Position numbers and translations under genes: made by a program. Positions 1-64,000 of a DNA stretch of 64,000 bases are shown here, one piece after another. The stretch is from Terriglobia bacterium (GTDB taxonomy: Bacteria; Acidobacteriota; UBA6911): assembly GCA_020072565.1 (NCBI GenBank), contig JAIQGI010000002.1, positions 124,001 to 188,000 of the forward strand. Direction: 5' to 3'. Under the pieces are notes generated by a model that had not been told where the DNA came from, ran no database searches, and was given only the letters and a program-made list of their open reading frames with translations. Position 1 is the stretch's first letter. The number at the start of each line of letters is the position of its first letter.

Positions 1-1872
1 CAGGATGGCCTCGTTCGTGTCGGTCCAGTCGAGCCAGGCGCGGAACCAGCGCTTGTCTTCCTCTGAAAACGCCTTGAACTCATCCGGATCCCGAGCCGGG
101 ATGTAGTCTATTACATGGTTGAAAGGCGCAGTCCCGATCGAAGACAGCACCGAGAATTTCCAGCCGAGAACGTCCCAGTCACGAGGCCGGAAACGGTCCC
201 GCCGCATGACTTTCTTGGCATCGCTCCGCTCGGTCTGATGAGTCATGAAGCCCGGCAGAATCTCAGGCGGGCAGAACCGCTGCATGCGGTATGTCCATGC
301 AGCGAACCGCTGACGATCGGCAGAGACACGATCCGTGTGGAGATCGGGAAAAGAAACAAAGCTCTCGGGCTGCTCATCGGTCAAGGACGGGTGCGGGTAG
401 GAGCCCGCAAGCCACGTCCAGGGCCCGAAGTTCATGTACTGTTGCCGGCCGTCGATCACGATGTCCGGAAGGCGCCGGCGCAAGGTTTCGAGGATGCGGC
501 GGCAGCCGTTCCATTGAGCATACTTGCTCGACGCGTTGTCATATGCGATCCACCAGTGGTCGAAAGAAAATCCGCCGGCACCAGTGGCGCTGACAAAATC
601 AACCAGCTTATCCACCCACCAGTCCTGGAAGCTGCGGAGTCCCATGTCGGGTCCATTGTACCCACCGACCTTGCCGGCAGCCCACCTTGTCCATTCCGGG
701 TTCTGCATGAAGGGGAGCGAGGGATAAGCATAAGCGACAAGCTTGATGTTTTTCGATCTTGCGTAATCGAGAGTCTGCTGCAGCGACTGTGGGATGGGAT
801 CTCTGGCCGGGTCCCATTCGCCTTTGCGGATCTTCTGGCCCATGGCAAAAAAGAGGAGGTTTTCCCAACCCCAGGCGTCGCGGTTCTCGGCGAGGCTCGA
901 CAGGCTGCTGTTCGCCGGTGTGAAGAGCGTGTACTGGCAGCCTAGTTCGGAGGCCCGGTCAATGATGCGCCTGAACTCCTGCCATCCTTCTGCGGTCGCG
1001 ACGTCGATCTGATAATCATTCTCGCACCAAGGTACATGAACCCGGATGCTTTTGTGCGGCCGGTAAGGCAGAAACCAGTGGACGCAGTCGACCAGGGCAT
1101 CCACTTCGGCCATGTCGATCAATGGATTCTCAGTAAGATACCGCTGGTAGTCGGGTACATAGGTCCACTCAGGGACGGCTCTGGCCAGAAACACGGAGCC
1201 GCTGAGGGGGTACAGCCCGATGAGAAATCGGTCCGAGGCATACGGGCCGTAAGCGGACTTCCAGTCGATTTCGGGAGCGTAGGAAGCGGACATGACCTCT
1301 CCATCCTTCTTCCAGACATTAAAGGGATTCTGATAGAGGAAGAACGCCCCAAACGCCTGCCTGGAGGAGACGGCACTACCCTCGCCAAACCGGAGCAAGG
1401 TGCCCCATGTGCCCCTTGTGAGCGGCACCTCCTGGCGGGAGGCGGGCTCGATCCTGGCGGCGAAAGCTTCCACTTCATTGACGCGATAATCCGCAGGATC
1501 CAGAGGCTGGACGACAATCTGCTTGGACAGGAACCTGCATCCCGGCGAGAGCTCGTAGATCACATCAACAGTGAAATGCGACCCGCGGTAAGATACGGAC
1601 ACCCTCCAGTTGGAGCCCATCATATCGATCCATGTCAAATTCTGGGCGGTGATCTTCTCCCCTGCGACGGTCAGTGAGAAAGCTTCATCCGCAAACCGGA
1701 CTCGAAATCCCGTGCGTGCATCTACGAGCGCCGTGAGGCGGGACGCGGAAAACTCCGCGCGAAGGAATTCATTGGCGAGAATCGGCACAGCCTGACCTGC
1801 CGCAAGATGTGGCCGGGCCGGAAACAAGATGAATGCAAGCGCCCACCAGATTTTGAGTCCTGGATTATTCAT
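1..1872 (-). CDS. secreted glycoside-hydrolase-like TIM-barrel protein (3' end outside window)
   Basis: Reading leftwards from an ATG at 1872, the frame stays open for 624 codons to the window edge, so the C-terminus is missing. Residues 1-25 form a signal peptide (hydrophobic KIWWALAFILFPA). The first half resembles the beta-sandwich seen ahead of clan GH-D catalytic domains. The second half looks like a TIM barrel, with FDHWW near a predicted strand end, a DGRQQYMNFGP strand and aromatic-rich loops. Extracellular or periplasmic sugar hydrolysis is inferred and the substrate is unknown. The start lies 22 bp after the stop of the FAD oxidoreductase, which suggests one leftward transcript. Catalytic residues cannot be assigned with certainty. 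Confidence 0.6.
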   Translation of the reverse strand, partial: MNNPGLKIWWALAFILFPARPHLAAGQAVPILANEFLRAEFSASRLTALVDARTGFRVRFADEAFSLTVAGEKITAQNLTWIDMMGSNWRVSVSYRGSHFTVDVIYELSPGCRFLSKQIVVQPLDPADYRVNEVEAFAARIEPASRQEVPLTRGTWGTLLRFGEGSAVSSRQAFGAFFLYQNPFNVWKKDGEVMSASYAPEIDWKSAYGPYASDRFLIGLYPLSGSVFLARAVPEWTYVPDYQRYLTENPLIDMAEVDALVDCVHWFLPYRPHKSIRVHVPWCENDYQIDVATAEGWQEFRRIIDRASELGCQYTLFTPANSSLSSLAENRDAWGWENLLFFAMGQKIRKGEWDPARDPIPQSLQQTLDYARSKNIKLVAYAYPSLPFMQNPEWTRWAAGKVGGYNGPDMGLRSFQDWWVDKLVDFVSATGAGGFSFDHWWIAYDNASSKYAQWNGCRRILETLRRRLPDIVIDGRQQYMNFGPWTWLAGSYPHPSLTDEQPESFVSFPDLHTDRVSADRQRFAAWTYRMQRFCPPEILPGFMTHQTERSDAKKVMRRDRFRPRDWDVLGWKFSVLSSIGTAPFNHVIDYIPARDPDEFKAFSEEDKRWFRAWLDWTDTNEAIL

Positions 1873-1894
1873 TATCCCTTCCTCTGAAAAGGTG

Positions 1895-3010
1895 TCAATC
1901 AAGCAGGCGGTCAGGTGCCAGGGCTGATGACGATGGATGAGCACTTGCTCCTTCGGCCACCCATTGTGCCGCAAGTTCGCCGACGAGCGGAGCGCATGTG
2001 ATTCCATGGCCACCCAGACCAGCCGCCCAATAGAGTCCGTGAAGGCGTGGGTCGGCACCGACGACAAAGCGATGATCGGGTGCAAAAGTCCGCATGCCCG
2101 CCCAGGATCGTGCGACGCGTGCTTCCGCCAGTGCCGGCAGCCAGCGCGCCGCCTTGATGGCGATGCGCTCCACTTGGGAGGAATCCGTGGTTTCGCCTTG
2201 TTCCGGACTCACGGGCACCGTGTCGCAGCCGCACATCAACAAGCCGCCGCTTTCGGGCCGGAAGTAGAACTCGTCTCCCAGGATCCATACCACCGGCCAG
2301 CGGCGATCCACTTGCCTCAGAGGTTCGGTGATCAGCAGGTGCCGGCGGTGGGGAACCAGTGGAAGAGGATATCCGGCACTCGTTGCCAGGTCGGCAGCCC
2401 AGCCGCCTCCGGCCAAGATGACCCGTTCCGCCGCCAGAAAGCCGGTGGAAGTCTCGAGCCCTTCGACTTTTCCTTTGCGCACGTGCAGGTGCCTGGCTTC
2501 GCAAACCGTCCTCAGTTCCGCGCCTGCGCGGCACGCGCTCTGCAGAAAGGACTGCAGGATGGCATGCACATCGAGCACGCCTTCGTCCGGCTGGTAGAGG
2601 ACCGTTGTCAGGCCGGGAGCGAGCAATGGAAGCCGCTCATAGAGTTGCGCCGGGTCCACCCGGCAGGGCGCATGTTCTTCGCCGCCGTTTCCGAGGCACG
2701 AAAGCAGGTCGTGAGCGTACTCCGCTCGAGCCACCAGGTAGATGCCGACAGGATCCAGGAGGGGATGCGCACAGAAATCCTGCGGAGGATTGCGGTAGAA
2801 TTTCGCCGATTCGCGGGCAATCCCTCGCAAGGCGGGATCGGGAATCAGCGTGCGCAGAATTGCGGCGTTTCGGCCCGTGGAGTGTGCGCCGGCGGTCTGA
2901 TCCCTCTCGAGAATGACGATGTCGCGCATGCCCCTGCGTGCCAGGAAGAAAGCTGCCGCCGCTCCTGCAATCCCCCCTCCGACAATGGCGACCGAATGTT
3001 TATCTCTCAT
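1895..3010 (-). CDS. FAD-dependent oxidoreductase, DadA/glycine oxidase (DAO) family
   Basis: The 371-residue product begins with a dinucleotide-binding loop (VAIVGGGIAGAAAAFFLARRG, residues about 6-26, GxGxxG form) followed by an acidic ILERD. It ends with the C-terminal FAD-contact pattern GLYWAAGLGGHGITCAP. Both are hallmarks of the DAO fold, which oxidises amines or amino acids using FAD. The ATG at 3010 gives the usual family length of about 370. An in-frame start at 3190 would add 60 residues including a hydrophobic stretch and is judged unlikely. The partial glycosidase follows after 22 bp, so the two may be co-transcribed. The substrate cannot be told from the sequence. Confidence 0.85.
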   Translation of the reverse strand: MRDKHSVAIVGGGIAGAAAAFFLARRGMRDIVILERDQTAGAHSTGRNAAILRTLIPDPALRGIARESAKFYRNPPQDFCAHPLLDPVGIYLVARAEYAHDLLSCLGNGGEEHAPCRVDPAQLYERLPLLAPGLTTVLYQPDEGVLDVHAILQSFLQSACRAGAELRTVCEARHLHVRKGKVEGLETSTGFLAAERVILAGGGWAADLATSAGYPLPLVPHRRHLLITEPLRQVDRRWPVVWILGDEFYFRPESGGLLMCGCDTVPVSPEQGETTDSSQVERIAIKAARWLPALAEARVARSWAGMRTFAPDHRFVVGADPRLHGLYWAAGLGGHGITCAPLVGELAAQWVAEGASAHPSSSALAPDRLLD

Positions 3011-3236
3011 AGGTACTTCATCAGCTCGAGAACTGACAATTGTGTAAGACAATGCGGCAAAGAACAAGAGGGCCCGACAAATCCAGGTGGTCGAGACGGT
3101 CTCGAGATCGCCCCAAGAACTCGTTTGGCGCGGTCGGTCTTCAGCCGGCGCTCGCTGAGGGTCATAGGAACTTGTCATTAGACTCGACAAGAGCGGCGTG
3201 CGGCAATATCATCAGTACGTAGCCTTCTTACTCGGG

Positions 3237-5519
3237 ATGCCAAGGATCATGGACGAGCACCGCGAGCTCTGGTGGGACTCGCCGACGGTAGCATTCGGGC
3301 AGGTTGTTCAGGTGGACGTACCTGAGGGCCTGACCTTCGTGCGCGGCGGGAGCCTGCCCGGGATCCAGGTGTGCTACGAAGCATGGGGCTCACTCAATGA
3401 GGCACGGGACAATGCCGTCCTTGTGATCCACCCGCTCGCTTTGGATTGTCACGTCACCGGCGATTTCGCCGATCAACCGGTTGGCTGGTGGGAGCGGCTG
3501 ATCGGACCGGGACGCGCCATCGACACCGAACGATATTTTGTCGTTTGTCCCAACCTGCTCGGCGGCTGCTACGGCACGACCGGGCCAAGGTTTCCGGCTG
3601 CGGATGGGCAGCCGTATCTCGAGCGGTTTCCGCTTCTCACGCCGCTTGACATGATGCGGATCCAGCGCCTTTATTTGCGCCGGCTGGGGATCGAGCGGCT
3701 GCGCATGGTAATCGGCGCCAGCATGGGCGGCATGATCGCCTGGGAGTGGGCCATCGAGGCGGGCGATGCAGTCGATCTGGTCGCAGTCGTGGCCGCCCCG
3801 CTGCGGACCACACCGCTGCAGATCGGCTGGAACTGGCTCCAGCGCCGCGGGGTCGAGCTGGATATCAATGGCAACGAAGCCAGCTCCGCCTGGGGGCAAA
3901 TGGTCGCCCGTGGGGTCGGTATGCTGAGCTACCGCTCTGCGGTCAGCCTGGAAGAAAAGTTTGGCCGCGAGTGGTTCACGCCGCCCGGCTCCACGCTCGG
4001 TGAGCGCGGCATGTTCAACGTCGAATCCTGGCTCCGCCACCAGGGTAGGAAGAGCGCCAAGCGCTTCGATCCCTATACATATATCCTCTTTACGCGGGCC
4101 ATGGACATGTTCGACATCAGCGAGAACCGCGGCAGCGTTGTGACGGCGCTGGAGCGCGTCCAATGCCGCACGCTGGTCGTCGGCATCAGCTCCGATCAGC
4201 TCTATCCTCCGGCGGACGTTCACCTTGGAGCCGATATCCTCAACCACCTCGGCAAGCCGGTGGAGTTCGCCGAACTCCGCTCTCCCCACGGGCACGATGC
4301 GTTCCTGCTGGAGATTGAGCAGCTCTCGGCGATTCTGCGTGATGCCTACGTGCGCAAGCCGCGCATCGTCCCCACACCTGCACAGCGTGAAATCCGCACT
4401 GTCCGCATCGGCATCCTCGGGGCAGGGCGCGTCACGGGGATGTTCCTGCGACTGCTTGCCGAGCGGCACACGCAGCTCATCGAGGATTACAGCCTGCGCC
4501 TGGAAGTGGCCGCGGTTGCGGACATCGATCCGGCCCGGACCCTGGATCCGAGCCTGGGGCCGATCGAGCTCGGCTTCGACCCTGAAAAGCTGGTGCGCCG
4601 CGAGGACATCGACGTCATTGTCGAGGCAACGCGCGGAAGCGACACCCACAGGCTTCTGGAGATCGCGCTGGCACACAGACGGCCGGTGGCTACCACCAAC
4701 AAGGGCCTGGTCAAGGAGTACGGGCCACGCCTGGAACAGTTTGCGCTGGCGCATGGTGTCCGCCTTGCCTACCACAACGCGATTGCTGCCGGCTGGCCTC
4801 TGATGTATGCGGTCGAGCGGCCATTGGCGCATTTGCAGATCCAGAGCATTCAGGCGGTGCTCTCGTCGACCTGCAATGTGATCCTGGAGCGGATGGAGCA
4901 GGGGTTCTCGTTCTCTTCCGCCCTCAACCACGCGCGCGCTCTCGAAATCACCGAGCCGGATCCCGAACTGGACCTGTCCGGCTGGGACACGGCGCAGAAG
5001 CTGCTGATACTCTGTGCCCGGGTCCAGGGCAGTCGCTTCGGCGTCGAGGATCTGACCATTCATGGCATTCACAATCTCGACCCGGTGCTCGTGCGCGAGG
5101 CGCCGTCCCTCGGCCTGCGGATCAAGCTGGTCGGCCTGTTCGGGGTAAGCCCTGAGTTCCCGGTCGCGGGCGTGCTGCCGCTCGCAGTCCCGGCCGAGGG
5201 CCACCTCGGCAGCGTGCGTGCCGAGAACAACGTCGTTCTCCTTGCAGGCGAGGAGACCGGCGAGATGGTCTACCTCGGCAAGGGAAGCGGTAGGCTGCCG
5301 ATCGCCGCGGCGCTGCTCAATGACGTCGTTGGCCTGTTCCACCCGCGCCACAGCTGGACCGGCCGCTTCCCGCGCGCAGGCTTCGCGCCGCGGCCGGCGC
5401 GTTTCGCAACGTTTCTTGTACGCGAAGGCGGCGCCACAGTGCTCAGCGATACCGAGCAGGCGGGCGCTATACCTCTGCTGGAGTCGCTGATCTGGCCCCA
5501 TCGCAGCCAGGCTTCCTGA
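3237..5519 (+). CDS. metX: fused homoserine O-acetyltransferase (MetX) - homoserine dehydrogenase
   Basis: One uninterrupted frame encodes two enzymes. The first ~370 residues are an alpha/beta-hydrolase of the MetX type, with nucleophile elbow GASMGGM, an acid in GISSDQLYPP and the histidine in SPHGHDAF. They would acetylate homoserine for methionine synthesis. The remainder opens with a Rossmann loop (RIGILGAGRVTG), has TTNKGLV in place of the usual TANK, and keeps the homoserine dehydrogenase signature EPDPELDLSGWDTAQKL including the catalytic lysine. The normally conserved GxxNGTxNxIL stretch reads AVLSSTCNVIL, so the dehydrogenase half is divergent. No C-terminal ACT domain is evident. 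Starts are possible at 3198 (GTG), 3237 and 3249; none has a good ribosome site. The fusion joins consecutive steps from aspartate semialdehyde to O-acetylhomoserine. Confidence 0.88.
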   Translation: MPRIMDEHRELWWDSPTVAFGQVVQVDVPEGLTFVRGGSLPGIQVCYEAWGSLNEARDNAVLVIHPLALDCHVTGDFADQPVGWWERLIGPGRAIDTERYFVVCPNLLGGCYGTTGPRFPAADGQPYLERFPLLTPLDMMRIQRLYLRRLGIERLRMVIGASMGGMIAWEWAIEAGDAVDLVAVVAAPLRTTPLQIGWNWLQRRGVELDINGNEASSAWGQMVARGVGMLSYRSAVSLEEKFGREWFTPPGSTLGERGMFNVESWLRHQGRKSAKRFDPYTYILFTRAMDMFDISENRGSVVTALERVQCRTLVVGISSDQLYPPADVHLGADILNHLGKPVEFAELRSPHGHDAFLLEIEQLSAILRDAYVRKPRIVPTPAQREIRTVRIGILGAGRVTGMFLRLLAERHTQLIEDYSLRLEVAAVADIDPARTLDPSLGPIELGFDPEKLVRREDIDVIVEATRGSDTHRLLEIALAHRRPVATTNKGLVKEYGPRLEQFALAHGVRLAYHNAIAAGWPLMYAVERPLAHLQIQSIQAVLSSTCNVILERMEQGFSFSSALNHARALEITEPDPELDLSGWDTAQKLLILCARVQGSRFGVEDLTIHGIHNLDPVLVREAPSLGLRIKLVGLFGVSPEFPVAGVLPLAVPAEGHLGSVRAENNVVLLAGEETGEMVYLGKGSGRLPIAAALLNDVVGLFHPRHSWTGRFPRAGFAPRPARFATFLVREGGATVLSDTEQAGAIPLLESLIWPHRSQAS

Positions 5520-5520
5520 A

Positions 5521-5582
5521 CCACAAAACACGTGAAATTCCTTTCGTGTGTTTCGCATGTTACGTGGTTTATGCTGCTCTAC
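5521..5582. repeat. intergenic CACGAA/TTCGTG-type palindromic repeat
   Basis: Just after the metX-hom stop, a run containing CCACAAAACACGTGAAA is followed by TTTCGTGTGTTTCGCAT and ACGTGGTTT, so the segment can fold back on itself. Similar degenerate runs occur at about 37226-37300 and 56180-56240. It may act as a weak terminator, but its function is inferred only. Confidence 0.4.
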
Positions 5583-5682
5583 GTTGCGATTCAGCACCTC
5601 CAATGAAAATGATGAAGCATTTCTCAGTTTTTTCGAGGCTCTGCTCCGGTTAAAATAAGTTTGGCTGGAAAGAGACAGGATT

Positions 5683-6558
5683 GTGACGCTCTGTTACTTC
5701 GTATCCGACCTGCACGGGCATATCGCGCGGTATGACAAGCTGTTCCAAACCATCCTGCGAGTACCTCCCGCGGCACTCTTCCTGGGGGGCGATCTCCTCC
5801 CGCACGGATCGGCATCGAGATCGCACCCGGAAGTCTATCACGCAGATTTTGTAAGTGACTTCCTGGTGGCAGAGTTCACAAAGCTGCAGACGGTGCTGCA
5901 GGATGCCTTCCCTCGGGTCTTCGTCATTCCGGGCAACGACGATGGACGCTGGCAGGAGAAGGCTTTCCAGGAGGCCGCGGCCCGCAATATCTGGCACTAC
6001 ATTCCAAACCACACGGTCCGGTGGGGAGAATTGTCCGTTTACGGCTATGCCTATGTTCCCCCCACACCGTTCCAGCTCAAGGATTGGGATAGATACGATG
6101 TTTCCCGGTTTGTCGATCCGGGATGCATCTCGCCTGAGGATGGTTACTACTCCGTGCCCGTGTCTGACAGCGTGAAGCGCTACGCGACGATTCAGGAAGA
6201 TCTCGAACAGCTCGCCGGGGATGAAAACCTGGAGCGTGCGATCTTCCTGTTTCACACGCCTCCATACCAGAGCATGCTGGACCGCATCGCAGAGCATGCC
6301 CGCAGAATCGATCACGTTCCGCTCGACGTTCATGCGGGCAGCATCGCCGTGAAGCGGTTCATCGAAACCCGGCAGCCGCTGATTACCCTCCATGGTCACA
6401 TCCATGAATCCGCGCGCATCAGCGGCTCATGGAAAGAACGCATCGGTCGAACCTACGCCTTTTCCGCCGCTCACGATGGGCCTGAACTCGCGCTGGTCCG
6501 GTTCTCTCCGGAAGATCCGGCAAACGCCACCCGCGAGCTCGTGGGTGTCCAATCCTGA
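5683..6558 (+). CDS. calcineurin-like metallophosphoesterase
   Basis: The protein of about 291 residues carries the metallophosphoesterase metal-ligand series in order: FVSDLHGH (DxH) at the N-terminus, LFLGGDLLP (GGD), VIPGNDD (GNxD variant, normally GNHD) and a C-terminal LHGHIHES (GHxH). These ligands build the dinuclear metal site used to hydrolyse phosphate esters. No signal peptide is seen, so it is probably cytosolic. It starts with GTG behind a purine-rich AGAGACAGGA. Genes on both sides are functionally unrelated. The substrate is unknown; the histidine normally found in GNHD is replaced by aspartate. Confidence 0.8.
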   Translation: MTLCYFVSDLHGHIARYDKLFQTILRVPPAALFLGGDLLPHGSASRSHPEVYHADFVSDFLVAEFTKLQTVLQDAFPRVFVIPGNDDGRWQEKAFQEAAARNIWHYIPNHTVRWGELSVYGYAYVPPTPFQLKDWDRYDVSRFVDPGCISPEDGYYSVPVSDSVKRYATIQEDLEQLAGDENLERAIFLFHTPPYQSMLDRIAEHARRIDHVPLDVHAGSIAVKRFIETRQPLITLHGHIHESARISGSWKERIGRTYAFSAAHDGPELALVRFSPEDPANATRELVGVQS

Positions 6559-6650
6559 ATGACATCCGATTCCTTGCACATCGCGGCGGATCTTGCTGCC
6601 TTCCGTTCTCCGCCGAGGCACCCGGACGCCAGAAACGTAGAGGGTGAGCT

Positions 6651-7034
6651 TCAGTTCGAGACGGCGCTTTTCAGAGGAAGCGGCATGGCGGCATCTGTAA
6701 CCGCTCCGATTTTCACCGCATAGCTGGTCTGGTTTTCGATGTCCGCATCTGTGATCAGATGAACATCCAGCAAACCGTCCGACTGGTAACCGGTACGCTG
6801 GTAATTCATTTCCGCTAGGCGCTGGCTCCACGCTTCAAGCCAGCTGCGCAATTCCTTCTCCTGTTCGGCGGAACCCCGGAAGTGAACCAGGATGTCGATG
6901 TCGCTCCCCACGCCCGCGGTGGCATTCTTGGTGCTCCCGAACAGGTAGAGCGCCACGACAGCGAATTTCTCCCGGTCCAGCTCGGCGGCGATGTGCCTGG
7001 CCATCCTCATCCGCCACTGCCAATGTTCTTCCAT
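6651..7034 (-). CDS. minimal nucleotidyltransferase-domain protein
   Basis: The 127-residue protein contains the DNA-polymerase-beta-like nucleotidyltransferase motif LFGSTKNATAGVGSDIDILV, i.e. GS followed by DxD, which binds two metals and NTP. A third acid is plausible in LLDVHLI. The flanking text (HWQWRMRMARHIAAEL, TGYQSDGLLDVH, SYAVKIGAVTD) resembles, from memory, a C-terminal module found on some PEP/pyruvate-binding (PEP-synthase-like) proteins. It could therefore be a stand-alone relative or a detached fragment. No HEPN partner lies beside it, so a classical MNT/HEPN toxin pair is not supported. It sits 42 bp downstream of the GH2 gene on the same strand. Confidence 0.7.
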   Translation of the reverse strand: MEEHWQWRMRMARHIAAELDREKFAVVALYLFGSTKNATAGVGSDIDILVHFRGSAEQEKELRSWLEAWSQRLAEMNYQRTGYQSDGLLDVHLITDADIENQTSYAVKIGAVTDAAMPLPLKSAVSN

Positions 7035-7076
7035 AGGGGAAGCCCGCTCCTCTGCAGATTCCGTTATTGAATAGCC

Positions 7077-10000
7077 TCATCTCCGCGCTCTCTGCGTCCT
7101 CGGCGTTGAGCTTTTTATGCAGAGTATTGAGACGGGACGCGTGTTCCACCCCTCCAGCCCGATCTCGAGTTCCCCGTGGACTGCGCCGGCCGGGCACTCC
7201 ACCTCGATCCTGCGGCTTTGCCCGGGCAGCAATGAAACATAATTGTCGCTGGCGTAAGCGGGCAACACCCGCCCGGCGGCGTTGGCGTGACGCAGCGTCA
7301 CTTTGTTCATCAATGCGACGCTCGCTCCCTGGTTCGTCAGATCGATGGTGACCCGGACCCAATCGCCGGTTTGCTTCAGGGTTGCCGAGCCGGCTACCGT
7401 GACCACCGGCAGTTCGTTCAATTTCCGGAAAGTTGCCGGCTGTTCGGCATACCAGTAGAAATTCTCCGACAGCAGCACACCCCCGGCGTCCTTTAGTTCC
7501 AGTTCGATGAACGACACATCCGCGACAACCTCTTTCGGCAGGTCGATAGAAATGCTCTCGACAGCCGTGCCCGGTGCAACGGAGAGCCGCGCGCTCCGAG
7601 TGAAGGCCGGCTCACCGTCGAAAGAAAATACCCGAGCCGTCAGGGAGATGTTTTCCAACGGCCTGGTGGTGTTGTTTACAACCATGGTCTTGAGGTCCGG
7701 GAGGTTGAGCTGGACGTGAACCGGTTCGCAGGCCTTTTTCGCGCCATAGAACGTCCCGTGCGTGTCGTAGTCGTGGCTGAAGAGCTGCCAGCTCATGCTG
7801 GGCCACGCAGGCTGGCTCATCCAGAGAAGGCGGCCGCTGTTCGGGGCCCAGAGGTGGGCGTTGAAGCCTTCAAACATGGCCCGATGATCAACATAGTTGA
7901 ACATTTGCGCCTTGCGCTCAAAATCCTCCAGGTTGGCAGGAGCGCCCAGCTGCAGCGCCATGGAGGTCATGAAGGGCGCCACGCGGCCGCCGCCGTCCGA
8001 GTGCCAGTCGTGATAAGCCCATGTGTCATTCGGCGGCCACAGATCGGACTCGGGCATTATGGTGCGGAGTGCTTCGATGGTGGGCGGCGACGGCAGGCCG
8101 AGCTCCGTGGAGAATCCGCGGGCGCGCACCGTGAAGAATTCGATCGGCTCGCCGTGATTCCACGGGCCACTCGGTGCCAGGTTGATGAGCCGCGAGTTGG
8201 GCAGGTAACAGCGGGTGCCGTCCAACCCGCGGATGAGGTCGTCGAGGCCGTCGTTGATGGCCGGAGTCGGCACCCCCTCGTTGCGCCCGCACCACAAGGC
8301 AACCGAAGGGTGATTGCGGAATCGCAGCAGGGTATCGCGCGCGTTGGCGAGGAACAGGGCCGTATCGCTGGGATCGAGGTTGGAGTCCTGTGTGGTAATC
8401 CAGAAGTCGTTCCAGATCAACAGGCCGTATTCATCGCAGAGGTCGTAGAGAGCTTCCTCGGTACTCTGGCCGCACCAGTTGCGGATCATGGTAAAGTTCG
8501 CATCCCGATGAAGACGGACATAGGGTTCGAGCCGTTCGCGAGAGACGCGCTTGCGTGAATCGTCCAGGCCCCAGTTCCCGCCTTTGCATGCAATGCGCAC
8601 GCCGTTGACTCTGACGACCAGATTTGGAGAAGCTCGCCAGTCACCCAGCATCCGAACCGCAGGCGATGACTCGGCCCCCGGAAGGAGGGAATAGACATAG
8701 CCGGCCGCCGATTCCAGCGCGGCCTCGTAACGCACATCGACGATATGCACGCCCTGCGCCGCGGTGGGCGCATATTCGATGCGGCGCTGGCGTCCGGTCT
8801 TGTCGAGGAGAGTCAGCTCATAGGTAAGCTCGCGTATGCCGAAGCGCAAGCTCCTGGTATCGGATTCTCCCTGTGCATCCGTAAACGACACTTTCAAGTG
8901 ATACAACTCGGGACTCCCGTACCCGTTGGGCCACCAGAGGTGCGGATCGGTGACGGAGAGTTGCGGGAACTCCGGGGGAGCGAGAGTCACCGATGAATCT
9001 CCCGGCCGCAAAGTGATTTTTTTTGCGATCTTCACACCTTCGAACGACGCCTCCAGTACACCTGCAACGGTTGCCTGCGACTCGTTGCGGACAGGTATTG
9101 TGATAGTCACCAGGGCGTGGCTCGTGTCCGGCAGCGGCAAGGCCGTGACAACCTGAATATCACCGATCTTCACGGCTCCTGTTGCCGTGAGCAGGACATC
9201 CTGCCAGATCCCGGTATTGCGGTCGCGAATTCCGGGGAGCCAGTCCCAGCCTTCCGTGCAGATGAATGTGGGGCCGTCGAGACATAGCATGCCGCCGTTG
9301 AGCCCGGCGCCGGCTTTCACCGACTGCTCATGCGGTATGCCGGGATGGGGCGGCGGCGACACGCGCACTGCCAGCGCATTCAGCCTTCCCGGCTCCATGA
9401 TTCCGGTGACATCGAATATCCCGCGGATGAAGGCGCCCCTGATCTCGCCGAGACGCCTGCCGTTGAGCCAGGCCTCGGCGGCATAGTTGATTCCCTCAAA
9501 GCTGAGCGTCAGCCGACGTTTCTTGAGAGCTGAGGGCGGATTAAACTGGATGCGATACCAATAATCCTGCTTGTTCAACGTCTCGGGAATGAAGAGGTTG
9601 TACAAACCATAGTCAGGATCGGGATACCTGCCCTGGTCAATCAGGGTCGTCAACACCGTGCCCGGAACGATCGCGTTCAGCCAATCTCTTCCGGCGGAAT
9701 TGACTTCCGGCCGGGAAACTGCGGCTCCATCCGCCGTCACCTTGGGTGCTTCGGCAAGACGCCACCCGTCCACCAACGCCCATCGGTTTGTGCCGCGTTG
9801 CACAAGTTTCCCGTTTGTGAGATCGGTTTTGGATGACGGCGGCAGATTTAGAATCGGCGCCGATGAATCGGCGGGCGCAAGAGATTTGGGCAAGGTGGCG
9901 GGATCCTGCGGTGCCCGAAGTCCGGATGTGGCGCGGGTTGAAACAGGCCAGGGCTTGGAACCCGCTTCGAAAGGCAGCGCATCGAAGCGTACAGTCTGGG

Positions 10001-10616
10001 ACAGCAAGCTTCGGATCTGGTCGATCGTAAGTGCACGAGCCGTCAGGGTGAACTGCGCGATCTTGCCACCGAAATGTTCACCATCAGGCCACGGAAGAGG
10101 TTGTGGGGCCAGCTGCATCACCGGGGCAGCCGGCTTCAACTGCACGGGCTTGACGGCGATTTCTGAGGCATTGAGGTAAAGCCTCACTGTCGTACCGTCA
10201 AAAGTGGCTGCCAGCATGATCCATTTTCCCGGATCCAACGTCGCCGGCGAGGACACACGATCAGCGCCCGTCCAGAACGCAACCTGGCCGTCCAGCACGG
10301 CGAGATAGCGCTGCGCGCCTCCGTCGGCGCCGGGTTCCCCGAACCCGGCAAGCAGAGTGTGTGCCGGAAGGGGCTCCTCGCTTCGGATCCAGCAATACAT
10401 CGACCACGCGGAAGCTGCTTCCAGCGGAGCACCCTGCGGCAGGAAGGGCTTCTTCAGGCCAAGACCTCCGGGGATGAAACTGCCGTGGTAGGGCCCGATC
10501 TCCCTTGCCACATCTTGAGCGGCAGCGGCATCAATGTCCGCGAACCAGCCGAATATCGGCAGGCAGCAACAAAGAACAAGACTGATCCATGAAACAACGC
10601 GCCGTTTGTCGTTCAT
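7077..10616 (-). CDS. secreted LamG - glycoside hydrolase family 2 protein (beta-mannosidase/exo-beta-glucosaminidase-like)
   Basis: The 1179-residue protein starts with a signal peptide (residues 1-34). A LamG/concanavalin-like carbohydrate-binding domain follows at about 45-200 (WSMYCWIRSEE, WIMLAATFDGTTVRLYLN). Next come the GH2 sugar-binding sandwich (AWLNGRRLGEIRGAFIRG), an immunoglobulin-like domain and a TIM barrel. The barrel carries ALWCGRNEG at about residue 780, where the glutamate is the GH2 acid/base, and IRNWCGQS upstream. C-terminal beta domains complete the large exo-glycosidase layout. It would remove terminal mannose or glucosamine residues outside the cytoplasm; the exact sugar is unresolved. 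The last dozen codons (CIKSSTPRTQRARR) are encoded by an intergenic CTCTGCG repeat, suggesting the original stop was lost. Confidence 0.85.
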   Translation of the reverse strand: MNDKRRVVSWISLVLCCCLPIFGWFADIDAAAAQDVAREIGPYHGSFIPGGLGLKKPFLPQGAPLEAASAWSMYCWIRSEEPLPAHTLLAGFGEPGADGGAQRYLAVLDGQVAFWTGADRVSSPATLDPGKWIMLAATFDGTTVRLYLNASEIAVKPVQLKPAAPVMQLAPQPLPWPDGEHFGGKIAQFTLTARALTIDQIRSLLSQTVRFDALPFEAGSKPWPVSTRATSGLRAPQDPATLPKSLAPADSSAPILNLPPSSKTDLTNGKLVQRGTNRWALVDGWRLAEAPKVTADGAAVSRPEVNSAGRDWLNAIVPGTVLTTLIDQGRYPDPDYGLYNLFIPETLNKQDYWYRIQFNPPSALKKRRLTLSFEGINYAAEAWLNGRRLGEIRGAFIRGIFDVTGIMEPGRLNALAVRVSPPPHPGIPHEQSVKAGAGLNGGMLCLDGPTFICTEGWDWLPGIRDRNTGIWQDVLLTATGAVKIGDIQVVTALPLPDTSHALVTITIPVRNESQATVAGVLEASFEGVKIAKKITLRPGDSSVTLAPPEFPQLSVTDPHLWWPNGYGSPELYHLKVSFTDAQGESDTRSLRFGIRELTYELTLLDKTGRQRRIEYAPTAAQGVHIVDVRYEAALESAAGYVYSLLPGAESSPAVRMLGDWRASPNLVVRVNGVRIACKGGNWGLDDSRKRVSRERLEPYVRLHRDANFTMIRNWCGQSTEEALYDLCDEYGLLIWNDFWITTQDSNLDPSDTALFLANARDTLLRFRNHPSVALWCGRNEGVPTPAINDGLDDLIRGLDGTRCYLPNSRLINLAPSGPWNHGEPIEFFTVRARGFSTELGLPSPPTIEALRTIMPESDLWPPNDTWAYHDWHSDGGGRVAPFMTSMALQLGAPANLEDFERKAQMFNYVDHRAMFEGFNAHLWAPNSGRLLWMSQPAWPSMSWQLFSHDYDTHGTFYGAKKACEPVHVQLNLPDLKTMVVNNTTRPLENISLTARVFSFDGEPAFTRSARLSVAPGTAVESISIDLPKEVVADVSFIELELKDAGGVLLSENFYWYAEQPATFRKLNELPVVTVAGSATLKQTGDWVRVTIDLTNQGASVALMNKVTLRHANAAGRVLPAYASDNYVSLLPGQSRRIEVECPAGAVHGELEIGLEGWNTRPVSILCIKSSTPRTQRARR
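7081..7112. repeat. CTCTGCG-type intergenic repeat read into the GH2 gene
   Basis: The segment CGCTCTCTGCGTCCTCGG is one of several similar copies in this window (40290-40360, 44291-44315, 49751-49836, 53557-53588, 59679-59705). Here it encodes the final residues of the GH2 protein. Confidence 0.5.
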
Positions 10617-10981
10617 ATGCAGGCTTTCCCTGTCTCTTGATTACGGGTGGTCTGGGGTCACTCCCCGCACCGGCTCCGGATGCTGTCTCACACTCATCTC
10701 CCGACGGCGTCTTCTAGGGTGTATCAAGCCCTTCTCTATACTTGGTTTCTTCAATGCTCACGGTAAAGTCATTCTATCACGACAGGCTTTGTCGCATACT
10801 CCGGATAGGGTGACAAGACTGGTCTTGCCAATCGCATAATTGCCTGGCCCGCGCATATTCAGAATGCCATGTTTGAACACCATTGCGGTTTCCGAGTGCT
10901 CTGCCCTCGCCCACCGCGTCGGCCGGCCCCTCGGGCGTAAAGCGGACGGTACTGGAGATTCAAAGGATAGCGCCAGATTGA
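10617..10981. other. intergenic region upstream of the GH2 gene
   Basis: These 365 bases separate the GH2 start from the IS91-type remnant. No convincing coding frame, RNA or repeat was seen. The leftward promoter of the GH2 gene must lie in the first part of it, but no clear -35/-10 pair could be picked. Confidence 0.4.
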
Positions 10982-11230
10982 TCAGGAATTATCAAGGGCC
11001 TCCAGGCGGCCGCCGGGGCCAGTATGCCGGAGTAGCGAACCAGATGAAACCGCGGTGGAGGCACAAGCGCGGCAAGTTTGCGGAGGAGTTCCAGGGGCTC
11101 AAAGATGACGTGGGTGGTTCCGTCGCGCCAGCGGCGTTTGAGGTGATAGAGGAGCCTGCCGTCGGGCAGAAGCGACAGGCGCTCGGTTGCGACCGCAGGG
11201 CGACCTGCGTAACGAGGAAGCCGTTCGAGA
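10982..11230 (-). mobile_element. IS91/IS801-type (Y2) transposase remnant, C-terminal piece, copy 1
   Basis: Read leftwards, the segment encodes RLSLLPDGRLLYHLKRR, then WRDGTTHVIFEPLELL and ALVPPPRFHLVRYSGIL. This is the characteristic C-terminal text of IS91/IS801-family transposases, which cut and rejoin single strands with HUH/Y2 chemistry. The zinc-binding and HUH catalytic regions are absent, so it is dead. About 250 bp are shared with 36486-36740 at roughly 98% identity (about five differences counted by eye). Both copies stop at the same point, TCAGGAATTATCAAGGG. No intact relative exists in the window. Confidence 0.8.
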
Positions 11231-11437
11231 CGGCCGGACCGCCGCGCTCGGCGCCGAGGAGGTGGACTGTTTTCCGAACCGATTCCTCGAACGCATGGAA
11301 CCTGCGGCGCCGGAACCCCCGGCCGCGGCAGAAGGCGAATCCGGCCGGGGCGGCTACCGATCTGCCTCCCCATCCTGAAACTGAAGGCAGGCAACGACCC
11401 GAACGCGCAGGGCCGGATCACCGAAGCGTACCTGGGC

Positions 11438-11824
11438 TCACGAGCCTTTCTTCAGCCATGCGGCGAAGACGATGATGTGGCCGCCCGGCTCGAATACGCC
11501 GATTTCGCGCATCCCGTAGAAGGTGTCCCGCGGGGCCATAGCGACGGGGTAGCCGTCGAGTCTCCTTAGAATGTCCTCGAAATCGTCCACCTCGACAAAG
11601 AGGGAGGCGGCGCTGGACTCGCCCCGGGGTGCGAACTTGGGCTCATCCTTGCGCACGCTCGCGATCGTCTGCAGCATCAGTTCGGCGTTGTCCCGGCTCA
11701 GGATCACAAAGCCCAGGCGATCGCCGTCGGGAACCTCGACTTTCTTGGCGAAGCCCATGCGCTCGACCCAGAAAGGCAGTGACTTTTCAATCTGATCAAC
11801 CAACAGCACTGGTGTGATTTTCAT
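11438..11824 (-). CDS. VOC (glyoxalase/bleomycin-resistance fold) family protein
   Basis: The 128-residue protein begins MKITPVLLVDQIEKSLPFW and ends GVFEPGGHIIVFAAW. This is the pattern of a single vicinal-oxygen-chelate domain built from two beta-alpha-beta-beta-beta modules (halves about 4-55 and 72-123). Candidate metal or active-site residues include the late glutamate in FEPGG. Family members act as glyoxalases, dioxygenases or drug-binding proteins, and which applies here is not clear. The ATG at 11824 gives the normal domain length. The gene is divergent from an AraC-type regulator 159 bp away, so it is a plausible target of that regulator. Confidence 0.8.
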   Translation of the reverse strand: MKITPVLLVDQIEKSLPFWVERMGFAKKVEVPDGDRLGFVILSRDNAELMLQTIASVRKDEPKFAPRGESSAASLFVEVDDFEDILRRLDGYPVAMAPRDTFYGMREIGVFEPGGHIIVFAAWLKKGS

Positions 11825-11983
11825 ACCATAAGAGTAGCGTTCGGTGCAGGAGGGGAATAGGAGAAAACGGACATTTCGAGGCCCCGGAAATGGACAAACG
11901 AAGAGGCAAAACTGACAGGAATTATTCGGTAAACTGAGGTTCCTGATATATTCTGGTTGTGAAGCGAAGGGTGGAGAGCCGCC

Positions 11984-12715
11984 ATGGAATATTGTGAAAT
12001 AGCCCCTCAACGGCATCTGGCCGAAACTGTTGAATGCTTCTGGACGCTGCGGCAGACCGGCCCCGGTACTTTGATCCACCGTGTGGTTCCCGACGGATGC
12101 GCCGACATCATTTTCTCTTACGGCGCCGGCGAGCCGATTCTGGGCGCGGTCGGTGCCATGACCCGGTTCGAGGATTTTCCGATTCAGCCGGGGCAGGTGT
12201 CGATCGGCGTGCGCTTTCGCCCGGCGATGTGGACGGAGCATCTGAGGGTTCCCGCGGATCGGATTACGGACAAGGTGCTGTCCCTTGAAGACCTGTGGGG
12301 CGCCCCTGCTCGCAGGCTCCGCCAGCACCTGGGCGAGGCCACTTCGTCCGAAGACTGCATCTCGCTTTTGGCCGCCGCCATCACGCCGCTCGTGAGGACG
12401 ACGCCGCTGCAGTGCGCCGTCGGCTGGATGGAGGCCCAACGCGGCACGGTGAGGATCCGGGAACTAGCCCGCGAGTGCGGCCTGAGCCCGCGCCAGTTCC
12501 AGCGAACCTGCCTGAGCCGGACCGGCCTGTCGCCGAAGCTGCTGGCGCGTGTCCTGCGGTTCCGGCACGCTCTGGCGCGCGTCCGGCGGGAAGCCGGCGA
12601 ACATGCTGGCCTGGCTGCCGACTGCGGTTATGCCGATCAGTCCCACCTCATTGCCGAGTTCCGCCTGTTCTCCGGCCGGACCCCCGCTGCGTTCGCCCGC
12701 GCCGCGGCAGAATGA
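11984..12715 (+). CDS. AraC-family transcriptional regulator
   Basis: The 243-residue protein has an N-terminal sensing domain (about 1-140) of the DUF6597 type, opening YCEIAPQRHLAETVECFW with PDGCADIIF. A C-terminal AraC double helix-turn-helix covers about 150-240: IRELARECGLSPRQFQR for the first and LAADCGYADQSHLIAEFR followed by GRTPAAF for the second. Start choice is supported by GGTGGAGAG 5-9 bases upstream of ATG. It diverges from the VOC gene, a common arrangement in which the regulator controls the neighbour. The ligand is unknown. Confidence 0.88.
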   Translation: MEYCEIAPQRHLAETVECFWTLRQTGPGTLIHRVVPDGCADIIFSYGAGEPILGAVGAMTRFEDFPIQPGQVSIGVRFRPAMWTEHLRVPADRITDKVLSLEDLWGAPARRLRQHLGEATSSEDCISLLAAAITPLVRTTPLQCAVGWMEAQRGTVRIRELARECGLSPRQFQRTCLSRTGLSPKLLARVLRFRHALARVRREAGEHAGLAADCGYADQSHLIAEFRLFSGRTPAAFARAAAE

Positions 12716-12833
12716 CCGTTTTTCCCTATTCCGCCCAAGCGAGACCGAATATCCTGAGAGACAGCGCCTAGCCCTCGCGGCGGGCGGCGGCAATGGCGCG
12801 CGATTTCAACCATGAACGCAGAGGATTCGCCCC

Positions 12834-13271
12834 ATGGCTCAGATCAAGCCAAGCCGCGTGGCCGCGTTGCCGGACGATATGCCGGCGTGGGAACTGATGC
12901 GCCGGACGGCGCCGGAGTCCGTTATTGACAATCTGTCCCGGATCCCAGGAGTCGGTCCCTCGATCGCCTCGGACCTGTATCTCCTGGGAATTCATGACGT
13001 GGCAGAACTCCGGGGGAGAAACGCCGAATCGCTCTACCTCGACCTCTGCGAGCGAACGGGACTGCGCCTGGACCGGTGCGTGCTCTACGTATTCCGCTGC
13101 GCGGTCTATTTCGCCTCGGAAACCAACCCAGATCCCGAAAAACTGAATTGGTGGACGTGGAAAGAGAGCCCGGTTGCCCGCCCCGGCCCCCGTGCAATCA
13201 AAAAGGGGAATTCGGTCCTCGATCCGAAAGGCACGCCACAACCGATTGGGCGGACGCGAGGGCGGCCGTGA
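12834..13271 (+). CDS. helix-hairpin-helix protein of the Cdd1 (pathogenicity locus) family
   Basis: The 145-residue protein contains a helix-hairpin-helix turn, LSRIPGVGPSIASDLYLLGI (about 38-57). It then has the Cdd1 signature text LYLDLCERTG and DRCVLYVFRCAVYFA. The helix-hairpin-helix suggests non-specific DNA binding; the biological role of Cdd1 proteins is not established. The C-terminal 40 residues are basic and probably disordered. GCAGAGG precedes the ATG at a suitable distance. It follows the araC-like gene by 118 bp and may be co-transcribed with it. Confidence 0.75.
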   Translation: MAQIKPSRVAALPDDMPAWELMRRTAPESVIDNLSRIPGVGPSIASDLYLLGIHDVAELRGRNAESLYLDLCERTGLRLDRCVLYVFRCAVYFASETNPDPEKLNWWTWKESPVARPGPRAIKKGNSVLDPKGTPQPIGRTRGRP

Positions 13272-13317
13272 ATGAGAGAGAGGATTGCGTTTTCCGCTCC
13301 GCACGCCCGATGAGGAG

Positions 13318-13767
13318 TTATTTGCCCCAGTACTGGCCGTAGAGTCGTGCCACCTGTCCCTGCATCAGCCGCAGTTGTGCGACGGCGCCTGGATCGCCCG
13401 CCGCGTGTTGCAGTATCGAGGCCCCCTCCGCCGGGCACAGTTCGTCGTGCTGCGGGAAGATCTCGCGCAGCAGGAAGTGGGACAGTTTGACGAGGCGAAA
13501 CGGCCCAAACGGCCGTGGCCGGTTCGCGGCGATGGCCTCGACCGCGACCGACCAGCAATCCAGGATGCTCGCCTTGATATCCGCGAATTCCGCCGTCGGG
13601 GCAAAGCAGATGGTGTAGAACCGCCCGAAGCTCTCCGCCTTTTCGACGCCATGCGCATCGCTGATGCCGGCGATCGGAAGTTTGTTCCCCTTTGCGACTT
13701 CCTCGAAATTCCGAGCCGCCTGCAGGCCGTTGGTGTCCCTTTCATCCAGTTCGGCGGCATTGAACCC
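13318..13767 (-). pseudogene. C-terminal relic of a PHP-domain phosphoesterase-like protein
   Basis: About 150 codons (GFNAAELDERDTNG through a TAA-type stop at 13318) carry LPIAGISDAHGVE. This is the DxH metal-ligand motif found late in PHP-domain proteins and is followed by an ordered C-terminal region. The frame continues upstream to 14022, but that part (Cys- and Arg-rich) does not look like a PHP domain and lacks the N-terminal HxH ligands. The gene therefore appears to have lost its first half. It is convergent with the Cdd1-type gene and divergent from the kinase gene. An intact but novel short gene cannot be excluded. Confidence 0.55.
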
Positions 13768-14100
13768 CTTGTTTTCTCCTGCGCTGCGAGACACACGGTC
13801 CCAAGGGAATTGTGTGTCTCCTTTCAGAGCATCCATCAGATAAATTTGGCGCAGAAACCGCTCGCAGCGACGAAACCTTACCCTCACGTTGATGCGTCGG
13901 TATTTCCCGGCCAGGCAGCATTTCACGTGGCGTCGGATCCGGTTTTTTTGCACACCTATCTTGTTGCAAAACGCTGGACACGCATTGGATGGTTGTGTCG
14001 TCCGCGCATGGAATATTTGCATTTAATCAATGGGTGTCCACGTTCTTTCGTTCTTTGCGGTGGATTTTTGTGAAATCCCGATATAGAAATAACACTATCC

Positions 14101-16755
14101 ATGATTGGATCCACGATCTCGCATTACCGCATACTGGATAAACTCGGCTCCGGCGGCATGGGCGTCGTCTACAAGGCCGAAGATACGCGCCTCGGCCGGA
14201 CGGTAGCCGTAAAGTTCCTTCCGCAGGAGTGGGGGCGCGATCCGACCGCGCGTGAACGATTTCAGCGCGAGGCCCGCGCCGCCTCGGCATTGAATCACCC
14301 GAACATCTGCACCGTTCACGACGTCGGGGAAGAAGGCGGACAGCCGTTCCTGGTCATGGAGTATCTGGAGGGGCAGACGCTGGCGGAGCGCATTCTCGGC
14401 AAGCCGCTGAAATCCGACGAACTGCTCGATCTGGCTATTCAGATTGCGGACGCGCTCGACGCCGCGCACACGAAAGGGATCGTGCACCGGGATATCAAGC
14501 CGGGCAACATCTTCGTCACGAATCGCGGTCAGGTCAAAATCATGGACTTCGGCCTCGCCAAGGTGACGGGGACGGAACCGGCCGGCGCCATGCAGGACAC
14601 GGCAGCAGCCACAGTCATGCCTTCCGCTGATCATCTGACCAAACCGGGAATGGCGATGGGTACGGTCGCGTACATGTCGCCCGAGCAGGCACGCGGCGAA
14701 GATCTCGATGCCCGGACGGATCTGTTTTCCTTGGGCGTCGTACTTTATGAAATGGCGACTGGCGTGTCTCCATTCCTGGGCGCCACGACTGCAATCACGT
14801 TCGACGCAATTCTCAACCGCATTCCTCCCCCGCCAGGCAATGTACATCCTGCAATGGCCCAGATCATCGCCAGTGCGATTGAGAAAGACCGCGAGGTCCG
14901 CTGCCAGACGGCCGCCGAGATCAGGGCAGCACTGAAACGCCTGCGGCGCGACAGCGAATCAGGAGTGCGGGCTGCGCTCGGCTCCGCTGTGCTTCCGGCA
15001 GCGCCGGTTAAATCCTCAGGATGGAAACGTCACATCGTAACAGCAGCAGCGCTGGTTGGAGCGCTGGCAATCGGGGCGGGTCTGTATTTCTGGTTGTCGA
15101 CGCCAAACCGAAACGCTCATTCGTATCGGCACATGGAAATCACCCGTCTCACCACATCCGGCAAGGCATTCGAAGCCGCGATTTCACCGGACGGCCGTTA
15201 TGTCGCGCACGCACAGTTGGAACCGGATGGCCAGAGTCTCTGGATACGCCAGGTGGTCACCGGCAGCAATGTCCGGATCGTTCCTCCGGCCCGGTGTACC
15301 TACGTCGGCCTGACGTTCTCGCCCGACGGCAATTTCGTATACTACACTGCCACCCCCGAGAACAGCGGGGTTGGCACGCTGTTCCAAATCCCGGTCTTGG
15401 GCGGATCCCCCAGGCCGGTCCTCGTCAACATTGACAGCGCCTCCAGATTTTCACCAGACGGGAAGCGGATCGCCTTCCTACGGCGCCGCGCTCAAGAGTA
15501 TGCCCTCTTCGTGGCCAATGCAGATGGATCCGGCGAGCACAAAGTCGCGTCGAAGGTGGACCCGGAATTCATTTCGCCGTACGGCATTTCCTGGTCCCCC
15601 GACGGAAAAACCATCTTCTGCGTCGCCGGCGCATACGATCCGGCCGGGGACTACTACGTTCTTATGTTGGTTCCGGCTGCAGGCGGACCAGGTCAACTCC
15701 TGACGAAAGAGAAATGGACCCAGGTCTACGGCGCAGCCTGGCTCGCGGACGGCAGGGGACTTGTCCTATCCCTGGTGGATCGAACATCCCTGAACTCGCA
15801 GATCTATTATTTTCCTTACCCCAACGGTGAGTTGCGCCGCATTACCAACGACCTGAACAGCTACAGGGGCCTGAGCGCCACAGCAGACTCCAGCGCCCTT
15901 GTCACCATCCAATCGGACCAGATTGCCAATCTCTGGATTGTCGCCGTGGACAATCCGCTCCAGGCGCAACAAATCACATCGGGCCTGGCACGGCACGACG
16001 GCACCGGAGGAATCGCATGGACTCCCGATGGAAGAATCGTTCACACCTCCGACGCGACCGGTGGCCGCGAACTCTGGATCACCGGCGCCGACGGCAGCGG
16101 CTCGCAGCAGTTGACCTCGGATTCACGGATAACGGGGTCCCCGCGAGTTTCTGCCGACGGACGCTCTATAGCCTTCGCTTCGGACCGGTTGACCGGCAAC
16201 GCGCACGTCTGGCGGATGGATATCGCCGGCGGCAACCTGAAGCAGCTGACCAGCGGCGTCCGCGACTCGCTCCCCGATTTTTCGCCGGACGGCAAATGGA
16301 TCATCTACAATCAGATCAGTGCCGATTTCCCGACCTTGTGCAAAGTGCCGATCGACGGCGGCGATTCCATCCGGCTCACCGGATCCGACGCGTTCATTTT
16401 CTTTCCAACGTATTCTCCGGATGGAACGAAAATCGCGGCGAATTACGTCCAAGGCCCCAAACGTTGCGTCGCCATCTTGTCTGCTGAAAACGCAAAGCCC
16501 GTCCAGTTTCTCGATATCGGCATGCCGCGAGTCCTGCGCTGGAGTCCCGATGGGAGCTCTCTGTATTTCATCAAGACAGAAGGAGCAGTATCGAACATCT
16601 GGCAGCAGCCGATTGCCGGAGGCGCTCCCAAACAGGTCACCGATTTCAAAACGGACTCCATTTTTTCGTTCGATGTATCACGCGACGGCAAGCGTTTTGT
16701 GTTGAGCCGCGGTACGTCAAATGTCGATGTAATGATGATCCGGGATGTGAAATAA
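14101..16755 (+). CDS. membrane Ser/Thr protein kinase with PD40/TolB-like propeller sensor
   Basis: The 884-residue protein has a Hanks-type kinase domain at about 1-280: glycine loop [14 protein letters not shown], lysine in VAVKFLP, catalytic loop HRDIKPGN and DFGLAK. A single membrane helix follows at about 305-330 ([19 protein letters not shown]). The rest is an extracytoplasmic propeller of repeated SPDG-containing blades ([30 protein letters not shown]). All active-site motifs are intact, so it should phosphorylate Ser/Thr in the cytoplasm in response to something bound outside. The architecture is frequent in Acidobacteriota. No Shine-Dalgarno sequence precedes the ATG at 14101. Targets are unknown. 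Confidence 0.92.
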
Positions 16756-16996
16756 GGAAAACCTCGCCGCAGAGAGCAAACCATGAAAAAATTTCGAACG
16801 CCACACTGGCCGTTTGGGCAGGCGAGGGTGAACTTTCGCGAAAGAACAACTATCGACGATAAAATGACGGGTAGTTCGCCTATTAGGAAACGCGTGAAGG
16901 GCGCAAGTCCGCCTGTTGATCCGCAATCCGTCATTTTGCATTGAATGCTCGGACGAAATACATCCTCGTCCACTTTGCCCAACCATTTGACTGGGA
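16756..16996. other. intergenic region after the kinase gene
   Basis: No supported gene was seen. CTCGCCGCAGAGAGC near 16763 resembles the CTCTGCG-type intergenic repeats but is too short to be sure. No terminator hairpin with a T-run was recognised. Confidence 0.3.
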
Positions 16997-17140
16997 TTAA
17001 ATCTCAGGGGGAATGGATAGGGAAGGTGTAGTCCGCTTGCCGTACATCATCCTTTGTTCATTGTTAAGCAACCAGTATGCCAGATCGTCGATGGGAGAAG
17101 ATTGCTGATTGCCTGGCGCACGGTAGGAGACATCCAACAT
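16997..17140 (-). CDS. possible small ORF, 47 residues
   Basis: An ATG at 17140 opens a 47-codon frame (MLDVSYRAPGNQQ, then DDLAYWLLNNEQRMMYGK, ending IPPEI) closed by TAA at 16997. Its composition is protein-like, with an aromatic, Asn-rich centre. There is no clear ribosome-binding site, and it may be the end of a decayed gene rather than a functional peptide. No family was recognised. It lies between the kinase gene and the divergently oriented DUF2284 gene. Confidence 0.25.
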   Translation of the reverse strand: MLDVSYRAPGNQQSSPIDDLAYWLLNNEQRMMYGKRTTPSLSIPPEI

Positions 17141-17239
17141 GGCGCATCGGGGAGCGAACGGAGTGGCCGCATTTAGGGCAAAGAGAAGGGTAATCCGCAG
17201 CCGGAAGCATAGGAAATTTGAAAATCAGAGGGGTCATAA

Positions 17240-17779
17240 ATGGATAGCCGGACAGATCTGGAAGCGCTGATCACAAAACATGGGTTTACGGACTTCAAAT
17301 GGATGAATCCAAGGGACATCGTGGTGGGACAATGGGTGCGGATGAAGTGCATGTTCGGCTGCGATGAGTACGGGAGAACAGCCTCCTGTCCCCCGAATGT
17401 ACCCTCGGTGGCGGATTGCCGGCAGTTCTTTGACGAATACCAGACGGGCGTGATCCTGCATTTCGAAAAACGTGTGGCGAAGCCCGAGGATCGCCACTCC
17501 TGGTCGAGGAAGGTGAACCAGAAACTTCTGAAACTCGAAAGGGCGGTGTTCTTGGCAGGGTATGAGAAGGCATTCCTTCTCTTTATGGACAGCTGTTGTA
17601 TCTGCAAGGATTGTCCGGGGCGGAGAGATGAATGCAGGCAGCCGCGGTCGGCGCGGCCTTCTCCCGAAGCGATGGGGGTGGATGTCTTCTCCACCGTGAG
17701 GCGCTACGATTACCCGATCGAGGTTCTGTCGGGATACTCCCAAGCCATGCACCGCTATGCTTTCCTGCTGGTAATATAA
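17240..17779 (+). CDS. DUF2284 metal-binding protein
   Basis: The 179-residue protein has the cysteine pattern of DUF2284 proteins: MKCMFGCDEYG followed by SCPPNVPS, and a second cluster DSCCICKDCPGRRDECRQP at about 115-133, suited to binding an Fe-S cluster or zinc. The C-terminus GVDVFSTVRRYDYPIEVL is also typical. AGAGGGG upstream of ATG supports the start. Biochemical function is unknown; many relatives occur near corrinoid or redox proteins, but no such neighbour is present here. Confidence 0.8.
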   Translation: MDSRTDLEALITKHGFTDFKWMNPRDIVVGQWVRMKCMFGCDEYGRTASCPPNVPSVADCRQFFDEYQTGVILHFEKRVAKPEDRHSWSRKVNQKLLKLERAVFLAGYEKAFLLFMDSCCICKDCPGRRDECRQPRSARPSPEAMGVDVFSTVRRYDYPIEVLSGYSQAMHRYAFLLVI

Positions 17780-17784
17780 GGGAT

Positions 17785-17874
17785 CCCGTGCCAGGTTATA
17801 CTGTCCCCGCCGATAGATCGACATCGGGAAAAGAGAATGACAAGGAGAATAGGGACAGTATAACCAGGTACGGG
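17785..17874. repeat. REP-like inverted repeat between DUF2284 and a truncated gene
   Basis: Two 23-nt arms (17785-17807 and 17852-17874) are reverse complements with two mismatches and share the core GGTTATACTGTCCC. They enclose a 44-nt purine-rich loop. The arms begin six bases after the DUF2284 stop, and the right arm abuts the DUF4097-like fragment, whose frame runs into it. Shape and GTCCC/GGGAC ends recall REP elements mobilised by Y1 RAYT transposases; no such transposase is present. Confidence 0.65.
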
Positions 17875-17896
17875 ACTTTTTCTCGGCAATCTCAGC

Positions 17897-18355
17897 ATGC
17901 ACAAGGAATCCGGCGACGTCAAGATTGACGGCGTAAGGGGCATCACCACCATCGAAAGCGAAACCGGGCAGATGGACCTCCGCCGCCTGGGCATGCTCGA
18001 AATCCGCGATGCGAATGGCAACCTGACGATCGTGGATGCCGCGTCCGCGCGCATCCACAGCCGCGGCGGCAACCTGCGGTTGAGCGGTGTGAAAGGCGAC
18101 GCCGTGATTGACAACGAGGCCGGCGAGATCATCCTCTCGCGCATCGGCGGCAGCGTGGACGTGCGCGATACCTCCGGGCAGATACGCGCGGACGATACAG
18201 GCCCGCTTACCATTCATGATACCTCCGGCGACATCACGGTACCTCGTCCCGCAAGCCTGAATGTGGTCGCAAAAGAATCGGGCCAGATCGCCGCGGGCGA
18301 GATCCGCGGGGCCGTCGCCGTGCCCGTCGGATTCAAGGTCAAGCGACTCAAGTAA
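17897..18355 (+). pseudogene. C-terminal part of a DUF4097-like beta-helix protein, N-terminus missing
   Basis: The 152 codons consist of short repeating beta-strand units (KESGDVKIDGVRGITTIE, DANGNLTIVDA, DTSGDITVP). These are typical of DUF4097/DUF4098 putative adhesin-type right-handed helices, which normally follow a signal peptide and extra repeats. Here the frame is open upstream (FLGNLS) until it meets the REP-like hairpin, and there is no export signal or ribosome site. I infer that the first part of the gene was lost, perhaps with insertion of the hairpin. The next gene is on the same strand 140 bp away. Confidence 0.55.
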
Positions 18356-18494
18356 AACTGAGGATGCCCAGGGGCGTCTCGCGGAGAGCGCCGTCCACCA
18401 TGTCCGACGGCCCGATGTGTCATTCGCCCAGAAGTTGAAGTGTATTCAACCGAATCATGCAAGCCTGGCGAAACCCATCTGGCAGGGTGCTCTT

Positions 18495-19841
18495 ATGAAA
18501 ACAAAACGATTAAGAATGGTTTTCCTTGTCATGCCGGCTTGGATTCTGTCGTCCGGCATGGTCGTGGCGCAGATCGGCACCAGGTTTCCTTCTGAGAAGA
18601 AAGTGGTCAAAGATCCTGTGACCGGAACTGTTCTGACCTTTCTGACCAGCAAAGCCGCGGGCGATTCCAAGATTTATCAGACTCATCCCCAGTGGACGTC
18701 CGACGGCAGATGGCTCATCTTCCGCTCCAACCGTGTCCGCGGCGAAGCCATGGCCGTAAATGAAGCCGGCGGCGTTATCGTGCAGGTATCGGAAGGGGGC
18801 TACACCGGCATGCTCTGCGTCACCAGGAAATCGATGAAGCTCTACATGATGAGAATCCTGAGAACCGGCACGCGACCTGCGCGCGGCGGCGCCATGCAGG
18901 TGATCGAGATCGACCTGGCAAGGCTCTTTGCCGACTCCGAATCGGGCAAGCTGAAGGCGGCCGATCAGTATCAGAGAGTCTGCGGCACCATACCGGCCGA
19001 GTTGGACGCCGGCGGCGACATGGCGCTCGATGCCGATGAAGACTACGTCTATTTCCGCGTCGGGAAGGAGGAAGCCGCGAAGCATCTTCCGCCGGGAACG
19101 AAGATCGAGCCCAACTTGGGGCCGCGCAACATGGGCGCAGGCCCCGCAGCCCTCATGAGCATGAAGATCTCCACGGGAGAACTGAAGCACATCGTGTCCG
19201 TGCCTTTTCAGATAGGCCACGTGCAAAGCAATCCATGGGTTCCGGGCGAAATCGTGTTCTGCTGGGAAACCGGCGGCAAGGCTCCGCAGCGCACCTGGAC
19301 GGTCATGGCCGATGGCAGCGGCTTGCGGCCGCTGTACCCCGAATCGGAGTATGAATGGGTGACGCACGAGGCCGTGATCACCAAAGACGAGGTGGCCATC
19401 GCCATTATGGGGCACCGCCGGATAGGCACCCCCGAGATGCCGGTCGATCCGGCCAATCCCGGTCAGGAGAAGTCGTGGGGCCCGTCGGGAACACGTGCCA
19501 AACCGACCGGGCTTGGAATTGTGGACTTGAGAACCAGGGAGATGATGATCGTGGGCCAGACGCCGTCCGGCAGCGGGCTGTGGCATGCGAACGGATCGGA
19601 GGACGGTCGCTGGGCTGTCGGCGATGACTTTTCCCGAAACATCTATCTCATCGACCGGCGCACCCATGAGATGGCCCTGTTGTCCGCCGGGCACAAGACG
19701 ACTGCGGCGGATCATCCTCACCCCACCTTCAGCCCGGATGGAACGAGAGTAGAAATCCAGTCCGCGATGCTCTCCGAAGACAACCGGTCGATGAACATTT
19801 GCATCATCCCCGTCCCCGAAGCATGGCTGCAGAGAAAATAG
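18495..19841 (+). CDS. secreted propeller protein, oligogalacturonate-lyase (PL22)-like
   Basis: The 448-residue protein has a signal peptide (MKTKRLRMVFLVMPAWIL, cleavage near VVAQ). It then forms a seven-bladed-propeller-like series beginning HPQWTSDGRWLIFRSNR and ending DHPHPTFSPDGTRVEIQS. The late histidines (GLWHANGSEDGRWAVGD, DHPHP) match the general plan of PL22 oligogalacturonate lyases, which split unsaturated pectin oligomers with a bound metal. The PL22 assignment is from memory; a generic TolB/PD40 protein is the alternative. The start at 18495 is chosen because the 78 upstream codons in frame are not signal-like. Confidence 0.6.
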   Translation: MKTKRLRMVFLVMPAWILSSGMVVAQIGTRFPSEKKVVKDPVTGTVLTFLTSKAAGDSKIYQTHPQWTSDGRWLIFRSNRVRGEAMAVNEAGGVIVQVSEGGYTGMLCVTRKSMKLYMMRILRTGTRPARGGAMQVIEIDLARLFADSESGKLKAADQYQRVCGTIPAELDAGGDMALDADEDYVYFRVGKEEAAKHLPPGTKIEPNLGPRNMGAGPAALMSMKISTGELKHIVSVPFQIGHVQSNPWVPGEIVFCWETGGKAPQRTWTVMADGSGLRPLYPESEYEWVTHEAVITKDEVAIAIMGHRRIGTPEMPVDPANPGQEKSWGPSGTRAKPTGLGIVDLRTREMMIVGQTPSGSGLWHANGSEDGRWAVGDDFSRNIYLIDRRTHEMALLSAGHKTTAADHPHPTFSPDGTRVEIQSAMLSEDNRSMNICIIPVPEAWLQRK

Positions 19842-19900
19842 CGCCGGGGAATGCGAAGAATCCCTTGTTATCTTCCGCGCGCCCGGGAGAATATGAGGTC

Positions 19901-20398
19901 ATGAAGCGGTCGATTGCAGTTCGCTGCATGTGCGCTCTCGCCTTGATTTTGTGTTTTTGGGTCTGGCGTGAGCGCTATCTGTCTGTCACCCATGCCAAGG
20001 CTTGGGAGTGGAACAGCTTTCGATTGTCGGATATCGCAAGCCTAATGATTTCCGGTGATCTCAGTCCGCAATTGGGACCCATCACGAATGCAGTGAACAA
20101 CATGGGCATCGCTGCAATTGTGTGCGGAACGTCCCTACTGGTTCCTGGGGCGTTTGGGATAATTCGTCCGGCATCGAGACGATTGTTGCCTGTTTCAGTC
20201 GTCAGCGCATTAGTTCTGGTCCTTGCTACTGCCACTCTTTATTTTGAAGCGCTTAGGCTCTATGGCATGGCAGCGACGCCAACTGTAGCGCCAAATGGGG
20301 GAACCTATGTTGCTGCCATCGTTGCCGCAATCGAGATTGGAGCGGGAATGATTGCACGCAATGCTTTCGTTCCGCTAGTTGCCAGATCCAAACCATGA
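19901..20398 (+). CDS. small hypothetical membrane protein, about four helices
   Basis: The 165-residue product has hydrophobic segments at about 8-22 (CMCALALILCFWVW), 62-85, 90-115 and 130-150, so it is probably an integral membrane protein. A soluble stretch (HAKAWEWNSFRLSDIASL) lies after the first helix. No known family was recognised and no catalytic motif is visible. The ATG at 19901 is preferred over upstream ATGs that overlap the previous gene, and lies 59 bp after it. The local base composition is less GC-rich than the neighbours, which may indicate acquisition. Confidence 0.55.
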   Translation: MKRSIAVRCMCALALILCFWVWRERYLSVTHAKAWEWNSFRLSDIASLMISGDLSPQLGPITNAVNNMGIAAIVCGTSLLVPGAFGIIRPASRRLLPVSVVSALVLVLATATLYFEALRLYGMAATPTVAPNGGTYVAAIVAAIEIGAGMIARNAFVPLVARSKP

Positions 20399-20576
20399 CA
20401 GGGCTGGAATCAAGCAGTCGTTCAAACTGCCCAGAAGCGAGTCTTAGATCGTTTTTGAAGGAGTCGGCAAGGACGCGGGTTAGGCCCCGCGTGATCGTCA
20501 CGGCGGAACCCGCCTGCATGGCCCGTGGCAACCCGAGCTTGCTGCAGCCATCCTGCCTTCCCCGCGCGACTAAGTA

Positions 20577-20605
20577 TTGACAAGGGAGGAGGCCCTTTGC
20601 ATAAT
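20577..20605 (+). promoter_or_regulatory. sigma-70-like promoter with 17-nt spacer
   Basis: A perfect TTGACA (20577-20582) and CATAAT (20600-20605) are separated by exactly 17 bases. The predicted transcription start near 20612 lies only a few bases before the ATG at 20615, so the mRNA would be almost leaderless. The spacer holds a small palindrome (AGGGAGGAGGCCCT). The activity is a prediction. Confidence 0.55.
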
Positions 20606-20614
20606 CGCGCGGCC

Positions 20615-21184
20615 ATGAGCACGGATCGCAGATCTTTCATGAAAACGGCATGCCTGGCAGGACTCTGTGCCTGTGGCGTCGGTCAGGCGAGTGTTCCCGG
20701 GGCAGCCGCGTCCGCTGAAGGACAGACAGAAACGCCCAAGCTGGCCACGATGCCACAAAAGTGGATTGCGGCCCTCCTGCCCCAACTTGCCATGGGTGAC
20801 CGGGAGTACGCCAGGCGCATCCTCAAAAGCTGCTCCGAATCCCATTACGAAGACCTGAAGATGCAGGCAACGGTGGATCGATTCCGCGGCAAGTTAGATG
20901 AATTCCTTGCGTTCCTGCGCAAGGAATGGGGGTGGGTCATCGATTACGACCGGGACAGGGGTGTCATCCAGATCAACGAGAACAAAAGCTCGTGTGTTTG
21001 TCCGCTGCTGCAAAAGAACCCCGGCGCAGGCCTTGAAGTCCTGTGCTATTGCTCCGAAGGATTTGCCGAAAAGTTGTTCTCGGAGGTCTCCGGCGCCCGG
21101 GCGCGCGCTGAAGTGGTAGAGTCCATCCTCCGAGGCCAGAAGAGCTGCAAGTACAGGATCATGCTCGAGCAGCCCGGGACGTGA
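20615..21184 (+). CDS. Tat-exported cysteine-rich protein of unknown function
   Basis: The 189-residue protein begins MSTDRRSFMKTACLAGLCA, a twin-arginine signal peptide (RRSFMK) with a lipobox-like end. The mature part has a helical first half. The C-terminal half carries paired cysteines (SSCVCPLL, LEVLCYCSEG) and a final RGQKSCKYRIML. The latter recalls V4R-like or L-2-amino-thiazoline-4-carboxylate-hydrolase-type folds, which end with a Cys-containing strand. The Tat route fits a folded, cofactor-bearing periplasmic protein; the cofactor is not known. A near-perfect promoter lies immediately upstream. Confidence 0.6.
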   Translation: MSTDRRSFMKTACLAGLCACGVGQASVPGAAASAEGQTETPKLATMPQKWIAALLPQLAMGDREYARRILKSCSESHYEDLKMQATVDRFRGKLDEFLAFLRKEWGWVIDYDRDRGVIQINENKSSCVCPLLQKNPGAGLEVLCYCSEGFAEKLFSEVSGARARAEVVESILRGQKSCKYRIMLEQPGT

Positions 21185-21507
21185 AATCCGGCAGAGCATG
21201 TCGCTACATTCCCCATGTGATTCCAGGTCACATCTGCCAATCAGCTCATTGGTAAGTCAACATTGTTCTGATCTGAGGGACAGCAATCGATATCGCAATC
21301 GGTTCTTTGCAGGCTGACGAAGCAAATGGCGATCCCGCCCTCGATTCCGAAAGCCCTCCGCACCTGTGGCTTTGATTTTGGAAACCGGAGTGGATGTCCG
21401 GATTCTTGTGTTCTGACGAGCGGGCCTGATTTCCATCTGCGCAAGGAAGTGACCGCTTGAGCCTTCATTCCGGACCCGTCTGCCAGCCGATTCCGGCGCA
21501 GGCGGGC
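21185..21507. other. convergent intergenic region
   Basis: This 323-base gap lies between the Tat protein gene and the end of the GH27 gene. A 44-codon ATG frame near 21326-21460 exists but has no ribosome site or recognisable product. No terminator with a T-run was recognised. Confidence 0.35.
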
Positions 21508-23181
21508 TTATTTCACTCGGAGCAAGGCGCACCCATGCGGCGGCAGTTCGGCGACGAACTGCTTCTGCCGGCCGAGATCTTTCCGGTTCCACAGATCCCG
21601 CACCAGCGGATCCGAAGGAAATCCAAAACGCCGCCACGGCACCTCGAGTTTCGCGGGCTGATCGGTTCGATTGAAAAAGCCGACTGCGAAGGATCGGTCT
21701 GCCAGTGGCTTCATCCATGCGTCGGCATTGCGGGGGGAATCGGCATCGTGCCGTGCCGCCGAGCCCAGGGGATCCTGGTTCACCGCCAGCACCTCCGGAT
21801 TCGTCAGCAGCGCCGTCGTCCAGTCGTCGTTGTCGGGCAGGTTCATGCCGAGCATCAGCGGCGACGGCGCCAGGGCCCACAGCGACATGAGGGTCAGCTG
21901 CTCGTCCCGGCTGAAGCGCGTCCAGCGGTCCGGACGGACGTCGCAGTTCCTCTGGCAGATGTGCCCCAGCGGGATCATGTCGGCGTCGGGCCAGTGACCG
22001 GGCCCGGCGTAGGGCAACCAGGACGAGAGCAGCTCGAAATTCCGGTCCAGCGCGCGCCAGTTGTCCCAGAAGTCGCCGGAAATGCGCCAGAGCTGGGCAA
22101 ATTGTTTCAGGTGTTCGCCCCGTTCCAGGAGGGCCGGGCCCGGCGACAGGCTCAGCACGATGGAACGGCCGCTGGCCCGCAGCCCTTCGGCAAGAGCTTC
22201 CACCTCCGCCTGGGGATAACGCTCGGCGCCGCGCTCCAGATTGGCAATATCGTCGCACTTGATGTAATCGACTCCCCAGGCGGCGTACTGCCGGGCGATA
22301 TCCGCATACCAGGCCTTGCCCGCCGCCGTGGTGGCGTCCACTCCGTACATGTCGCGGTTCCAGCGGCACTCACGCGCCGGATCCTGGAGACCGCGCACCG
22401 CTTCGGAGGCGGTGAACTTCGAGTCGTGAATCGGAAGATTCCTCGATACCGCCATTCTTGGAATGCCGCGCATGATATGAATGCCGAATTTCAGACCCAT
22501 CGAGTGAATCCGGTCGGCCAGCGGCTTGAATCCGGCCCCGTTTGCGGCCGAGGGAAAACGGTTCGCCGGTGGAATGCACCGTCCATATTCGTCGATCGTG
22601 ACTCCTTCGGGATTCTGGACCCGAATCCCGTCCGCCTTGCTGTCGTACCAGCGGAAGTCCACGACGACGGTGTCCCATCCGAATGGCTGAAGATGCTCCT
22701 TGAGCCACACGGCGTTCGCGAGCACTTCGGATTCGACGACGGAATCGCCGAAGGCGTCATAGCTGTTCCAGCCCATCGGCGGCGTCAGTGCGAGCCGGTC
22801 GCCGCAGCTGATCCGGATTTCAGCCTCGGCCTTGCCCGCCGTGTTTTCCGCGTGCGCCTGGATTATGTACTCTCCCGGTTTCCGGATCGAGCCGGACAGG
22901 ATGCCGCTGCCGGCATCGAATTTCAGGCCGGGCGGCAGCCGCCGCACCGCGAGATTCAGCGGCCGCGCCCCACTGACGGCCAGGCAATGGAGAAATGGCG
23001 TGCCCGGCCGGACGCCGACGGCAAGTGCGCTGTTGAAGCGTGGCGCCGCAGGGCTCATCGCAGCAGCCGCCTGACCCTGGCGCGGGGGAAGACTGCCCCC
23101 CTTCAATCCCGTCGCCACAGCTACGGCGAGCAGGAGGAGGAGCACCAGCACCGAAACCGCAGACTTCATTCTAGGGATCAT
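21508..23181 (-). CDS. secreted alpha-galactosidase-like protein, GH27
   Basis: The 557-residue protein has a signal peptide or anchor (SAVSVLVLLLLLAVAVATG) and a putative Ig-like domain at about 50-125. A GH27 TIM barrel then begins LTPPMGWNSYDAFG. The nucleophile is D310 in WGVDYIKCDD (family form DYLKYDN) and the probable acid/base is D370 in RISGDFWDNW. A C-terminal beta-sandwich follows. It should release alpha-linked galactose or a related sugar outside the cytoplasm. The ATG at 23181 has AGGA upstream; ATG at 23169 is an alternative. The adjacent leftward gene upstream is the NHL-repeat protein. Confidence 0.88.
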   Translation of the reverse strand: MIPRMKSAVSVLVLLLLLAVAVATGLKGGSLPPRQGQAAAAMSPAAPRFNSALAVGVRPGTPFLHCLAVSGARPLNLAVRRLPPGLKFDAGSGILSGSIRKPGEYIIQAHAENTAGKAEAEIRISCGDRLALTPPMGWNSYDAFGDSVVESEVLANAVWLKEHLQPFGWDTVVVDFRWYDSKADGIRVQNPEGVTIDEYGRCIPPANRFPSAANGAGFKPLADRIHSMGLKFGIHIMRGIPRMAVSRNLPIHDSKFTASEAVRGLQDPARECRWNRDMYGVDATTAAGKAWYADIARQYAAWGVDYIKCDDIANLERGAERYPQAEVEALAEGLRASGRSIVLSLSPGPALLERGEHLKQFAQLWRISGDFWDNWRALDRNFELLSSWLPYAGPGHWPDADMIPLGHICQRNCDVRPDRWTRFSRDEQLTLMSLWALAPSPLMLGMNLPDNDDWTTALLTNPEVLAVNQDPLGSAARHDADSPRNADAWMKPLADRSFAVGFFNRTDQPAKLEVPWRRFGFPSDPLVRDLWNRKDLGRQKQFVAELPPHGCALLRVK

Positions 23182-23253
23182 CGGAAAGGATCCTAAAAAT
23201 CCCAGATCCGGATTTCAATCCAGATCGTTCGGTGCGGCCCGATCAGCGCCGAA

Positions 23254-26200
23254 CTATTTCCCCACAGGCAAAGGCTTGCCATCCGGGCCATAAAGGTTGA
23301 GCGCCACATTCGACAGGCCGCCGGCGGCGATCAAAATGAACTGAGTCGCATAGCCGCCTCCGTCCGCGATCTGCGGAAAGACGACGGGAGCCGGAGCGCC
23401 GCGGGTCATGTCGGCAACGGGAAACGTCGCCACGATGAAATCGTTGCGCTCGTTGTCCAGCGACCGCATGGTGAGGGCTGCAAAAGGGGTCGTCGAGGTG
23501 ACGTCCAGCACGCCGATGAATCCGGCCGGCAACCCTGCAATCAACTGATCGGCGAACTTGGCATCGTGTCCTTCTGCGGGGAGCGGCAGTGGCTCCTTGC
23601 TGGTTCCTATTGCACTGGCGCCGTCGGTGCGAAACGCCGACACTCCGATACTGGCACCAGAGTCTGTTGGGTTGACAATCGCCAGGGCGGTGTTGTGCCC
23701 TCCCGACATGTCCAGATAGATGCGCGCATGCGTTGTGGCACCGACCGCCGTCATCCCTGACTCCGTCAGCAGGTAGTTGCCCGGATTATAGCCGAACAGC
23801 CCGGCTCCCATGGGTGTCGCGGTCCCCGGATCCGGCGTCAATTGAACCCAACCTGTCTTGCCGTTTGCCGCGGATCCGTCCGTCTGAAAACGGACTGCGC
23901 CACCTTTCGGGATCGAGTACCTGAAGCTCGAGCCGGCAGTGCCAGCGGCTTGGTTTACGACGAGGGGATTGCCGTTGTTGTCCCGGATCCTGAGTGTTCC
24001 GGATTCGTCTTGTTCAGACGTGTTGAGCAAAATGAGCGACGTGGTATATCCGTCGCCATCGGCAAAATGCGGAAAGTACCTCACCTCGCCCGAGGCCGGC
24101 CGCGAGAGATCCGCCACCGCAGCAGGCGTGAAGAGCATTTCGTTTCTCTGGTTGGTTGTCATCCGCAGGGCGAGAATCGAGAGCGGCTGATCGCTGGAGA
24201 TTTCCAGGCTGGCGAATTGCACCGAGGTCTGGAATTGTGAAGGCAGTACAAAGTCCGGCGCCATTTCCGCCAACTGATCGATGAATTTGGCAAACTGGGC
24301 CCTCGCGGCGACCGTTCCATGCCCGATCGACAGGGTGACGCCGGCCATATCGCGCAATGTGTAGGTGACGTTAGCCAGGACAGATCCGCAATTGACGACG
24401 GCAATTCCTGTTTTGACGTCGATCGTGCCGGAGCTGATGCGGCCGGGAACGGCCGCCGCGGCCGCACGATAGTCGATGAATACCCGAGCCGCCGTGGTCG
24501 GCGGCGTTGCGGGAACGCCTGCTTCGCTGACCGTCACTCCGTTTTGCTTGAAGGCGAAGACTGCGGTACCGTAAGGAACGGCCCCCAGGCTTATGTCGGC
24601 CGCCGCGTATCCGGTCCGCGCCGGCCCATTCAGTGCTGCTGTACTGGAAGTCGCGCTGCCCCCTGCACCCGCAGCGAAGTTCATTGATATTCCCGGCCCG
24701 CTGGTCACTTTGCGGATGCGATGATTGCTGTAGTCCGCAATAAGCAGGTCACCCGCGGCATCGATGGCGAGGCCGCGGGGAAAGTTCAGTTGGCCTGAGG
24801 TGGCCGGTCCACCATCCCCGCTGAAGCCGCTTGTGCCATCGCCCGCCACGGTACTAATGACACCTCCGGCATTCAAGAGGCGGATGCGGTGATTGCCCGC
24901 GTCCGAAATATAGAGATCGCCGGCGTCGTCGACTGCGACGCCGGAGGGCCGGTTCAATTGTGCCAGGGCGGCAGGACCTCCGTCGCCGCTGTAGCCGAAT
25001 GTGCCGTCTCCCGCCACCGTGCTGATGATTCCACGGGTATCCACCCTGCGGATGCAGTGATTCGAAGTGTCGGCGATGAAGATATTGCCGGCTTTGTCGA
25101 TCGCGATGCCGGATGGGTGATTCAGCTCGGCGAAGATAGCCGGGCCGCCATCGCCGCTGTAGCCTCCGGAATAGCCCGAATTTCCCGCGACTGTGCTGAT
25201 CAGGCCCGTGGAATCCACGCGCCGGATGCGGTGATTCCATTCGTCTGCGATATATACGTTTCCCGAACTGTCGACGGCAACGGCGGAAGGCTGGTACAAC
25301 GAGGCGTAGGCCGCCTGCATTCCGTCACCATGGTATCCGGCACTCCCGTTTCCTGCGAAAGTGCTGATCACGCCGGAAGGATCCACCCGGCGAACACGAT
25401 AGCTCGAATCGACGATATAGAGGTTTCCAGTTGCGTCGACGGCGACACCCTTCGGGCCATACAATTGAGCCGCGGTGGCCGGCCCTCTGTCGCCGCTGTA
25501 TCCGGGCGTGCCGGTCCCCGCCACGGTACGAATCAAGCCCGATGCATCCACGAGGCGGACGACCGAATTGCTGAAGTCCGCGATATAGAGATTGCCCGCC
25601 GCATCGAAGGCAACACTCTGGACGTTATACAACCGTGCCAAATTGGCCGGCACACCGTCTCCTTCATAGCCCCATGTGCCGTTTCCGGCCACTCTGTTGA
25701 TTATTCCTGCGGTGTCCACGCGACGGATGCACTGATTTCGTACGTCTTCTATATAGAGATTGCCCGCTGAATCGACTGCAACGTCGGCAGCACCGTTCAA
25801 TTGCGCCGATGTCGCAGGACCCCCGTCGCCGTCCCAACCGCTCGTGCCGTTTCCGGCCACCGTGGTGATGACTCCTGACGAATCCACGCGGCGGATGCGG
25901 CTTCCGTCCGCGATGAAGAGATTACCCCCAGCATCGACCCCGACTCCTTCGGCGGACACCCCTGCCGAGGCAGCCGGGCCGCCGTCGCCACTGAAGTCGC
26001 TCGTGCCGTTCCCCGCCACCGTGCTGATCACGCCGGCCGGATCCACCCGCCGGACGCGATGGTTGTTGGTGTCCGCGATATACAAAATCCCGGCAGAGTC
26101 GACGGCAACATCGCGAGCGGTGCTCAGCTGGGCGGAGTTGGCCGGGCCGCCGTCGCCGCTGTAGCCGGAAGTGCCGTTCCCCGCCACCGTGCTGATGATG

Positions 26201-26793
26201 CCTGCAGGATCGACGCGGCGGATGCGGAAATTGCCGCGATCGGCAATCCATAAATTACCTGCGGAATCGACCGCGACATCGTAAGGGTGATTCAACTGAG
26301 CGGAGGTAGCCGGCCCCCCGTCGCCACTGAAACCGGCCGTGCCGTTGCCTGCTGCCGTTTGGATGACTCCAGTGGGATCGATCCTGCGGACGGCATGGTT
26401 GGCATAATCCGCTATGTAGAGATTTCCTTTGGAGTCCACCGCAATGCCTTGGGGCGAGTTCAACTTCGACGAAGCGGCTGGGCCTCCGTCGCCCGCGTTC
26501 CCCATGAACCCGCTGCCCGCAACCAGCCACAACCTGCCGTCGGCCGCGACCCTGTAGATCCTGTTATGGTCTCCGCTGGCCAGGTAAAAGCCGCCGCCTG
26601 GCGCCGGCGCGACTCCCGTGGGATTCAAACCTTGCGAGATGGCAAGCGAGCCATCCACAGGCAGGAGAGGACCCGCAATCGTCGAGATCAGCCTGTCCTG
26701 CGCCTGCCCATTGAAATTCACAAACAACACGAACGTGATCCCAAGAACCACTCGAACGAAACCGCCGCCGCACATAACTTGCCTCACTGTCAT
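23254..26793 (-). CDS. secreted NHL-repeat protein
   Basis: The 1179-residue protein has a signal peptide (VVLGITFVLFVNFNGQAQ). About eleven NHL units of some 56 residues follow from about 90 to 700, each with a GNGTxGxxGDGGPA turn, VAVDSAGNLYIAD and RIRRVD. These build one or more beta-propellers, usually for protein or glycan contacts. The last 475 residues are two related beta-rich modules ending YFPHFADGDGYTTSLILLN and VFPQIADGGGYATQFILIA. No catalytic site is visible. An extracellular binding or structural role is inferred. It lies 72 bp upstream of the GH27 gene on the same strand. Confidence 0.85.
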   Translation of the reverse strand: MTVRQVMCGGGFVRVVLGITFVLFVNFNGQAQDRLISTIAGPLLPVDGSLAISQGLNPTGVAPAPGGGFYLASGDHNRIYRVAADGRLWLVAGSGFMGNAGDGGPAASSKLNSPQGIAVDSKGNLYIADYANHAVRRIDPTGVIQTAAGNGTAGFSGDGGPATSAQLNHPYDVAVDSAGNLWIADRGNFRIRRVDPAGIISTVAGNGTSGYSGDGGPANSAQLSTARDVAVDSAGILYIADTNNHRVRRVDPAGVISTVAGNGTSDFSGDGGPAASAGVSAEGVGVDAGGNLFIADGSRIRRVDSSGVITTVAGNGTSGWDGDGGPATSAQLNGAADVAVDSAGNLYIEDVRNQCIRRVDTAGIINRVAGNGTWGYEGDGVPANLARLYNVQSVAFDAAGNLYIADFSNSVVRLVDASGLIRTVAGTGTPGYSGDRGPATAAQLYGPKGVAVDATGNLYIVDSSYRVRRVDPSGVISTFAGNGSAGYHGDGMQAAYASLYQPSAVAVDSSGNVYIADEWNHRIRRVDSTGLISTVAGNSGYSGGYSGDGGPAIFAELNHPSGIAIDKAGNIFIADTSNHCIRRVDTRGIISTVAGDGTFGYSGDGGPAALAQLNRPSGVAVDDAGDLYISDAGNHRIRLLNAGGVISTVAGDGTSGFSGDGGPATSGQLNFPRGLAIDAAGDLLIADYSNHRIRKVTSGPGISMNFAAGAGGSATSSTAALNGPARTGYAAADISLGAVPYGTAVFAFKQNGVTVSEAGVPATPPTTAARVFIDYRAAAAAVPGRISSGTIDVKTGIAVVNCGSVLANVTYTLRDMAGVTLSIGHGTVAARAQFAKFIDQLAEMAPDFVLPSQFQTSVQFASLEISSDQPLSILALRMTTNQRNEMLFTPAAVADLSRPASGEVRYFPHFADGDGYTTSLILLNTSEQDESGTLRIRDNNGNPLVVNQAAGTAGSSFRYSIPKGGAVRFQTDGSAANGKTGWVQLTPDPGTATPMGAGLFGYNPGNYLLTESGMTAVGATTHARIYLDMSGGHNTALAIVNPTDSGASIGVSAFRTDGASAIGTSKEPLPLPAEGHDAKFADQLIAGLPAGFIGVLDVTSTTPFAALTMRSLDNERNDFIVATFPVADMTRGAPAPVVFPQIADGGGYATQFILIAAGGLSNVALNLYGPDGKPLPVGK
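24690..26525. repeat. in-frame tandem repeats coding for NHL units (about 168 bp period)
   Basis: Roughly eleven degenerate units recur every 165-171 bases within the NHL gene, each carrying a complement of GGCGACGGCGGGCC-like text. They are diverged at DNA level, so this is an old coding repeat and not a CRISPR or a recent expansion. Confidence 0.75.
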
Positions 26794-27088
26794 TACTAGG
26801 CTCTCTGCAAGCAGACTTCGGGCGCTGTCTTCAGGCTGCCCTTATGTCTCCGAACCGCAGAGACAGCATTGTCCGCCACACTCTTTGACTTTGTGAACAA
26901 TAGACTGTCTGAGCTCGATATAGGTTCAATCTAATCGGGATCGGACCAACGCAAAGCTGAATCCGTCCATCAGATGAGGGACCTGCGAAGGCCCATTCGA
27001 GCCTTAACCGCGATTTTTAAGGCCAAGTATGGCGACTGCAGTGGCGTGCAATTTGCGGCAGGGAGTTTTCGCGTGCCTGCTGCCGGCC
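26794..27088. other. intergenic region between NHL gene and permease
   Basis: No gene or RNA was recognised in these 295 bases. The leftward promoter of the NHL gene is expected near 26800-26950. TTTTTAAGG near 27016 follows the permease stop, but no strong stem was found. Confidence 0.3.
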
Positions 27089-29083
27089 TCATTCGCAGCG
27101 GAGGACTTTGATCGGATCAATCCTGTTGACGCGGCGCCCCGGGATATAGCTGGCCAATAGCGCAATGGCCAGGGCGAACAGGGCCACACTGATCAGCGTG
27201 GACGGATCCGTCGGGCGGATTTCGAACAGCAGGCCGGAGATAAAGCGGGCCAACGCCAGATACACCCCCAGCCCGATTGCAAGACCGGTGAGCGCTACGG
27301 CGCCTCCCTCGGCGAGAAGGAGCATCAGCACGTCGCGGGAGGGAGCGCCCAAGGCAATGCGAATGCCGATCTCGCGGGTGCGCTGGCTCAGTGAGTGCGA
27401 AATCATCGCGTAGATCCCGATAACGACGATCGAGAATGCGATGGACGCAAGGATCGAAATCAGCAGTGTAATCATTCTGTCCGTCGAGATCGATCTGCTG
27501 AGCATCTCCGCCAGCGTGGTGATCCGCAGGATTTTGATCCTCGCATCGACGGCGCTCAGCTCAGCCTGGAGCGCCTGCAAGGGGAGATCGCTTCGTCCTG
27601 TCATACGCAGATACAGATTGCCTGGGGCCGCACTCTCCCGTAAGGCAGGGAATTCCACGTGAGGCGTCGGGGCCTCGCGCAGGCTGTGATACTTGCGATC
27701 GGCTGCGACTCCCACAATTTCGTGATAACCGGACGTCTTGGATCTCGACGACCAGAGCTTTTTCCCGATCGGGTTTTGCCCCGGAAAATAGAGGCGCGCA
27801 AATGCCGCGTTGACGATGGCGACCGGCGGCGAACCGGCCTGATCGGCTGCGGTGAACCCGCGGCCCTGCAGGATCGGCGTGCTGATGAGCTCATGATAGC
27901 CGGGGCCGACAAAGTTGATATCCACCGCCAGCATGTCCGGCTTTGATTCGTAGCCCTCCGGCACGAGGGTCTGCATCGCGGCCGCCCCGTCAAATGCCGC
28001 GATGTTGGAAGCGCTTACCGCGCGGACGCCGGGAAAGTGTTTCAATCGGTCGGCAAGCTGCAGATACCGCTGTGCATTCTGTGGTGCGCCGCCTGCATCC
28101 GGCATATCGACGCGCACGACCACCGTGTCGTCCGCTGCCGGATCGATTGTGAACAGGTGCGCCAGATTTCTGATCAGCATGCCGGCTCCAGAGAGGACAG
28201 CCACCGACAAAGCGATTTGAAGAATTACCAGGGCATGCTGGATTCCGAACAGCCGTGCCCGGCGTGAGGAGCGCGCCCGCTCCTCCTTAAGCGCCGCGGT
28301 CAGATCCGGCCTGGAACAGTGAATTGCCGCCGCGGAACCTGAGATCAGGCCTGCAACCGCCGTAATCAGAATGGCGAAGAGCAGGATATTGGCGTCAAGA
28401 GCGGCTGCCAGGGGAGTGGTTGCCAGGTCAATGCGCGGCTGGGAGGCGATCAACGCGCGCGTCATCCATTGCGCGAGCAGAACCCCGAGGACGCCGCCGC
28501 CGGCGCATAAAATGAAGCCTTCCAGAAGAAGCTGAACAACCAGGCGCGACCTGGGAGCGCCCAGTGCACTCCGGATGGCCATTTCCATTCGCCTTGAGAT
28601 GGTACGCGTCAGCAGCAGACTGGACAGGTTAATTGAAGTGATCAGGAGGATCAAAGCCACGACCGCCATCAGAAACACGAGCGGCTGCCCAAGGTCCCGG
28701 CGGAGGGGAGACAGTCCTTTGCCGACAGGAACCAGAACCATTTCGAGTTCGCGGTGAGCCGCTGCCCGGTAACCTGCCGCATAAGCCGGATCAACGGTGC
28801 GCTTGAACAACGCAGCCATTGCCGCTTGGGCTTGAGCCATGCTCATCCCAGGATTAAGCCGGCCCCATGCGTTCAGCCAGGAGAAGGTCCTTCGATCCGT
28901 GCTGTGGTCGCCCGGCAGAAGCCTGGGGCGAAGCCCGAGCGGCAGCCAGACGTCGGTGATTCTATCGGCATAAACTCCGGCGAATCCTCTGCGCACGACG
29001 CCTACGATCACGAAGTTCGCATTATTGATCGTCATCATCCGGCCGATGACCTCGCGCGACGAGCCGAACTGCCGTTTCCACAT
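27089..29083 (-). pseudogene. MacB/FtsX-type ABC permease lacking its N-terminus (acidobacterial duplicated permease)
   Basis: The 664 remaining residues begin mid-domain at WKRQFGSSREVIGRMM, a segment that in the family follows a first membrane helix and about 100 periplasmic residues. The rest is intact: FtsX helices around LVFLMAVVALILLITSINL, a second MacB periplasmic domain, and three final helices ending ASYIPGRRVNRIDPIKVLR. Such duplicated permeases normally have about 800 or more residues and form ABC exporters. A TAG lies in frame three codons before the first ATG, and upstream sequence does not resume the family. The gene is therefore truncated, probably by rearrangement; activity is doubtful. 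Confidence 0.75.
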
Positions 29084-29339
29084 TCCCGCCTATGGACAGC
29101 TGTTCCCGAACTCGGCATCCCGCTGTCCTGTTTTGAGTTATAATCCTGCCCCGGAAGAGATCCCAGGGGGTGCTTCCCCGGAAGGTGACATAAGATCGCC
29201 ATATCGGAAGTAGGCGGAGACGCTGCGGCCGGGATCCCTACGAGCCCGTGATCCCTAAATTGGCAGCTTATTTCGCCTAGCGCGGCCCGCGGCCGCAACC
29301 AAGTATCCGAGATTGGTGGTGGCCGCGCGCTCTCAGCCT
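29084..29339. other. rearrangement junction upstream of the truncated permease
   Basis: The permease frame breaks here. The stretch ends in TCAGCCTTCAGCTTTCAGC at about 29334-29352, a common intergenic tandem repeat type that also provides the last codons and stop of the next leftward ORF. No gene was recognised. Confidence 0.35.
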
Positions 29340-29699
29340 TCAGCTTTCAGCAGTCAGCTTCTGAACAAAGACCGTCAGCATCCGCTTGATTTCCGTAGTC
29401 TGCTGATCGAGTTGTTCATGATCATCCGGTTGGATCAGTTTCAGGTCTCGGGCCAGGAGCAGTTGGTACTCTAGTTCACTGGCCGAACCTCTCGCGATAC
29501 AGCAGAAGCGGGCCAACTCAGCATCTGCGCCTCTTCCGCATCCTTCGGCAAGGTTCGATGGGATCGACACTGCGGCGCGCCGAATCTGTGGCGTGAGACC
29601 GTAACTTTCGGCACGCGGGAAGGAAGCCGTAATCCGATAGAGTGCCAGCACCAACCGGTGCGATTTCTGCCATACCTTCAATTGCCGGAAGTCTTTCAT
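29340..29699 (-). CDS. four-helix-bundle protein (S23/intervening-sequence-protein family)
   Basis: The 119-residue protein has the family pattern: start DFRQLKVWQKSHRLVLALY, central YGLTPQIRRAAVSIPSNLAEG and end with EIKRMLTVFVQKL. The family was first described from ORFs inside 23S rRNA intervening sequences but is also found free-standing. The fold is a four-helix bundle and the function is unknown. No rRNA is near. The C-terminal KLTAES and stop are encoded within a TTCAGC-type intergenic repeat. It is divergent from the 518-aa gene, and both sit in the rearranged block. Confidence 0.85.
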   Translation of the reverse strand: MKDFRQLKVWQKSHRLVLALYRITASFPRAESYGLTPQIRRAAVSIPSNLAEGCGRGADAELARFCCIARGSASELEYQLLLARDLKLIQPDDHEQLDQQTTEIKRMLTVFVQKLTAES

Positions 29700-29775
29700 A
29701 TCGGTTTCCTCTTGCCATTTGCCAGCGGTTTCTGGTTCCTATGGTATCGATCTCAGATCCGTTGGAGGTGTGTCC

Positions 29776-31332
29776 ATGAAGGAGTTCCTCCGCAAACATG
29801 GAGACCGCATTCATAGCACACTATCCTGTTTCGACCGCATGCTGTTTCGCGGCTATCTTCCCCTGATGTCCGGATGGGCCATGGCTCAATTCCTGGACCT
29901 CCTCAAACTGGATGGCAGCAGTCTGAAGCGGTTTTTGCTGCAAAACTCCGAACGAGTCAAAGACCACGCGGTTGCCATGGCCAGGAAATACAACCGGCGT
30001 TTTGAATACCTGCGGTCGCATATCCGAAAGGAGGAAAGAGCCCGGGAATTGGCGGAGCGGGACGGGATTGAAGAGGGCTTGGTATGTGTTTTCTCGATCG
30101 TGGAATCCTGCCGTACCTTCTCACTCCGTTTTTCTGCGGGCAGTCGTTTCGTGAGATCTGCGAGCCGGAAGTGCCTGCATTTTTACTACTATTTCATGGA
30201 CCGCGACTTTGGCTTGATTCATGTGCGGATCCAGAGTTGGTTTCCCATGCAGATTCAGGTTTACGTCAACGGGCATGAATGGTTGGCACGGAAGCTCGAT
30301 GCCCATGATGTTGCTTACAGCAAGCTCGACAACGTTTTGGTTTCGGTTTCCGACATCACGAGAGCCCAAAAATTCGCGGATCGTTTTCAGAGCCTGGATT
30401 GGCCGCGAATCCTGAACCGGTATGCCCGGCGGGTCAACCCTCAGATGCGGGATCTTCTTCATTCCTTCCAGTACTATTGGGTGACCGCCCAAAGCGAATA
30501 CTCGACCGACATCCAGTTTAAGAGTCGCCGGGACCTCTGCGAACTCTATCCTCAATTACTGTGCCACAGCACACTGTGCTTTGGCGCCAAGGAAGTCATG
30601 AACTTCTTGGGACGGAAACTGAACGGCAATTTCCAGGGAGAGATCGTGTCGGATCTCTCCACCCTCGCCTGCCGCCGCATCGGCGGATCGAGGATCAAAC
30701 ATCGTGTCAAAGAGAACTGGCTCAAGATGTACGACAAGGCCGGTCTCGTTCTTCGGGTGGAAACCGTAATCAATAATCCCGAGGAATTCCGCGTTCGCAA
30801 GCGAGTGACCCGCAAGGGCAAGACTCGGATGGAATGGGTCGACATGCGCAAAGGGGTCGCGTGGTTATTCCGCTATCGCGAGGTCTCCCTGAAAGCTAAT
30901 TCTCGTTATCTGGATGCGCTGGCAGTCGTCGATGATCCTACCGACGCTAAACGAGATCTTGATCGTATCACCACTCGTAAAAAGGATGCGGCGGGCCGGG
31001 GATGCTCCGCCTTCAATCCCCTGGCTCACAGCGACGCTGAATTATTCCGGGCGGTGATGGACGGAGAGCATTGCGTGAGAGGTTTCACGAATCGTGATAT
31101 CCGGACGAAGCTTCAATTAACGCAGCACTTGCGTGCCTGCGGTCAGGATCGAAAAAAGGCCAGTTCCAAGGTGAGCCGGATCTTCCGTCGTTTCCATGCT
31201 CATGGTCTAATAGCCAAATTTCCGAGGAGCCGGCGGTGGCGAGTGACTCTCTATGGCAGGCGCGTCATGGGAACAGCTCTCTATCTTCGAGAACGCGACT
31301 TTGCGAGAGCCCATGCCAAAATCGCAGCATGA
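29776..31332 (+). CDS. uncharacterised 518-aa protein with C-terminal winged-helix, multicopy family
   Basis: The protein begins MKEFLRKHGDRIHSTLSCFDR and is about 518 residues long. Visible blocks are RMLFRGYLP, a helical region, KCLHFYYYFMDRDFGLIHVRIQSWFP at about 135-160 and VYVNGHEWLARKLD. Next come KHRVKENWLKMYDKAGLVLRVETVINNP and a basic C-terminal domain reading GFTNRDIRTKL, KVSRIFRRFHAHGLIAKFP, RRWRVTLYGRRV, which looks like a winged helix. From memory it belongs to a widespread family of unknown function, sometimes labelled MarR-like. GTTGGAGGTGTGTCC gives a ribosome site for the ATG at 29776. A second C-terminus lies at 35650-35727, so it behaves like a mobile or duplicated gene. 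A weak 8-bp hairpin follows the stop (31344-31366). Confidence 0.65.
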   Translation: MKEFLRKHGDRIHSTLSCFDRMLFRGYLPLMSGWAMAQFLDLLKLDGSSLKRFLLQNSERVKDHAVAMARKYNRRFEYLRSHIRKEERARELAERDGIEEGLVCVFSIVESCRTFSLRFSAGSRFVRSASRKCLHFYYYFMDRDFGLIHVRIQSWFPMQIQVYVNGHEWLARKLDAHDVAYSKLDNVLVSVSDITRAQKFADRFQSLDWPRILNRYARRVNPQMRDLLHSFQYYWVTAQSEYSTDIQFKSRRDLCELYPQLLCHSTLCFGAKEVMNFLGRKLNGNFQGEIVSDLSTLACRRIGGSRIKHRVKENWLKMYDKAGLVLRVETVINNPEEFRVRKRVTRKGKTRMEWVDMRKGVAWLFRYREVSLKANSRYLDALAVVDDPTDAKRDLDRITTRKKDAAGRGCSAFNPLAHSDAELFRAVMDGEHCVRGFTNRDIRTKLQLTQHLRACGQDRKKASSKVSRIFRRFHAHGLIAKFPRSRRWRVTLYGRRVMGTALYLRERDFARAHAKIAA

Positions 31333-31391
31333 TCTTCACGATCTTTCTTTGCAAAAAACAAAGAAGTCACGGATAAAGAATCTATCCTTCA

Positions 31392-31609
31392 AACATCGTT
31401 CCCTGGTACAAAGCCTACATCGATCCCGATGTGGCGTTGATTGAAGCGGCGTTCGGCGGTGATGGCGCAGAGCAATTCTGGCGATGGGCAAATTACGAGG
31501 CAGCCTACAGTTCTGTCCAATCCTTGTGCCAGTTCGTGGTCTTCCCCGGGATGATGCATACGTGGGCGGACTGGTCCTATCAAAAGGAGTTTTTTGAGAG
31601 GAACCGGGC
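31392..31609 (+). pseudogene. C-terminal fragment of a hydrolase-like protein
   Basis: The frame IVPWYKAYIDPDVALIEAAF, then FWRWANYEAAYSSVQSLC and VVFPGMMHTWADWSYQKEFF, looks like the real C-terminus of a larger protein. FPGMMHTWADW with its histidine suggests an alpha/beta-hydrolase-type end. There is no N-terminal part, start or ribosome site, and the frame degenerates after FFERNR. It starts 60 bp after the 518-aa gene, so that gene may have inserted into or replaced the front of this one. The identity of the parent is uncertain. Confidence 0.45.
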
Positions 31610-31837
31610 GACAGCGCAACCTCCCCTTCCCCCACACTCCCTACCCCTGCTCACTCTCCATATTCCGTCCCTGTTTTTTTCTGTCTCATAGCAGGGGTGC
31701 ACTCCACCGCCTGTCCCCGAGATTCCTTGCTCCGGCCTACCGCACGTTCTTGAGGCTGCTGCCAAGGGCAGGAAATACCGATATGTTATAGGGCATTTTC
31801 CCAAGTCATGCTGAATTCGCACGAGGGGAGGGTAAAG

Positions 31838-32599
31838 ATGGGATACACAACGATGCGGATGAGTGGCAGGGTGACACGGCCGACAGCAGTGGGACTGTTT
31901 CTGGCTTTCATTCTGGCACTTGAGGGTCCGGCTCTTGCCCAAGGGGTCATTGACATGCCGGCGCTGACGCAGGAGACACAGAAATTGGCGCGGACCCCTG
32001 GGGATATAACGATGGTCTGGTGGATTCCTGAGGACTACTGGCGAGCCAGCATGGCCGTGAATTCCCAGATGACCAAGGCTAAACTCGACGAATTCATCGA
32101 GCTGCTCTCACCTTATACAATGGTGGCCGTGGTAGACGGCAAAATCGGGACATTCGGCAGCGTCACCTACAAGTCGGAAGAGAGCATCCGGGAGAGCATC
32201 GTCATCAAGGACAACCAGGGACAAAGTTATATACCGCTCGCGGAAGATGCCGTGAGTGCCAACATGAAGACCATGTTGCAGATAATCAAGCCGATGGTTG
32301 CCAATATGCTGGGGAATATGGGCCAGAACCTGCATTTCGTGCTGTTTCCGACCAGGACCAAGGAAGGGACGCTCATTGCGGATGCCTGGAAAAAGGGATC
32401 CTTCCGTGTCTTCCTCGGCACCAGGGAATTCAAGTGGCGTTTGCCACTGGATTCGCTGCTCCCCGGCAAGAAATGTGCATCGTGCGGGGAGGAAGCCAAG
32501 GGTTCCTGGATTTTCTGCCCCTGGTGCGGAGCCAAGCTGCCGGCGGCGCCTGCCGCGAAGGAAACAGAGAGGCAGTCGGCACCGGCGGTCCGCAAATAG
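31838..32599 (+). CDS. exported protein of unknown function with C-terminal zinc ribbon
   Basis: The 253-residue protein has an N-terminal hydrophobic export segment (PTAVGLFLAFILALEGPALAQ). A mixed alpha/beta central domain of about 180 residues follows (TMVWWIPEDYWRASM, NLHFVLFPTRTKEG). It ends in a four-cysteine zinc ribbon CASCGEEAKGSWIFCPWCG near residues 215-233. GAGGGGAGGGTAAAG immediately before the ATG at 31838 is a strong ribosome site and decides the start over 31808. A zinc ribbon on an exported protein is unusual; alternatively the N-terminal segment is an anchor and the ribbon faces the cytoplasm. No family name was recognised. Confidence 0.65.
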   Translation: MGYTTMRMSGRVTRPTAVGLFLAFILALEGPALAQGVIDMPALTQETQKLARTPGDITMVWWIPEDYWRASMAVNSQMTKAKLDEFIELLSPYTMVAVVDGKIGTFGSVTYKSEESIRESIVIKDNQGQSYIPLAEDAVSANMKTMLQIIKPMVANMLGNMGQNLHFVLFPTRTKEGTLIADAWKKGSFRVFLGTREFKWRLPLDSLLPGKKCASCGEEAKGSWIFCPWCGAKLPAAPAAKETERQSAPAVRK

Positions 32600-32632
32600 G
32601 GGGCAGGCTGGAATTTCCTCATTACGGCTCAT

Positions 32633-32944
32633 GTCCGAGGGCTCAAGCGCGGCCGCCTTTTTCGCCAATTCGAGGGCTTCGGAACGGCTCTCCTCGCGCA
32701 TCGCCAGTATTTGCGAAAGCATGTGAATGCCGGGCACAAACTGAGGATTGATGCGGAGAGCTTTGCGCAGGCAGTTTTCCGCGCGTCCCAGCTGTTGGCT
32801 CCCACCCTGCTCGTAGGCAAACTGTGCCGCATAGTAATGCACCATACTGAAGCTCGCTGAAACCGACCAATTACCATTGCCGTCGTTGACGGTTTGAGTG
32901 GCGGCGACGACCCTTCCGACTGGGTCGTATTTGTAAGTAAATCT
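32633..32944 (-). pseudogene. fused fragments of a YD/RHS-repeat and a TPR protein
   Basis: Read leftwards, the first 33 codons contain a YD repeat (RFTYKYDPVGRVVAATQT), typical of RHS proteins. The frame then continues into a TPR-like pair (YYAAQFAYEQGGSQQLGRA, CLRKALRINPQFVPGIHML, AMREESRSEALELAKKA) and is lost in the end of the zinc-ribbon gene. Neither part has a proper start or end. The YD-to-TPR switch within one frame indicates recombination between unrelated genes. It is probably not expressed. Confidence 0.5.
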
Positions 32945-32990
32945 GGAGTGTCGCCGGTCGGGCCAGACCTGTAGCCGATCGACCTGCACC

Positions 32991-33161
32991 TAACGTGCCA
33001 ACGTTGCTATACCAGTAGTGCCAGACATTATAGATGAAATCAGCCTGCAGCGTATGGTAACTTGCGATTGCCTCGTCTGGGCTTGCCTCATTGCACGATG
33101 CCAGCATCCAGAACCAACGCGCATGCAAAGCTGCGACCTTTAGAGGACTTGCGAATTTGGG
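32991..33161 (-). pseudogene. unidentified gene fragment
   Basis: A 57-codon leftward stretch (KVAALHARWFWMLASCNE, then SYHTLQADFIYNVWHYWYSN) has strongly protein-like, aromatic-rich text but no start or stop of its own. It is joined directly to a HAD-type fragment on one side and the YD/TPR fragment on the other. The parent family was not recognised. Confidence 0.3.
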
Positions 33162-33174
33162 CAGCTGGATACAA

Positions 33175-33330
33175 GTCGTTGAGGACGCCCTCAACGGGAT
33201 CGAGGCCGCCAAGGCCGCCGGCATGCGTTTCGTCGCCGTTGCCCAGACCTTTCCCGCGCGCATTCTGGTTGGCGCCGATGTAGTCCATCCCACCATCGCC
33301 GAAGTGGTTATCGCAGATCTGGTCGGGTGA
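33175..33330 (+). pseudogene. C-terminal fragment of a HAD-superfamily phosphatase (beta-phosphoglucomutase-like)
   Basis: The frame VVEDALNGIEAAKAAGMRFV, then AVAQTFPARILVGADVVHP, ends at a TGA at 33328. It matches HAD motif IV (EDALNGIEAA, acidic metal ligand) and the following strands of the beta-phosphoglucomutase/phosphatase group. Motifs I-III are missing, so it cannot be active. The breakpoint is near 33165. Confidence 0.65.
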
Positions 33331-33431
33331 GAGAGGAGCAAGGATCAGCCCTTCATTACTTACTCTTTCATTTGTAGACGGCTCATCGTCACACACAAAA
33401 AAGCAATATTTCAGGCCCGACCCCGATAAGG

Positions 33432-35408
33432 CTACTGGAACTTCAGCGGTCCTGCCAGCGGATTATCCCGATCGAGGAACGTGCGGCACCATGCCTCCAG
33501 AACCATCAACGCCCAGATCCGAGAGGCGTGATCCTGGCTGCGGCGGATGTGCTGGCCGAGCATGCGGCGCACGCAGGCGGGTTCGAAGAAGCCGCGCGAC
33601 AGCGCCCGTCGACTGAGCAGGAATTCCTCGGCCAACGGCCGCAGTCCCCCCCGCACCCAATCTCCGATCGGCACGCCGAACCCCTGTTTGGGCCGGTTGA
33701 GAAACTCTTCGGGGAAGTACCGCAGCACCGCTTTCTTGAGTAGATATTTCAGCGTTCCGTCCTTGAACCGCAGATTCGCGGGCAGATGTGCCGCGAAATC
33801 CATCACCTGTTGGTCGAGGAGAGGCGCACGGCCGTCCAGACAGAAGGCGCTGCACATGCGCTCGACTTTCGGGATCAGCGCCCCCGGCAGATACAGCGAT
33901 ATGTCGGAGAACGTCATCCGGTCAATCCATGCCCGTTCCGGCACCAGGTTCATCAGGTCCACGGTCATCTTATCCGATTCGGCCTCGGCCTGCCGCATGA
34001 GGGGGCGATGCGCTGTGGCCAGCAGGCGATGCTTCTCGTACTCCCGAAAGATGACCAGCCACTGGGTGTAAAGCTGCTCCTTGCTGATCAGCGTGGTATG
34101 GTTCACGTAGGAGAGTAGCTCCGCCTTGACGCTCATGGGAAACAGGCGGGCAAGCAGGGCAAAGGGACCGTCGGCAAGAGCGCGCAACGGGCGTGGGATC
34201 ATCCGATAGCGGCGGTGCGACGTGAATCCGCCATAGCGCCTGTAACCCGCGAAGCTCTCGTCGCCGCCGTCTCCGTTGAGCGCGATGTCGACGTGCTCTG
34301 CAGTCAGTTTGCACAGGTAGTAGGTCGGGATGCCGCTGCTGTCAGCCATGGGCTCGTCGAAGAACCAAGCGAGGTCTCCCAGGCATTCCAGCGCGCTGGG
34401 TTCCACCACGAACTCATGATGTCGGGTGCTGAACTGCCGGGCAACCTGCCGGGCGTAGGGTAGTTCGTTGAACTCATCTTCGCGGAAACCGATGGAGAAT
34501 GTCTTCAGCTCGCCGCTCGTGTGGCGGCGAACCAGGGCGACGATCGTGGACGAGTCAGTGCCGCCGCTGAGGTGGCAGCCGATCGAGCCTCCCCCTGCGA
34601 GTCGCACGCGCACGGCGTCGTCGGCCTGCGCCAGCGATTCCTCCACGGCCTCTTCTTCCGTGATCCGGCTCTTCGGCTCGTACTGCAGTTGCCAGTAGCG
34701 CTCCGTCGCGACCTTGCCATCCTTATAGACGAGCCAATACCCCGGAGGGAGCTTCGCTGCCCCCGAGAAGATCGACAGCGGATGCGGCACGTACTGGCAG
34801 GTGAGGTAATGGTTCAGCGCCATGATGCTGATCCGGCGCTCGAAGGCCGGATCGGCCAGGAACGACTTCACCTCGCTGGCGAAGAGCAGCGCCTCATCCG
34901 GGGATCCCGGATTCAGGTGCGCGTAGAACATCGGCTTGAGTCCGATGCGATCGCGCGCGATGAACAGAGCACCCTGCCTGGAGTCCTGCACCGCGAACAC
35001 GAACGGCCCTCTCAGCTTCAGAGCAACCGCTTTGCCCCATTGTTCGAAGCCGTGAAGAGCGACCTCTGCCTGCGAATCGGACCGGAAGGTGTGGCCAAGA
35101 CTGGACAGTTCCACGCGCAGTTCGCGGGCATTGAAGATCGAACCGTGGAAAACGATCAGGGCCGATGCGTCCTCGTTGTGCACCGGTTGTCCTGCCGCGG
35201 CTGGGGCCGCAGCAGGCGTCGGAAAGGTGCGATAGCCGAAACCAGTGCCCCGCCGGGTGCTGAAGCCGGTACCCGAAGGCGGCATCTTTACTGGACAACC
35301 CAGCATGTGCTGAAGAAGCCCCTCCTCTAGCGGGTGTTCGGGATCACGGTATATCTTTCCGGCAATGCCGAAGATCGGAACGGGCTGCACTTCGTTCAGA
35401 CGCGACAT
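33432..35408 (-). CDS. asparagine-synthetase-like amidoligase without the glutaminase cysteine
   Basis: The 658-residue protein has the AsnB two-domain layout. The N-terminal GATase-II-like domain (about 10-220) reads PIFGIAGKIY where active enzymes begin MCGI, so the nucleophile cysteine is phenylalanine 13 and the N-terminus is extended. Glutamine-pocket motifs are also altered (HGSIFNARELR for NGEIYN, RRGTGFGY for RGPDG). The C-terminal synthetase keeps the ATP PP-loop HLSGGTDSSTIVAL at about 278-291 and downstream NGDGGDESFAGYRRY and RPKQGFGVPIGDW. AGAGGAGAACTT before the ATG at 35408 confirms the start. It should adenylate a carboxylate using ammonia or another amine. Asparagine synthesis, lasso-type cyclisation or polysaccharide amidation are all open. 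Confidence 0.85.
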   Translation of the reverse strand: MSRLNEVQPVPIFGIAGKIYRDPEHPLEEGLLQHMLGCPVKMPPSGTGFSTRRGTGFGYRTFPTPAAAPAAAGQPVHNEDASALIVFHGSIFNARELRVELSSLGHTFRSDSQAEVALHGFEQWGKAVALKLRGPFVFAVQDSRQGALFIARDRIGLKPMFYAHLNPGSPDEALLFASEVKSFLADPAFERRISIMALNHYLTCQYVPHPLSIFSGAAKLPPGYWLVYKDGKVATERYWQLQYEPKSRITEEEAVEESLAQADDAVRVRLAGGGSIGCHLSGGTDSSTIVALVRRHTSGELKTFSIGFREDEFNELPYARQVARQFSTRHHEFVVEPSALECLGDLAWFFDEPMADSSGIPTYYLCKLTAEHVDIALNGDGGDESFAGYRRYGGFTSHRRYRMIPRPLRALADGPFALLARLFPMSVKAELLSYVNHTTLISKEQLYTQWLVIFREYEKHRLLATAHRPLMRQAEAESDKMTVDLMNLVPERAWIDRMTFSDISLYLPGALIPKVERMCSAFCLDGRAPLLDQQVMDFAAHLPANLRFKDGTLKYLLKKAVLRYFPEEFLNRPKQGFGVPIGDWVRGGLRPLAEEFLLSRRALSRGFFEPACVRRMLGQHIRRSQDHASRIWALMVLEAWCRTFLDRDNPLAGPLKFQ

Positions 35409-35424
35409 AAGTTCTCCTCTATCG

Positions 35425-35649
35425 TCAGTCGGCTGCAGCGGTGCGGCTGCCGCGGGCGATGCCTTCTTCTCGAACCTTATCGTCAGATAATCGCGCGCGA
35501 AAATGGGTTTGAAAGTCTACCAATTCGGGCCAGTAACCCACACCAGGCCAACGCTGACGGCCATGTTTGTCCTCTTCGATTGCGGGTCCACCCAAGTCGG
35601 CCTGATTACCGGGAATCCGATGACGTAACGCCGGAGAATAAGCTTCCAT
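35425..35649 (-). CDS. possible small ORF 16 bp upstream of the AsnB-like gene
   Basis: A 74-codon frame from ATG at 35649 (MEAYSPALRHRIPGNQADL, RQRWPGVGYWPELVDFQTHF) ends in TGA at 35425. It lies just before the ribosome site of the amidoligase, as expected for the first gene of a two-gene operon. No family was recognised and no good ribosome site precedes it. It could be a peptide substrate, an unrelated small protein or a chance frame. Its 5' end touches the relic of the 518-aa family on the other strand. Confidence 0.25.
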   Translation of the reverse strand: MEAYSPALRHRIPGNQADLGGPAIEEDKHGRQRWPGVGYWPELVDFQTHFRARLSDDKVREEGIARGSRTAAAD

Positions 35650-35727
35650 CGGCAGCAAGTCATGGGAGCGGCACTATATCTCCGCGATCACGACTTTCCC
35701 ACGGTACATTCCACAGTAGCCGCATGA
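35650..35727 (+). pseudogene. decayed C-terminus of the 518-aa family (second copy)
   Basis: The last 25 codons read RQQVMGAALYLRDHDF...VAA and stop at 35725-35727. They match the end of the 29776-31332 protein (RRVMGTALYLRERDF...IAA). Nucleotide similarity continues past the stop (GCATGATC, then a CTTTCTTTG-like run). The frame is lost upstream, so only the tail survives. Confidence 0.7.
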
Positions 35728-36182
35728 TCCTTCTTTGTATAAAGCAACGTACGCAACCGGATTCACGAAACTTCTCCTCCGGCGAGCTCTTTCCCGGCAT
35801 GTTCGGGGCGACCGCGGCCCGTCACACATGCTGCCACTACGGTGCACAAAAACGCAACGCTTTAAGTCCCTTCCGTGTAAGAAACAATTCGGGATCTAAA
35901 AGTGAAGCTTGGGCTCCTTCTTCTGGCATCGGATGCCGGGTCTCCGCAACAGGTTGTGCGGATTTCCGCCGTAAGTCCGCGATCCCGGATTCTGCATCTT
36001 GAGAGGCTCGGCGCTAAAGCATCCGATGCTTGACAGATCGGACGGACTGGCAGCGTGCGCGTCCCGCCCGCAGACAGGCGTGAACTGATGCGTTGGACGA
36101 GACTGATTTCACGGCAGGTTAGCCCTGATTTCTGGAGCCACCATTTTCCCCGGTGGCTGATTCTGGCATAATGCCACCCCTT
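35728..36182. other. non-coding stretch between repeat relic and transporter fragment
   Basis: No gene, RNA or clear hairpin was recognised in these 455 bases. It probably belongs to the rearranged block and may contain the former upstream region of the EamA gene. Confidence 0.3.
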
Positions 36183-36485
36183 ATGGGAAAAAAGTCTTCA
36201 CTCGCTGTGCCCGCTCTCGTGGCTGCAGTTGTGTCCTGGGGCAGCATTCCTCTCTTCCTGAAGCACTTCACCAACTACATGGATGCGTGGACGGTAAACG
36301 GAGCACGCTACTTGGTGGGCGCTCTGCTGCTTTTGCCGGCCCTGCGGCGAGCTGCCGATTCTGATTCCAGCCGCTCGAGCCTGTGGCGCAACGCCGTTAT
36401 ACCTTTTTGGTTTGCCTATTTCGATTGTGGGCCGCATATCTGCTGGCGCACAGCCGGGATGGGGCAGGGGAGCTTGAAATGCTGA
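36183..36485 (+). pseudogene. N-terminal fragment of an EamA/DMT-family transporter
   Basis: The 100 codons begin MGKKSSLAVPALVAAVVSWG and continue SIPLFLKHFTNYMDAWTVNG, ARYLVGALLLLPAL. This is the first EamA membrane pair of a drug/metabolite transporter, normally about 300 residues with ten helices. The frame ends (MGQGSLKC) exactly where the IS91-type remnant begins at about 36486, and no continuation is found beyond it. Insertion or recombination with that element has removed about two thirds of the gene. Confidence 0.75.
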
Positions 36486-37010
36486 TTCAGGAATTATCAA
36501 GGGCCTCCAGGCGGCCGCCGGGGTCAGTATGCCTGAGTAGCGAACCAGATGAAACCGCGGTGGAGGCACAAGCGCGGCAAGTTTGCCGAGGAGTTCCAGG
36601 GGCTCAAAGATGACGTGGGTGGTTCCGTCGCGCCAGCGGCGTTTGAGGTGATAGAGGAGCCTGCCGTCGGGCAGAAGCGACAGGCGCTCGGTTGCGACCG
36701 CAGGGCGACCTGCGTAACGAAGAAGCCGTTTGAGACGCATGCGGTCACGAGCCGGGATACACACATTGGCATGGAGGCTGAAGCCCGAAACGGCGACGCA
36801 GCGCGGGTCGGACGGCACGGCGAGATCCTCGAAAGCAGGGATGAGTCGCAGGCTAGGCGATAGCGAAGGGCAAAAGGGAGCGACAGCACCCACTGCCGGA
36901 CCGGCACTTCCGGGAAGACCCGATCCACAAGATGGGCAGCAGTATCGGCCATGTGGCGGCCACCGCAAGACGGTCAAAGCCCGCGACCTTTACATGAGAA
37001 CGGCACAACC
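36486..37010 (-). mobile_element. IS91/IS801-type (Y2) transposase remnant, internally deleted, copy 2
   Basis: Read leftwards there is a zinc-finger tail PSCGGRHMADTAAHLVDRVF, then VPVRQWVLSLPFALRYRLA, both typical of the N-terminal half. After a frame change comes VSGFSLHANVCIPARDRMRL and the C-terminal text RLSLLPDGRLLYHLKRR, PPPRFHLVRYSGIL. The catalytic HUH/Y2 core between them is missing, so the element is dead. The C-terminal 250 bp match copy 1 at 10982-11230 with the same end point, TCAGGAATTATCAAGGG. The remnant truncates an EamA gene and lies 70 bp from tRNA-Ser. Confidence 0.82.
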
Positions 37011-37080
37011 CTGTCTTTCCAGAGGAAACGATGGGGCAGAACCTCAATCCGTTTGGAGCACGAATTCGCTTTGTAGGGTT

Positions 37081-37174
37081 TGGCGGAGAGGGCGGGATTC
37101 GAACCCGCGTAGAGGCTTTTGGCCCCTAACTCGATTTCGAGTCGAGCCCGTTACGACCACTTCGGTACCTCTCC
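37081..37174 (-). tRNA. tRNA-Ser (anticodon CGA)
   Basis: The complementary strand folds into a class II tRNA. The acceptor pairs GGAGAGG with CCTCTCC, followed by G and an encoded CCA. The anticodon loop is CTCGAAA with stem GCTCGA/TCGAGT, and there is a long variable arm (AGGGGCCAAAAGCCTCT). The T-loop is GTTCGAATC. Anticodon CGA reads UCG serine codons. The 3' end faces the rearranged block at 27-37 kb. Confidence 0.95.
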
Positions 37175-37225
37175 GGCGCAAAGAAGCCTACCAAACATCC
37201 CTGGTTTCACAAAAGAGATTTTGCG

Positions 37226-37300
37226 CAGGCAAAAAAAACCACGAAGTGCCCGACGCACACGAAATGGTCTTCGTGAGCCTCGTCTCTATCGTGGGTTGAA
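37226..37300. repeat. CACGAA/TTCGTG-type intergenic palindrome
   Basis: Between tRNA-Ser and the S9 peptidase gene, AAACCACGAAGTGCC...ACACGAAATGG faces TCTTCGTGAGCC and ATCGTGGGTT. The stretch is related in style to 5521-5582 and 56180-56240. Possible terminator or structural repeat; function unproven. Confidence 0.4.
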
Positions 37301-37380
37301 AAGCTGGTCTCGGAAGATGCGCAAGGGGCGCCGGAAGAGTTTCCCGGGCGCCCCTTGCGATCTGGATCTGCTGATGGTGA

Positions 37381-40149
37381 TCAGCGCTGGATCGGGGTAT
37401 CGGTTGCTTTTTTGGTCTCCTTTGGCTGAGGATTCTTGACGTACTTGTCGAGCCACGCGGCCCACCGGGCCCACTGGTCGAGGAGCGTTTCCTTGGCCAC
37501 CGGGCCGTGATCCTCGTACGGATACAAGTACATCGCCGCCGTCTTGCCCATCCCGTTCAGGGCATGGAACAGGCGGATCGAGTTGTCAGGATCCGTGCCC
37601 ACGTTCTGATCGGCCAGGCTGTGGTACATGAGCAGCGCGCCGGTGAGGTTGTTGGCATAAAGAAACGGCGACATCCCGAGGTAGACGTCGCGCGCCTCCC
37701 ACAGGTCACGACGCTCGTTCTGAAATCCGAGCGGCGTGAGCGTGCGGTTGTAAGCGCCGTCACCTGCGATGCCCGCCTTGAAGAACGGTGTGTGAACCAT
37801 CGCGTTCACGGTCGTAAACGCGCCATAGCTGTGGCCACCGATGGCCAGGCGTTGGCGGTCGATGATGGCGCGACGGTCCAATTCGTCAATCACGGCGGCC
37901 AGATCGTTCCGCAGATCGTTCACATAGTTGTTGTTCTGCTGGCCTTGCTGCCCGACGATCGGCAGGGCGGGGGTATCGACAACGACGGCATAGCCGAGCC
38001 GTACAAAGAACTGGATCGATCGGGTGCCGTAGGACTGGAATGTATTCTTGTTGAACGTGCGGTCGGGCTGATCGAAGTTTTGCTGGGTGTCGAACTCACG
38101 GGGGTAGAACCAGAAGATCGCCGGCAACCGCGTCCCCTCCTTGTAACCCGGCGGCAGCATTACGGTCACGCGAAAGTGGAAACCGTCGGCCCGTTCGACC
38201 TGGATGCGCTGTCTGGAAGCACTCGTCAGGTCCGGGAACAGGTCCTTGTTCTGGGTGAGCTGCTTCCGGCTGGTCCCCTCCACAAGGTAACTCTGCGACA
38301 CCTCGGTCGGGCTCTCGCGCGCGATGATGAACCGGCCGGCATCGATGTCGAGAATCGTGGAGATGCGCTCGTAAACGTTTTTATTGTCGCTTTCGTAGAT
38401 GCGCGCCTTTTCACCGGTCTTGATGGCAACCTTATCGAGAAATGACTTCGGCCCGACTTGTTCCGGGCTCTTGTCGTTCACCGTGCCTTCATAGAACACG
38501 CTGTTGTGGTCAGCCGAGAGCAGGACCGTGCCGCCACCGGCACCGCCACCACCGCCGCGGCCGCCACCACCGCCGCCACCGCCGCGCCCGCCGCCGCCAC
38601 CGCCGCGTGCCGACACCAGCGAACCCGGGTTCGCGTTGACATCATCGGTGCGGAACTGCGCCAGAGTGTAGCGCTGTGTCGGCTCGGCGAGGTACACCGC
38701 GACCTCGAGGGTATTCTGGCCGCTCGTCTCCCTGAAAAAGAGAATCTGCATGTCAGGCGAAAAGCGATGATTGGACATGCGCGTGTTGTTTTCAAAAATC
38801 ATTTTTGCGCTCTTGGCGTCAAACGGCGGCAGCCACTGCATCAAACGGTCCTTGCGCGGCGGGCCTTGCTGTCCGCCTCCCGCCCCGGCACCGCGTGTGC
38901 CGCCGCGCGCGCCGACCAGGGCGCGGACCGCCGCGGCACGGTCACCTCCCGCTCCGGCAGTCCCGGGCGGTGGCGCTTCTTGCTCAAGATAAGTGAAGCC
39001 CTGTCCGTCGGGCCGCCACGCGAGCTCACGGCGACCGGTCTGTTCCGCACCGCCGCGCGCGCCTCCCGGCGCCTGAGGAGCCGGGGGTGTTGTGTCGTCA
39101 GGGGCAGCGCCCAAATTGAGCGGCCGCTTGTTGAGTTCTGTCAGCATCGCACCGTTGGTATCCCACACCTCTTCTACTGAACCGAAGTTGCCGACCGGGA
39201 CGATGTAGGAGAATGGCTTTGTCATGTGGGTGACGCGGAGGTAGTTGCCATCCGGTGAGGCATCGATCGAAGTGACCATCTCCGGTTTGCCGATTTTTTT
39301 CACCGCACCGGTCTGCACGTTGATCAAGGCGACCTGACCGGTCGAGTGCCACTCGAGCAGCTGAAAATCGTACTGCGTCGTCATCAGGCTCGGGAAGGTG
39401 CGCAGGCGATTCCTGTTGTTGTCGGTGATTTTGATTTCCGGTCCGACCGGCACATCGGGCCGCACCGGCCTGGGTGCACGTCCATCCGGAATGAGCACGG
39501 TGGCAATCTGCTTGCCGTCTTCGGTGAAGTCGAAGTTCATGACCCTGGTCGCCAGCACGGGCGTTTTCGTGAGCTGCCGAGACTGTCCGGTCGCGACGTC
39601 TGCGATCCAGATGTGGGTCGCGCTCTCACCATGCACGAAGAAGGCGATGCTCTTGCTGTCCGGCGACCACGTGGCATTGGACACGCGCGCACCTGCCGGA
39701 AGCTGAATCTGCTTCCTGGTACCGTCCGTTGCCGAGATGAGCTGGATGCCTACGTTGTTTCGAACCGTCAGCGATCGTGCTCGATTCGCCTTGAAATCGA
39801 TGAAGACCCCACCCAACTCGTCGAACGGCTTCGAAAATGTCTTCATAAGCACGGGACCATCGCCGATCTCGTTCAGGAACCACTTCTTGTCCGGACTCGC
39901 GTTGGATAGATTCACGTTCTCGTGCCGAGGCGCAGTGACCGCGGCTACCAGCTCAGGCGGCGGTGTAACATAGCCCTCCTGCTTCAAGATCTCGTCAGCC
40001 CAGCTGGACGGGGCAGTCTTTGGTGGGGCGGCCTGGCCGCCGCCTTGCGCCAGCAGCGTGAGCGGCAGCAGCACAAGAAGCAGAACCAGCGCGGCCCGAT
40101 AGAAGCGTGTCGAAATGTCGCGGTGCGACATGGACGTGCGTGCAATCAT
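37381..40149 (-). CDS. secreted S9-family prolyl-oligopeptidase-like serine peptidase
   Basis: The 922-residue protein has a signal peptide (RAALVLLLVLLPLTLLAQ), an N-terminal propeller-like domain with TolB-like blades (ATWSPDSKSIAFFVHGE, FTEDGKQIATVL) and a C-terminal alpha/beta-hydrolase. The catalytic serine is in GGHSYGAFTT, the aspartate probably in SLADQNVGTDPDNS and the histidine in YPYEDHGP, giving the complete S9 triad. It should cleave short peptides in the periplasm or outside. GGAGGTATC directly precedes the ATG at 40149. An odd glycine/arginine-rich insert of about 25 residues lies near residue 520-545. Confidence 0.9.
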   Translation of the reverse strand: MIARTSMSHRDISTRFYRAALVLLLVLLPLTLLAQGGGQAAPPKTAPSSWADEILKQEGYVTPPPELVAAVTAPRHENVNLSNASPDKKWFLNEIGDGPVLMKTFSKPFDELGGVFIDFKANRARSLTVRNNVGIQLISATDGTRKQIQLPAGARVSNATWSPDSKSIAFFVHGESATHIWIADVATGQSRQLTKTPVLATRVMNFDFTEDGKQIATVLIPDGRAPRPVRPDVPVGPEIKITDNNRNRLRTFPSLMTTQYDFQLLEWHSTGQVALINVQTGAVKKIGKPEMVTSIDASPDGNYLRVTHMTKPFSYIVPVGNFGSVEEVWDTNGAMLTELNKRPLNLGAAPDDTTPPAPQAPGGARGGAEQTGRRELAWRPDGQGFTYLEQEAPPPGTAGAGGDRAAAVRALVGARGGTRGAGAGGGQQGPPRKDRLMQWLPPFDAKSAKMIFENNTRMSNHRFSPDMQILFFRETSGQNTLEVAVYLAEPTQRYTLAQFRTDDVNANPGSLVSARGGGGGGRGGGGGGGGRGGGGGAGGGTVLLSADHNSVFYEGTVNDKSPEQVGPKSFLDKVAIKTGEKARIYESDNKNVYERISTILDIDAGRFIIARESPTEVSQSYLVEGTSRKQLTQNKDLFPDLTSASRQRIQVERADGFHFRVTVMLPPGYKEGTRLPAIFWFYPREFDTQQNFDQPDRTFNKNTFQSYGTRSIQFFVRLGYAVVVDTPALPIVGQQGQQNNNYVNDLRNDLAAVIDELDRRAIIDRQRLAIGGHSYGAFTTVNAMVHTPFFKAGIAGDGAYNRTLTPLGFQNERRDLWEARDVYLGMSPFLYANNLTGALLMYHSLADQNVGTDPDNSIRLFHALNGMGKTAAMYLYPYEDHGPVAKETLLDQWARWAAWLDKYVKNPQPKETKKATDTPIQR
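38530..38607. repeat. CCGCCACC-rich low-complexity tract in the S9 peptidase gene
   Basis: A run of GCCACCGCC-like triplets on this strand encodes the glycine/arginine-rich insert of the peptidase. The coding strand is a G-rich tract of GGTGGC/GGCGGC units, prone to slippage and perhaps to G-quadruplex formation. Confidence 0.7.
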
Positions 40150-40289
40150 GATACCTCCGTTGGATTTGTCACCGGCAAGTGACTGTGCCTCCTACCCTTG
40201 GCCACAGTCATGGGAACAATACGGGCGCTACTATAGGACATTCGCTCCGGTGGCACAAGCAGAAATCGATTACGGCTATGTCCACAAAA

Positions 40290-40360
40290 CCTCGACGCAG
40301 AGGCCGCAGGGCAACAAGCCGGGTGGTTTTCCTTGGGCCCTCTGCGCTGATATTTTGATA
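40290..40360. repeat. CTCTGCG-type intergenic repeat pair
   Basis: CCTCGACGCAGAGGCCGC (about 40290-40307) and GGCCCTCTGCGCTGATA (about 40336-40352) form an imperfect inverted pair just upstream of the ATP synthase genes. Similar text occurs at 44291-44315 and 49751-49836. Confidence 0.5.
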
Positions 40361-40373
40361 CAGTGAGCAACGT

Positions 40374-40637
40374 ATGAGACGACAGCACGATGGGGAGCGT
40401 CGCCGTTCTCAAGGGGCGGTGATCGCCCGGCTTTCGGGAATCATCATGATTCTGCCCGCCTCGATGACTGCGGGATGGATCGTGGGATATTTCCTGGTTG
40501 ATCGGTATCTGCACAGCTTCCCGTGGGGAAGCATAATTATTACTTTTTTCGGAGCGGGCGCCGGCTTCTATGAAATCGTGAGGATCCTGGCGCCCAATCG
40601 TGGCGATGATGGCAATTGCTCGGGCAGGGAATCTTGA
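40374..40637 (+). CDS. AtpZ/AtpI-like F0F1-ATPase accessory membrane protein
   Basis: The 87-residue protein has a basic N-terminus and two membrane helices (LSGIIMILPASMTAGWIVGY and SIIITFFGAGAGFYEIVRIL). Size, topology and position at the head of an atp cluster match the AtpZ/AtpQ-type small subunit thought to help assemble F0 or carry Mg2+. Its 3' end overlaps the next gene by 38 bases, so the two are translationally linked. Similarity is modest by eye, so the name is positional. Confidence 0.7.
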   Translation: MRRQHDGERRRSQGAVIARLSGIIMILPASMTAGWIVGYFLVDRYLHSFPWGSIIITFFGAGAGFYEIVRILAPNRGDDGNCSGRES

Positions 40638-40992
40638 ACGGCGCCTTTTCTGGCTGACCTTGGGGTTGACGGCCGGCGGGAGCCTCCTGGCGTGGGCGGG
40701 CTTCGGCGGCCGCGAGGCGGTGTCTTTCGCCGCCGGGGCGGGGCTTGCCGGGGCGAATCTCTTCTGGTTGCGGTCGACGATCAACTCGATATTCACGGGC
40801 GACCTGAAACGCTCGAAATCTAAGGTGTTAGCGGGCTTTTTTTTGCGCCTTCTGTTGATTCCCCTGTGCCTGTATGCTATGATCCGCTTTCTTTTTTTGG
40901 ACATTCTCGCTGCAGTAGCCGGCCTTGCGGTCTTCATCTGCAGCGTTTTTATTGAAGGCGTCCTCGAAGCTTACGGCAGCAGCCCCGAATAA
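40600..40992 (+). CDS. AtpI-like ATP synthase assembly protein
   Basis: The 130-residue protein has four predicted helices (LFWLTLGLTAGGSLLAWAGF, AVSFAAGAGLAGANLFWL, LAGFFLRLLLIPLCLYAMI, LAAVAGLAVFICSVFIE), the pattern of ATP synthase I proteins that help assemble the c-ring. GTG at 40600 gives the full frame; ATG at 40606 or 40609 are alternatives within three codons. It overlaps the preceding gene and ends two bases before atpB, which fixes it in the operon. Confidence 0.75.
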   Translation: MAMMAIARAGNLERRLFWLTLGLTAGGSLLAWAGFGGREAVSFAAGAGLAGANLFWLRSTINSIFTGDLKRSKSKVLAGFFLRLLLIPLCLYAMIRFLFLDILAAVAGLAVFICSVFIEGVLEAYGSSPE

Positions 40993-40993
40993 C

Positions 40994-41782
40994 ATGCACG
41001 AGCAAAGCCCCGTCGCGAATTTTATCAATCAATATCTGTTCGATCCCATTGCGCGCGCTCTCGGGTTCAATATCGCCGCCAATGGTCATGCCGTTCCGGA
41101 TCACATCGTGATGATCCTTCTGGTCTCGCTCGGGCTCATTTCTTTTGCGATATGGCTGAGAAGCCGGTTGAGCGTCGAGAATCCCACCCGCATGCAGCAC
41201 TTGATCGAAATTGTGCTGGAGACTCTGCAGGGATTGATGAAGGAAGTCGTCGGCAAGGACTCGCTCCAGTATTTCCCGTTGATCGGGACGCTGGCGGTCT
41301 ACATCCTTTGCGGCAACCTGCTGGGGCTCATTCCAGGTTTTCTCTCTCCGACCAGCAATCTAAATGTAACTGCCTCGTGCGCCGTCTGCACTTTTGTTTA
41401 TTACAACTATCATGGCATTCGAAAGCACGGGTTGATTGGATACCTGGCACATTTCATGGGGCCGGTCTGGTGGCTCGCCTGGCTGCTGTTCCCGGTCGAG
41501 ATCGTCAGCCATCTGGCACGCATTCTTTCGCTGAGCCTGCGCCTTTTCGGCAATATTTTTGCAGAAGAGTTGATCATCGGATCCCTCAACCAGTACATTT
41601 TCCCGGTTCTGGCCTCCGTTCCGGTCATGTTCCTGGCTCTGTTCGCCAGCACGATCCAGGCCTTTATATTCGTGCTGCTGACCCTGGTTTACATCTCGGG
41701 CGCCGTGGAAGAATCGGCGGAGCACAAAGAGGAACATGGTGCGGGACACCACGAAGGCGCGCCGCAGGCAGCGGCGGCCTGA
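40994..41782 (+). CDS. atpB: F0F1 ATP synthase subunit a
   Basis: The 262-residue integral membrane protein carries the subunit a signatures: GLIPGFLSPTSNLNVT and the proton-channel helix LSLSLRLFGNIFAEELIIG. The latter contains the essential arginine facing the c-ring. The C-terminus is a charged tail (EHKEEHGAGHHEG). ATG at 40994 follows the atpI-like stop by one base. Subunit a and the c-ring together form the proton path of the ATP synthase. Subunits b, delta and the F1 genes are not nearby, so the atp genes are split in this genome. Confidence 0.95.
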   Translation: MHEQSPVANFINQYLFDPIARALGFNIAANGHAVPDHIVMILLVSLGLISFAIWLRSRLSVENPTRMQHLIEIVLETLQGLMKEVVGKDSLQYFPLIGTLAVYILCGNLLGLIPGFLSPTSNLNVTASCAVCTFVYYNYHGIRKHGLIGYLAHFMGPVWWLAWLLFPVEIVSHLARILSLSLRLFGNIFAEELIIGSLNQYIFPVLASVPVMFLALFASTIQAFIFVLLTLVYISGAVEESAEHKEEHGAGHHEGAPQAAAA

Positions 41783-41839
41783 GCACGATCCATACCGCGA
41801 TTTGCTGTGATGAATGCATCTCTTGAAAGGAGACTTCTG

Positions 41840-42169
41840 ATGGGAAGAAAGTTGATTCTGGCCGCACTCATGGGTGTCGTACTCCTCACGATGGTAGTTC
41901 CGGTTTTTGCTCAGGGTGAGGCGGGAGCCGCGGCGAGCAAGGCTAGAAATTACCAGTGGCTGCTCATATCCGCCGGATTTGGCATGGCGCTGGCCGCTGC
42001 CGGCTGCGGATATGCTCAGAGCCGCGCGCTTGCGGCTGCGTGCGAAGGGGTCTCCCGCAATCCAGGTGCAACCGACACCATCCGGATCTTCATCTTTCTA
42101 GGCCTGGCTTTTATTGAGTTTCTGGCGCTGCTGACCTTTGTAGTCATCATGATGCTGCTGTTCTTCTGA
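41840..42169 (+). CDS. atpE: F0F1 ATP synthase subunit c
   Basis: The 109-residue protein has two hairpin helices around a polar loop CEGVSRNPGA, and the ion-binding glutamate in FLGLAFIEFLALLTF. It is longer than the usual 75-90 residues because of an N-terminal hydrophobic, signal-like segment (LILAALMGVVLLTMVVPVFAQ). The first helix has a glutamine (GYAQSR) at the place used by Na+-translocating rings, but the serine or threonine after the glutamate is phenylalanine, so protons are the likelier ion. AAAGGAG upstream selects the ATG at 41840. Confidence 0.93.
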   Translation: MGRKLILAALMGVVLLTMVVPVFAQGEAGAAASKARNYQWLLISAGFGMALAAAGCGYAQSRALAAACEGVSRNPGATDTIRIFIFLGLAFIEFLALLTFVVIMMLLFF

Positions 42170-42190
42170 GGCAGAGACCAAGAGACAAGG

Positions 42191-42261
42191 GCAGCCGCAA
42201 AGAACGCGCATCACAGGATTGGCAGGAATCCGTCCCGTGTTTGTCTGTTCTTTGTGGCTGC
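42191..42261. terminator. candidate bidirectional hairpin between convergent atpE and greA-type genes
   Basis: GCAGCCGCAAAGAAC (42191-42205) and GTTCTTTGTGGCTGC (42247-42261) pair over 15 bases with one G-T pair, enclosing a 41-nt loop with its own small GGATT/AATCC stem. The position between convergent genes fits termination, but no long T-run follows on either strand. Confidence 0.5.
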
Positions 42262-42276
42262 TTCGCGGTTCCTTCG

Positions 42277-42747
42277 CTAGTCCTCGAGGTCGTGGATCGT
42301 GGTGAGGGAGCGGATTTCGTAGTCCTTCGGTCCCGAAGGCGTAACGATATGCACCTCATCGCCCTCAGCCTTTCCCATCAGACTCCGCCCGATAGGGGAT
42401 GAACTCGATATCAAGCCCTGGCTGATGTCGGATTCCTCCGGTGAAACGAGGGTGTAGCTCAGTTCCTTGTCGGCGCCTGCATCGTACAGCACCACACGCG
42501 ACCCATAAGCAACGCGGTCGTGAGGGATTTTTTCCAGATTGATGAGCGACAGGGCGGCAAGCCGTGCCTGAAGATTTGCTTTCTTGCCTTCAAGATAGGC
42601 CTGACGCTCCTTCGCCGCCTTGTACTCGGCATTCTCGCTCAAGTCACCGTGCTCGCGGGCTCTCAGTATCTCCTTGGGAAGGTCGACACGCAGCTCGCGC
42701 TCGATTACATTCAGCTCGTCCTGAAGCTTCTTGCGGATATCTTTCAT
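42277..42747 (-). CDS. greA: GreA/GreB-family transcription elongation factor
   Basis: The 156-residue protein has the Gre coiled coil (about 1-75) with EHGDLSENAEYKAAKERQAY at its tip; the two acids of the DLSENAEY motif place Mg2+ in the RNA polymerase active site. The C-terminal FKBP-like domain ends SPIGRSLMGKAEGDEVHIV. Gre factors rescue backtracked polymerase by stimulating transcript cleavage. It lies 8 bp upstream of nuoN in reverse order (nuoN ends at 42756), so it may be the last gene of the complex I transcript. Confidence 0.93.
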   Translation of the reverse strand: MKDIRKKLQDELNVIERELRVDLPKEILRAREHGDLSENAEYKAAKERQAYLEGKKANLQARLAALSLINLEKIPHDRVAYGSRVVLYDAGADKELSYTLVSPEESDISQGLISSSSPIGRSLMGKAEGDEVHIVTPSGPKDYEIRSLTTIHDLED

Positions 42748-42755
42748 AGTACCAA

Positions 42756-44192
42756 TTATTGTAGGGGAAGGATGGAACGACTGGCAAGGTTCAGGATCCA
42801 ATTCGGAGAGATGCCGGCCCACAGCACGCCCAGAGCCGCAATGGCGATCGCAGCCAGGGCCGTCAGCGGTATGCTTTCGATCTGTGCTTCCTGCGGTTCC
42901 TTCATGTACATGTACACCATCAGGCGGAAGTAGTAGTAGACCGAGAGCACGCTGTTGAGGACCCCTATGATGGCAAGGCCCACGTAACCCCTTTGAATCG
43001 CAGCACTGAAAAGGAAGAACTTCCCGATGAATCCGCCGGTCAGCGGAATTCCCGCCAGTGAGATCAGGAAGAGCGAAAGCGCCGCGGCCGTCAGGGGTTG
43101 GGTTCTTCCCATGCCGGCATAATCCTCGAGCTTCACCCGCTGATCGCCCTGCCGGCTCAGGGAGAGCACGATGCTGAGCGCACCCAGGTTCATTGCGGTG
43201 TAGACGATGAGATAGAAGATCACCGCCCGATGGCCCGCGGAACTGTTGGCGACGATGCCGACCAGGATGTAACCCGCGTGCGCAATTGCAGAGTAGGCCA
43301 GCATTCGTTTGATGTTCGACTGCAGCGTGGCGACAACATTCCCCACAGTCATCGTCAGGATGGAGCAAACCCACAAAATTGCGGTCCAATCTGCCTGCAG
43401 TGATGGCAGCGCCTGGACGAGCACACGGATGAGGGCCGCGAAGCCTGCCGCCTTGGGGCCTACGATCATGAACGCGGTGACCGCCGTCGGCGCCCCCTCG
43501 TATACGTCGGGCGCCCAGGCATGGAAAGGCACGGTGGCGACCTTGAAACCGAATCCGACCAAGAGCAGCCCCAACCCGATCACCATGGTGAGCTGGGGCG
43601 TGCCCTGCAAACCTGCGACCTGGCGGATGGCGGCGTAGTTCGTCGTGCCGGTGCTGCCGTATACCAGCGCGATGCCGTAAAGCAGAAACGCGGTCGCGAA
43701 GGAACCAAGCAGAAAATATTTCAACGACGATTCGTTGGCCCGCAGGTCGGTGCGCTTGAAACCTGCCAGAATGTAAGTGGCAATCGACAGGATCTCGATG
43801 CCGAGGAAGGTCAGAATCAAATCACCGCTTGCGGCCATCAGCGACATGCCGGAGCAGGCGAAAAGGAGCAGGGCGTAATACTCACCCCTGTTGATGGACT
43901 CCCTCTCGTTAAATCGCAACGCAACGAGGGCGGAGAAGCCGGTAATGACGAAAAACAGCCACTGAAAAACCCAGCTGAAGTTGTCGACCAGAAACATGCC
44001 GCTAAAGATGGCGCGCGGATGGCCGAGCCGCTGAAACGACAGCACATAAGCAGCCAGGAAAGAGGCAGCCACGGCGATCTGCCCCTGCCGGCTCTTGCGC
44101 GCGGGCGGCGTAAAGGGCTCCAGCAGCAGGATGATCATCCCCGCCAGCACCAGGATGATTTGAGGGAGGATCGAAAAGTAGTCAATAGTCAT
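42756..44192 (-). CDS. nuoN: NADH-quinone oxidoreductase subunit N
   Basis: The 478-residue antiporter-like subunit has about 14 membrane helices. Key charged residues are the glutamate in LGIEILSIATYILAGFKR and the lysine region FGFKVATVPFHAWAPDVYEG, followed by IVGPKAAGF. These contribute one of the proton paths of complex I. It is the last nuo gene of the leftward nuoE-J-K-L-M-N cluster, separated from nuoM by 194 bp that contain an intergenic repeat. Confidence 0.95.
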   Translation of the reverse strand: MTIDYFSILPQIILVLAGMIILLLEPFTPPARKSRQGQIAVAASFLAAYVLSFQRLGHPRAIFSGMFLVDNFSWVFQWLFFVITGFSALVALRFNERESINRGEYYALLLFACSGMSLMAASGDLILTFLGIEILSIATYILAGFKRTDLRANESSLKYFLLGSFATAFLLYGIALVYGSTGTTNYAAIRQVAGLQGTPQLTMVIGLGLLLVGFGFKVATVPFHAWAPDVYEGAPTAVTAFMIVGPKAAGFAALIRVLVQALPSLQADWTAILWVCSILTMTVGNVVATLQSNIKRMLAYSAIAHAGYILVGIVANSSAGHRAVIFYLIVYTAMNLGALSIVLSLSRQGDQRVKLEDYAGMGRTQPLTAAALSLFLISLAGIPLTGGFIGKFFLFSAAIQRGYVGLAIIGVLNSVLSVYYYFRLMVYMYMKEPQEAQIESIPLTALAAIAIAALGVLWAGISPNWILNLASRSILPLQ

Positions 44193-44290
44193 CGCTTAGC
44201 TAGTCACCACCCGCCGAGCAGTGGATCCCCTTTCCGACAGAGAATTCAAGATATCCCAGACCACGGGTGCCCTTGGTCCTTCGCCGCAAT

Positions 44291-44315
44291 CCCTGCGCTC
44301 TCTGCGTCGAGATTC
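44291..44315. repeat. CTCTGCG-type intergenic repeat between nuoM and nuoN
   Basis: CTGCGCTCTCTGCGTCGAGA recurs in part at 49753-49766 in reverse complement (TCTCGACGCAGAG). It sits inside the nuo operon, so it does not stop transcription completely unless nuoN has its own promoter. Confidence 0.5.
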
Positions 44316-44386
44316 TTTGGCGGCAGCTGTGTCGCTGCAGGTACTTCGTGGTCTGCTGCGCCCCCGAATTTTTCATAATTGCTGAC

Positions 44387-45946
44387 TCACTGGCCGCCGC
44401 CCAGTTGCGGGCTGCCGAGGCGCTGTTCGACCCTGTATCCCCCCGCGGGGGCGTGGGCGTTGTGAATGCGTTGCTGCACGAGTTGAAGGCTCGCATCCAT
44501 TCGTTGGAGGAAAGGCGCGGAATAGACACCGATCCACAGCATCACGAGCAGAATCGGCACCAGCAGCAGTTTTTCCCGCGTGCCGATATCCTTCATCTCC
44601 AGGTTTGCCGGGTTGGTTACGTTGCCCAGGAAAACACGCTGGTACATCCAGAGCATATAAACGGCGCCGAGAATCATTCCGCTTGCCGCGACCGCGGCAA
44701 AAACCGGACTCTTGATAAAGGTTCCCGCCAGAATGAGCACCTCCCCCACAAACCCGTTCAGCCCCGGCAGGCCGATCGAGGAGAGGGTGACGACGAGAAA
44801 CAGGGCCGCCAGCACCGGGTTGCGGTGCGCCAGGCCCCCAAAGTCCGAGATCAGGCGCGTGTGCCTGCGCTCGTAGATCATGCCGACGAGGAGGAACAAT
44901 GCGCCGGTCGACAAGCCGTGATTCAGCATCTGCAGTGTCGATCCCTGAAGACCTTGCTGGGTGAAAGCGAATATCCCAAGCACGACCAGCCCCATATGGC
45001 TCACCGACGAGTAGGCCACCAGCTTTTTCAGATCGGGCTGAACCATGGCAACGAGCGCCCCATAAACTATGCCGATCAGTGCGAGAATGGAAAGGTAGGG
45101 CGCTACTGCAATGGCCGCGGCAGGGAACAGAGGCAGGCAGAAGCGCAGCAGTCCATAAGTCCCCATCTTCAGCAGCACGCCCGCGAGAATCACTGATCCG
45201 GCCGTGGGCGCCTCGACGTGGGCATCCGGGAGCCACGTGTGAAACGGAAACAAGGGCACCTTGATCGCGAAGGCAAGCAGAAACGCCATGAAAAGCCAGA
45301 ACTCTTCGCCCGTCGTGATCCGGATGCTTCCCGAAGCCAGATTGCGCGAGATCTGCAGCAGGTCGAAGGTAGTGCCGCCGTTGAGGTAATAAAGATAGAT
45401 GATGGCGAGCAGCATGAGCAGCGATCCGACCATGGTATAGAGGATGAACTTGACCGCTGCGTAGACGCGATGCTCGCCGCCCCAGACGCCGATCAGAAAA
45501 TACATCGGGATCAGCATTACTTCCCAGAACACGTAGAAGAGCACCAGATCGAGTGCGGCAAAGACCCCGAGCATTCCTGTTTCCAGGAACAGCATGCAGA
45601 TCATGTACGGCTTCACCTTCTGGGTCACCGCGCGCCAGGAAGAGAGAATGGCCAACGGAGTGAGGAAAGTCGTGAGCAGGATGAGGAACAAGCTGATGCC
45701 GTCTATGCCCAGATGATGCTTGATCATCCCCCCTTCGATCCAGGAGACCGCTTCCTCGAACTGCATTTGCCCGTTCGCAATATCGAAGTGATAGTAAAGG
45801 TGGAGCGACAGGACAAAGGTTGCCAGCGAGGCCAGCAGGGCGAACGTCTTGATCGCCCGGTCGGAGCCACGCGGGAACAGCAGCAGAGCGACCGCGGCCG
45901 CTGCGGGGAGGTAGGTCACCAGGCTCAGGATGTTCTGTATATGCAT
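44387..45946 (-). CDS. nuoM: NADH-quinone oxidoreductase subunit M
   Basis: The 519-residue antiporter-like subunit has about 14 helices. The key glutamate is in YVFWEVMLIPMYFLIGVWGG and the central lysine in FAIKVPLFPFHTWLPDAH, followed by GSVILAGVLLKMGTYG with a second lysine. These are the standard proton-translocation residues. ATG at 45946 gives the normal length. A 144-bp spacer separates it from nuoL. Confidence 0.96.
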   Translation of the reverse strand: MHIQNILSLVTYLPAAAAVALLLFPRGSDRAIKTFALLASLATFVLSLHLYYHFDIANGQMQFEEAVSWIEGGMIKHHLGIDGISLFLILLTTFLTPLAILSSWRAVTQKVKPYMICMLFLETGMLGVFAALDLVLFYVFWEVMLIPMYFLIGVWGGEHRVYAAVKFILYTMVGSLLMLLAIIYLYYLNGGTTFDLLQISRNLASGSIRITTGEEFWLFMAFLLAFAIKVPLFPFHTWLPDAHVEAPTAGSVILAGVLLKMGTYGLLRFCLPLFPAAAIAVAPYLSILALIGIVYGALVAMVQPDLKKLVAYSSVSHMGLVVLGIFAFTQQGLQGSTLQMLNHGLSTGALFLLVGMIYERRHTRLISDFGGLAHRNPVLAALFLVVTLSSIGLPGLNGFVGEVLILAGTFIKSPVFAAVAASGMILGAVYMLWMYQRVFLGNVTNPANLEMKDIGTREKLLLVPILLVMLWIGVYSAPFLQRMDASLQLVQQRIHNAHAPAGGYRVEQRLGSPQLGGGQ

Positions 45947-46090
45947 GCGGTGCCGTCACCAGAGCAAAAGATATGTGCGACGCATTCCATGGAAGGCGCA
46001 AGCTTGCTTGCACCTTATCTTGCTCCGCCTCGCGCCGTTCGAAGGCGGCAGCCAGCTGCTGCACCCCAGGGCAAAACCATAATCCTGGTA

Positions 46091-48043
46091 TTACGAAAGC
46101 CAGGCCAGAATCCATGGCTGCAGAGTTATGTAGAGCAAGATGGCCACAACCCCGACCAGGATCCAGGTGGCGTAGCTGCGCACCAGGCCATTTTGAATGT
46201 TCTTCAACAGGGAAGCCGCACCCTGAACTACGCGGGCCGCCCCGTTTACCGCGCCATCAACTATCCCGACGTCCACTCCGCGCCACAAGACATCCCTCGA
46301 ACCCGCCGCAACCGGGTGCACGATCAGCGCATCGTAGGTTTCGTCCACGTAATACTTGTGTGCCAGCAGTGTGTAGGGGCCGCTCATGCTGTGCGCGAGT
46401 TTCTCCGGCAGGGACGGCTTGACGACATAGAAGCGGTATGCCAGAAAGATGCCCAGCAGCGCGACCATCACCGAAATCAAGGCAAATCCCATTTCCAGGC
46501 TGTGTGCAAGCTGCGCGTGCTCCCCGCGCCAGGCAAACTCGAGCGAGGGCTCCAGGAACCGCTCGAACCTGTTGGTGCCCAGCCATGCGGGCAGCCCGAT
46601 GAATCCGCCGATGGTCGAAAGCACGCCGAGGACCACCAGCGGGAGGGTCATGGTCGGCGGCGATTCGTGCACGTGGTGGCGGGTCTCCTCCGAAAAGCGT
46701 TCCGAGCCGTAAAATGCCAGAAAGATCAGCCGGAACATGTAGAAGGCCGTGAGACCCGCCGTCAGCAGACCCGTCAGCCAGATGACGGGATGCCCAGCGG
46801 CCCATGCCGACCACAGAATCTCGTCTTTGCTGAAAAAGCCCGCGAAAGGAAATATGCCGCTGATCGCGAGCGCGGCGACCAGCATGGTGCCGTGCGTGGT
46901 GGGGGTGAATTTGCGGAGTCCCCCCATGCGCATGAGATCCTGCTCGCCGCCGATGGCGTGGATTACGCTCCCCGCCCCCAGGAAGAGGAGCGCCTTGAAA
47001 AACGCGTGCGTGACGAGATGAAATATGCCGGCCGAAAAAGCGCCGACGCCGGCGGCGAAAAACATATAGCCCAGCTGGCTCACAGTCGAGTAGGCCAGAA
47101 CCCGCTTGATGTCCGTCTGTACCAGGCCGATGGTGGCGGCCATCAGCGCGGTCAGGATGCCGATCGCGGCGACCACCTCGAGAGCAATGGGCGCGCGGCT
47201 GAATATCGGGGAGCAGCGCACGACCATGTAAACCCCCGCCGTCACCATCGTGGCGGCGTGGATCAAGGCACTCACCGGAGTCGGACCTTCCATCGCATCC
47301 GGCAACCAGACGTAGAGGGGAATCTGCGCACTCTTGCCGGTCGCACCCACAAAAAGCAGGAGCCCGATCGAAGTCAAAATCCCGAAACCGGTTTCGACCG
47401 GAAAGTTTGCCGGGCTGGCAGCGATCCTGCTGAACACCTCCGTGAAGTTCATGCTTTTGAAGGTGACGAAGATGAGCAGCACACCCAGCATGAAGCCCAC
47501 GTCCCCGATCCGGTTTACGATGAACGCCTTCTTGCCGGCATCGCCGGCGCTGCGCCGGTCGAAGTAATATCCGATGAGCAGATACGAGCAGAGCCCGACC
47601 CCTTCCCAGCCGACGAACATCAGGAGGAAGTTGCCCGCCATGACCAGGACCAGCATCGAAAACATAAACAGATTCAGAAACGAAAAGAACCGGTAGTACC
47701 CGTCTTCGGCGTGCATGTAGCCGATCGAGTAAACATGAATCAGAAATCCAACCCCGGTGACGACAAGGAGCATGACCGCCGAAAGCGGGTCCAGGAGGAA
47801 CTCCGCTTTGGCCACGAAGTTGCCGGACGCGATCCAGGTAAAAAGGGGATCGACGACGTGCCTCTCGGCCGGAGGCAGTTCGAGCAGGCTTGCGACCGCC
47901 GCGACCGCAAACAGGAAAGATGCGCCCACGCTGGTGCAGGCAATCGCGGAAATGACCGGCTTGGGGAACCGTCTGCCCAGAATCCCGTTGAGCGCCGAGC
48001 CGGCGAGAGGGAGCAGCGGGATGAGCCAGAGATAATCCGTCAT
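46091..48043 (-). CDS. nuoL: NADH-quinone oxidoreductase subunit L
   Basis: The 650-residue subunit is the distal antiporter-like unit of complex I. The glutamate is in GWEGVGLCSYLLIGYYFDR and the lysine in GATGKSAQIPLYVWLPDAM. The protein ends with the extra C-terminal helices that include the long lateral helix (LHNMSGPYTLLAHKYYVDE-like region and a final YITLQPWILAWL). It begins 13 bp after the nuoK stop, so the two are tightly co-transcribed. Confidence 0.96.
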   Translation of the reverse strand: MTDYLWLIPLLPLAGSALNGILGRRFPKPVISAIACTSVGASFLFAVAAVASLLELPPAERHVVDPLFTWIASGNFVAKAEFLLDPLSAVMLLVVTGVGFLIHVYSIGYMHAEDGYYRFFSFLNLFMFSMLVLVMAGNFLLMFVGWEGVGLCSYLLIGYYFDRRSAGDAGKKAFIVNRIGDVGFMLGVLLIFVTFKSMNFTEVFSRIAASPANFPVETGFGILTSIGLLLFVGATGKSAQIPLYVWLPDAMEGPTPVSALIHAATMVTAGVYMVVRCSPIFSRAPIALEVVAAIGILTALMAATIGLVQTDIKRVLAYSTVSQLGYMFFAAGVGAFSAGIFHLVTHAFFKALLFLGAGSVIHAIGGEQDLMRMGGLRKFTPTTHGTMLVAALAISGIFPFAGFFSKDEILWSAWAAGHPVIWLTGLLTAGLTAFYMFRLIFLAFYGSERFSEETRHHVHESPPTMTLPLVVLGVLSTIGGFIGLPAWLGTNRFERFLEPSLEFAWRGEHAQLAHSLEMGFALISVMVALLGIFLAYRFYVVKPSLPEKLAHSMSGPYTLLAHKYYVDETYDALIVHPVAAGSRDVLWRGVDVGIVDGAVNGAARVVQGAASLLKNIQNGLVRSYATWILVGVVAILLYITLQPWILAWLS

Positions 48044-48056
48044 ACGCAGGTCCCTG

Positions 48057-48356
48057 TTACCACTTCATGATGTCCGCATCGTCGACACTCAGGGTCTTGC
48101 GATTGCGGTAAAGCGTGATTGCGATGGCGAGCCCGACGGCTGCTTCTGCCGCCGCCACCACCATGACGAAGAACACAAATATCTGCCCGTTCACCTGCTC
48201 AAGGTACTTCGAGAACGCTACGAAACTGAGATTCACCCCGTTGAGCATCAGTTCGATGCACAGGAAGATGGCAATGACATTCTTCTTGACGATCACCCCG
48301 ATGGTCCCGACGGTAAACAAAAGCGCGCTCAGGATCAGACAGTGAAATATGCTCAT
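48057..48356 (-). CDS. nuoK: NADH-quinone oxidoreductase subunit K
   Basis: The 99-residue protein has three helices with the two conserved buried glutamates, IFLCIELMLNGVNLSFVAF and VVAAAEAAVGLAIAITLYR. These lie on the proton path linking the quinone site to the antiporter subunits. Length and text are typical. It starts 7 bp downstream of nuoJ. Confidence 0.96.
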   Translation of the reverse strand: MSIFHCLILSALLFTVGTIGVIVKKNVIAIFLCIELMLNGVNLSFVAFSKYLEQVNGQIFVFFVMVVAAAEAAVGLAIAITLYRNRKTLSVDDADIMKW

Positions 48357-48363
48357 GATCCGC

Positions 48364-48870
48364 CTATGTCTGCCGCTTGGCGAGGACCACCGCTCCGATG
48401 ATGGCCACGAGAATCAGCACCGACGTCACCTCGAAAGGGAGCAGATAGTCGCTGAAAAGCGTTTCCGCGAGATGCGTGATGGTCCCCGCCCCCCCAGCCG
48501 AAACCAGCGGGTCGTGGGGCGCGCGGGAAGGGTCGTAGGACCTAAGCAACGGATAAAGCAGCAGCGGCACCGTAGCCCCGAGGACCCAGGCCAAAAAAGC
48601 AAGATACTTCCTTTTGTCGACATGCGCCGCTCCCGAGAACGGGTCCAGAAGCATGATCACAAAGAGGAACAGCACCATAATGGCCCCGGCATAGACGATG
48701 ATCTGCACCGCCGCGATGAAGGGCGCCTCGAGAAGCATGTAGATGCCGGCGAGCGCGCTGAGACAGACAATCAGCGAAAGCGCCTCATAGAACACGCGGC
48801 GCAGCAGCACCACATTGATGGCCGCAATCAGTGCAATCGCTCCGAACAGGTAAAACAGCAAGGTTTCCAT
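48364..48870 (-). CDS. nuoJ: NADH-quinone oxidoreductase subunit J
   Basis: The 168-residue, five-helix membrane protein carries the conserved YAGAIMVLFLFVIMLLDP segment. In this helix the distorted turn couples quinone chemistry to proton movement. The start overlaps the nuoE stop by one base (TGATG), a sign of coupled translation. Confidence 0.94.
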   Translation of the reverse strand: METLLFYLFGAIALIAAINVVLLRRVFYEALSLIVCLSALAGIYMLLEAPFIAAVQIIVYAGAIMVLFLFVIMLLDPFSGAAHVDKRKYLAFLAWVLGATVPLLLYPLLRSYDPSRAPHDPLVSAGGAGTITHLAETLFSDYLLPFEVTSVLILVAIIGAVVLAKRQT

Positions 48871-49334
48871 CAGTTAAGGGAATCCAGGATCCGGTCGAGT
48901 TTTTCAACCGTGAGGCTCTCGTGGTAATCCTCGTTGATCTGCACCACCGGCGCGGTGCCGCAAGATGCCAGACACTCCACTTCCAGAAGCGTGAACCGCC
49001 GGTCGGGAGTCGTCTCACCGGGCTTGATGCCCAGCCTCTGCTGGAGATGGGCCATGATCTGCTCGCAGTTGCAGAGCAGGCAGGAAATGTTGGTGCAAAC
49101 CTGAATCACATATTTGCCGACCGGCTTTTTGAAAAGCATCGTGTAGAAGCTGGCGACTTCATATACCTCGTTGGCGGAGAGCGTGAAGATCTCCGCGACC
49201 TCGCGGACGGCATCGTGCGACAAGTAGCCGACTTCGTCTTGCGCCAGTTGCAGGGATGGAATCAGTGCGGAGCGGGCCCGGGGGTACCGCTGCATCAGTA
49301 CCGAGATCCTGCTTCGTGTAGCCTCAGATAGCAT
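48870..49334 (-). CDS. nuoE: NADH-quinone oxidoreductase subunit E (2Fe-2S)
   Basis: The 154-residue thioredoxin-like subunit has the four-cysteine 2Fe-2S pattern: VCTNISC (C-x4-C) and CLASCG (C-x3-C). It precedes these with the usual LPSLQLAQDEVGYLSHDAV-like helix region and ASFYTMLF. ATG at 49334 gives the normal length; an upstream frame to 49424 is not conserved. Its normal partners nuoF and nuoG are absent here and the next genes are membrane subunits. It is the first gene of the cluster and is divergent from thiS. Confidence 0.93.
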   Translation of the reverse strand: MLSEATRSRISVLMQRYPRARSALIPSLQLAQDEVGYLSHDAVREVAEIFTLSANEVYEVASFYTMLFKKPVGKYVIQVCTNISCLLCNCEQIMAHLQQRLGIKPGETTPDRRFTLLEVECLASCGTAPVVQINEDYHESLTVEKLDRILDSLN

Positions 49335-49532
49335 GCGGGCTCGGCTCCAACTCCTGGAAAAGTCCGACAGATTATTTGGGGGTTCTGTAAATACTTTAAA
49401 ATCAAGAAGATAACCAGGACCCAATGGTAAAAGCGACGTTCGATCTTAGTAGACGCATCCGCGCAGTGTCAAGGCTTTTCTGGTTGATTTGGCTCAAGAT
49501 CACCCGTTATGATACATGGCATGCAGGCAACA

Positions 49533-49733
49533 ATGAAGCTGGAAATTAACGGCGAATCGAGGTCTGTTCCTGCCTCGGCCTCAGTACGGGAATTGCTCGA
49601 AAACCTCGGCATCAAACCTGACAGAATTGCAGTGGAACTGAACCGGCGCATCATCAGGCGCCAGGATTGGGACCAGACCGCTCTTAAGGACCTCGATAAG
49701 GTCGAAATCGTCCAGTTCGTCGGCGGGGGATAA
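49533..49733 (+). CDS. thiS: sulfur carrier protein ThiS
   Basis: The 66-residue ubiquitin-fold protein opens MKLEINGESRSVPASASVRE and ends KVEIVQFVGGG. The terminal Gly-Gly is thiocarboxylated and donates sulfur for the thiamin thiazole ring. ATG at 49533 gives the family length; ATGs at 49509 and 49521 are possible. It is followed by thiG 209 bp downstream. No TPP riboswitch was seen in the 174 bases between nuoE and thiS. Confidence 0.93.
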   Translation: MKLEINGESRSVPASASVRELLENLGIKPDRIAVELNRRIIRRQDWDQTALKDLDKVEIVQFVGGG

Positions 49734-49750
49734 GCGACACAAGGGCACCC

Positions 49751-49836
49751 GATATCTCGACGCAGAGGTTGCGGAACCCGGAGAGAATCGATATGCTCCT
49801 GCGATCATTCCACTGCGTCCCCTGCGTTGGTATTTT
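49751..49836. repeat. CTCTGCG-type intergenic repeat pair between thiS and thiG
   Basis: GATATCTCGACGCAGAGGT (49751-49769) and CTGCGTCCCCTGCGTTGGTA (about 49813-49832) form another imperfect inverted pair like that at 40290-40360. It lies inside the thi operon. Confidence 0.5.
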
Positions 49837-49942
49837 GCTTTTCTTGCCTGACCGGCAAGCATCCGAAGGTTCGTAACACGGGTTATTCTTCGGTATTCTT
49901 CATGTTATTCGTGACTGTTTTGCTATTAACAAGGAGTCGGCT

Positions 49943-50719
49943 GTGGTAGATGATGGGCTGGTGCTGGCGGGGCGGACGTTTTGTTCGCGCCTGATCGTGG
50001 GGACAGGGAAGTATTCCAGTTTCGGTCAGATGCGTGAGGCGCTGGAGAAATCGGGGGCTGAGATCGTGACCGTCGCCGTGCGGCGCATCAATATCAGCGA
50101 CCGGTCCAAGGAATCGCTGCTTGACTACATCGATACCAGCCGCTTTATGCTGCTGCCCAATACTGCCGGCTGCTACAACGCCGATGATGCGATCCGCACG
50201 GCCCAGCTTGGGAGAGAAGCCGGTCTCTCGGAGTGGGTGAAGCTTGAGGTCATCGGCGATCAGAAGACGCTGTTCCCGGATACCGGGGCCTTGTTGGAGG
50301 CCACGCGCGTTCTGGTGAAAGACGGCTTTGTTGTCCTGCCCTACACGAATGACGACCCGATCATGGCCCGCAAGCTTCAGGATGCAGGTGCTGCTGCGGT
50401 CATGCCTCTGGGCGCGCCGATCGGATCCGGCATCGGCATTCAAAATCCGGCCAACATCCGAATCATCCGCGAGACCATCTCGCTCCCTGTGATTGTCGAC
50501 GCAGGGGTGGGAACCGCATCCGATGCTTCCCTGGCCATGGAGTTGGGCTGCGACGGCGTGCTCATGAATACGGCGATTGCGTGCGCGCAGGATCCGCTGC
50601 GCATGGCGGAGGCCATGAACCTCGCAGTCCGCGCGGGGCGGCAGGCTTTTCTGGCCGGGCGCATTCCCCGGAAGCTCTACGCGTCGGCGAGCAGCCCGTT
50701 CGAAGGGATTTCACGCTGA
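49943..50719 (+). CDS. thiG: thiazole synthase ThiG
   Basis: The 258-residue TIM-barrel enzyme condenses deoxyxylulose phosphate, dehydroglycine and ThiS thiocarboxylate to the thiazole phosphate. The Schiff-base lysine is in [11 protein letters not shown]. The typical [12 protein letters not shown] start, [12 protein letters not shown] and phosphate-binding [12 protein letters not shown] and GVLMNTAIA are present. GTG start behind AAGGAGTCGGCT is well supported. aroB starts 29 bp after it. Confidence 0.96.
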
Positions 50720-50748
50720 CGTATGCCGGCCACGGGGATTTGCCGAAC

Positions 50749-51849
<1,101 letters not shown>

Positions 51850-51945
51850 CCGGCAGGACACCAAGCCACAAAGCACTCTCCATTCGGAGTCTCGGCGTTC
51901 TGGCGGTTTCGGACAAACCAGGATAAATTCACCATCGAGGATTGG

Positions 51946-52686
51946 ATGTCGAAGGTCGCAGGTCGGAGGGCGGAAAAAGCGCGCGATGTGCGGGAAATGT
52001 TCGGTGCCATCGCGCGCCATTATGACCTCCTGAATCATGTTCTCTCCCTGAACGTCGACCGCCGCTGGCGGCGCGGCTGCGTACGGGAGGTGTCCAAAAG
52101 ACTTGCTTCACCGCAGCCTGCGATCCTGGATGTGGGCTGCGGCACCGGCGACCTCTCGCTGGCATTCTCGTTGCTCGGCCCCGTGGCAGGTTGTGACTTC
52201 TGCCACCCCATGCTGCAAATCGGCCGGGACAAGATCTCTCGCTTCCCGGTGCCCCACCCGATCTCACTTCTCGAAGGGGACGCGCTCGCTCTGCCATTTC
52301 GAGACTGCCGTTTCGACGTGGTCGTGTCAGCCTTCGTTCTGCGAAACCTGACCGATGCTCAGAAGGGGCTTCAGGAAATGAGGCGGGTGCTGCGCGGAGG
52401 CGGAGTTCTCGGCGTGCTCGATTTTTCCATGCCGAAGGTCCCGATCATCGGCCGGCTGTACCGCTTTTACTTCTTCAAAATTCTGCCACGGCTCGGCACT
52501 CTGATTTCAGGGGTCCAGGGGCCCTATAAATATCTGCCCGACAGCGTGCAGGCTTTCCCCGAACCGGAAGAGCTCAAGGCCCTGGTTGCAGGCGCGGGAT
52601 TTGATGATGTGGAATATCGCCTGTTTTCGGGTGGAATAGCCGTCTTGCTGCTGGCGCGCGCAAGAGAACCTGGTGTCAGGTCTTGA
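51946..52686 (+). CDS. menG: demethylmenaquinone methyltransferase (UbiE/MenG)
   Basis: The 246-residue class I SAM methyltransferase has the N-terminal FGAIARHYDLLNHVLSLNVD, motif I ILDVGCGTGDLSL, and LRNLTDAQKGLQEMRRVL and SVQAFPEPEELKALVAGAGF later on. It performs the last methylation of menaquinone, the electron acceptor of the complex I encoded nearby. GAGGATTGG before ATG supports the start. The last codons (EPGVRS and TGA) are inside the left arm of a REP-like hairpin, so the native C-terminus may have been altered. Confidence 0.94.
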   Translation: MSKVAGRRAEKARDVREMFGAIARHYDLLNHVLSLNVDRRWRRGCVREVSKRLASPQPAILDVGCGTGDLSLAFSLLGPVAGCDFCHPMLQIGRDKISRFPVPHPISLLEGDALALPFRDCRFDVVVSAFVLRNLTDAQKGLQEMRRVLRGGGVLGVLDFSMPKVPIIGRLYRFYFFKILPRLGTLISGVQGPYKYLPDSVQAFPEPEELKALVAGAGFDDVEYRLFSGGIAVLLLARAREPGVRS

Positions 52687-52766
52687 AAATCCAATTCTTG
52701 ATGAGAGGTTTCAGCAAGTGGAATAGGTGGTTATCAAGAATTGGATTTTCGAGACCTGACGCCAGG
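52669..52766. repeat. REP-like inverted repeat between convergent menG and coiled-coil gene
   Basis: Two 34-nt arms (52669-52702 and 52733-52766) are reverse complements with two mismatches around a 30-nt loop. Core pieces are GTCAGGTCTTGAAAATCC and its complement. The left arm contains the menG stop and the right arm ends three bases before the stop of the facing gene, so it can also work as a bidirectional terminator. It resembles the element at 17785-17874 in design but not in sequence, except for a CCAGG/CCTGG end. Confidence 0.7.
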
Positions 52767-52768
52767 CA

Positions 52769-53392
52769 CTACTTGATCCAGCCGGGGAGGGCGCCGCTCT
52801 TGCGGGCTTCCTTTTCGAGATCTGTGAGAGCGTCCTTGGCTTTGGCGAGGTTCTCCTTGTTTAAATCCTGTTCGTAGATGGTCTTCTGGATCTGGCGCTG
52901 GATCTCCTGCTGCTTATAGCCGTCACTTTCCCGGTAGAATCTGTTTTGCAGGTCGTTGCGTTTCAGAATCAAAACATTGCACTCACTTTCAAGGTCCTTC
53001 ACCTTCTGGCGTGCATCCGCGAAGGCCTGCTTCCAGAAACTCTCTGTTCGCCCCTGAAAATCCACCGGTTCATCGGTGGCTGGTTTAGCCCCTTCGGTAG
53101 CCGGTTTAGCCCCTTCGGTTGCCGGTGCCACATCTGCCTTTGCCGCTCCCTCGCCGGCCGGCTTTTCCGCGCCTGGCTTATCAGTCGCCGGGGCAGTGGC
53201 CGGCGTAATGGTCGTGATCGGTGCGCTCTGGTACTTAGCGGCCTGTTCGTTGGTGATCACCTTGGCGGCTGTTTTGATTGCCTGGCGCCGCTCCTGCTCC
53301 TTTTTGGCGAGATCCGCCAGCGACTGCGAGTAGCCGAAGGATGCCAGGGCCATCAATAGTAAGCCACTCATTACAAAGGAAATTGGTTTCAT
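52769..53392 (-). CDS. exported Ala/Pro-rich coiled-coil protein, unknown function
   Basis: The 207-residue protein has a signal peptide (FVMSGLLLMALASFGYSQ), a helical segment (LADLAKKEQERRQAIKTA) and a low-complexity linker with PATEGAK repeated twice. A long charged coiled coil covers about 120-205 (QKVKDLESECNVLILKRND, QQEIQRQIQKTIYEQDLNK). A periplasmic structural or adaptor role is inferred. No family was recognised. ATG at 53392 with GAGGTG upstream is preferred over the GTG at 53407. Confidence 0.65.
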   Translation of the reverse strand: MKPISFVMSGLLLMALASFGYSQSLADLAKKEQERRQAIKTAAKVITNEQAAKYQSAPITTITPATAPATDKPGAEKPAGEGAAKADVAPATEGAKPATEGAKPATDEPVDFQGRTESFWKQAFADARQKVKDLESECNVLILKRNDLQNRFYRESDGYKQQEIQRQIQKTIYEQDLNKENLAKAKDALTDLEKEARKSGALPGWIK

Positions 53393-53556
53393 TGTTCGGC
53401 ACCTCACAGATAGATAGTCCTATAGAAATCTTCCCTTCATTTATCGGCTAAAGTGCAGGCAGAAATTACATGAATAAAAGAAATCGCCCGAAGCAAATTC
53501 TCAACGTGGCGCACGTGGAGGCCGCAGCGTGATATCGCCGATTGACATCAACGCCC

Positions 53557-53588
53557 CGCGCTCTCTGCGCCCTCCGCGTTGCGATGTT
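53557..53588. repeat. CTCTGCG-type intergenic repeat upstream of trpD
   Basis: CGCTCTCTGCGCCCTCCGCG is close to the copies at 7081 and 44291. No regulatory leader peptide with tryptophan codons was noticed ahead of trpD. Confidence 0.5.
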
Positions 53589-53658
53589 CTGCATACGCAT
53601 ATGCTGTTTTGGCGCAAGTCCTTGAATTTGCTCACTCTTTGCACTACTTTAAGAACCC

Positions 53659-54753
53659 ATGGAGATTGTCGACGCTATTCGCCGTGTCGTGGATGGACAG
53701 CACCTGGAGCGCGCTGAAGCCGAGTCGGTGATGGACGGCATCATGAGCGGCAAGGCTACGGACGCCCAAATTGCCGCCTTCCTCACCGCCCTGCGCATGA
53801 AGTGCGAAACGGTCGAGGAACTCATCGGCTTTGCGCGTGTTATCCGGGCTAAAGCCTCCCCCGTGCGGCCCAAGTCGGTCGTGGAGACGGCCTTCTCCGG
53901 CACTGAGCGCGAGATGCTCGTCGACACGTGCGGGACAGGAGGGGACGCCGCGGGCACTTTCAACATCTCGACGGCTACCGCCTTTGTCGTCGCGGGCGCG
54001 GGCGTCCAAGTTGCAAAGCACGGCAATCGCAGTGTTTCCGGGATCTGTGGCAGCGCCGACGTGGTCGAAGCGCTCGGCGTCCGAATTGACCTCCCCTCGG
54101 AGGCAGTGGCACGCTGTATCGACGAGGTCGGCATAGGCTTCCTGTACGCTCCGCTGCTCCACAGCGCGATGCGCTATGTCATGCTGGCGCGCCGCGAAAT
54201 GAAAATCCGCACCGTTTTCAACCTTCTTGGTCCGCTCTGCAACCCCGCCGGCGCCAATGCCCAGGTGCTGGGCGTCTACAGCGAAAAGCTGACCGACATG
54301 ATGGCCCAGGTCCTGTGCGAACTGGGCGCCAGGCGCGCGCTGGTGGTGCACGGGCTGGACGGGCTTGACGAGATCACGATTTCTGGAGAAACCAAAATCT
54401 GCGAAGTCCGCGCAGGGGAAGTGAGAAACTATTACGTCGTTCCCGAAGACTTCGGACTCGAGCGCGCCCCGATTGAGCAGATCCAGGGCGGCGACGCCCG
54501 GCGCAATGCCGAAATCATCCGAGAAGTGCTCTCGGATCATGGCGGCGTCAAACGCGACGTCGTTCTGCTGAACGCCGCCGCTGGCCTCGTCGCGGGAGGA
54601 AAGGCCCGCTCCCTGCGCGAAGGCATCGAGATGGCGCGCACCTCGATTACTTCCGGCGCCGCCATTTCCCGTCTGGACAAGCTCGTCACTCTAACTCAAG
54701 ACATGCAGCGTCATTCAATTTCTGACAGCAGGAGACAGGAGAAAAGCACCTGA
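53659..54753 (+). CDS. trpD: anthranilate phosphoribosyltransferase
   Basis: The 364-residue enzyme transfers phosphoribose from PRPP to anthranilate in tryptophan synthesis. Signatures are the PRPP loop DTCGTGGDAAGTFNISTATA, the HGNRSVSGICGSADVVEALG segment and FNLLGPLCNPAGA. ATG at 53659 gives a normal N-terminal helical domain (IRRVVDGQHL). The last 20 residues (SISDSRRQEKST) are an unconserved tail. No other trp gene is adjacent. Confidence 0.95.
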   Translation: MEIVDAIRRVVDGQHLERAEAESVMDGIMSGKATDAQIAAFLTALRMKCETVEELIGFARVIRAKASPVRPKSVVETAFSGTEREMLVDTCGTGGDAAGTFNISTATAFVVAGAGVQVAKHGNRSVSGICGSADVVEALGVRIDLPSEAVARCIDEVGIGFLYAPLLHSAMRYVMLARREMKIRTVFNLLGPLCNPAGANAQVLGVYSEKLTDMMAQVLCELGARRALVVHGLDGLDEITISGETKICEVRAGEVRNYYVVPEDFGLERAPIEQIQGGDARRNAEIIREVLSDHGGVKRDVVLLNAAAGLVAGGKARSLREGIEMARTSITSGAAISRLDKLVTLTQDMQRHSISDSRRQEKST

Positions 54754-54758
54754 CTCCC

Positions 54759-55277
54759 TCATGGGTTCCTCTGAACCCTAATCCTCCCCAAAACACTTAC
54801 GATTACCCGATAACTTCCGGCCTTCCCCTGAATCACGAATGTGCCTGCCGGCACCGCGTTGCCGTGCTGGAAAAAACGCAGCGGTTTGCGCGGCGACTGA
54901 GTGATGGACACTCCCGGCGGGAGGTAGCGTACGGAGTTTTCGTAGCGCGTGCCGTTGGGATCGAGCCAGTAAATGCGGCGGCCGCCCTGGTCAATGACGA
55001 AAATCATCGAATCATTTGCCGCGATCGCATGTGTCCGCCCCCAGAGCAGCGAACTTTCGACCAGGCGGGTGCCGCCCAACAGGGCCCATTCCTGGTTCAT
55101 GCGGTGGATGCCGGGAGCCGCGCTCCCTGCCACGATGCCGATCAGCCCCAGGACCAGGAGCAGTTCGACAAGCCCCACCCCTTGATCCGCGCACCGTGAA
55201 GACAACAAATGCCTCGAAGCAATCGCTTCGGGCTGTGCGCGGTTTTTGAGGGCTTCGTGGTTCAGTCTTCGGGGCAC
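54759..55277 (-). CDS. GspH/FimT-type pseudopilin
   Basis: The 172-residue protein carries a type III prepilin signal: cleavage before VGLVELLLVLGLIGIVAGSA with the glutamate at position +5 of the hydrophobic helix. A beta-rich globular domain follows (SMIFVIDQGGRRIYWLDPNG, PLRFFQHGNAVPAGTF). Such proteins form the tip of type II secretion or type IV pilus-like fibres. The ATG start gives a 33-residue leader; a TTG at codon 24 would give a more usual short leader. The processing peptidase gene lies 40 bp upstream on the same strand. Confidence 0.85.
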   Translation of the reverse strand: MPRRLNHEALKNRAQPEAIASRHLLSSRCADQGVGLVELLLVLGLIGIVAGSAAPGIHRMNQEWALLGGTRLVESSLLWGRTHAIAANDSMIFVIDQGGRRIYWLDPNGTRYENSVRYLPPGVSITQSPRKPLRFFQHGNAVPAGTFVIQGKAGSYRVIVSVLGRIRVQRNP

Positions 55278-55317
55278 ACCTGTCTAACGGGACAGGTCTC
55301 GATTTGAGCGAAAAAAT

Positions 55318-56148
55318 CTAGCCGCCGGCGTACCAGCGGACGATGGTGAGGCCGAAAAACAGGGAAAGCGCAGATGCCACGCCCAGGAAGGTGCCGAACG
55401 CGAGTTTGGATTGAAGTGTCCTGCCCCCAAACAGGACAAGGACGATGCCGACGATGCTTCCCAAGAACGACCCGGCGAAGATGGTGAGAAGCGTGAGGCG
55501 CCAGCCCAGGAAGGCTCCGACCATCGCTATCATCTTTACATCTCCCATACCCAGTCCCTGTCTCCTGCGTAGAGCCTGATAGACCGTGCCCACGAGTAAG
55601 AGTATGCCGCCGCCGGCCAGGGCGCCCAGCAGAGAGCCGGCCCAAGGCAGTACGGCTCCGGCATGGGCTGAGGATACAAAGGCGGCCAGATTCTCGGAGA
55701 TGGAATCGCGGAAAAAAGTCTCCGACTGCAGCGGGCTCAGCACTATGCCTGCCAGAACACCCGGCAACGTGAGAACGTTGGGGAGGATTTGATGGTGATA
55801 GTCGACAAAAACGAGGACGAGGATCACGGACAGAAACAGGGAGTTCACAAATGCGGGCGGCGTGAGGCTCCACTCCACGGCGCACGCGAAAAAGGCCAGG
55901 CCGGTAAGCAGCTCGACGAGCGGATACTGCAGCGCAATGGGTTGCCGGCAGAATCGGCACTTGCCCCGCAGCCACAGATAGGAGAGGACCGGGACGTTGT
56001 CGTAGGGGCGTACAGCCTGGCCGCAATGAGGGCAATGGGAGCTCGGAAAAACGATCGACTCGCGGCGGGGCAGCCGATAGATGCAGACGTTAAGGAAGCT
56101 GCCGATCACAAGACCAAAGGCCGCCCAAAGATAAGGAAATACGTTCAT
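55318..56148 (-). CDS. pilD: type IV prepilin peptidase / N-methyltransferase (A24)
   Basis: The 276-residue membrane enzyme has the N-terminal SFLNVCIYRLPRRES with the two-CxxC zinc site (SHCPHCG, KCRFCRQP). The two catalytic aspartates are in LVFVDYHHQILPN and GMGDVKMIAMVGAFLG. It cleaves and N-methylates pseudopilins such as its neighbour. GGAGCGCAC before ATG supports the start. Confidence 0.95.
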   Translation of the reverse strand: MNVFPYLWAAFGLVIGSFLNVCIYRLPRRESIVFPSSHCPHCGQAVRPYDNVPVLSYLWLRGKCRFCRQPIALQYPLVELLTGLAFFACAVEWSLTPPAFVNSLFLSVILVLVFVDYHHQILPNVLTLPGVLAGIVLSPLQSETFFRDSISENLAAFVSSAHAGAVLPWAGSLLGALAGGGILLLVGTVYQALRRRQGLGMGDVKMIAMVGAFLGWRLTLLTIFAGSFLGSIVGIVLVLFGGRTLQSKLAFGTFLGVASALSLFFGLTIVRWYAGG

Positions 56149-56179
56149 GTGCGCTCCGAGCGCCCTACTTTACTATAAA

Positions 56180-56240
56180 ATCCAAAACACGAAACACACC
56201 AAAACTTGAAACCGGCCATATGTTTTTCTTGTGGTTGGTG
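56180..56240. repeat. CACGAAACAC-type intergenic repeat
   Basis: AAAACACGAAACACACCAAA next to TTTCTTGTGGTTGGTGG is a degenerate relative of the segment at 5521-5582. It lies between the pilD start and the TolC-type gene terminator. Confidence 0.35.
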
Positions 56241-56250
56241 GTTGCTGAAA

Positions 56251-56285
56251 TAAAAAGGCCGCCTGCCCACGGAGGACAGGCGGCC
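56251..56285 (-). terminator. rho-independent terminator of the TolC-type gene
   Basis: On the leftward strand GGCCGCCTG pairs perfectly with CAGGCGGCC (56257-56285, 11-nt loop) and is followed by TTTTTA. It begins 31 bases after the TolC-type stop codon. Confidence 0.9.
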
Positions 56286-56315
56286 CGGAGCCTGAAACGA
56301 CAGGCGTGCTTCGGA

Positions 56316-58097
56316 CTACTTGAACGTTGTCGGCTTCGTCTTGCCGATATTCCCTACATCGATGTTGCTTTCCTCGAGCAGGGTGCTCATGGCCTGCTGC
56401 AGATTGATGACCGCACTTTTATAGTTGATCTTGGAGGTAAGCTCGTTCCCCTGGGCGTTGGCCAGCTGATCCTGAGTCGTGAGCACATCGTACTGGGTGG
56501 CCAGGCCGGCGGCAAACCTCTTGTTCATGGCCTCGAGCTGTGATTCTGACAGCTGCCTGCTGATCGCAGACGTTTCGAGCTGTTTCTTGGCCGTATTCAG
56601 CGCCTGGACATAGTTTTTGATGTCCACGATGACCTGCTGCTCGTGCTGCGTACGAGTCATGACGGAATTCTGCCGGTTGATCCGCGACGTGGCGAGAGAG
56701 GATTCAACGTTTCTATTCCTGAGCGGAACGGTGACATTGAACTGGAAGGACCAGTTATAGGTGCCGCCGGTGAAGATCGTCTTATAAGATGTGAAAAGCC
56801 CGCCCACGAAGCCTTCAGGAAGCACGGGTTGCAGAACACCATTCCTATCCTCTCTATAGCCCTGAACGGCGCCCTTGCCGCTGGAGCCAATCGCTGCGGT
56901 CAGACCGATATTCCACTTCTTGCCTTCCTTCGTAAGGGCATAGCTGAGGTCGGACTTCTGCAAATTGATATCATCCTGCTGCAACTGAAGACTGTTTTTG
57001 ATGGCCGTGGCGATTGCCTGATCGAGATCAACTTTGTACTCGACCATCTCCGGTGTGTCGGTGGGGACAATCACCTGCCCCCAGATCTCGTTGTTGCGAT
57101 CCGGCGAGATCAGATTTCTGAGGTTGTTTTCCTGCGAGAGGATGGATTCCTCAGACCTGATGACATTGACTTCGCGTGATGCCTGAGAGGCAAGGCTCTG
57201 GGTGTATTCAATCGGCGCCGATACGCCGATCTCGACCTTTTTCTTGGCCATATCAGCCGATTCCCGAGCCAACTTCACGGAACTGACGGAAAGATTGTAA
57301 CTGTAGATGGCGCTGACGAGCTGCCAATATGCCTTCTGGATCGAAGCGATGGTTTGAGTGACCTGCTGCTTGAACTGGGCGTCGTTCAGCTTCAGATCCA
57401 TGTTGGCGATCTTGATGTTGTTACGATTTTGATCGATCTTGAGATTTCTCCACAAGGGCTGGGTAAAACTAAGACTGGCGCCAGTACTGTAGGTTGGGTT
57501 AGTAAGATTGTCAGCAACGTTATCGTCCCTGCGGCTTGTGTTCCAACCCAGGCTGAAACTGCCGCCCGTAGGGATGGGCTGGTTAATGGAGGCGTTCCAC
57601 GACGCGCTATTCGATATGGTGATAAAGCCTTCTGTGGCCTGCAGCGTAGCCTGGGTCGGCGCCTGATAATCCTTGCCTACGCTAGACCTGATCTGGATCG
57701 AAGGGTCGAGGTACGAACGTGCCGCGACAATCGCCAATTGTTTCAGATCTTCCTGAGTATTCTGGATGGCAATGTTGAGGTTGTTCTGAAGCGCCAGCTT
57801 GGTCACATCCTTCATGGAGAGATGCAACGCCGTCCCATCTTTCTCCGCTTTCTCGATCGGACTTACCAGTGAAACTGGAGCGAGCTTGATTTGATCCAAG
57901 AGCGCCTGTTGCGCAGTCTGTTCAATCTGCGCAGCCTGCTGCGGTTTCTGAGTCTGTTGCTGTGTCTGCTGCTGTTCCTGTGCGAACGCTCCCCAGGGCG
58001 GGGCACTGGTCAGCACCAGTGAGATGGTGATTATGGTCAAAACGCTGAACCATTTATAGCGGTTGCCCCTGCAAGGGGATACATCGAAAGTTCTCAT
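56316..58097 (-). CDS. TolC-family outer-membrane efflux/secretion channel
   Basis: The 593-residue protein has a signal peptide (WFSVLTIITISLVLTSAPPWGAFA) and a Gln-rich linker. The two related TolC halves each have long helices and beta strands (KLALQNNLNIAIQNTQEDLK, SFTQPLWRNLKIDQNR, then FNVTVPLRNRNVESSLATSR, NAQGNELTSKINYKSAVINL). It should form a trimeric channel through the outer membrane for an efflux pump or type I exporter. No inner-membrane partner is next to it, so the transported substrate is unknown. Confidence 0.9.
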   Translation of the reverse strand: MRTFDVSPCRGNRYKWFSVLTIITISLVLTSAPPWGAFAQEQQQTQQQTQKPQQAAQIEQTAQQALLDQIKLAPVSLVSPIEKAEKDGTALHLSMKDVTKLALQNNLNIAIQNTQEDLKQLAIVAARSYLDPSIQIRSSVGKDYQAPTQATLQATEGFITISNSASWNASINQPIPTGGSFSLGWNTSRRDDNVADNLTNPTYSTGASLSFTQPLWRNLKIDQNRNNIKIANMDLKLNDAQFKQQVTQTIASIQKAYWQLVSAIYSYNLSVSSVKLARESADMAKKKVEIGVSAPIEYTQSLASQASREVNVIRSEESILSQENNLRNLISPDRNNEIWGQVIVPTDTPEMVEYKVDLDQAIATAIKNSLQLQQDDINLQKSDLSYALTKEGKKWNIGLTAAIGSSGKGAVQGYREDRNGVLQPVLPEGFVGGLFTSYKTIFTGGTYNWSFQFNVTVPLRNRNVESSLATSRINRQNSVMTRTQHEQQVIVDIKNYVQALNTAKKQLETSAISRQLSESQLEAMNKRFAAGLATQYDVLTTQDQLANAQGNELTSKINYKSAVINLQQAMSTLLEESNIDVGNIGKTKPTTFK

Positions 58098-58298
58098 GGT
58101 CAGGCTCCTAATGTAAAGCTGTAACGGTAAAGGAATCCGAAGTTACCAACACACAGTACGACTATGCAAGCCAAAATGTTTCAAAAACTAAGCCTGGAAC
58201 CGAGGGCACTCTGCTTTTTCCGGTCCTTGACCCCTCGATCATCACTCCAGGGCAGGCCTCTATGTCTAGGGGCGCGCCCAGTGGCGCATGAAAATGGA
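58098..58298. other. upstream region of the TolC-type gene
   Basis: No gene recognised. The segment must contain the leftward promoter of the TolC-type gene and lies between it and the terminator of the M48 protease gene. Confidence 0.3.
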
Positions 58299-58322
58299 AA
58301 GAGCCCCGATTTCGGGGCTCTT
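58299..58322. terminator. hairpin downstream of the M48 protease gene
   Basis: AAGAGCCCCGA and TCGGGGCTCTT form a perfect 11-bp stem with a 2-nt centre. It is GC-rich and is positioned 58 bases after the protease stop, but the leftward T-run is weak (TTCCATTTTC). Confidence 0.75.
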
Positions 58323-58380
58323 CATCCGGAATCTGTCAATCCAAAATGAAAGTTGAGGCTCAGGCCGCCGGGCGGGGCGC

Positions 58381-59409
58381 TTATTTCTTAGTAGGGTCTC
58401 CCGCCTTTTTCAGCGTCGGCTTCTGCTTCTGATCCTGCGGATCGGTGCTGTTCGGGTCGTCCCCGGAATCGGTCCGCCGTTTGAGAGTCGGTCGCTTCTG
58501 ATCGACCGGAGAGGCTTCATCAGCCCTCATGGCATTGTCAATGGCCAGGAGCCTGGCCTTGACGCGATCGAATTCGGAAGTATTGACGACATAGTTGTCC
58601 TTTTCAGGCAGGTAGCGCTCTTCATCCATCGAGGCGGCGATACGATCCACCGTGTAAGGATGGGTGCGGAAAAAGCCCGCCAGCTTGCCCGGCTTGGTCT
58701 TTTCCTGCGCCTGGAGTTTTTCGAAGAACGAGACAAAGGCGTTCGGGTCATACCCCGTGTTCCAGAGGTACTGAATTCCCAGCTGGTCGGCTTCTTTCTC
58801 AGAATCGCGGGTCACGCCCAGCAGTTCGAGGTTGATTCCGAGGCCGAGGCCGTTCTGAATTGCCATTTGGGCCCAATATCCGCCCACGAACAAGGCGGGA
58901 ATTGCAACCAGCTGAAGGATCTGTCCCTTTGTCATCCGCGAAGTCGCATGGCGCGCGGCGACGTGTGAGATCTCATGGGCCATGACGCCGGCGAGTTCCG
59001 ATTCGTTGTCGGCTGCCAGTATCAGCCCCTTGTTTACATAAAAGAAACCACCGGGGAAGGCGAACGCGTTCACCTCGTCCGTGTCGACGACCTTGATGTG
59101 AAACGGTACCTTGGCATCCGAGTGCTTGACGATGTCTTGGCCGACGCGGTTCACGTAGTCACTGATGACCGGATCATCGATCAGCTTGGCGGTCTGCTCG
59201 AATTCGGACGCGACCTGCTGCCCGATTTGAATTTCTCTTTCCAGGGAAACAAAGTTGGGGAAGATCCCCCATATTCTCCCCGTGATATCGCGATTACCAA
59301 TATTCTGAACGTCCCCGTGCCTCCGATCGGTGGCGAAACTTGCCACTGACATCGCAAAAGTCAGGACAATGACCAACCCGGCAGAGAACATTTTCCTTGA
59401 GGACCGCAT
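58381..59409 (-). CDS. secreted M48-family zinc metalloprotease (BepA/LoiP-like)
   Basis: The 342-residue protein has a signal peptide (LVIVLTFAMSVASFA) and the M48 zinc motif VMAHEISHVAARHATSRM (HExxH). The third ligand is expected in DSEKEADQLGIQYL. The preceding KVVDTDEVNAFAFPGGFFYV is typical of periplasmic quality-control proteases. The C-terminal 60 residues are charged and low-complexity (RPTLKRRTDSGDDPN) and contain two PTLK repeats. It probably helps outer-membrane protein turnover. Confidence 0.92.
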   Translation of the reverse strand: MRSSRKMFSAGLVIVLTFAMSVASFATDRRHGDVQNIGNRDITGRIWGIFPNFVSLEREIQIGQQVASEFEQTAKLIDDPVISDYVNRVGQDIVKHSDAKVPFHIKVVDTDEVNAFAFPGGFFYVNKGLILAADNESELAGVMAHEISHVAARHATSRMTKGQILQLVAIPALFVGGYWAQMAIQNGLGLGINLELLGVTRDSEKEADQLGIQYLWNTGYDPNAFVSFFEKLQAQEKTKPGKLAGFFRTHPYTVDRIAASMDEERYLPEKDNYVVNTSEFDRVKARLLAIDNAMRADEASPVDQKRPTLKRRTDSGDDPNSTDPQDQKQKPTLKKAGDPTKK

Positions 59410-59724
59410 AGTACCTCCCCTCGAGGAGCAGTTGTTTTGCCCATCAAGACCCGATATGCTTAACGTCGGGCGTGATGGAATTCTTTACAACGCGCATTGT
59501 ATTCACACTAACCTTAGATGCCTGCGAGCGGGAAAAGTGTCAGTCTCATAATATGCTCGCTGAAAATCAGTGTCAATCAGTAAGGGGCGTCAGATAAATC
59601 TCATCGCAGAAGGCGCTCTGGACGCAGGGAAAAATCCGTGTTTCCAAGCCCTTGCACAGGTTTTCATTGATTTTTGTCTGAGCCCTCGGCGGCCTCTGCG
59701 TTCAGACTGTAAGGGAACCCATTT
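59410..59724. other. divergent intergenic region between protease and NAD(P)HX repair genes
   Basis: It must carry the protease promoter (leftward) and the promoter of the repair-enzyme operon (rightward). A CTCTGCG-type repeat (CCCTCGGCGGCCTCTGCGTT, about 59683-59702) lies just before the rightward start. No gene was recognised. Confidence 0.4.
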
Positions 59725-61314
59725 ATGAAAATCCTGACGGCAGTGCAAATGGGAGAGGTCGACCGGCTCACGACCGAGCGCTACGGGATTCCCTCGCTCC
59801 TGTTGATGGAGAACGCAGGCCGGTCGGTGACCGACGAACTGGAGAAAGTCTGTCCCAGTGCGGTCAGGAAACGCGTTCTGATACTTTGCGGCACTGGGAA
59901 TAACGGCGGTGACGGACTGGTGGTCGCGCGGCACCTTGCTGCCCGAGGCGGGTGCCCGGAAGTCTGGGTTATGGGGGATCCAGCAAGATACCGGGGAGAC
60001 GCACTCGAGAACTGGAAGATGTTTCAATCTATGGACCTCCCGGTCCAGGTTTTGCCGGGCGTCAAAGAGCGCTCGGCTCTGCTGAGACGCGCTCCATTCC
60101 CGGATGTCGTTATTGATGGATTGTTTGGGACAGGGCTTTCCAAACCGATCGGCGCTGATTTTCGCAGCACCATCGACTGGATCAACAAATCTCGTCCTCG
60201 GTCCCTGGTGGTCGCGGTGGACCTACCCTCGGGGGTGTTTGCCGACTCGCCGCTCCTGGAAGGAGTGGCGGTGCAAGCCGACCTGACGGTTACATTTACG
60301 GCCCTCAAGGCAGCATTGGTATTTCCGCCTGCGGCCGGCAGGGCGGGGCGCGTCGTGGTTGCCCCAATCGGATCGCCCGCGGCGCTTCTCCAGAGTCCCG
60401 AGTACCGCACGGAACTTATTGACAAGGCTCAAGTGCGGCGCGCGCTTCCCCGGAGGGCACGCGACAGCCACAAGGGCACGTACGGCCATGTATTTGCCCT
60501 GGCGGGATCAAGAGACAAGAGCGGAGCGGCGCTTATGACCGGGCTGGCGGCACTGCGTTCCGGAGCCGGCCTGGTCACGCTCATGCTGCCTGAGAGTCTC
60601 CGGAAGGACATGCTGGGCAAGGTTCCGGAACTGATGACTGTCTGGCTGCCGGAAACGCGGGACGGAACAGCCGACGCCTCGGCAGCCGCGCTGGTTCTCG
60701 ATCAGCTCGCGCAAGCAGATGCGGTGGTCGTCGGTCCCGGATTATCGACGAATTCACCGACACAGCGATTGGTGCGAGATGTCGTCCGGAATGCGCCGGT
60801 CCCAGTCGTCCTGGATGCTGACGGCATCAATGCTTTCGCCGGCAAGGTGGAAGACCTGCGCAACGACGCTGGGAATCCGGTCGCAATTACGCCCCATCCG
60901 GGGGAAATGGCCCGGCTTCTGGGCACGACCATCGCGGGTGTCCAGCGGCACCGCCTGGAAATCGCCCAGGGTTGCTCCGTGAAGCAAAATCTCTTTGTCG
61001 TGCTCAAGGGATTTCAGACCCTCGTGGGCACGCCCGATGGACGCGTTTTCGTCAACGACACCGGCAATCCTGGCATGGCGACCGGAGGAACCGGAGATAT
61101 TCTGTCCGGGATGATAGGGCGTTTTGCGGCAGGGTGGAAAAGCAAGTTCAACGGCGCCAACATGGAAGCTCTGGCAGATTACCTGTCGGCTGCGGTCCAT
61201 CTCCATGGTCTGGCCGGTGATCTCGCCGCAGTGGAGAAAGGGGAGGAGTCGCTGATCGCAACGGATCTTCTCGCCTTTTTACCGGATGCTTTCAAGAGAG
61301 TGTGCCAGGAATGA
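59725..61314 (+). CDS. nnr: bifunctional NAD(P)HX epimerase / ADP-dependent dehydratase
   Basis: The 529-residue protein has the YjeF-N epimerase domain first (LLMENAGRSVTDEL, CGTGNNGGDGLVVARHL, VIDGLFGTGLSKPI). The ribokinase-like dehydratase domain follows (HKGTYGHVFALAGSRDKSGA, AITPHPGEMARLLG, NPGMATGGTGDILSGMIGRF). Together they repair hydrated NADH and NADPH. The stop overlaps the tsaE start (ATGA), so translation is coupled; this pairing is common in bacteria. Confidence 0.96.
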   Translation: MKILTAVQMGEVDRLTTERYGIPSLLLMENAGRSVTDELEKVCPSAVRKRVLILCGTGNNGGDGLVVARHLAARGGCPEVWVMGDPARYRGDALENWKMFQSMDLPVQVLPGVKERSALLRRAPFPDVVIDGLFGTGLSKPIGADFRSTIDWINKSRPRSLVVAVDLPSGVFADSPLLEGVAVQADLTVTFTALKAALVFPPAAGRAGRVVVAPIGSPAALLQSPEYRTELIDKAQVRRALPRRARDSHKGTYGHVFALAGSRDKSGAALMTGLAALRSGAGLVTLMLPESLRKDMLGKVPELMTVWLPETRDGTADASAAALVLDQLAQADAVVVGPGLSTNSPTQRLVRDVVRNAPVPVVLDADGINAFAGKVEDLRNDAGNPVAITPHPGEMARLLGTTIAGVQRHRLEIAQGCSVKQNLFVVLKGFQTLVGTPDGRVFVNDTGNPGMATGGTGDILSGMIGRFAAGWKSKFNGANMEALADYLSAAVHLHGLAGDLAAVEKGEESLIATDLLAFLPDAFKRVCQE

Positions 61315-61805
61315 TCGCAGTCCGCAGCCATCAGAGACCGACGGTCCGAAGCATCCGCAGCCGTTCTCCGGAAGAAACCGAGCGATTGGGGAGGCAGCTT
61401 GCCTGCACCCTCGCTGTTCCGGAAGTGGTCTTGTTATGCGGCCCTTTGGGGATTGGCAAGACGACCCTGGCGCGCGGTCTTGCACAGGGGCTTGGCGTCG
61501 AAGATCCGGCTTCCGTTCACAGCCCGTCTTTTACGATCGTAAATATTTACCAGGGGCGCTGTCCGATTTATCATGTGGATCTTTATCGTCTGGCTGGTGA
61601 ACGTGATTTGAGCTCTGTGGGGCTGGAGGACTTCCTGGGCCGGGACGGCGTGACCATCGTCGAATGGGGCGAGCGGCTCTCGACCCATTGTGATGCCGCT
61701 CTTGTGATTGAGCTCGAAGACGCGGGCGGGGACGCACGCATTCTCCGCATCCGCCAAACCGGTGCACGTAACCGGCAGAGAACGCAGCCCCGGCGAGGAA
61801 CTTAG
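61311..61805 (+). CDS. tsaE: tRNA threonylcarbamoyladenosine ATPase TsaE
   Basis: The 164-residue P-loop protein has Walker A GPLGIGKTTLARGLAQGLG, SPSFTIVNIYQG, and YHVDLYRLAG with GLEDFLGRDGVTIVEWGERL. These are the standard TsaE motifs. It cooperates with TsaB, TsaC and TsaD in making t6A37 in ANN-reading tRNAs. ATG at 61311 overlaps the previous stop; a GTG at 61302 is an alternative. The last 20 residues are basic and not conserved. Confidence 0.95.
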   Translation: MIAVRSHQRPTVRSIRSRSPEETERLGRQLACTLAVPEVVLLCGPLGIGKTTLARGLAQGLGVEDPASVHSPSFTIVNIYQGRCPIYHVDLYRLAGERDLSSVGLEDFLGRDGVTIVEWGERLSTHCDAALVIELEDAGGDARILRIRQTGARNRQRTQPRRGT

Positions 61806-62013
61806 TGCGTGCTAAACCTGCGGCCTCTGGCGGTGCGAGCCTGGCAGGCTCAGCCGTTCCGGCGGGCCCTGGGTTGCTACCAGCCCTGCATTCCAGGCGT
61901 GGTCGCTTACTGGGCGCGGGCCTCAGGCCTGCTTTTGGATTGTGAATAGGAGTGTGAGGAACGGGCTCAGTACCGCCCCCCACTCGATAGCTACTTGATT
62001 GAGAGGCGAATTT
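61806..62013. other. spacer between tsaE and the aldolase gene
   Basis: These 208 bases contain GC-rich complementary-looking pieces (GCCTGGCAGGCTCAGCC, GCGGGCCTCAGGCCTGCTTTT). The second forms a small stem (GCAGGCC/GGCCTGC-like) followed by TTTT at about 61917-61935, a possible terminator for the nnr-tsaE transcript. Confidence 0.4.
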
Positions 62014-62928
62014 ATGAACAAGAGCTTATCCGGAATTTTTCCTCCAGTTACTACACCATTTGATTCTGACGGCCAACTGCTGATCGAAAAGTTCAAGGAG
62101 AACCTGGACCGGTGGGCCGCGGCGCCTCTCGCCGGACTGACCGTCCTGGGATCAAATGGGGAAGCCCATTATCTCTCGGATCAGGAAAAGCTCCTGCTGG
62201 TGCGCGAGGCCCGCCTGCGAACTGACCCCGCCAGGACCCTGGTTGTGGGCGCCGGGAAGGAAGCGACGCGCCTGACGATTGAATTCGTCCGCAAGGTCGC
62301 AGACCTCGGTGCGGATTATGCCCTTATCGGCATGCCCCATTACTACAAGGCGCGCATGACTGACGACGCCTTGTTTGCCCATTTCTGGAGTGTCGGCGAC
62401 GAGTCCCCGATCCCGGTTCTGATTTACAACGCGCCGCAGTTTACCGGGATCAGCGCAAGTGCGGCCGTTCTCGAACGGCTCGGCGCGCACGAAAACATAG
62501 CGGGCATGAAGGAAAGCTCCGGCAACCTGCCCTTGCAGGCGGAAGTGCGCCGGCGTACCCCCGAACGATTCCAGGTTCTGGTCGGATCGGCGCCGACATT
62601 GCTGCCCAGCCTGATTCAAGGAGCGTGCGGAGGGATCGTCGCGATCGCCTGCGCCTTGCCCGCCCTGACTACTAAGGTCTACGAAAGGTACCTCGCTGGC
62701 GACTGGAAGGGGGCAGCCGATCTGCAGAAACGGCTGTCACCACCGGCCGAGGCGGTTACCAGTCTGTTCGGCATCCCTGGCCTGAAATTTGCCATGAGCC
62801 TGATGGGCTTTTTCGGCGGCGAGGCGCGTCTGCCTCTGTTGCCCTTGAAGGATGATCAGCGTGCGAAATTGACATCGATCCTTCGGGCGGCGGGTGTGCT
62901 CGACGCCGCGGAACATTCACAGCATTGA
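62014..62928 (+). CDS. DHDPS/HOGA-family aldolase (probable 4-hydroxy-2-oxoglutarate aldolase-like)
   Basis: The 304-residue TIM barrel has the family active site: GSNGEAHYLSDQEK near residue 48, YNAPQFTGI (tyrosine) and IAGMKESSGN (Schiff-base lysine). The GSNGE form is characteristic of the HOGA branch, whereas true dihydrodipicolinate synthases have GTTGE. It would cleave or form a 2-oxo acid such as 4-hydroxy-2-oxoglutarate with pyruvate. ATG at 62014 is chosen over 61999 because it starts at the conserved domain. Its stop overlaps the bshC start. Confidence 0.88.
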   Translation: MNKSLSGIFPPVTTPFDSDGQLLIEKFKENLDRWAAAPLAGLTVLGSNGEAHYLSDQEKLLLVREARLRTDPARTLVVGAGKEATRLTIEFVRKVADLGADYALIGMPHYYKARMTDDALFAHFWSVGDESPIPVLIYNAPQFTGISASAAVLERLGAHENIAGMKESSGNLPLQAEVRRRTPERFQVLVGSAPTLLPSLIQGACGGIVAIACALPALTTKVYERYLAGDWKGAADLQKRLSPPAEAVTSLFGIPGLKFAMSLMGFFGGEARLPLLPLKDDQRAKLTSILRAAGVLDAAEHSQH

Positions 62929-64000
62929 GATTCCGGGATCTGCCAGGATTTCCACCGCTGTTTGTCGATTTCGTCGAGGGTGCGCAGCCTGCCCGGACAT
63001 TCTTCGGCTGCCCGACGGATGCCGAGAGCCTCCGATCACGCGCCGCATCGTCCCAGACGCGACTTTTGCCGCGCCGGGAATTGTGTGATCTGCTTCTGGC
63101 ACAGGCGGAGCAGTTCGGCAGCGGGGAGGCGGCGCTGGCCAATATCGCAAGGCTGCGCGTTCCGCAAACCGTGGCAGTGGCTGTGACTCTGCGCCCGGAA
63201 CTCTTTGGCGGTCCGCTCTGCAGCTGGCTGAAGGCCCTGACGGCGGCCCGGCTGGCAGCCTGGCTCGACCATGACGGCAGGCCCGCGGTTCCGGTGGCTT
63301 GGATCGATCCCAGGATCGATCCGGCCTGCCTGAGTGTCGGGTTGTTCGCGTCAGGCAGTCTGCAACGCTTCAACCTCGATGACAGGTCCGGTCCAACGGT
63401 TACTGTCCCGGACCAGATCAAGGACTTGCTGGGGCGGATCGCCCTCGCGTTCGATGTCACTGCGGGAGATTCGGACGTTCTGCGGCTGCTGGAAACGGCC
63501 TACGAGCCCGGGAAGGACTTCGTACTTGCATGGGGGCAATTGATCTCCCGATTTCTCGAACCCTGCGGCATAATTCTGCTGGACCCGAGGCAGAACGGTT
63601 TGCCGCCTATAATGCGTTCGCTGCCGCCATCCATCGACAAGGATAAAATTGCGGCGCTGCTGGCAAAGCAGGACAAGCACCTGATTGCCGCGGGCTACGG
63701 ACCGAAGAAGCAGCATGTCGAGGGAAACCAGGATGTCCAGCCGCTATCACCCCTTGTTGGACCGAATCTGGTCTTGCCTGTCGCCGCGAACGTGATGGAT
63801 GCTTCCGAGGCATACGGGTTCGCCCGCAACCAGGCGATCTTCGGCGAGCTACGATTGCCGCCGCCAGTCATTTGGCCTGCCGTGAGCGCCACTTTGCTCG
63901 AGGCGCGCGACCGAAAAGTGCTGGCACGTTACGGGATAGGCATTGAAAAACTCTTTATGGGATCATCGGTTATAACTAATAATCTAATGAAACAAATGAG
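62925..64000 (+). CDS. bshC: divergent BshC-like bacillithiol synthesis protein (3' end outside window)
   Basis: An open frame of 358 codons from TTG at 62925 runs to the window edge. It matches the BshC outline: FPPLFVDFVEG at the start, VPQTVAVAVTLRPELFGGPL with LKALTAARLAAWLDHDG, and late PPPVIWPAVSATLLEARDRK with LARYGIGIEKLFMG. BshC adds cysteine to glucosaminyl-malate, the last step of bacillithiol synthesis. The usual EDHD motif after the LKAL helix reads WIDPRIDPA, so the active site is altered. The TTG overlaps the aldolase stop (ATTGA). The distinctive motif loss makes the function less certain. Confidence 0.72.
   Translation, partial: MRFRDLPGFPPLFVDFVEGAQPARTFFGCPTDAESLRSRAASSQTRLLPRRELCDLLLAQAEQFGSGEAALANIARLRVPQTVAVAVTLRPELFGGPLCSWLKALTAARLAAWLDHDGRPAVPVAWIDPRIDPACLSVGLFASGSLQRFNLDDRSGPTVTVPDQIKDLLGRIALAFDVTAGDSDVLRLLETAYEPGKDFVLAWGQLISRFLEPCGIILLDPRQNGLPPIMRSLPPSIDKDKIAALLAKQDKHLIAAGYGPKKQHVEGNQDVQPLSPLVGPNLVLPVAANVMDASEAYGFARNQAIFGELRLPPPVIWPAVSATLLEARDRKVLARYGIGIEKLFMGSSVITNNLMKQM

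Follow-up and report, generated by a model that had tools for sequence, protein, structure and literature searches.

The minus strand of the window (the whole 64-kb stretch of DNA that was analyzed, to which all positions refer) carries at 33432..35408 a gene for a 658-aa protein with the Pfam domains GATase_7 and Asn_synthase, which we describe, from the open reading frame and its translation, Pfam and TIGRFAM scores, and a predicted model, as a putative AsnB-fold ligase with a dead glutaminase. All features of the gene given below lie on this strand. A Shine-Dalgarno sequence, AGAGGAG (35414..35420), can be read directly in the sequence 5 bases 5′ of the ATG, and the bases preceding the start are AGAGGAGAACTT-ATG. 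The strong ribosome site that the initial annotation took to fix the N terminus is thus present, and that annotation quoted the N terminus and the coordinates correctly. The protein opens with a 12-residue extension, MSRLNEVQPVPI (35373..35408), that is predicted to be disordered (pLDDT ~35 for residues 1 to 10), followed from position 13 by F-G-I-A-G. The F13 codon (35370..35372) stands at the position of the catalytic Cys1, and the codons ATC TTC GGC occupy the place of ATG TGC GGC. The ancestral start and nucleophile have thus both been lost, with translation beginning 12 codons upstream. A misread start was rejected, since no ATG/GTG/TTG-Cys start occurs in frame near the N terminus, and a promoter scan returned no signal above chance.

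The gene is solitary among ordinary genes and fragments, which include a zinc-ribbon protein, an EamA transporter piece, a prolyl oligopeptidase, and atp and nuo genes. No glycan, EPS/exosortase, or peptide-product genes and no operon partner were recognized in the 64-kb window, as judged from its ORFs, part of which were scanned. The apparent fragments around the gene lie at 33091-33330 (+), 36153-36485 (+), and 32108-32989 (−), and comprise the EamA piece together with pieces that resemble, by eye, a HAD hydrolase and an Rhs-type repeat. A 537-aa ORF at 29719-31332 (+) matches nothing in Pfam or NCBIfam; over 0.9 kb it shares 86% DNA identity with a same-genus contig and the surrounding stretch matches little, a pattern that suggests a mobile element. 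A 77-aa ORF (35658..35425), whose end is separated from the start of the gene by 16 bases, was weighed as a possible coupled precursor and rejected for its lack of a Pfam match and its GC3 of 0.51, unlike that of real genes here.

We compared the protein with a reference set of 81 homologues that retain the catalytic cysteine (Cys+) and E. coli AsnB, numbering positions by E. coli AsnB with Cys1. Cysteine is found at position 1 in 81/81 of these homologues, and the alignment shows the changes C1F, H29K, R30M, G31P, D33S, R49T, L50F, I52T, N74H, E76S, Y78F, and D98Q in the glutaminase domain, so that only G75 is kept of the direct glutamine pocket. KMPPS (35274..35288) aligns with the homologues as a remnant of the HRGPD loop, Thr61 (35226..35228) replaces R49, HGS (35139..35147) replaces the NGE of N74-G75-E76, and Gln113 (35070..35072) replaces D98; R49 and D98 are each present in 81/81 Cys+ homologues, and N74 and E76 are invariant among the same 81. 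The signature of glutamine-dependent AsnB, Cys1/R49/N74/E76/D98, accordingly reads F, T, H, S, Q. Among N-domain columns defined as conserved (identical in at least 90% of Cys+ homologues and within the first 200 residues), 36 of 54 are kept and 18 are lost, and the losses take 13 of 14 pocket columns versus 5 of the 40 others (Fisher p ~1e-7, with the 14-column pocket list being our own choice from general knowledge). Behind the pocket, the stretch from G110 to E160 is kept apart from one Ala-to-Val change.

The synthetase domain presents the opposite picture. Its ATP (PP) loop, SGGTDSS (34548..34568), is intact in the translation and alignment, as are GDGGDE and K574 (33687..33689), the equivalent of the synthetase lysine K449, which is a lysine in 81/81 Cys+ homologues and in E. 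coli AsnB; the C-domain retains 54 of its 66 conserved columns. The glutamine-binding and hydrolysis site is gone, while the synthetase motifs and fold are retained. The initial annotation had read a phenylalanine in place of Cys1, further altered pocket motifs, and an intact ATP-binding site from the sequence, and each of these readings is upheld here. One synthetase region does depart from the reference: the acceptor-side motif KVDRMSMAxSLExR is changed to KVERMCSAFCLDGR (residues 512 to 527), which may mean either that the protein takes a different acceptor than its kin or that its synthetase is weakened.

An AlphaFold2 model built on a 25-sequence alignment (mean pLDDT 87, pTM 0.89) has as its nearest solved structure the hydroxyamidotransferase TsnB9 (7ylz; Z 37.6, 25% identity over 550 residues), which, unlike the protein studied here, starts MCG and retains RGPD, R49, and D98. 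It is followed by E. coli AsnB (Z 34.6), human ASNS (32), beta-lactam synthetase (~31), and carbapenam synthetase (28 to 29). Structural alignments with AsnB open with residue 13 on AsnB residue 1, F13 falling on residue 1 of both 1ct9 and 6gq3, and beta-lactam synthetase structures align from residue 12 or 13. The N-terminal fold is thus predicted to persist although its active site is gone, a state shared with beta-lactam synthetase.

Among family profiles, the best score was to TIGR03108, the XrtA/PEP-CTERM amidotransferase (494.9 bits over the full length), which is below the cutoff of 816.9; Cys+ near kin that were scored reached 644 to 731 bits and likewise fell under it. This family takes in WbpS, WbqG, and PGN_1234, which are tied to uronamide formation, and deletion of PGN_1234 abolished uronamide formation (PMC7468200). 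Several of the Cys+ near kin examined adjoin glycosyltransferase and nucleotide-sugar genes. The protein shares with the family the same synthetase and acceptor-side signature, EPxADSS, and has its nearest kin there by tree, but it lacks Cys1 and the glutamine pocket and lies outside any EPS/XrtA locus. In a tree of the synthetase domain alone, from which lasso cyclases and beta-lactam and carbapenam synthetases were left out, it branches basally in a clade of 17 rows (support, 95/90), the remaining 16 of which are all Cys+. Judged from these sequence comparisons, its ancestry is among Cys+ XrtA/EPS (WbpS-like) amidotransferases. The proposal in the initial annotation of a product other than asparagine is likely to be right, yet it applies equally to the Cys+ kin, which are themselves not strict asparagine synthetases.

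Cys1 has been lost in beta-lactam synthetase (BLS; 1jgt) and carbapenam synthetase (CarA; 1q15), and it was with enzymes of this kind and lasso cyclases that the initial annotation compared the protein. The anatomy does match that of BLS: an AsnB fold with both domains (Z 28 to 31 over 450 to 475 residues for BLS and CarA), a short N-terminal extension, and an altered Cys1 position (F13), although the last is common to any Cys-less AsnB-fold protein. The family tie, however, is not supported, as the nearest kin are of the XrtA/EPS type, the protein is no nearer to BLS and CarA (22% and 15% identity) than to AsnB, and their pathway genes are absent from the window. Lasso peptide cyclases (McjC, NF033535) are likewise AsnB-related ligases without glutaminase activity (PMC4979651). 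The score to NF033535 was 177.9 bits, far below the cutoff of 525, and no precursor was recognized near the gene. A genome-wide search (98% complete genome) recovered no lasso B2 peptidase gene (PF13471, Transglut_core3); a role as a lasso cyclase is accordingly unlikely, and we rejected it.

Other proteins related to this one have also lost the cysteine. The genome encodes eight AsnB-like proteins, four of them Cys+ and four without Cys1, namely the present protein, L068:11075-12958, L069:7650-9539, and L071:10827-12671. The L068 and L069 genes (contig C7) lie within an XrtA/EPS locus, which in addition encodes an intact XrtA amidotransferase with a TTG start (L070:532-2409). Besides Cys1, the L069 protein has lost GDGGDE and, with V in place of K449, the synthetase lysine. 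The L071 gene (contig C28) lies away from EPS genes and close to cell-division genes and a MoeB/ThiF-like gene. In a related genus (genome G007), the protein L128 is a Cys-less relative of L068:11075 at 43% identity. Another genome of the same family (G006) encodes an XrtA-type amidotransferase, L018 (L073:12289-14193), that starts MSGICG, with Ser at the nucleophile position and DGA for NGE, the remainder of its pocket being mostly kept.

In the tree, three separate positions are taken by our protein, by L018 with its Ser, and by L068:11075 together with L128, and a single clade of all Cys-less proteins was rejected on these grounds. Given that L018 belongs to a clade of Cys+ proteins (support, 99/98) apart from our protein, Cys1 was lost at least twice. 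An approximately unbiased (AU) test did not reject a clade of our protein, L068:11075, and L128 (p 0.19), which leaves the number of losses uncertain. Altogether, the glutaminase seems to have been lost more than once within one bacterial family.

In human ASNS, R142, N74, E76, D405, and E414 form a network around the gate of the ammonia tunnel (PMC11615228). We transferred these positions through alignments and found D and E at the D405 and E414 positions in 81/81 Cys+ homologues. In our protein these are Glu516 (33861..33863) and Asp525 (33834..33836), and most of the other Cys-less proteins are changed as well, reading T/K (L068:11075), T/V (L128), and L/R (L071:10827); the Ser variant L018 retains both residues. 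The equivalent of the gate residue R142, K158, is retained. Changes of this kind would be expected if the tunnel no longer served a glutaminase, and, for sequences that are few and related, they are suggestive of a gate change accompanying loss of the cysteine. In this family, joint change at D405 and E414 could serve as a sequence marker of glutaminase loss that is open to testing.

Taking these results together, we consider it reasonably likely that the protein is a glutaminase-dead, ATP-dependent amide ligase that arose from XrtA/EPS (WbpS-type) surface-glycan amidotransferases and uses free ammonia or another amine. The ancestral Cys+ enzymes would amidate carboxylates such as the uronic acids of surface glycans. 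In the descendant, the N-terminal glutaminase domain would be kept as a scaffold, unable to bind or hydrolyze glutamine, and the C-terminal synthetase domain would adenylate a carboxylate with ATP and join it to an amine, with nitrogen coming from free ammonia or another amine rather than from glutamine. We infer the catalytic activity, the use of a non-glutamine amine, and the glycan-type acceptor; the protein itself is real and probably active as a ligase. Ammonia-dependent amidation and organic-amine ligation appear about equally likely.

The organic-amine reading, which we hold as tentative, is that the protein links a carboxylate to an organic amine, whether an amino acid, an amino sugar, or a polyamine, or carries out a ring closure inside a single substrate, like BLS, CarA, and lasso cyclases. 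Its BLS-like anatomy (cysteine lost, short extension, both domains kept) and changed tunnel gate are consistent with such a role, but the window holds no biosynthetic neighbors, a lasso B2 gene was not recovered from the genome, and the protein is no nearer to the BLS, CarA, and lasso families than to AsnB at large. Alternatively, and about as tentatively, the protein may be a strictly ammonia-dependent form of the amidation carried out by its Cys+ kin, in which the nitrogen source alone has changed and acceptor and product are the same. AsnB-type enzymes can draw on ammonia in place of glutamine. Retention of the R142 gate equivalent would fit such an enzyme, as would the example of the AS-like enzyme PesC, which takes ammonia (PMC13060819); the acceptor-side motif at 512 to 527 is also changed, however, so more than the nitrogen source differs.

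It is improbable that the protein has no catalysis of its own and serves as a pseudo-enzyme, or as a regulatory companion to one of the other AsnB-like proteins, for example within a dimer. The genome does offer four Cys+ AsnB-like proteins as possible partners, and the Cys-less paralogue L069:7650 has gone as far as losing its synthetase lysine and GDGGDE, but every synthetase motif checked in the present protein is intact.

The initial annotation had also raised an isolated, decayed copy among homologues that all begin MCGI. The closest homologues found (37 to 43% identity) do start MCGI, save the one Ser-1 variant, and the gene is isolated: searches for an orthologue came back empty for the same-genus genome, for the class (38 genomes), for 396 genomes taken from the phylum, and for another two classes (162 and 193 genomes). 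A search of genome contigs gave homologues of 28 to 37% identity only, and plasmid matches were below 40% among the matches listed. The same-genus genome G001 has its orthologous peptidase (77%) at the end of a contig, where it is not readable whether our gene occupies that site. The frame is nevertheless intact over 658 codons with zero internal stops, and GC by codon position (0.65/0.45/0.78; GC3 0.78) is like that of the adjoining peptidase and nuo genes. On a terminal branch of 1.36 changes per site, along which the ATP loop, GDGGDE, and the K449 equivalent have stayed intact, neutral drift would be expected to leave dozens of stops among the 658 codons by our estimate that ~4% of random replacements create one. 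Given the intact frame, the normal codon bias, the concentration of losses in one pocket, and this long branch with its synthetase motifs kept, a copy decaying into a pseudogene is very improbable, despite the absence of orthologues and the gene fragments that flank it.

A broader reading, which we put forward as speculative and rather unlikely, is that surface-glycan AsnB-like amidotransferases of this bacterial family have repeatedly shed their glutaminase and turned into ligases coupling organic amines, such as amino acids or amino sugars, to uronic-acid-type carboxylates, with gate residues changing alongside, and that the present protein is one such case. AsnB-fold enzymes that do not use glutamine include antibiotic-making and peptide-cyclizing enzymes, and each independent loss may offer a lead to ligase chemistry; reuse of the fold without glutamine is known elsewhere. 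Against TIGR01536, the glutamine-dependent asparagine synthase profile, which is blind to the active site, the protein scores 347.6 bits, above the cutoff of 267.1, and annotation pipelines would therefore label it "asparagine synthase (glutamine-hydrolyzing)" despite its lost glutamine-hydrolysis residues.
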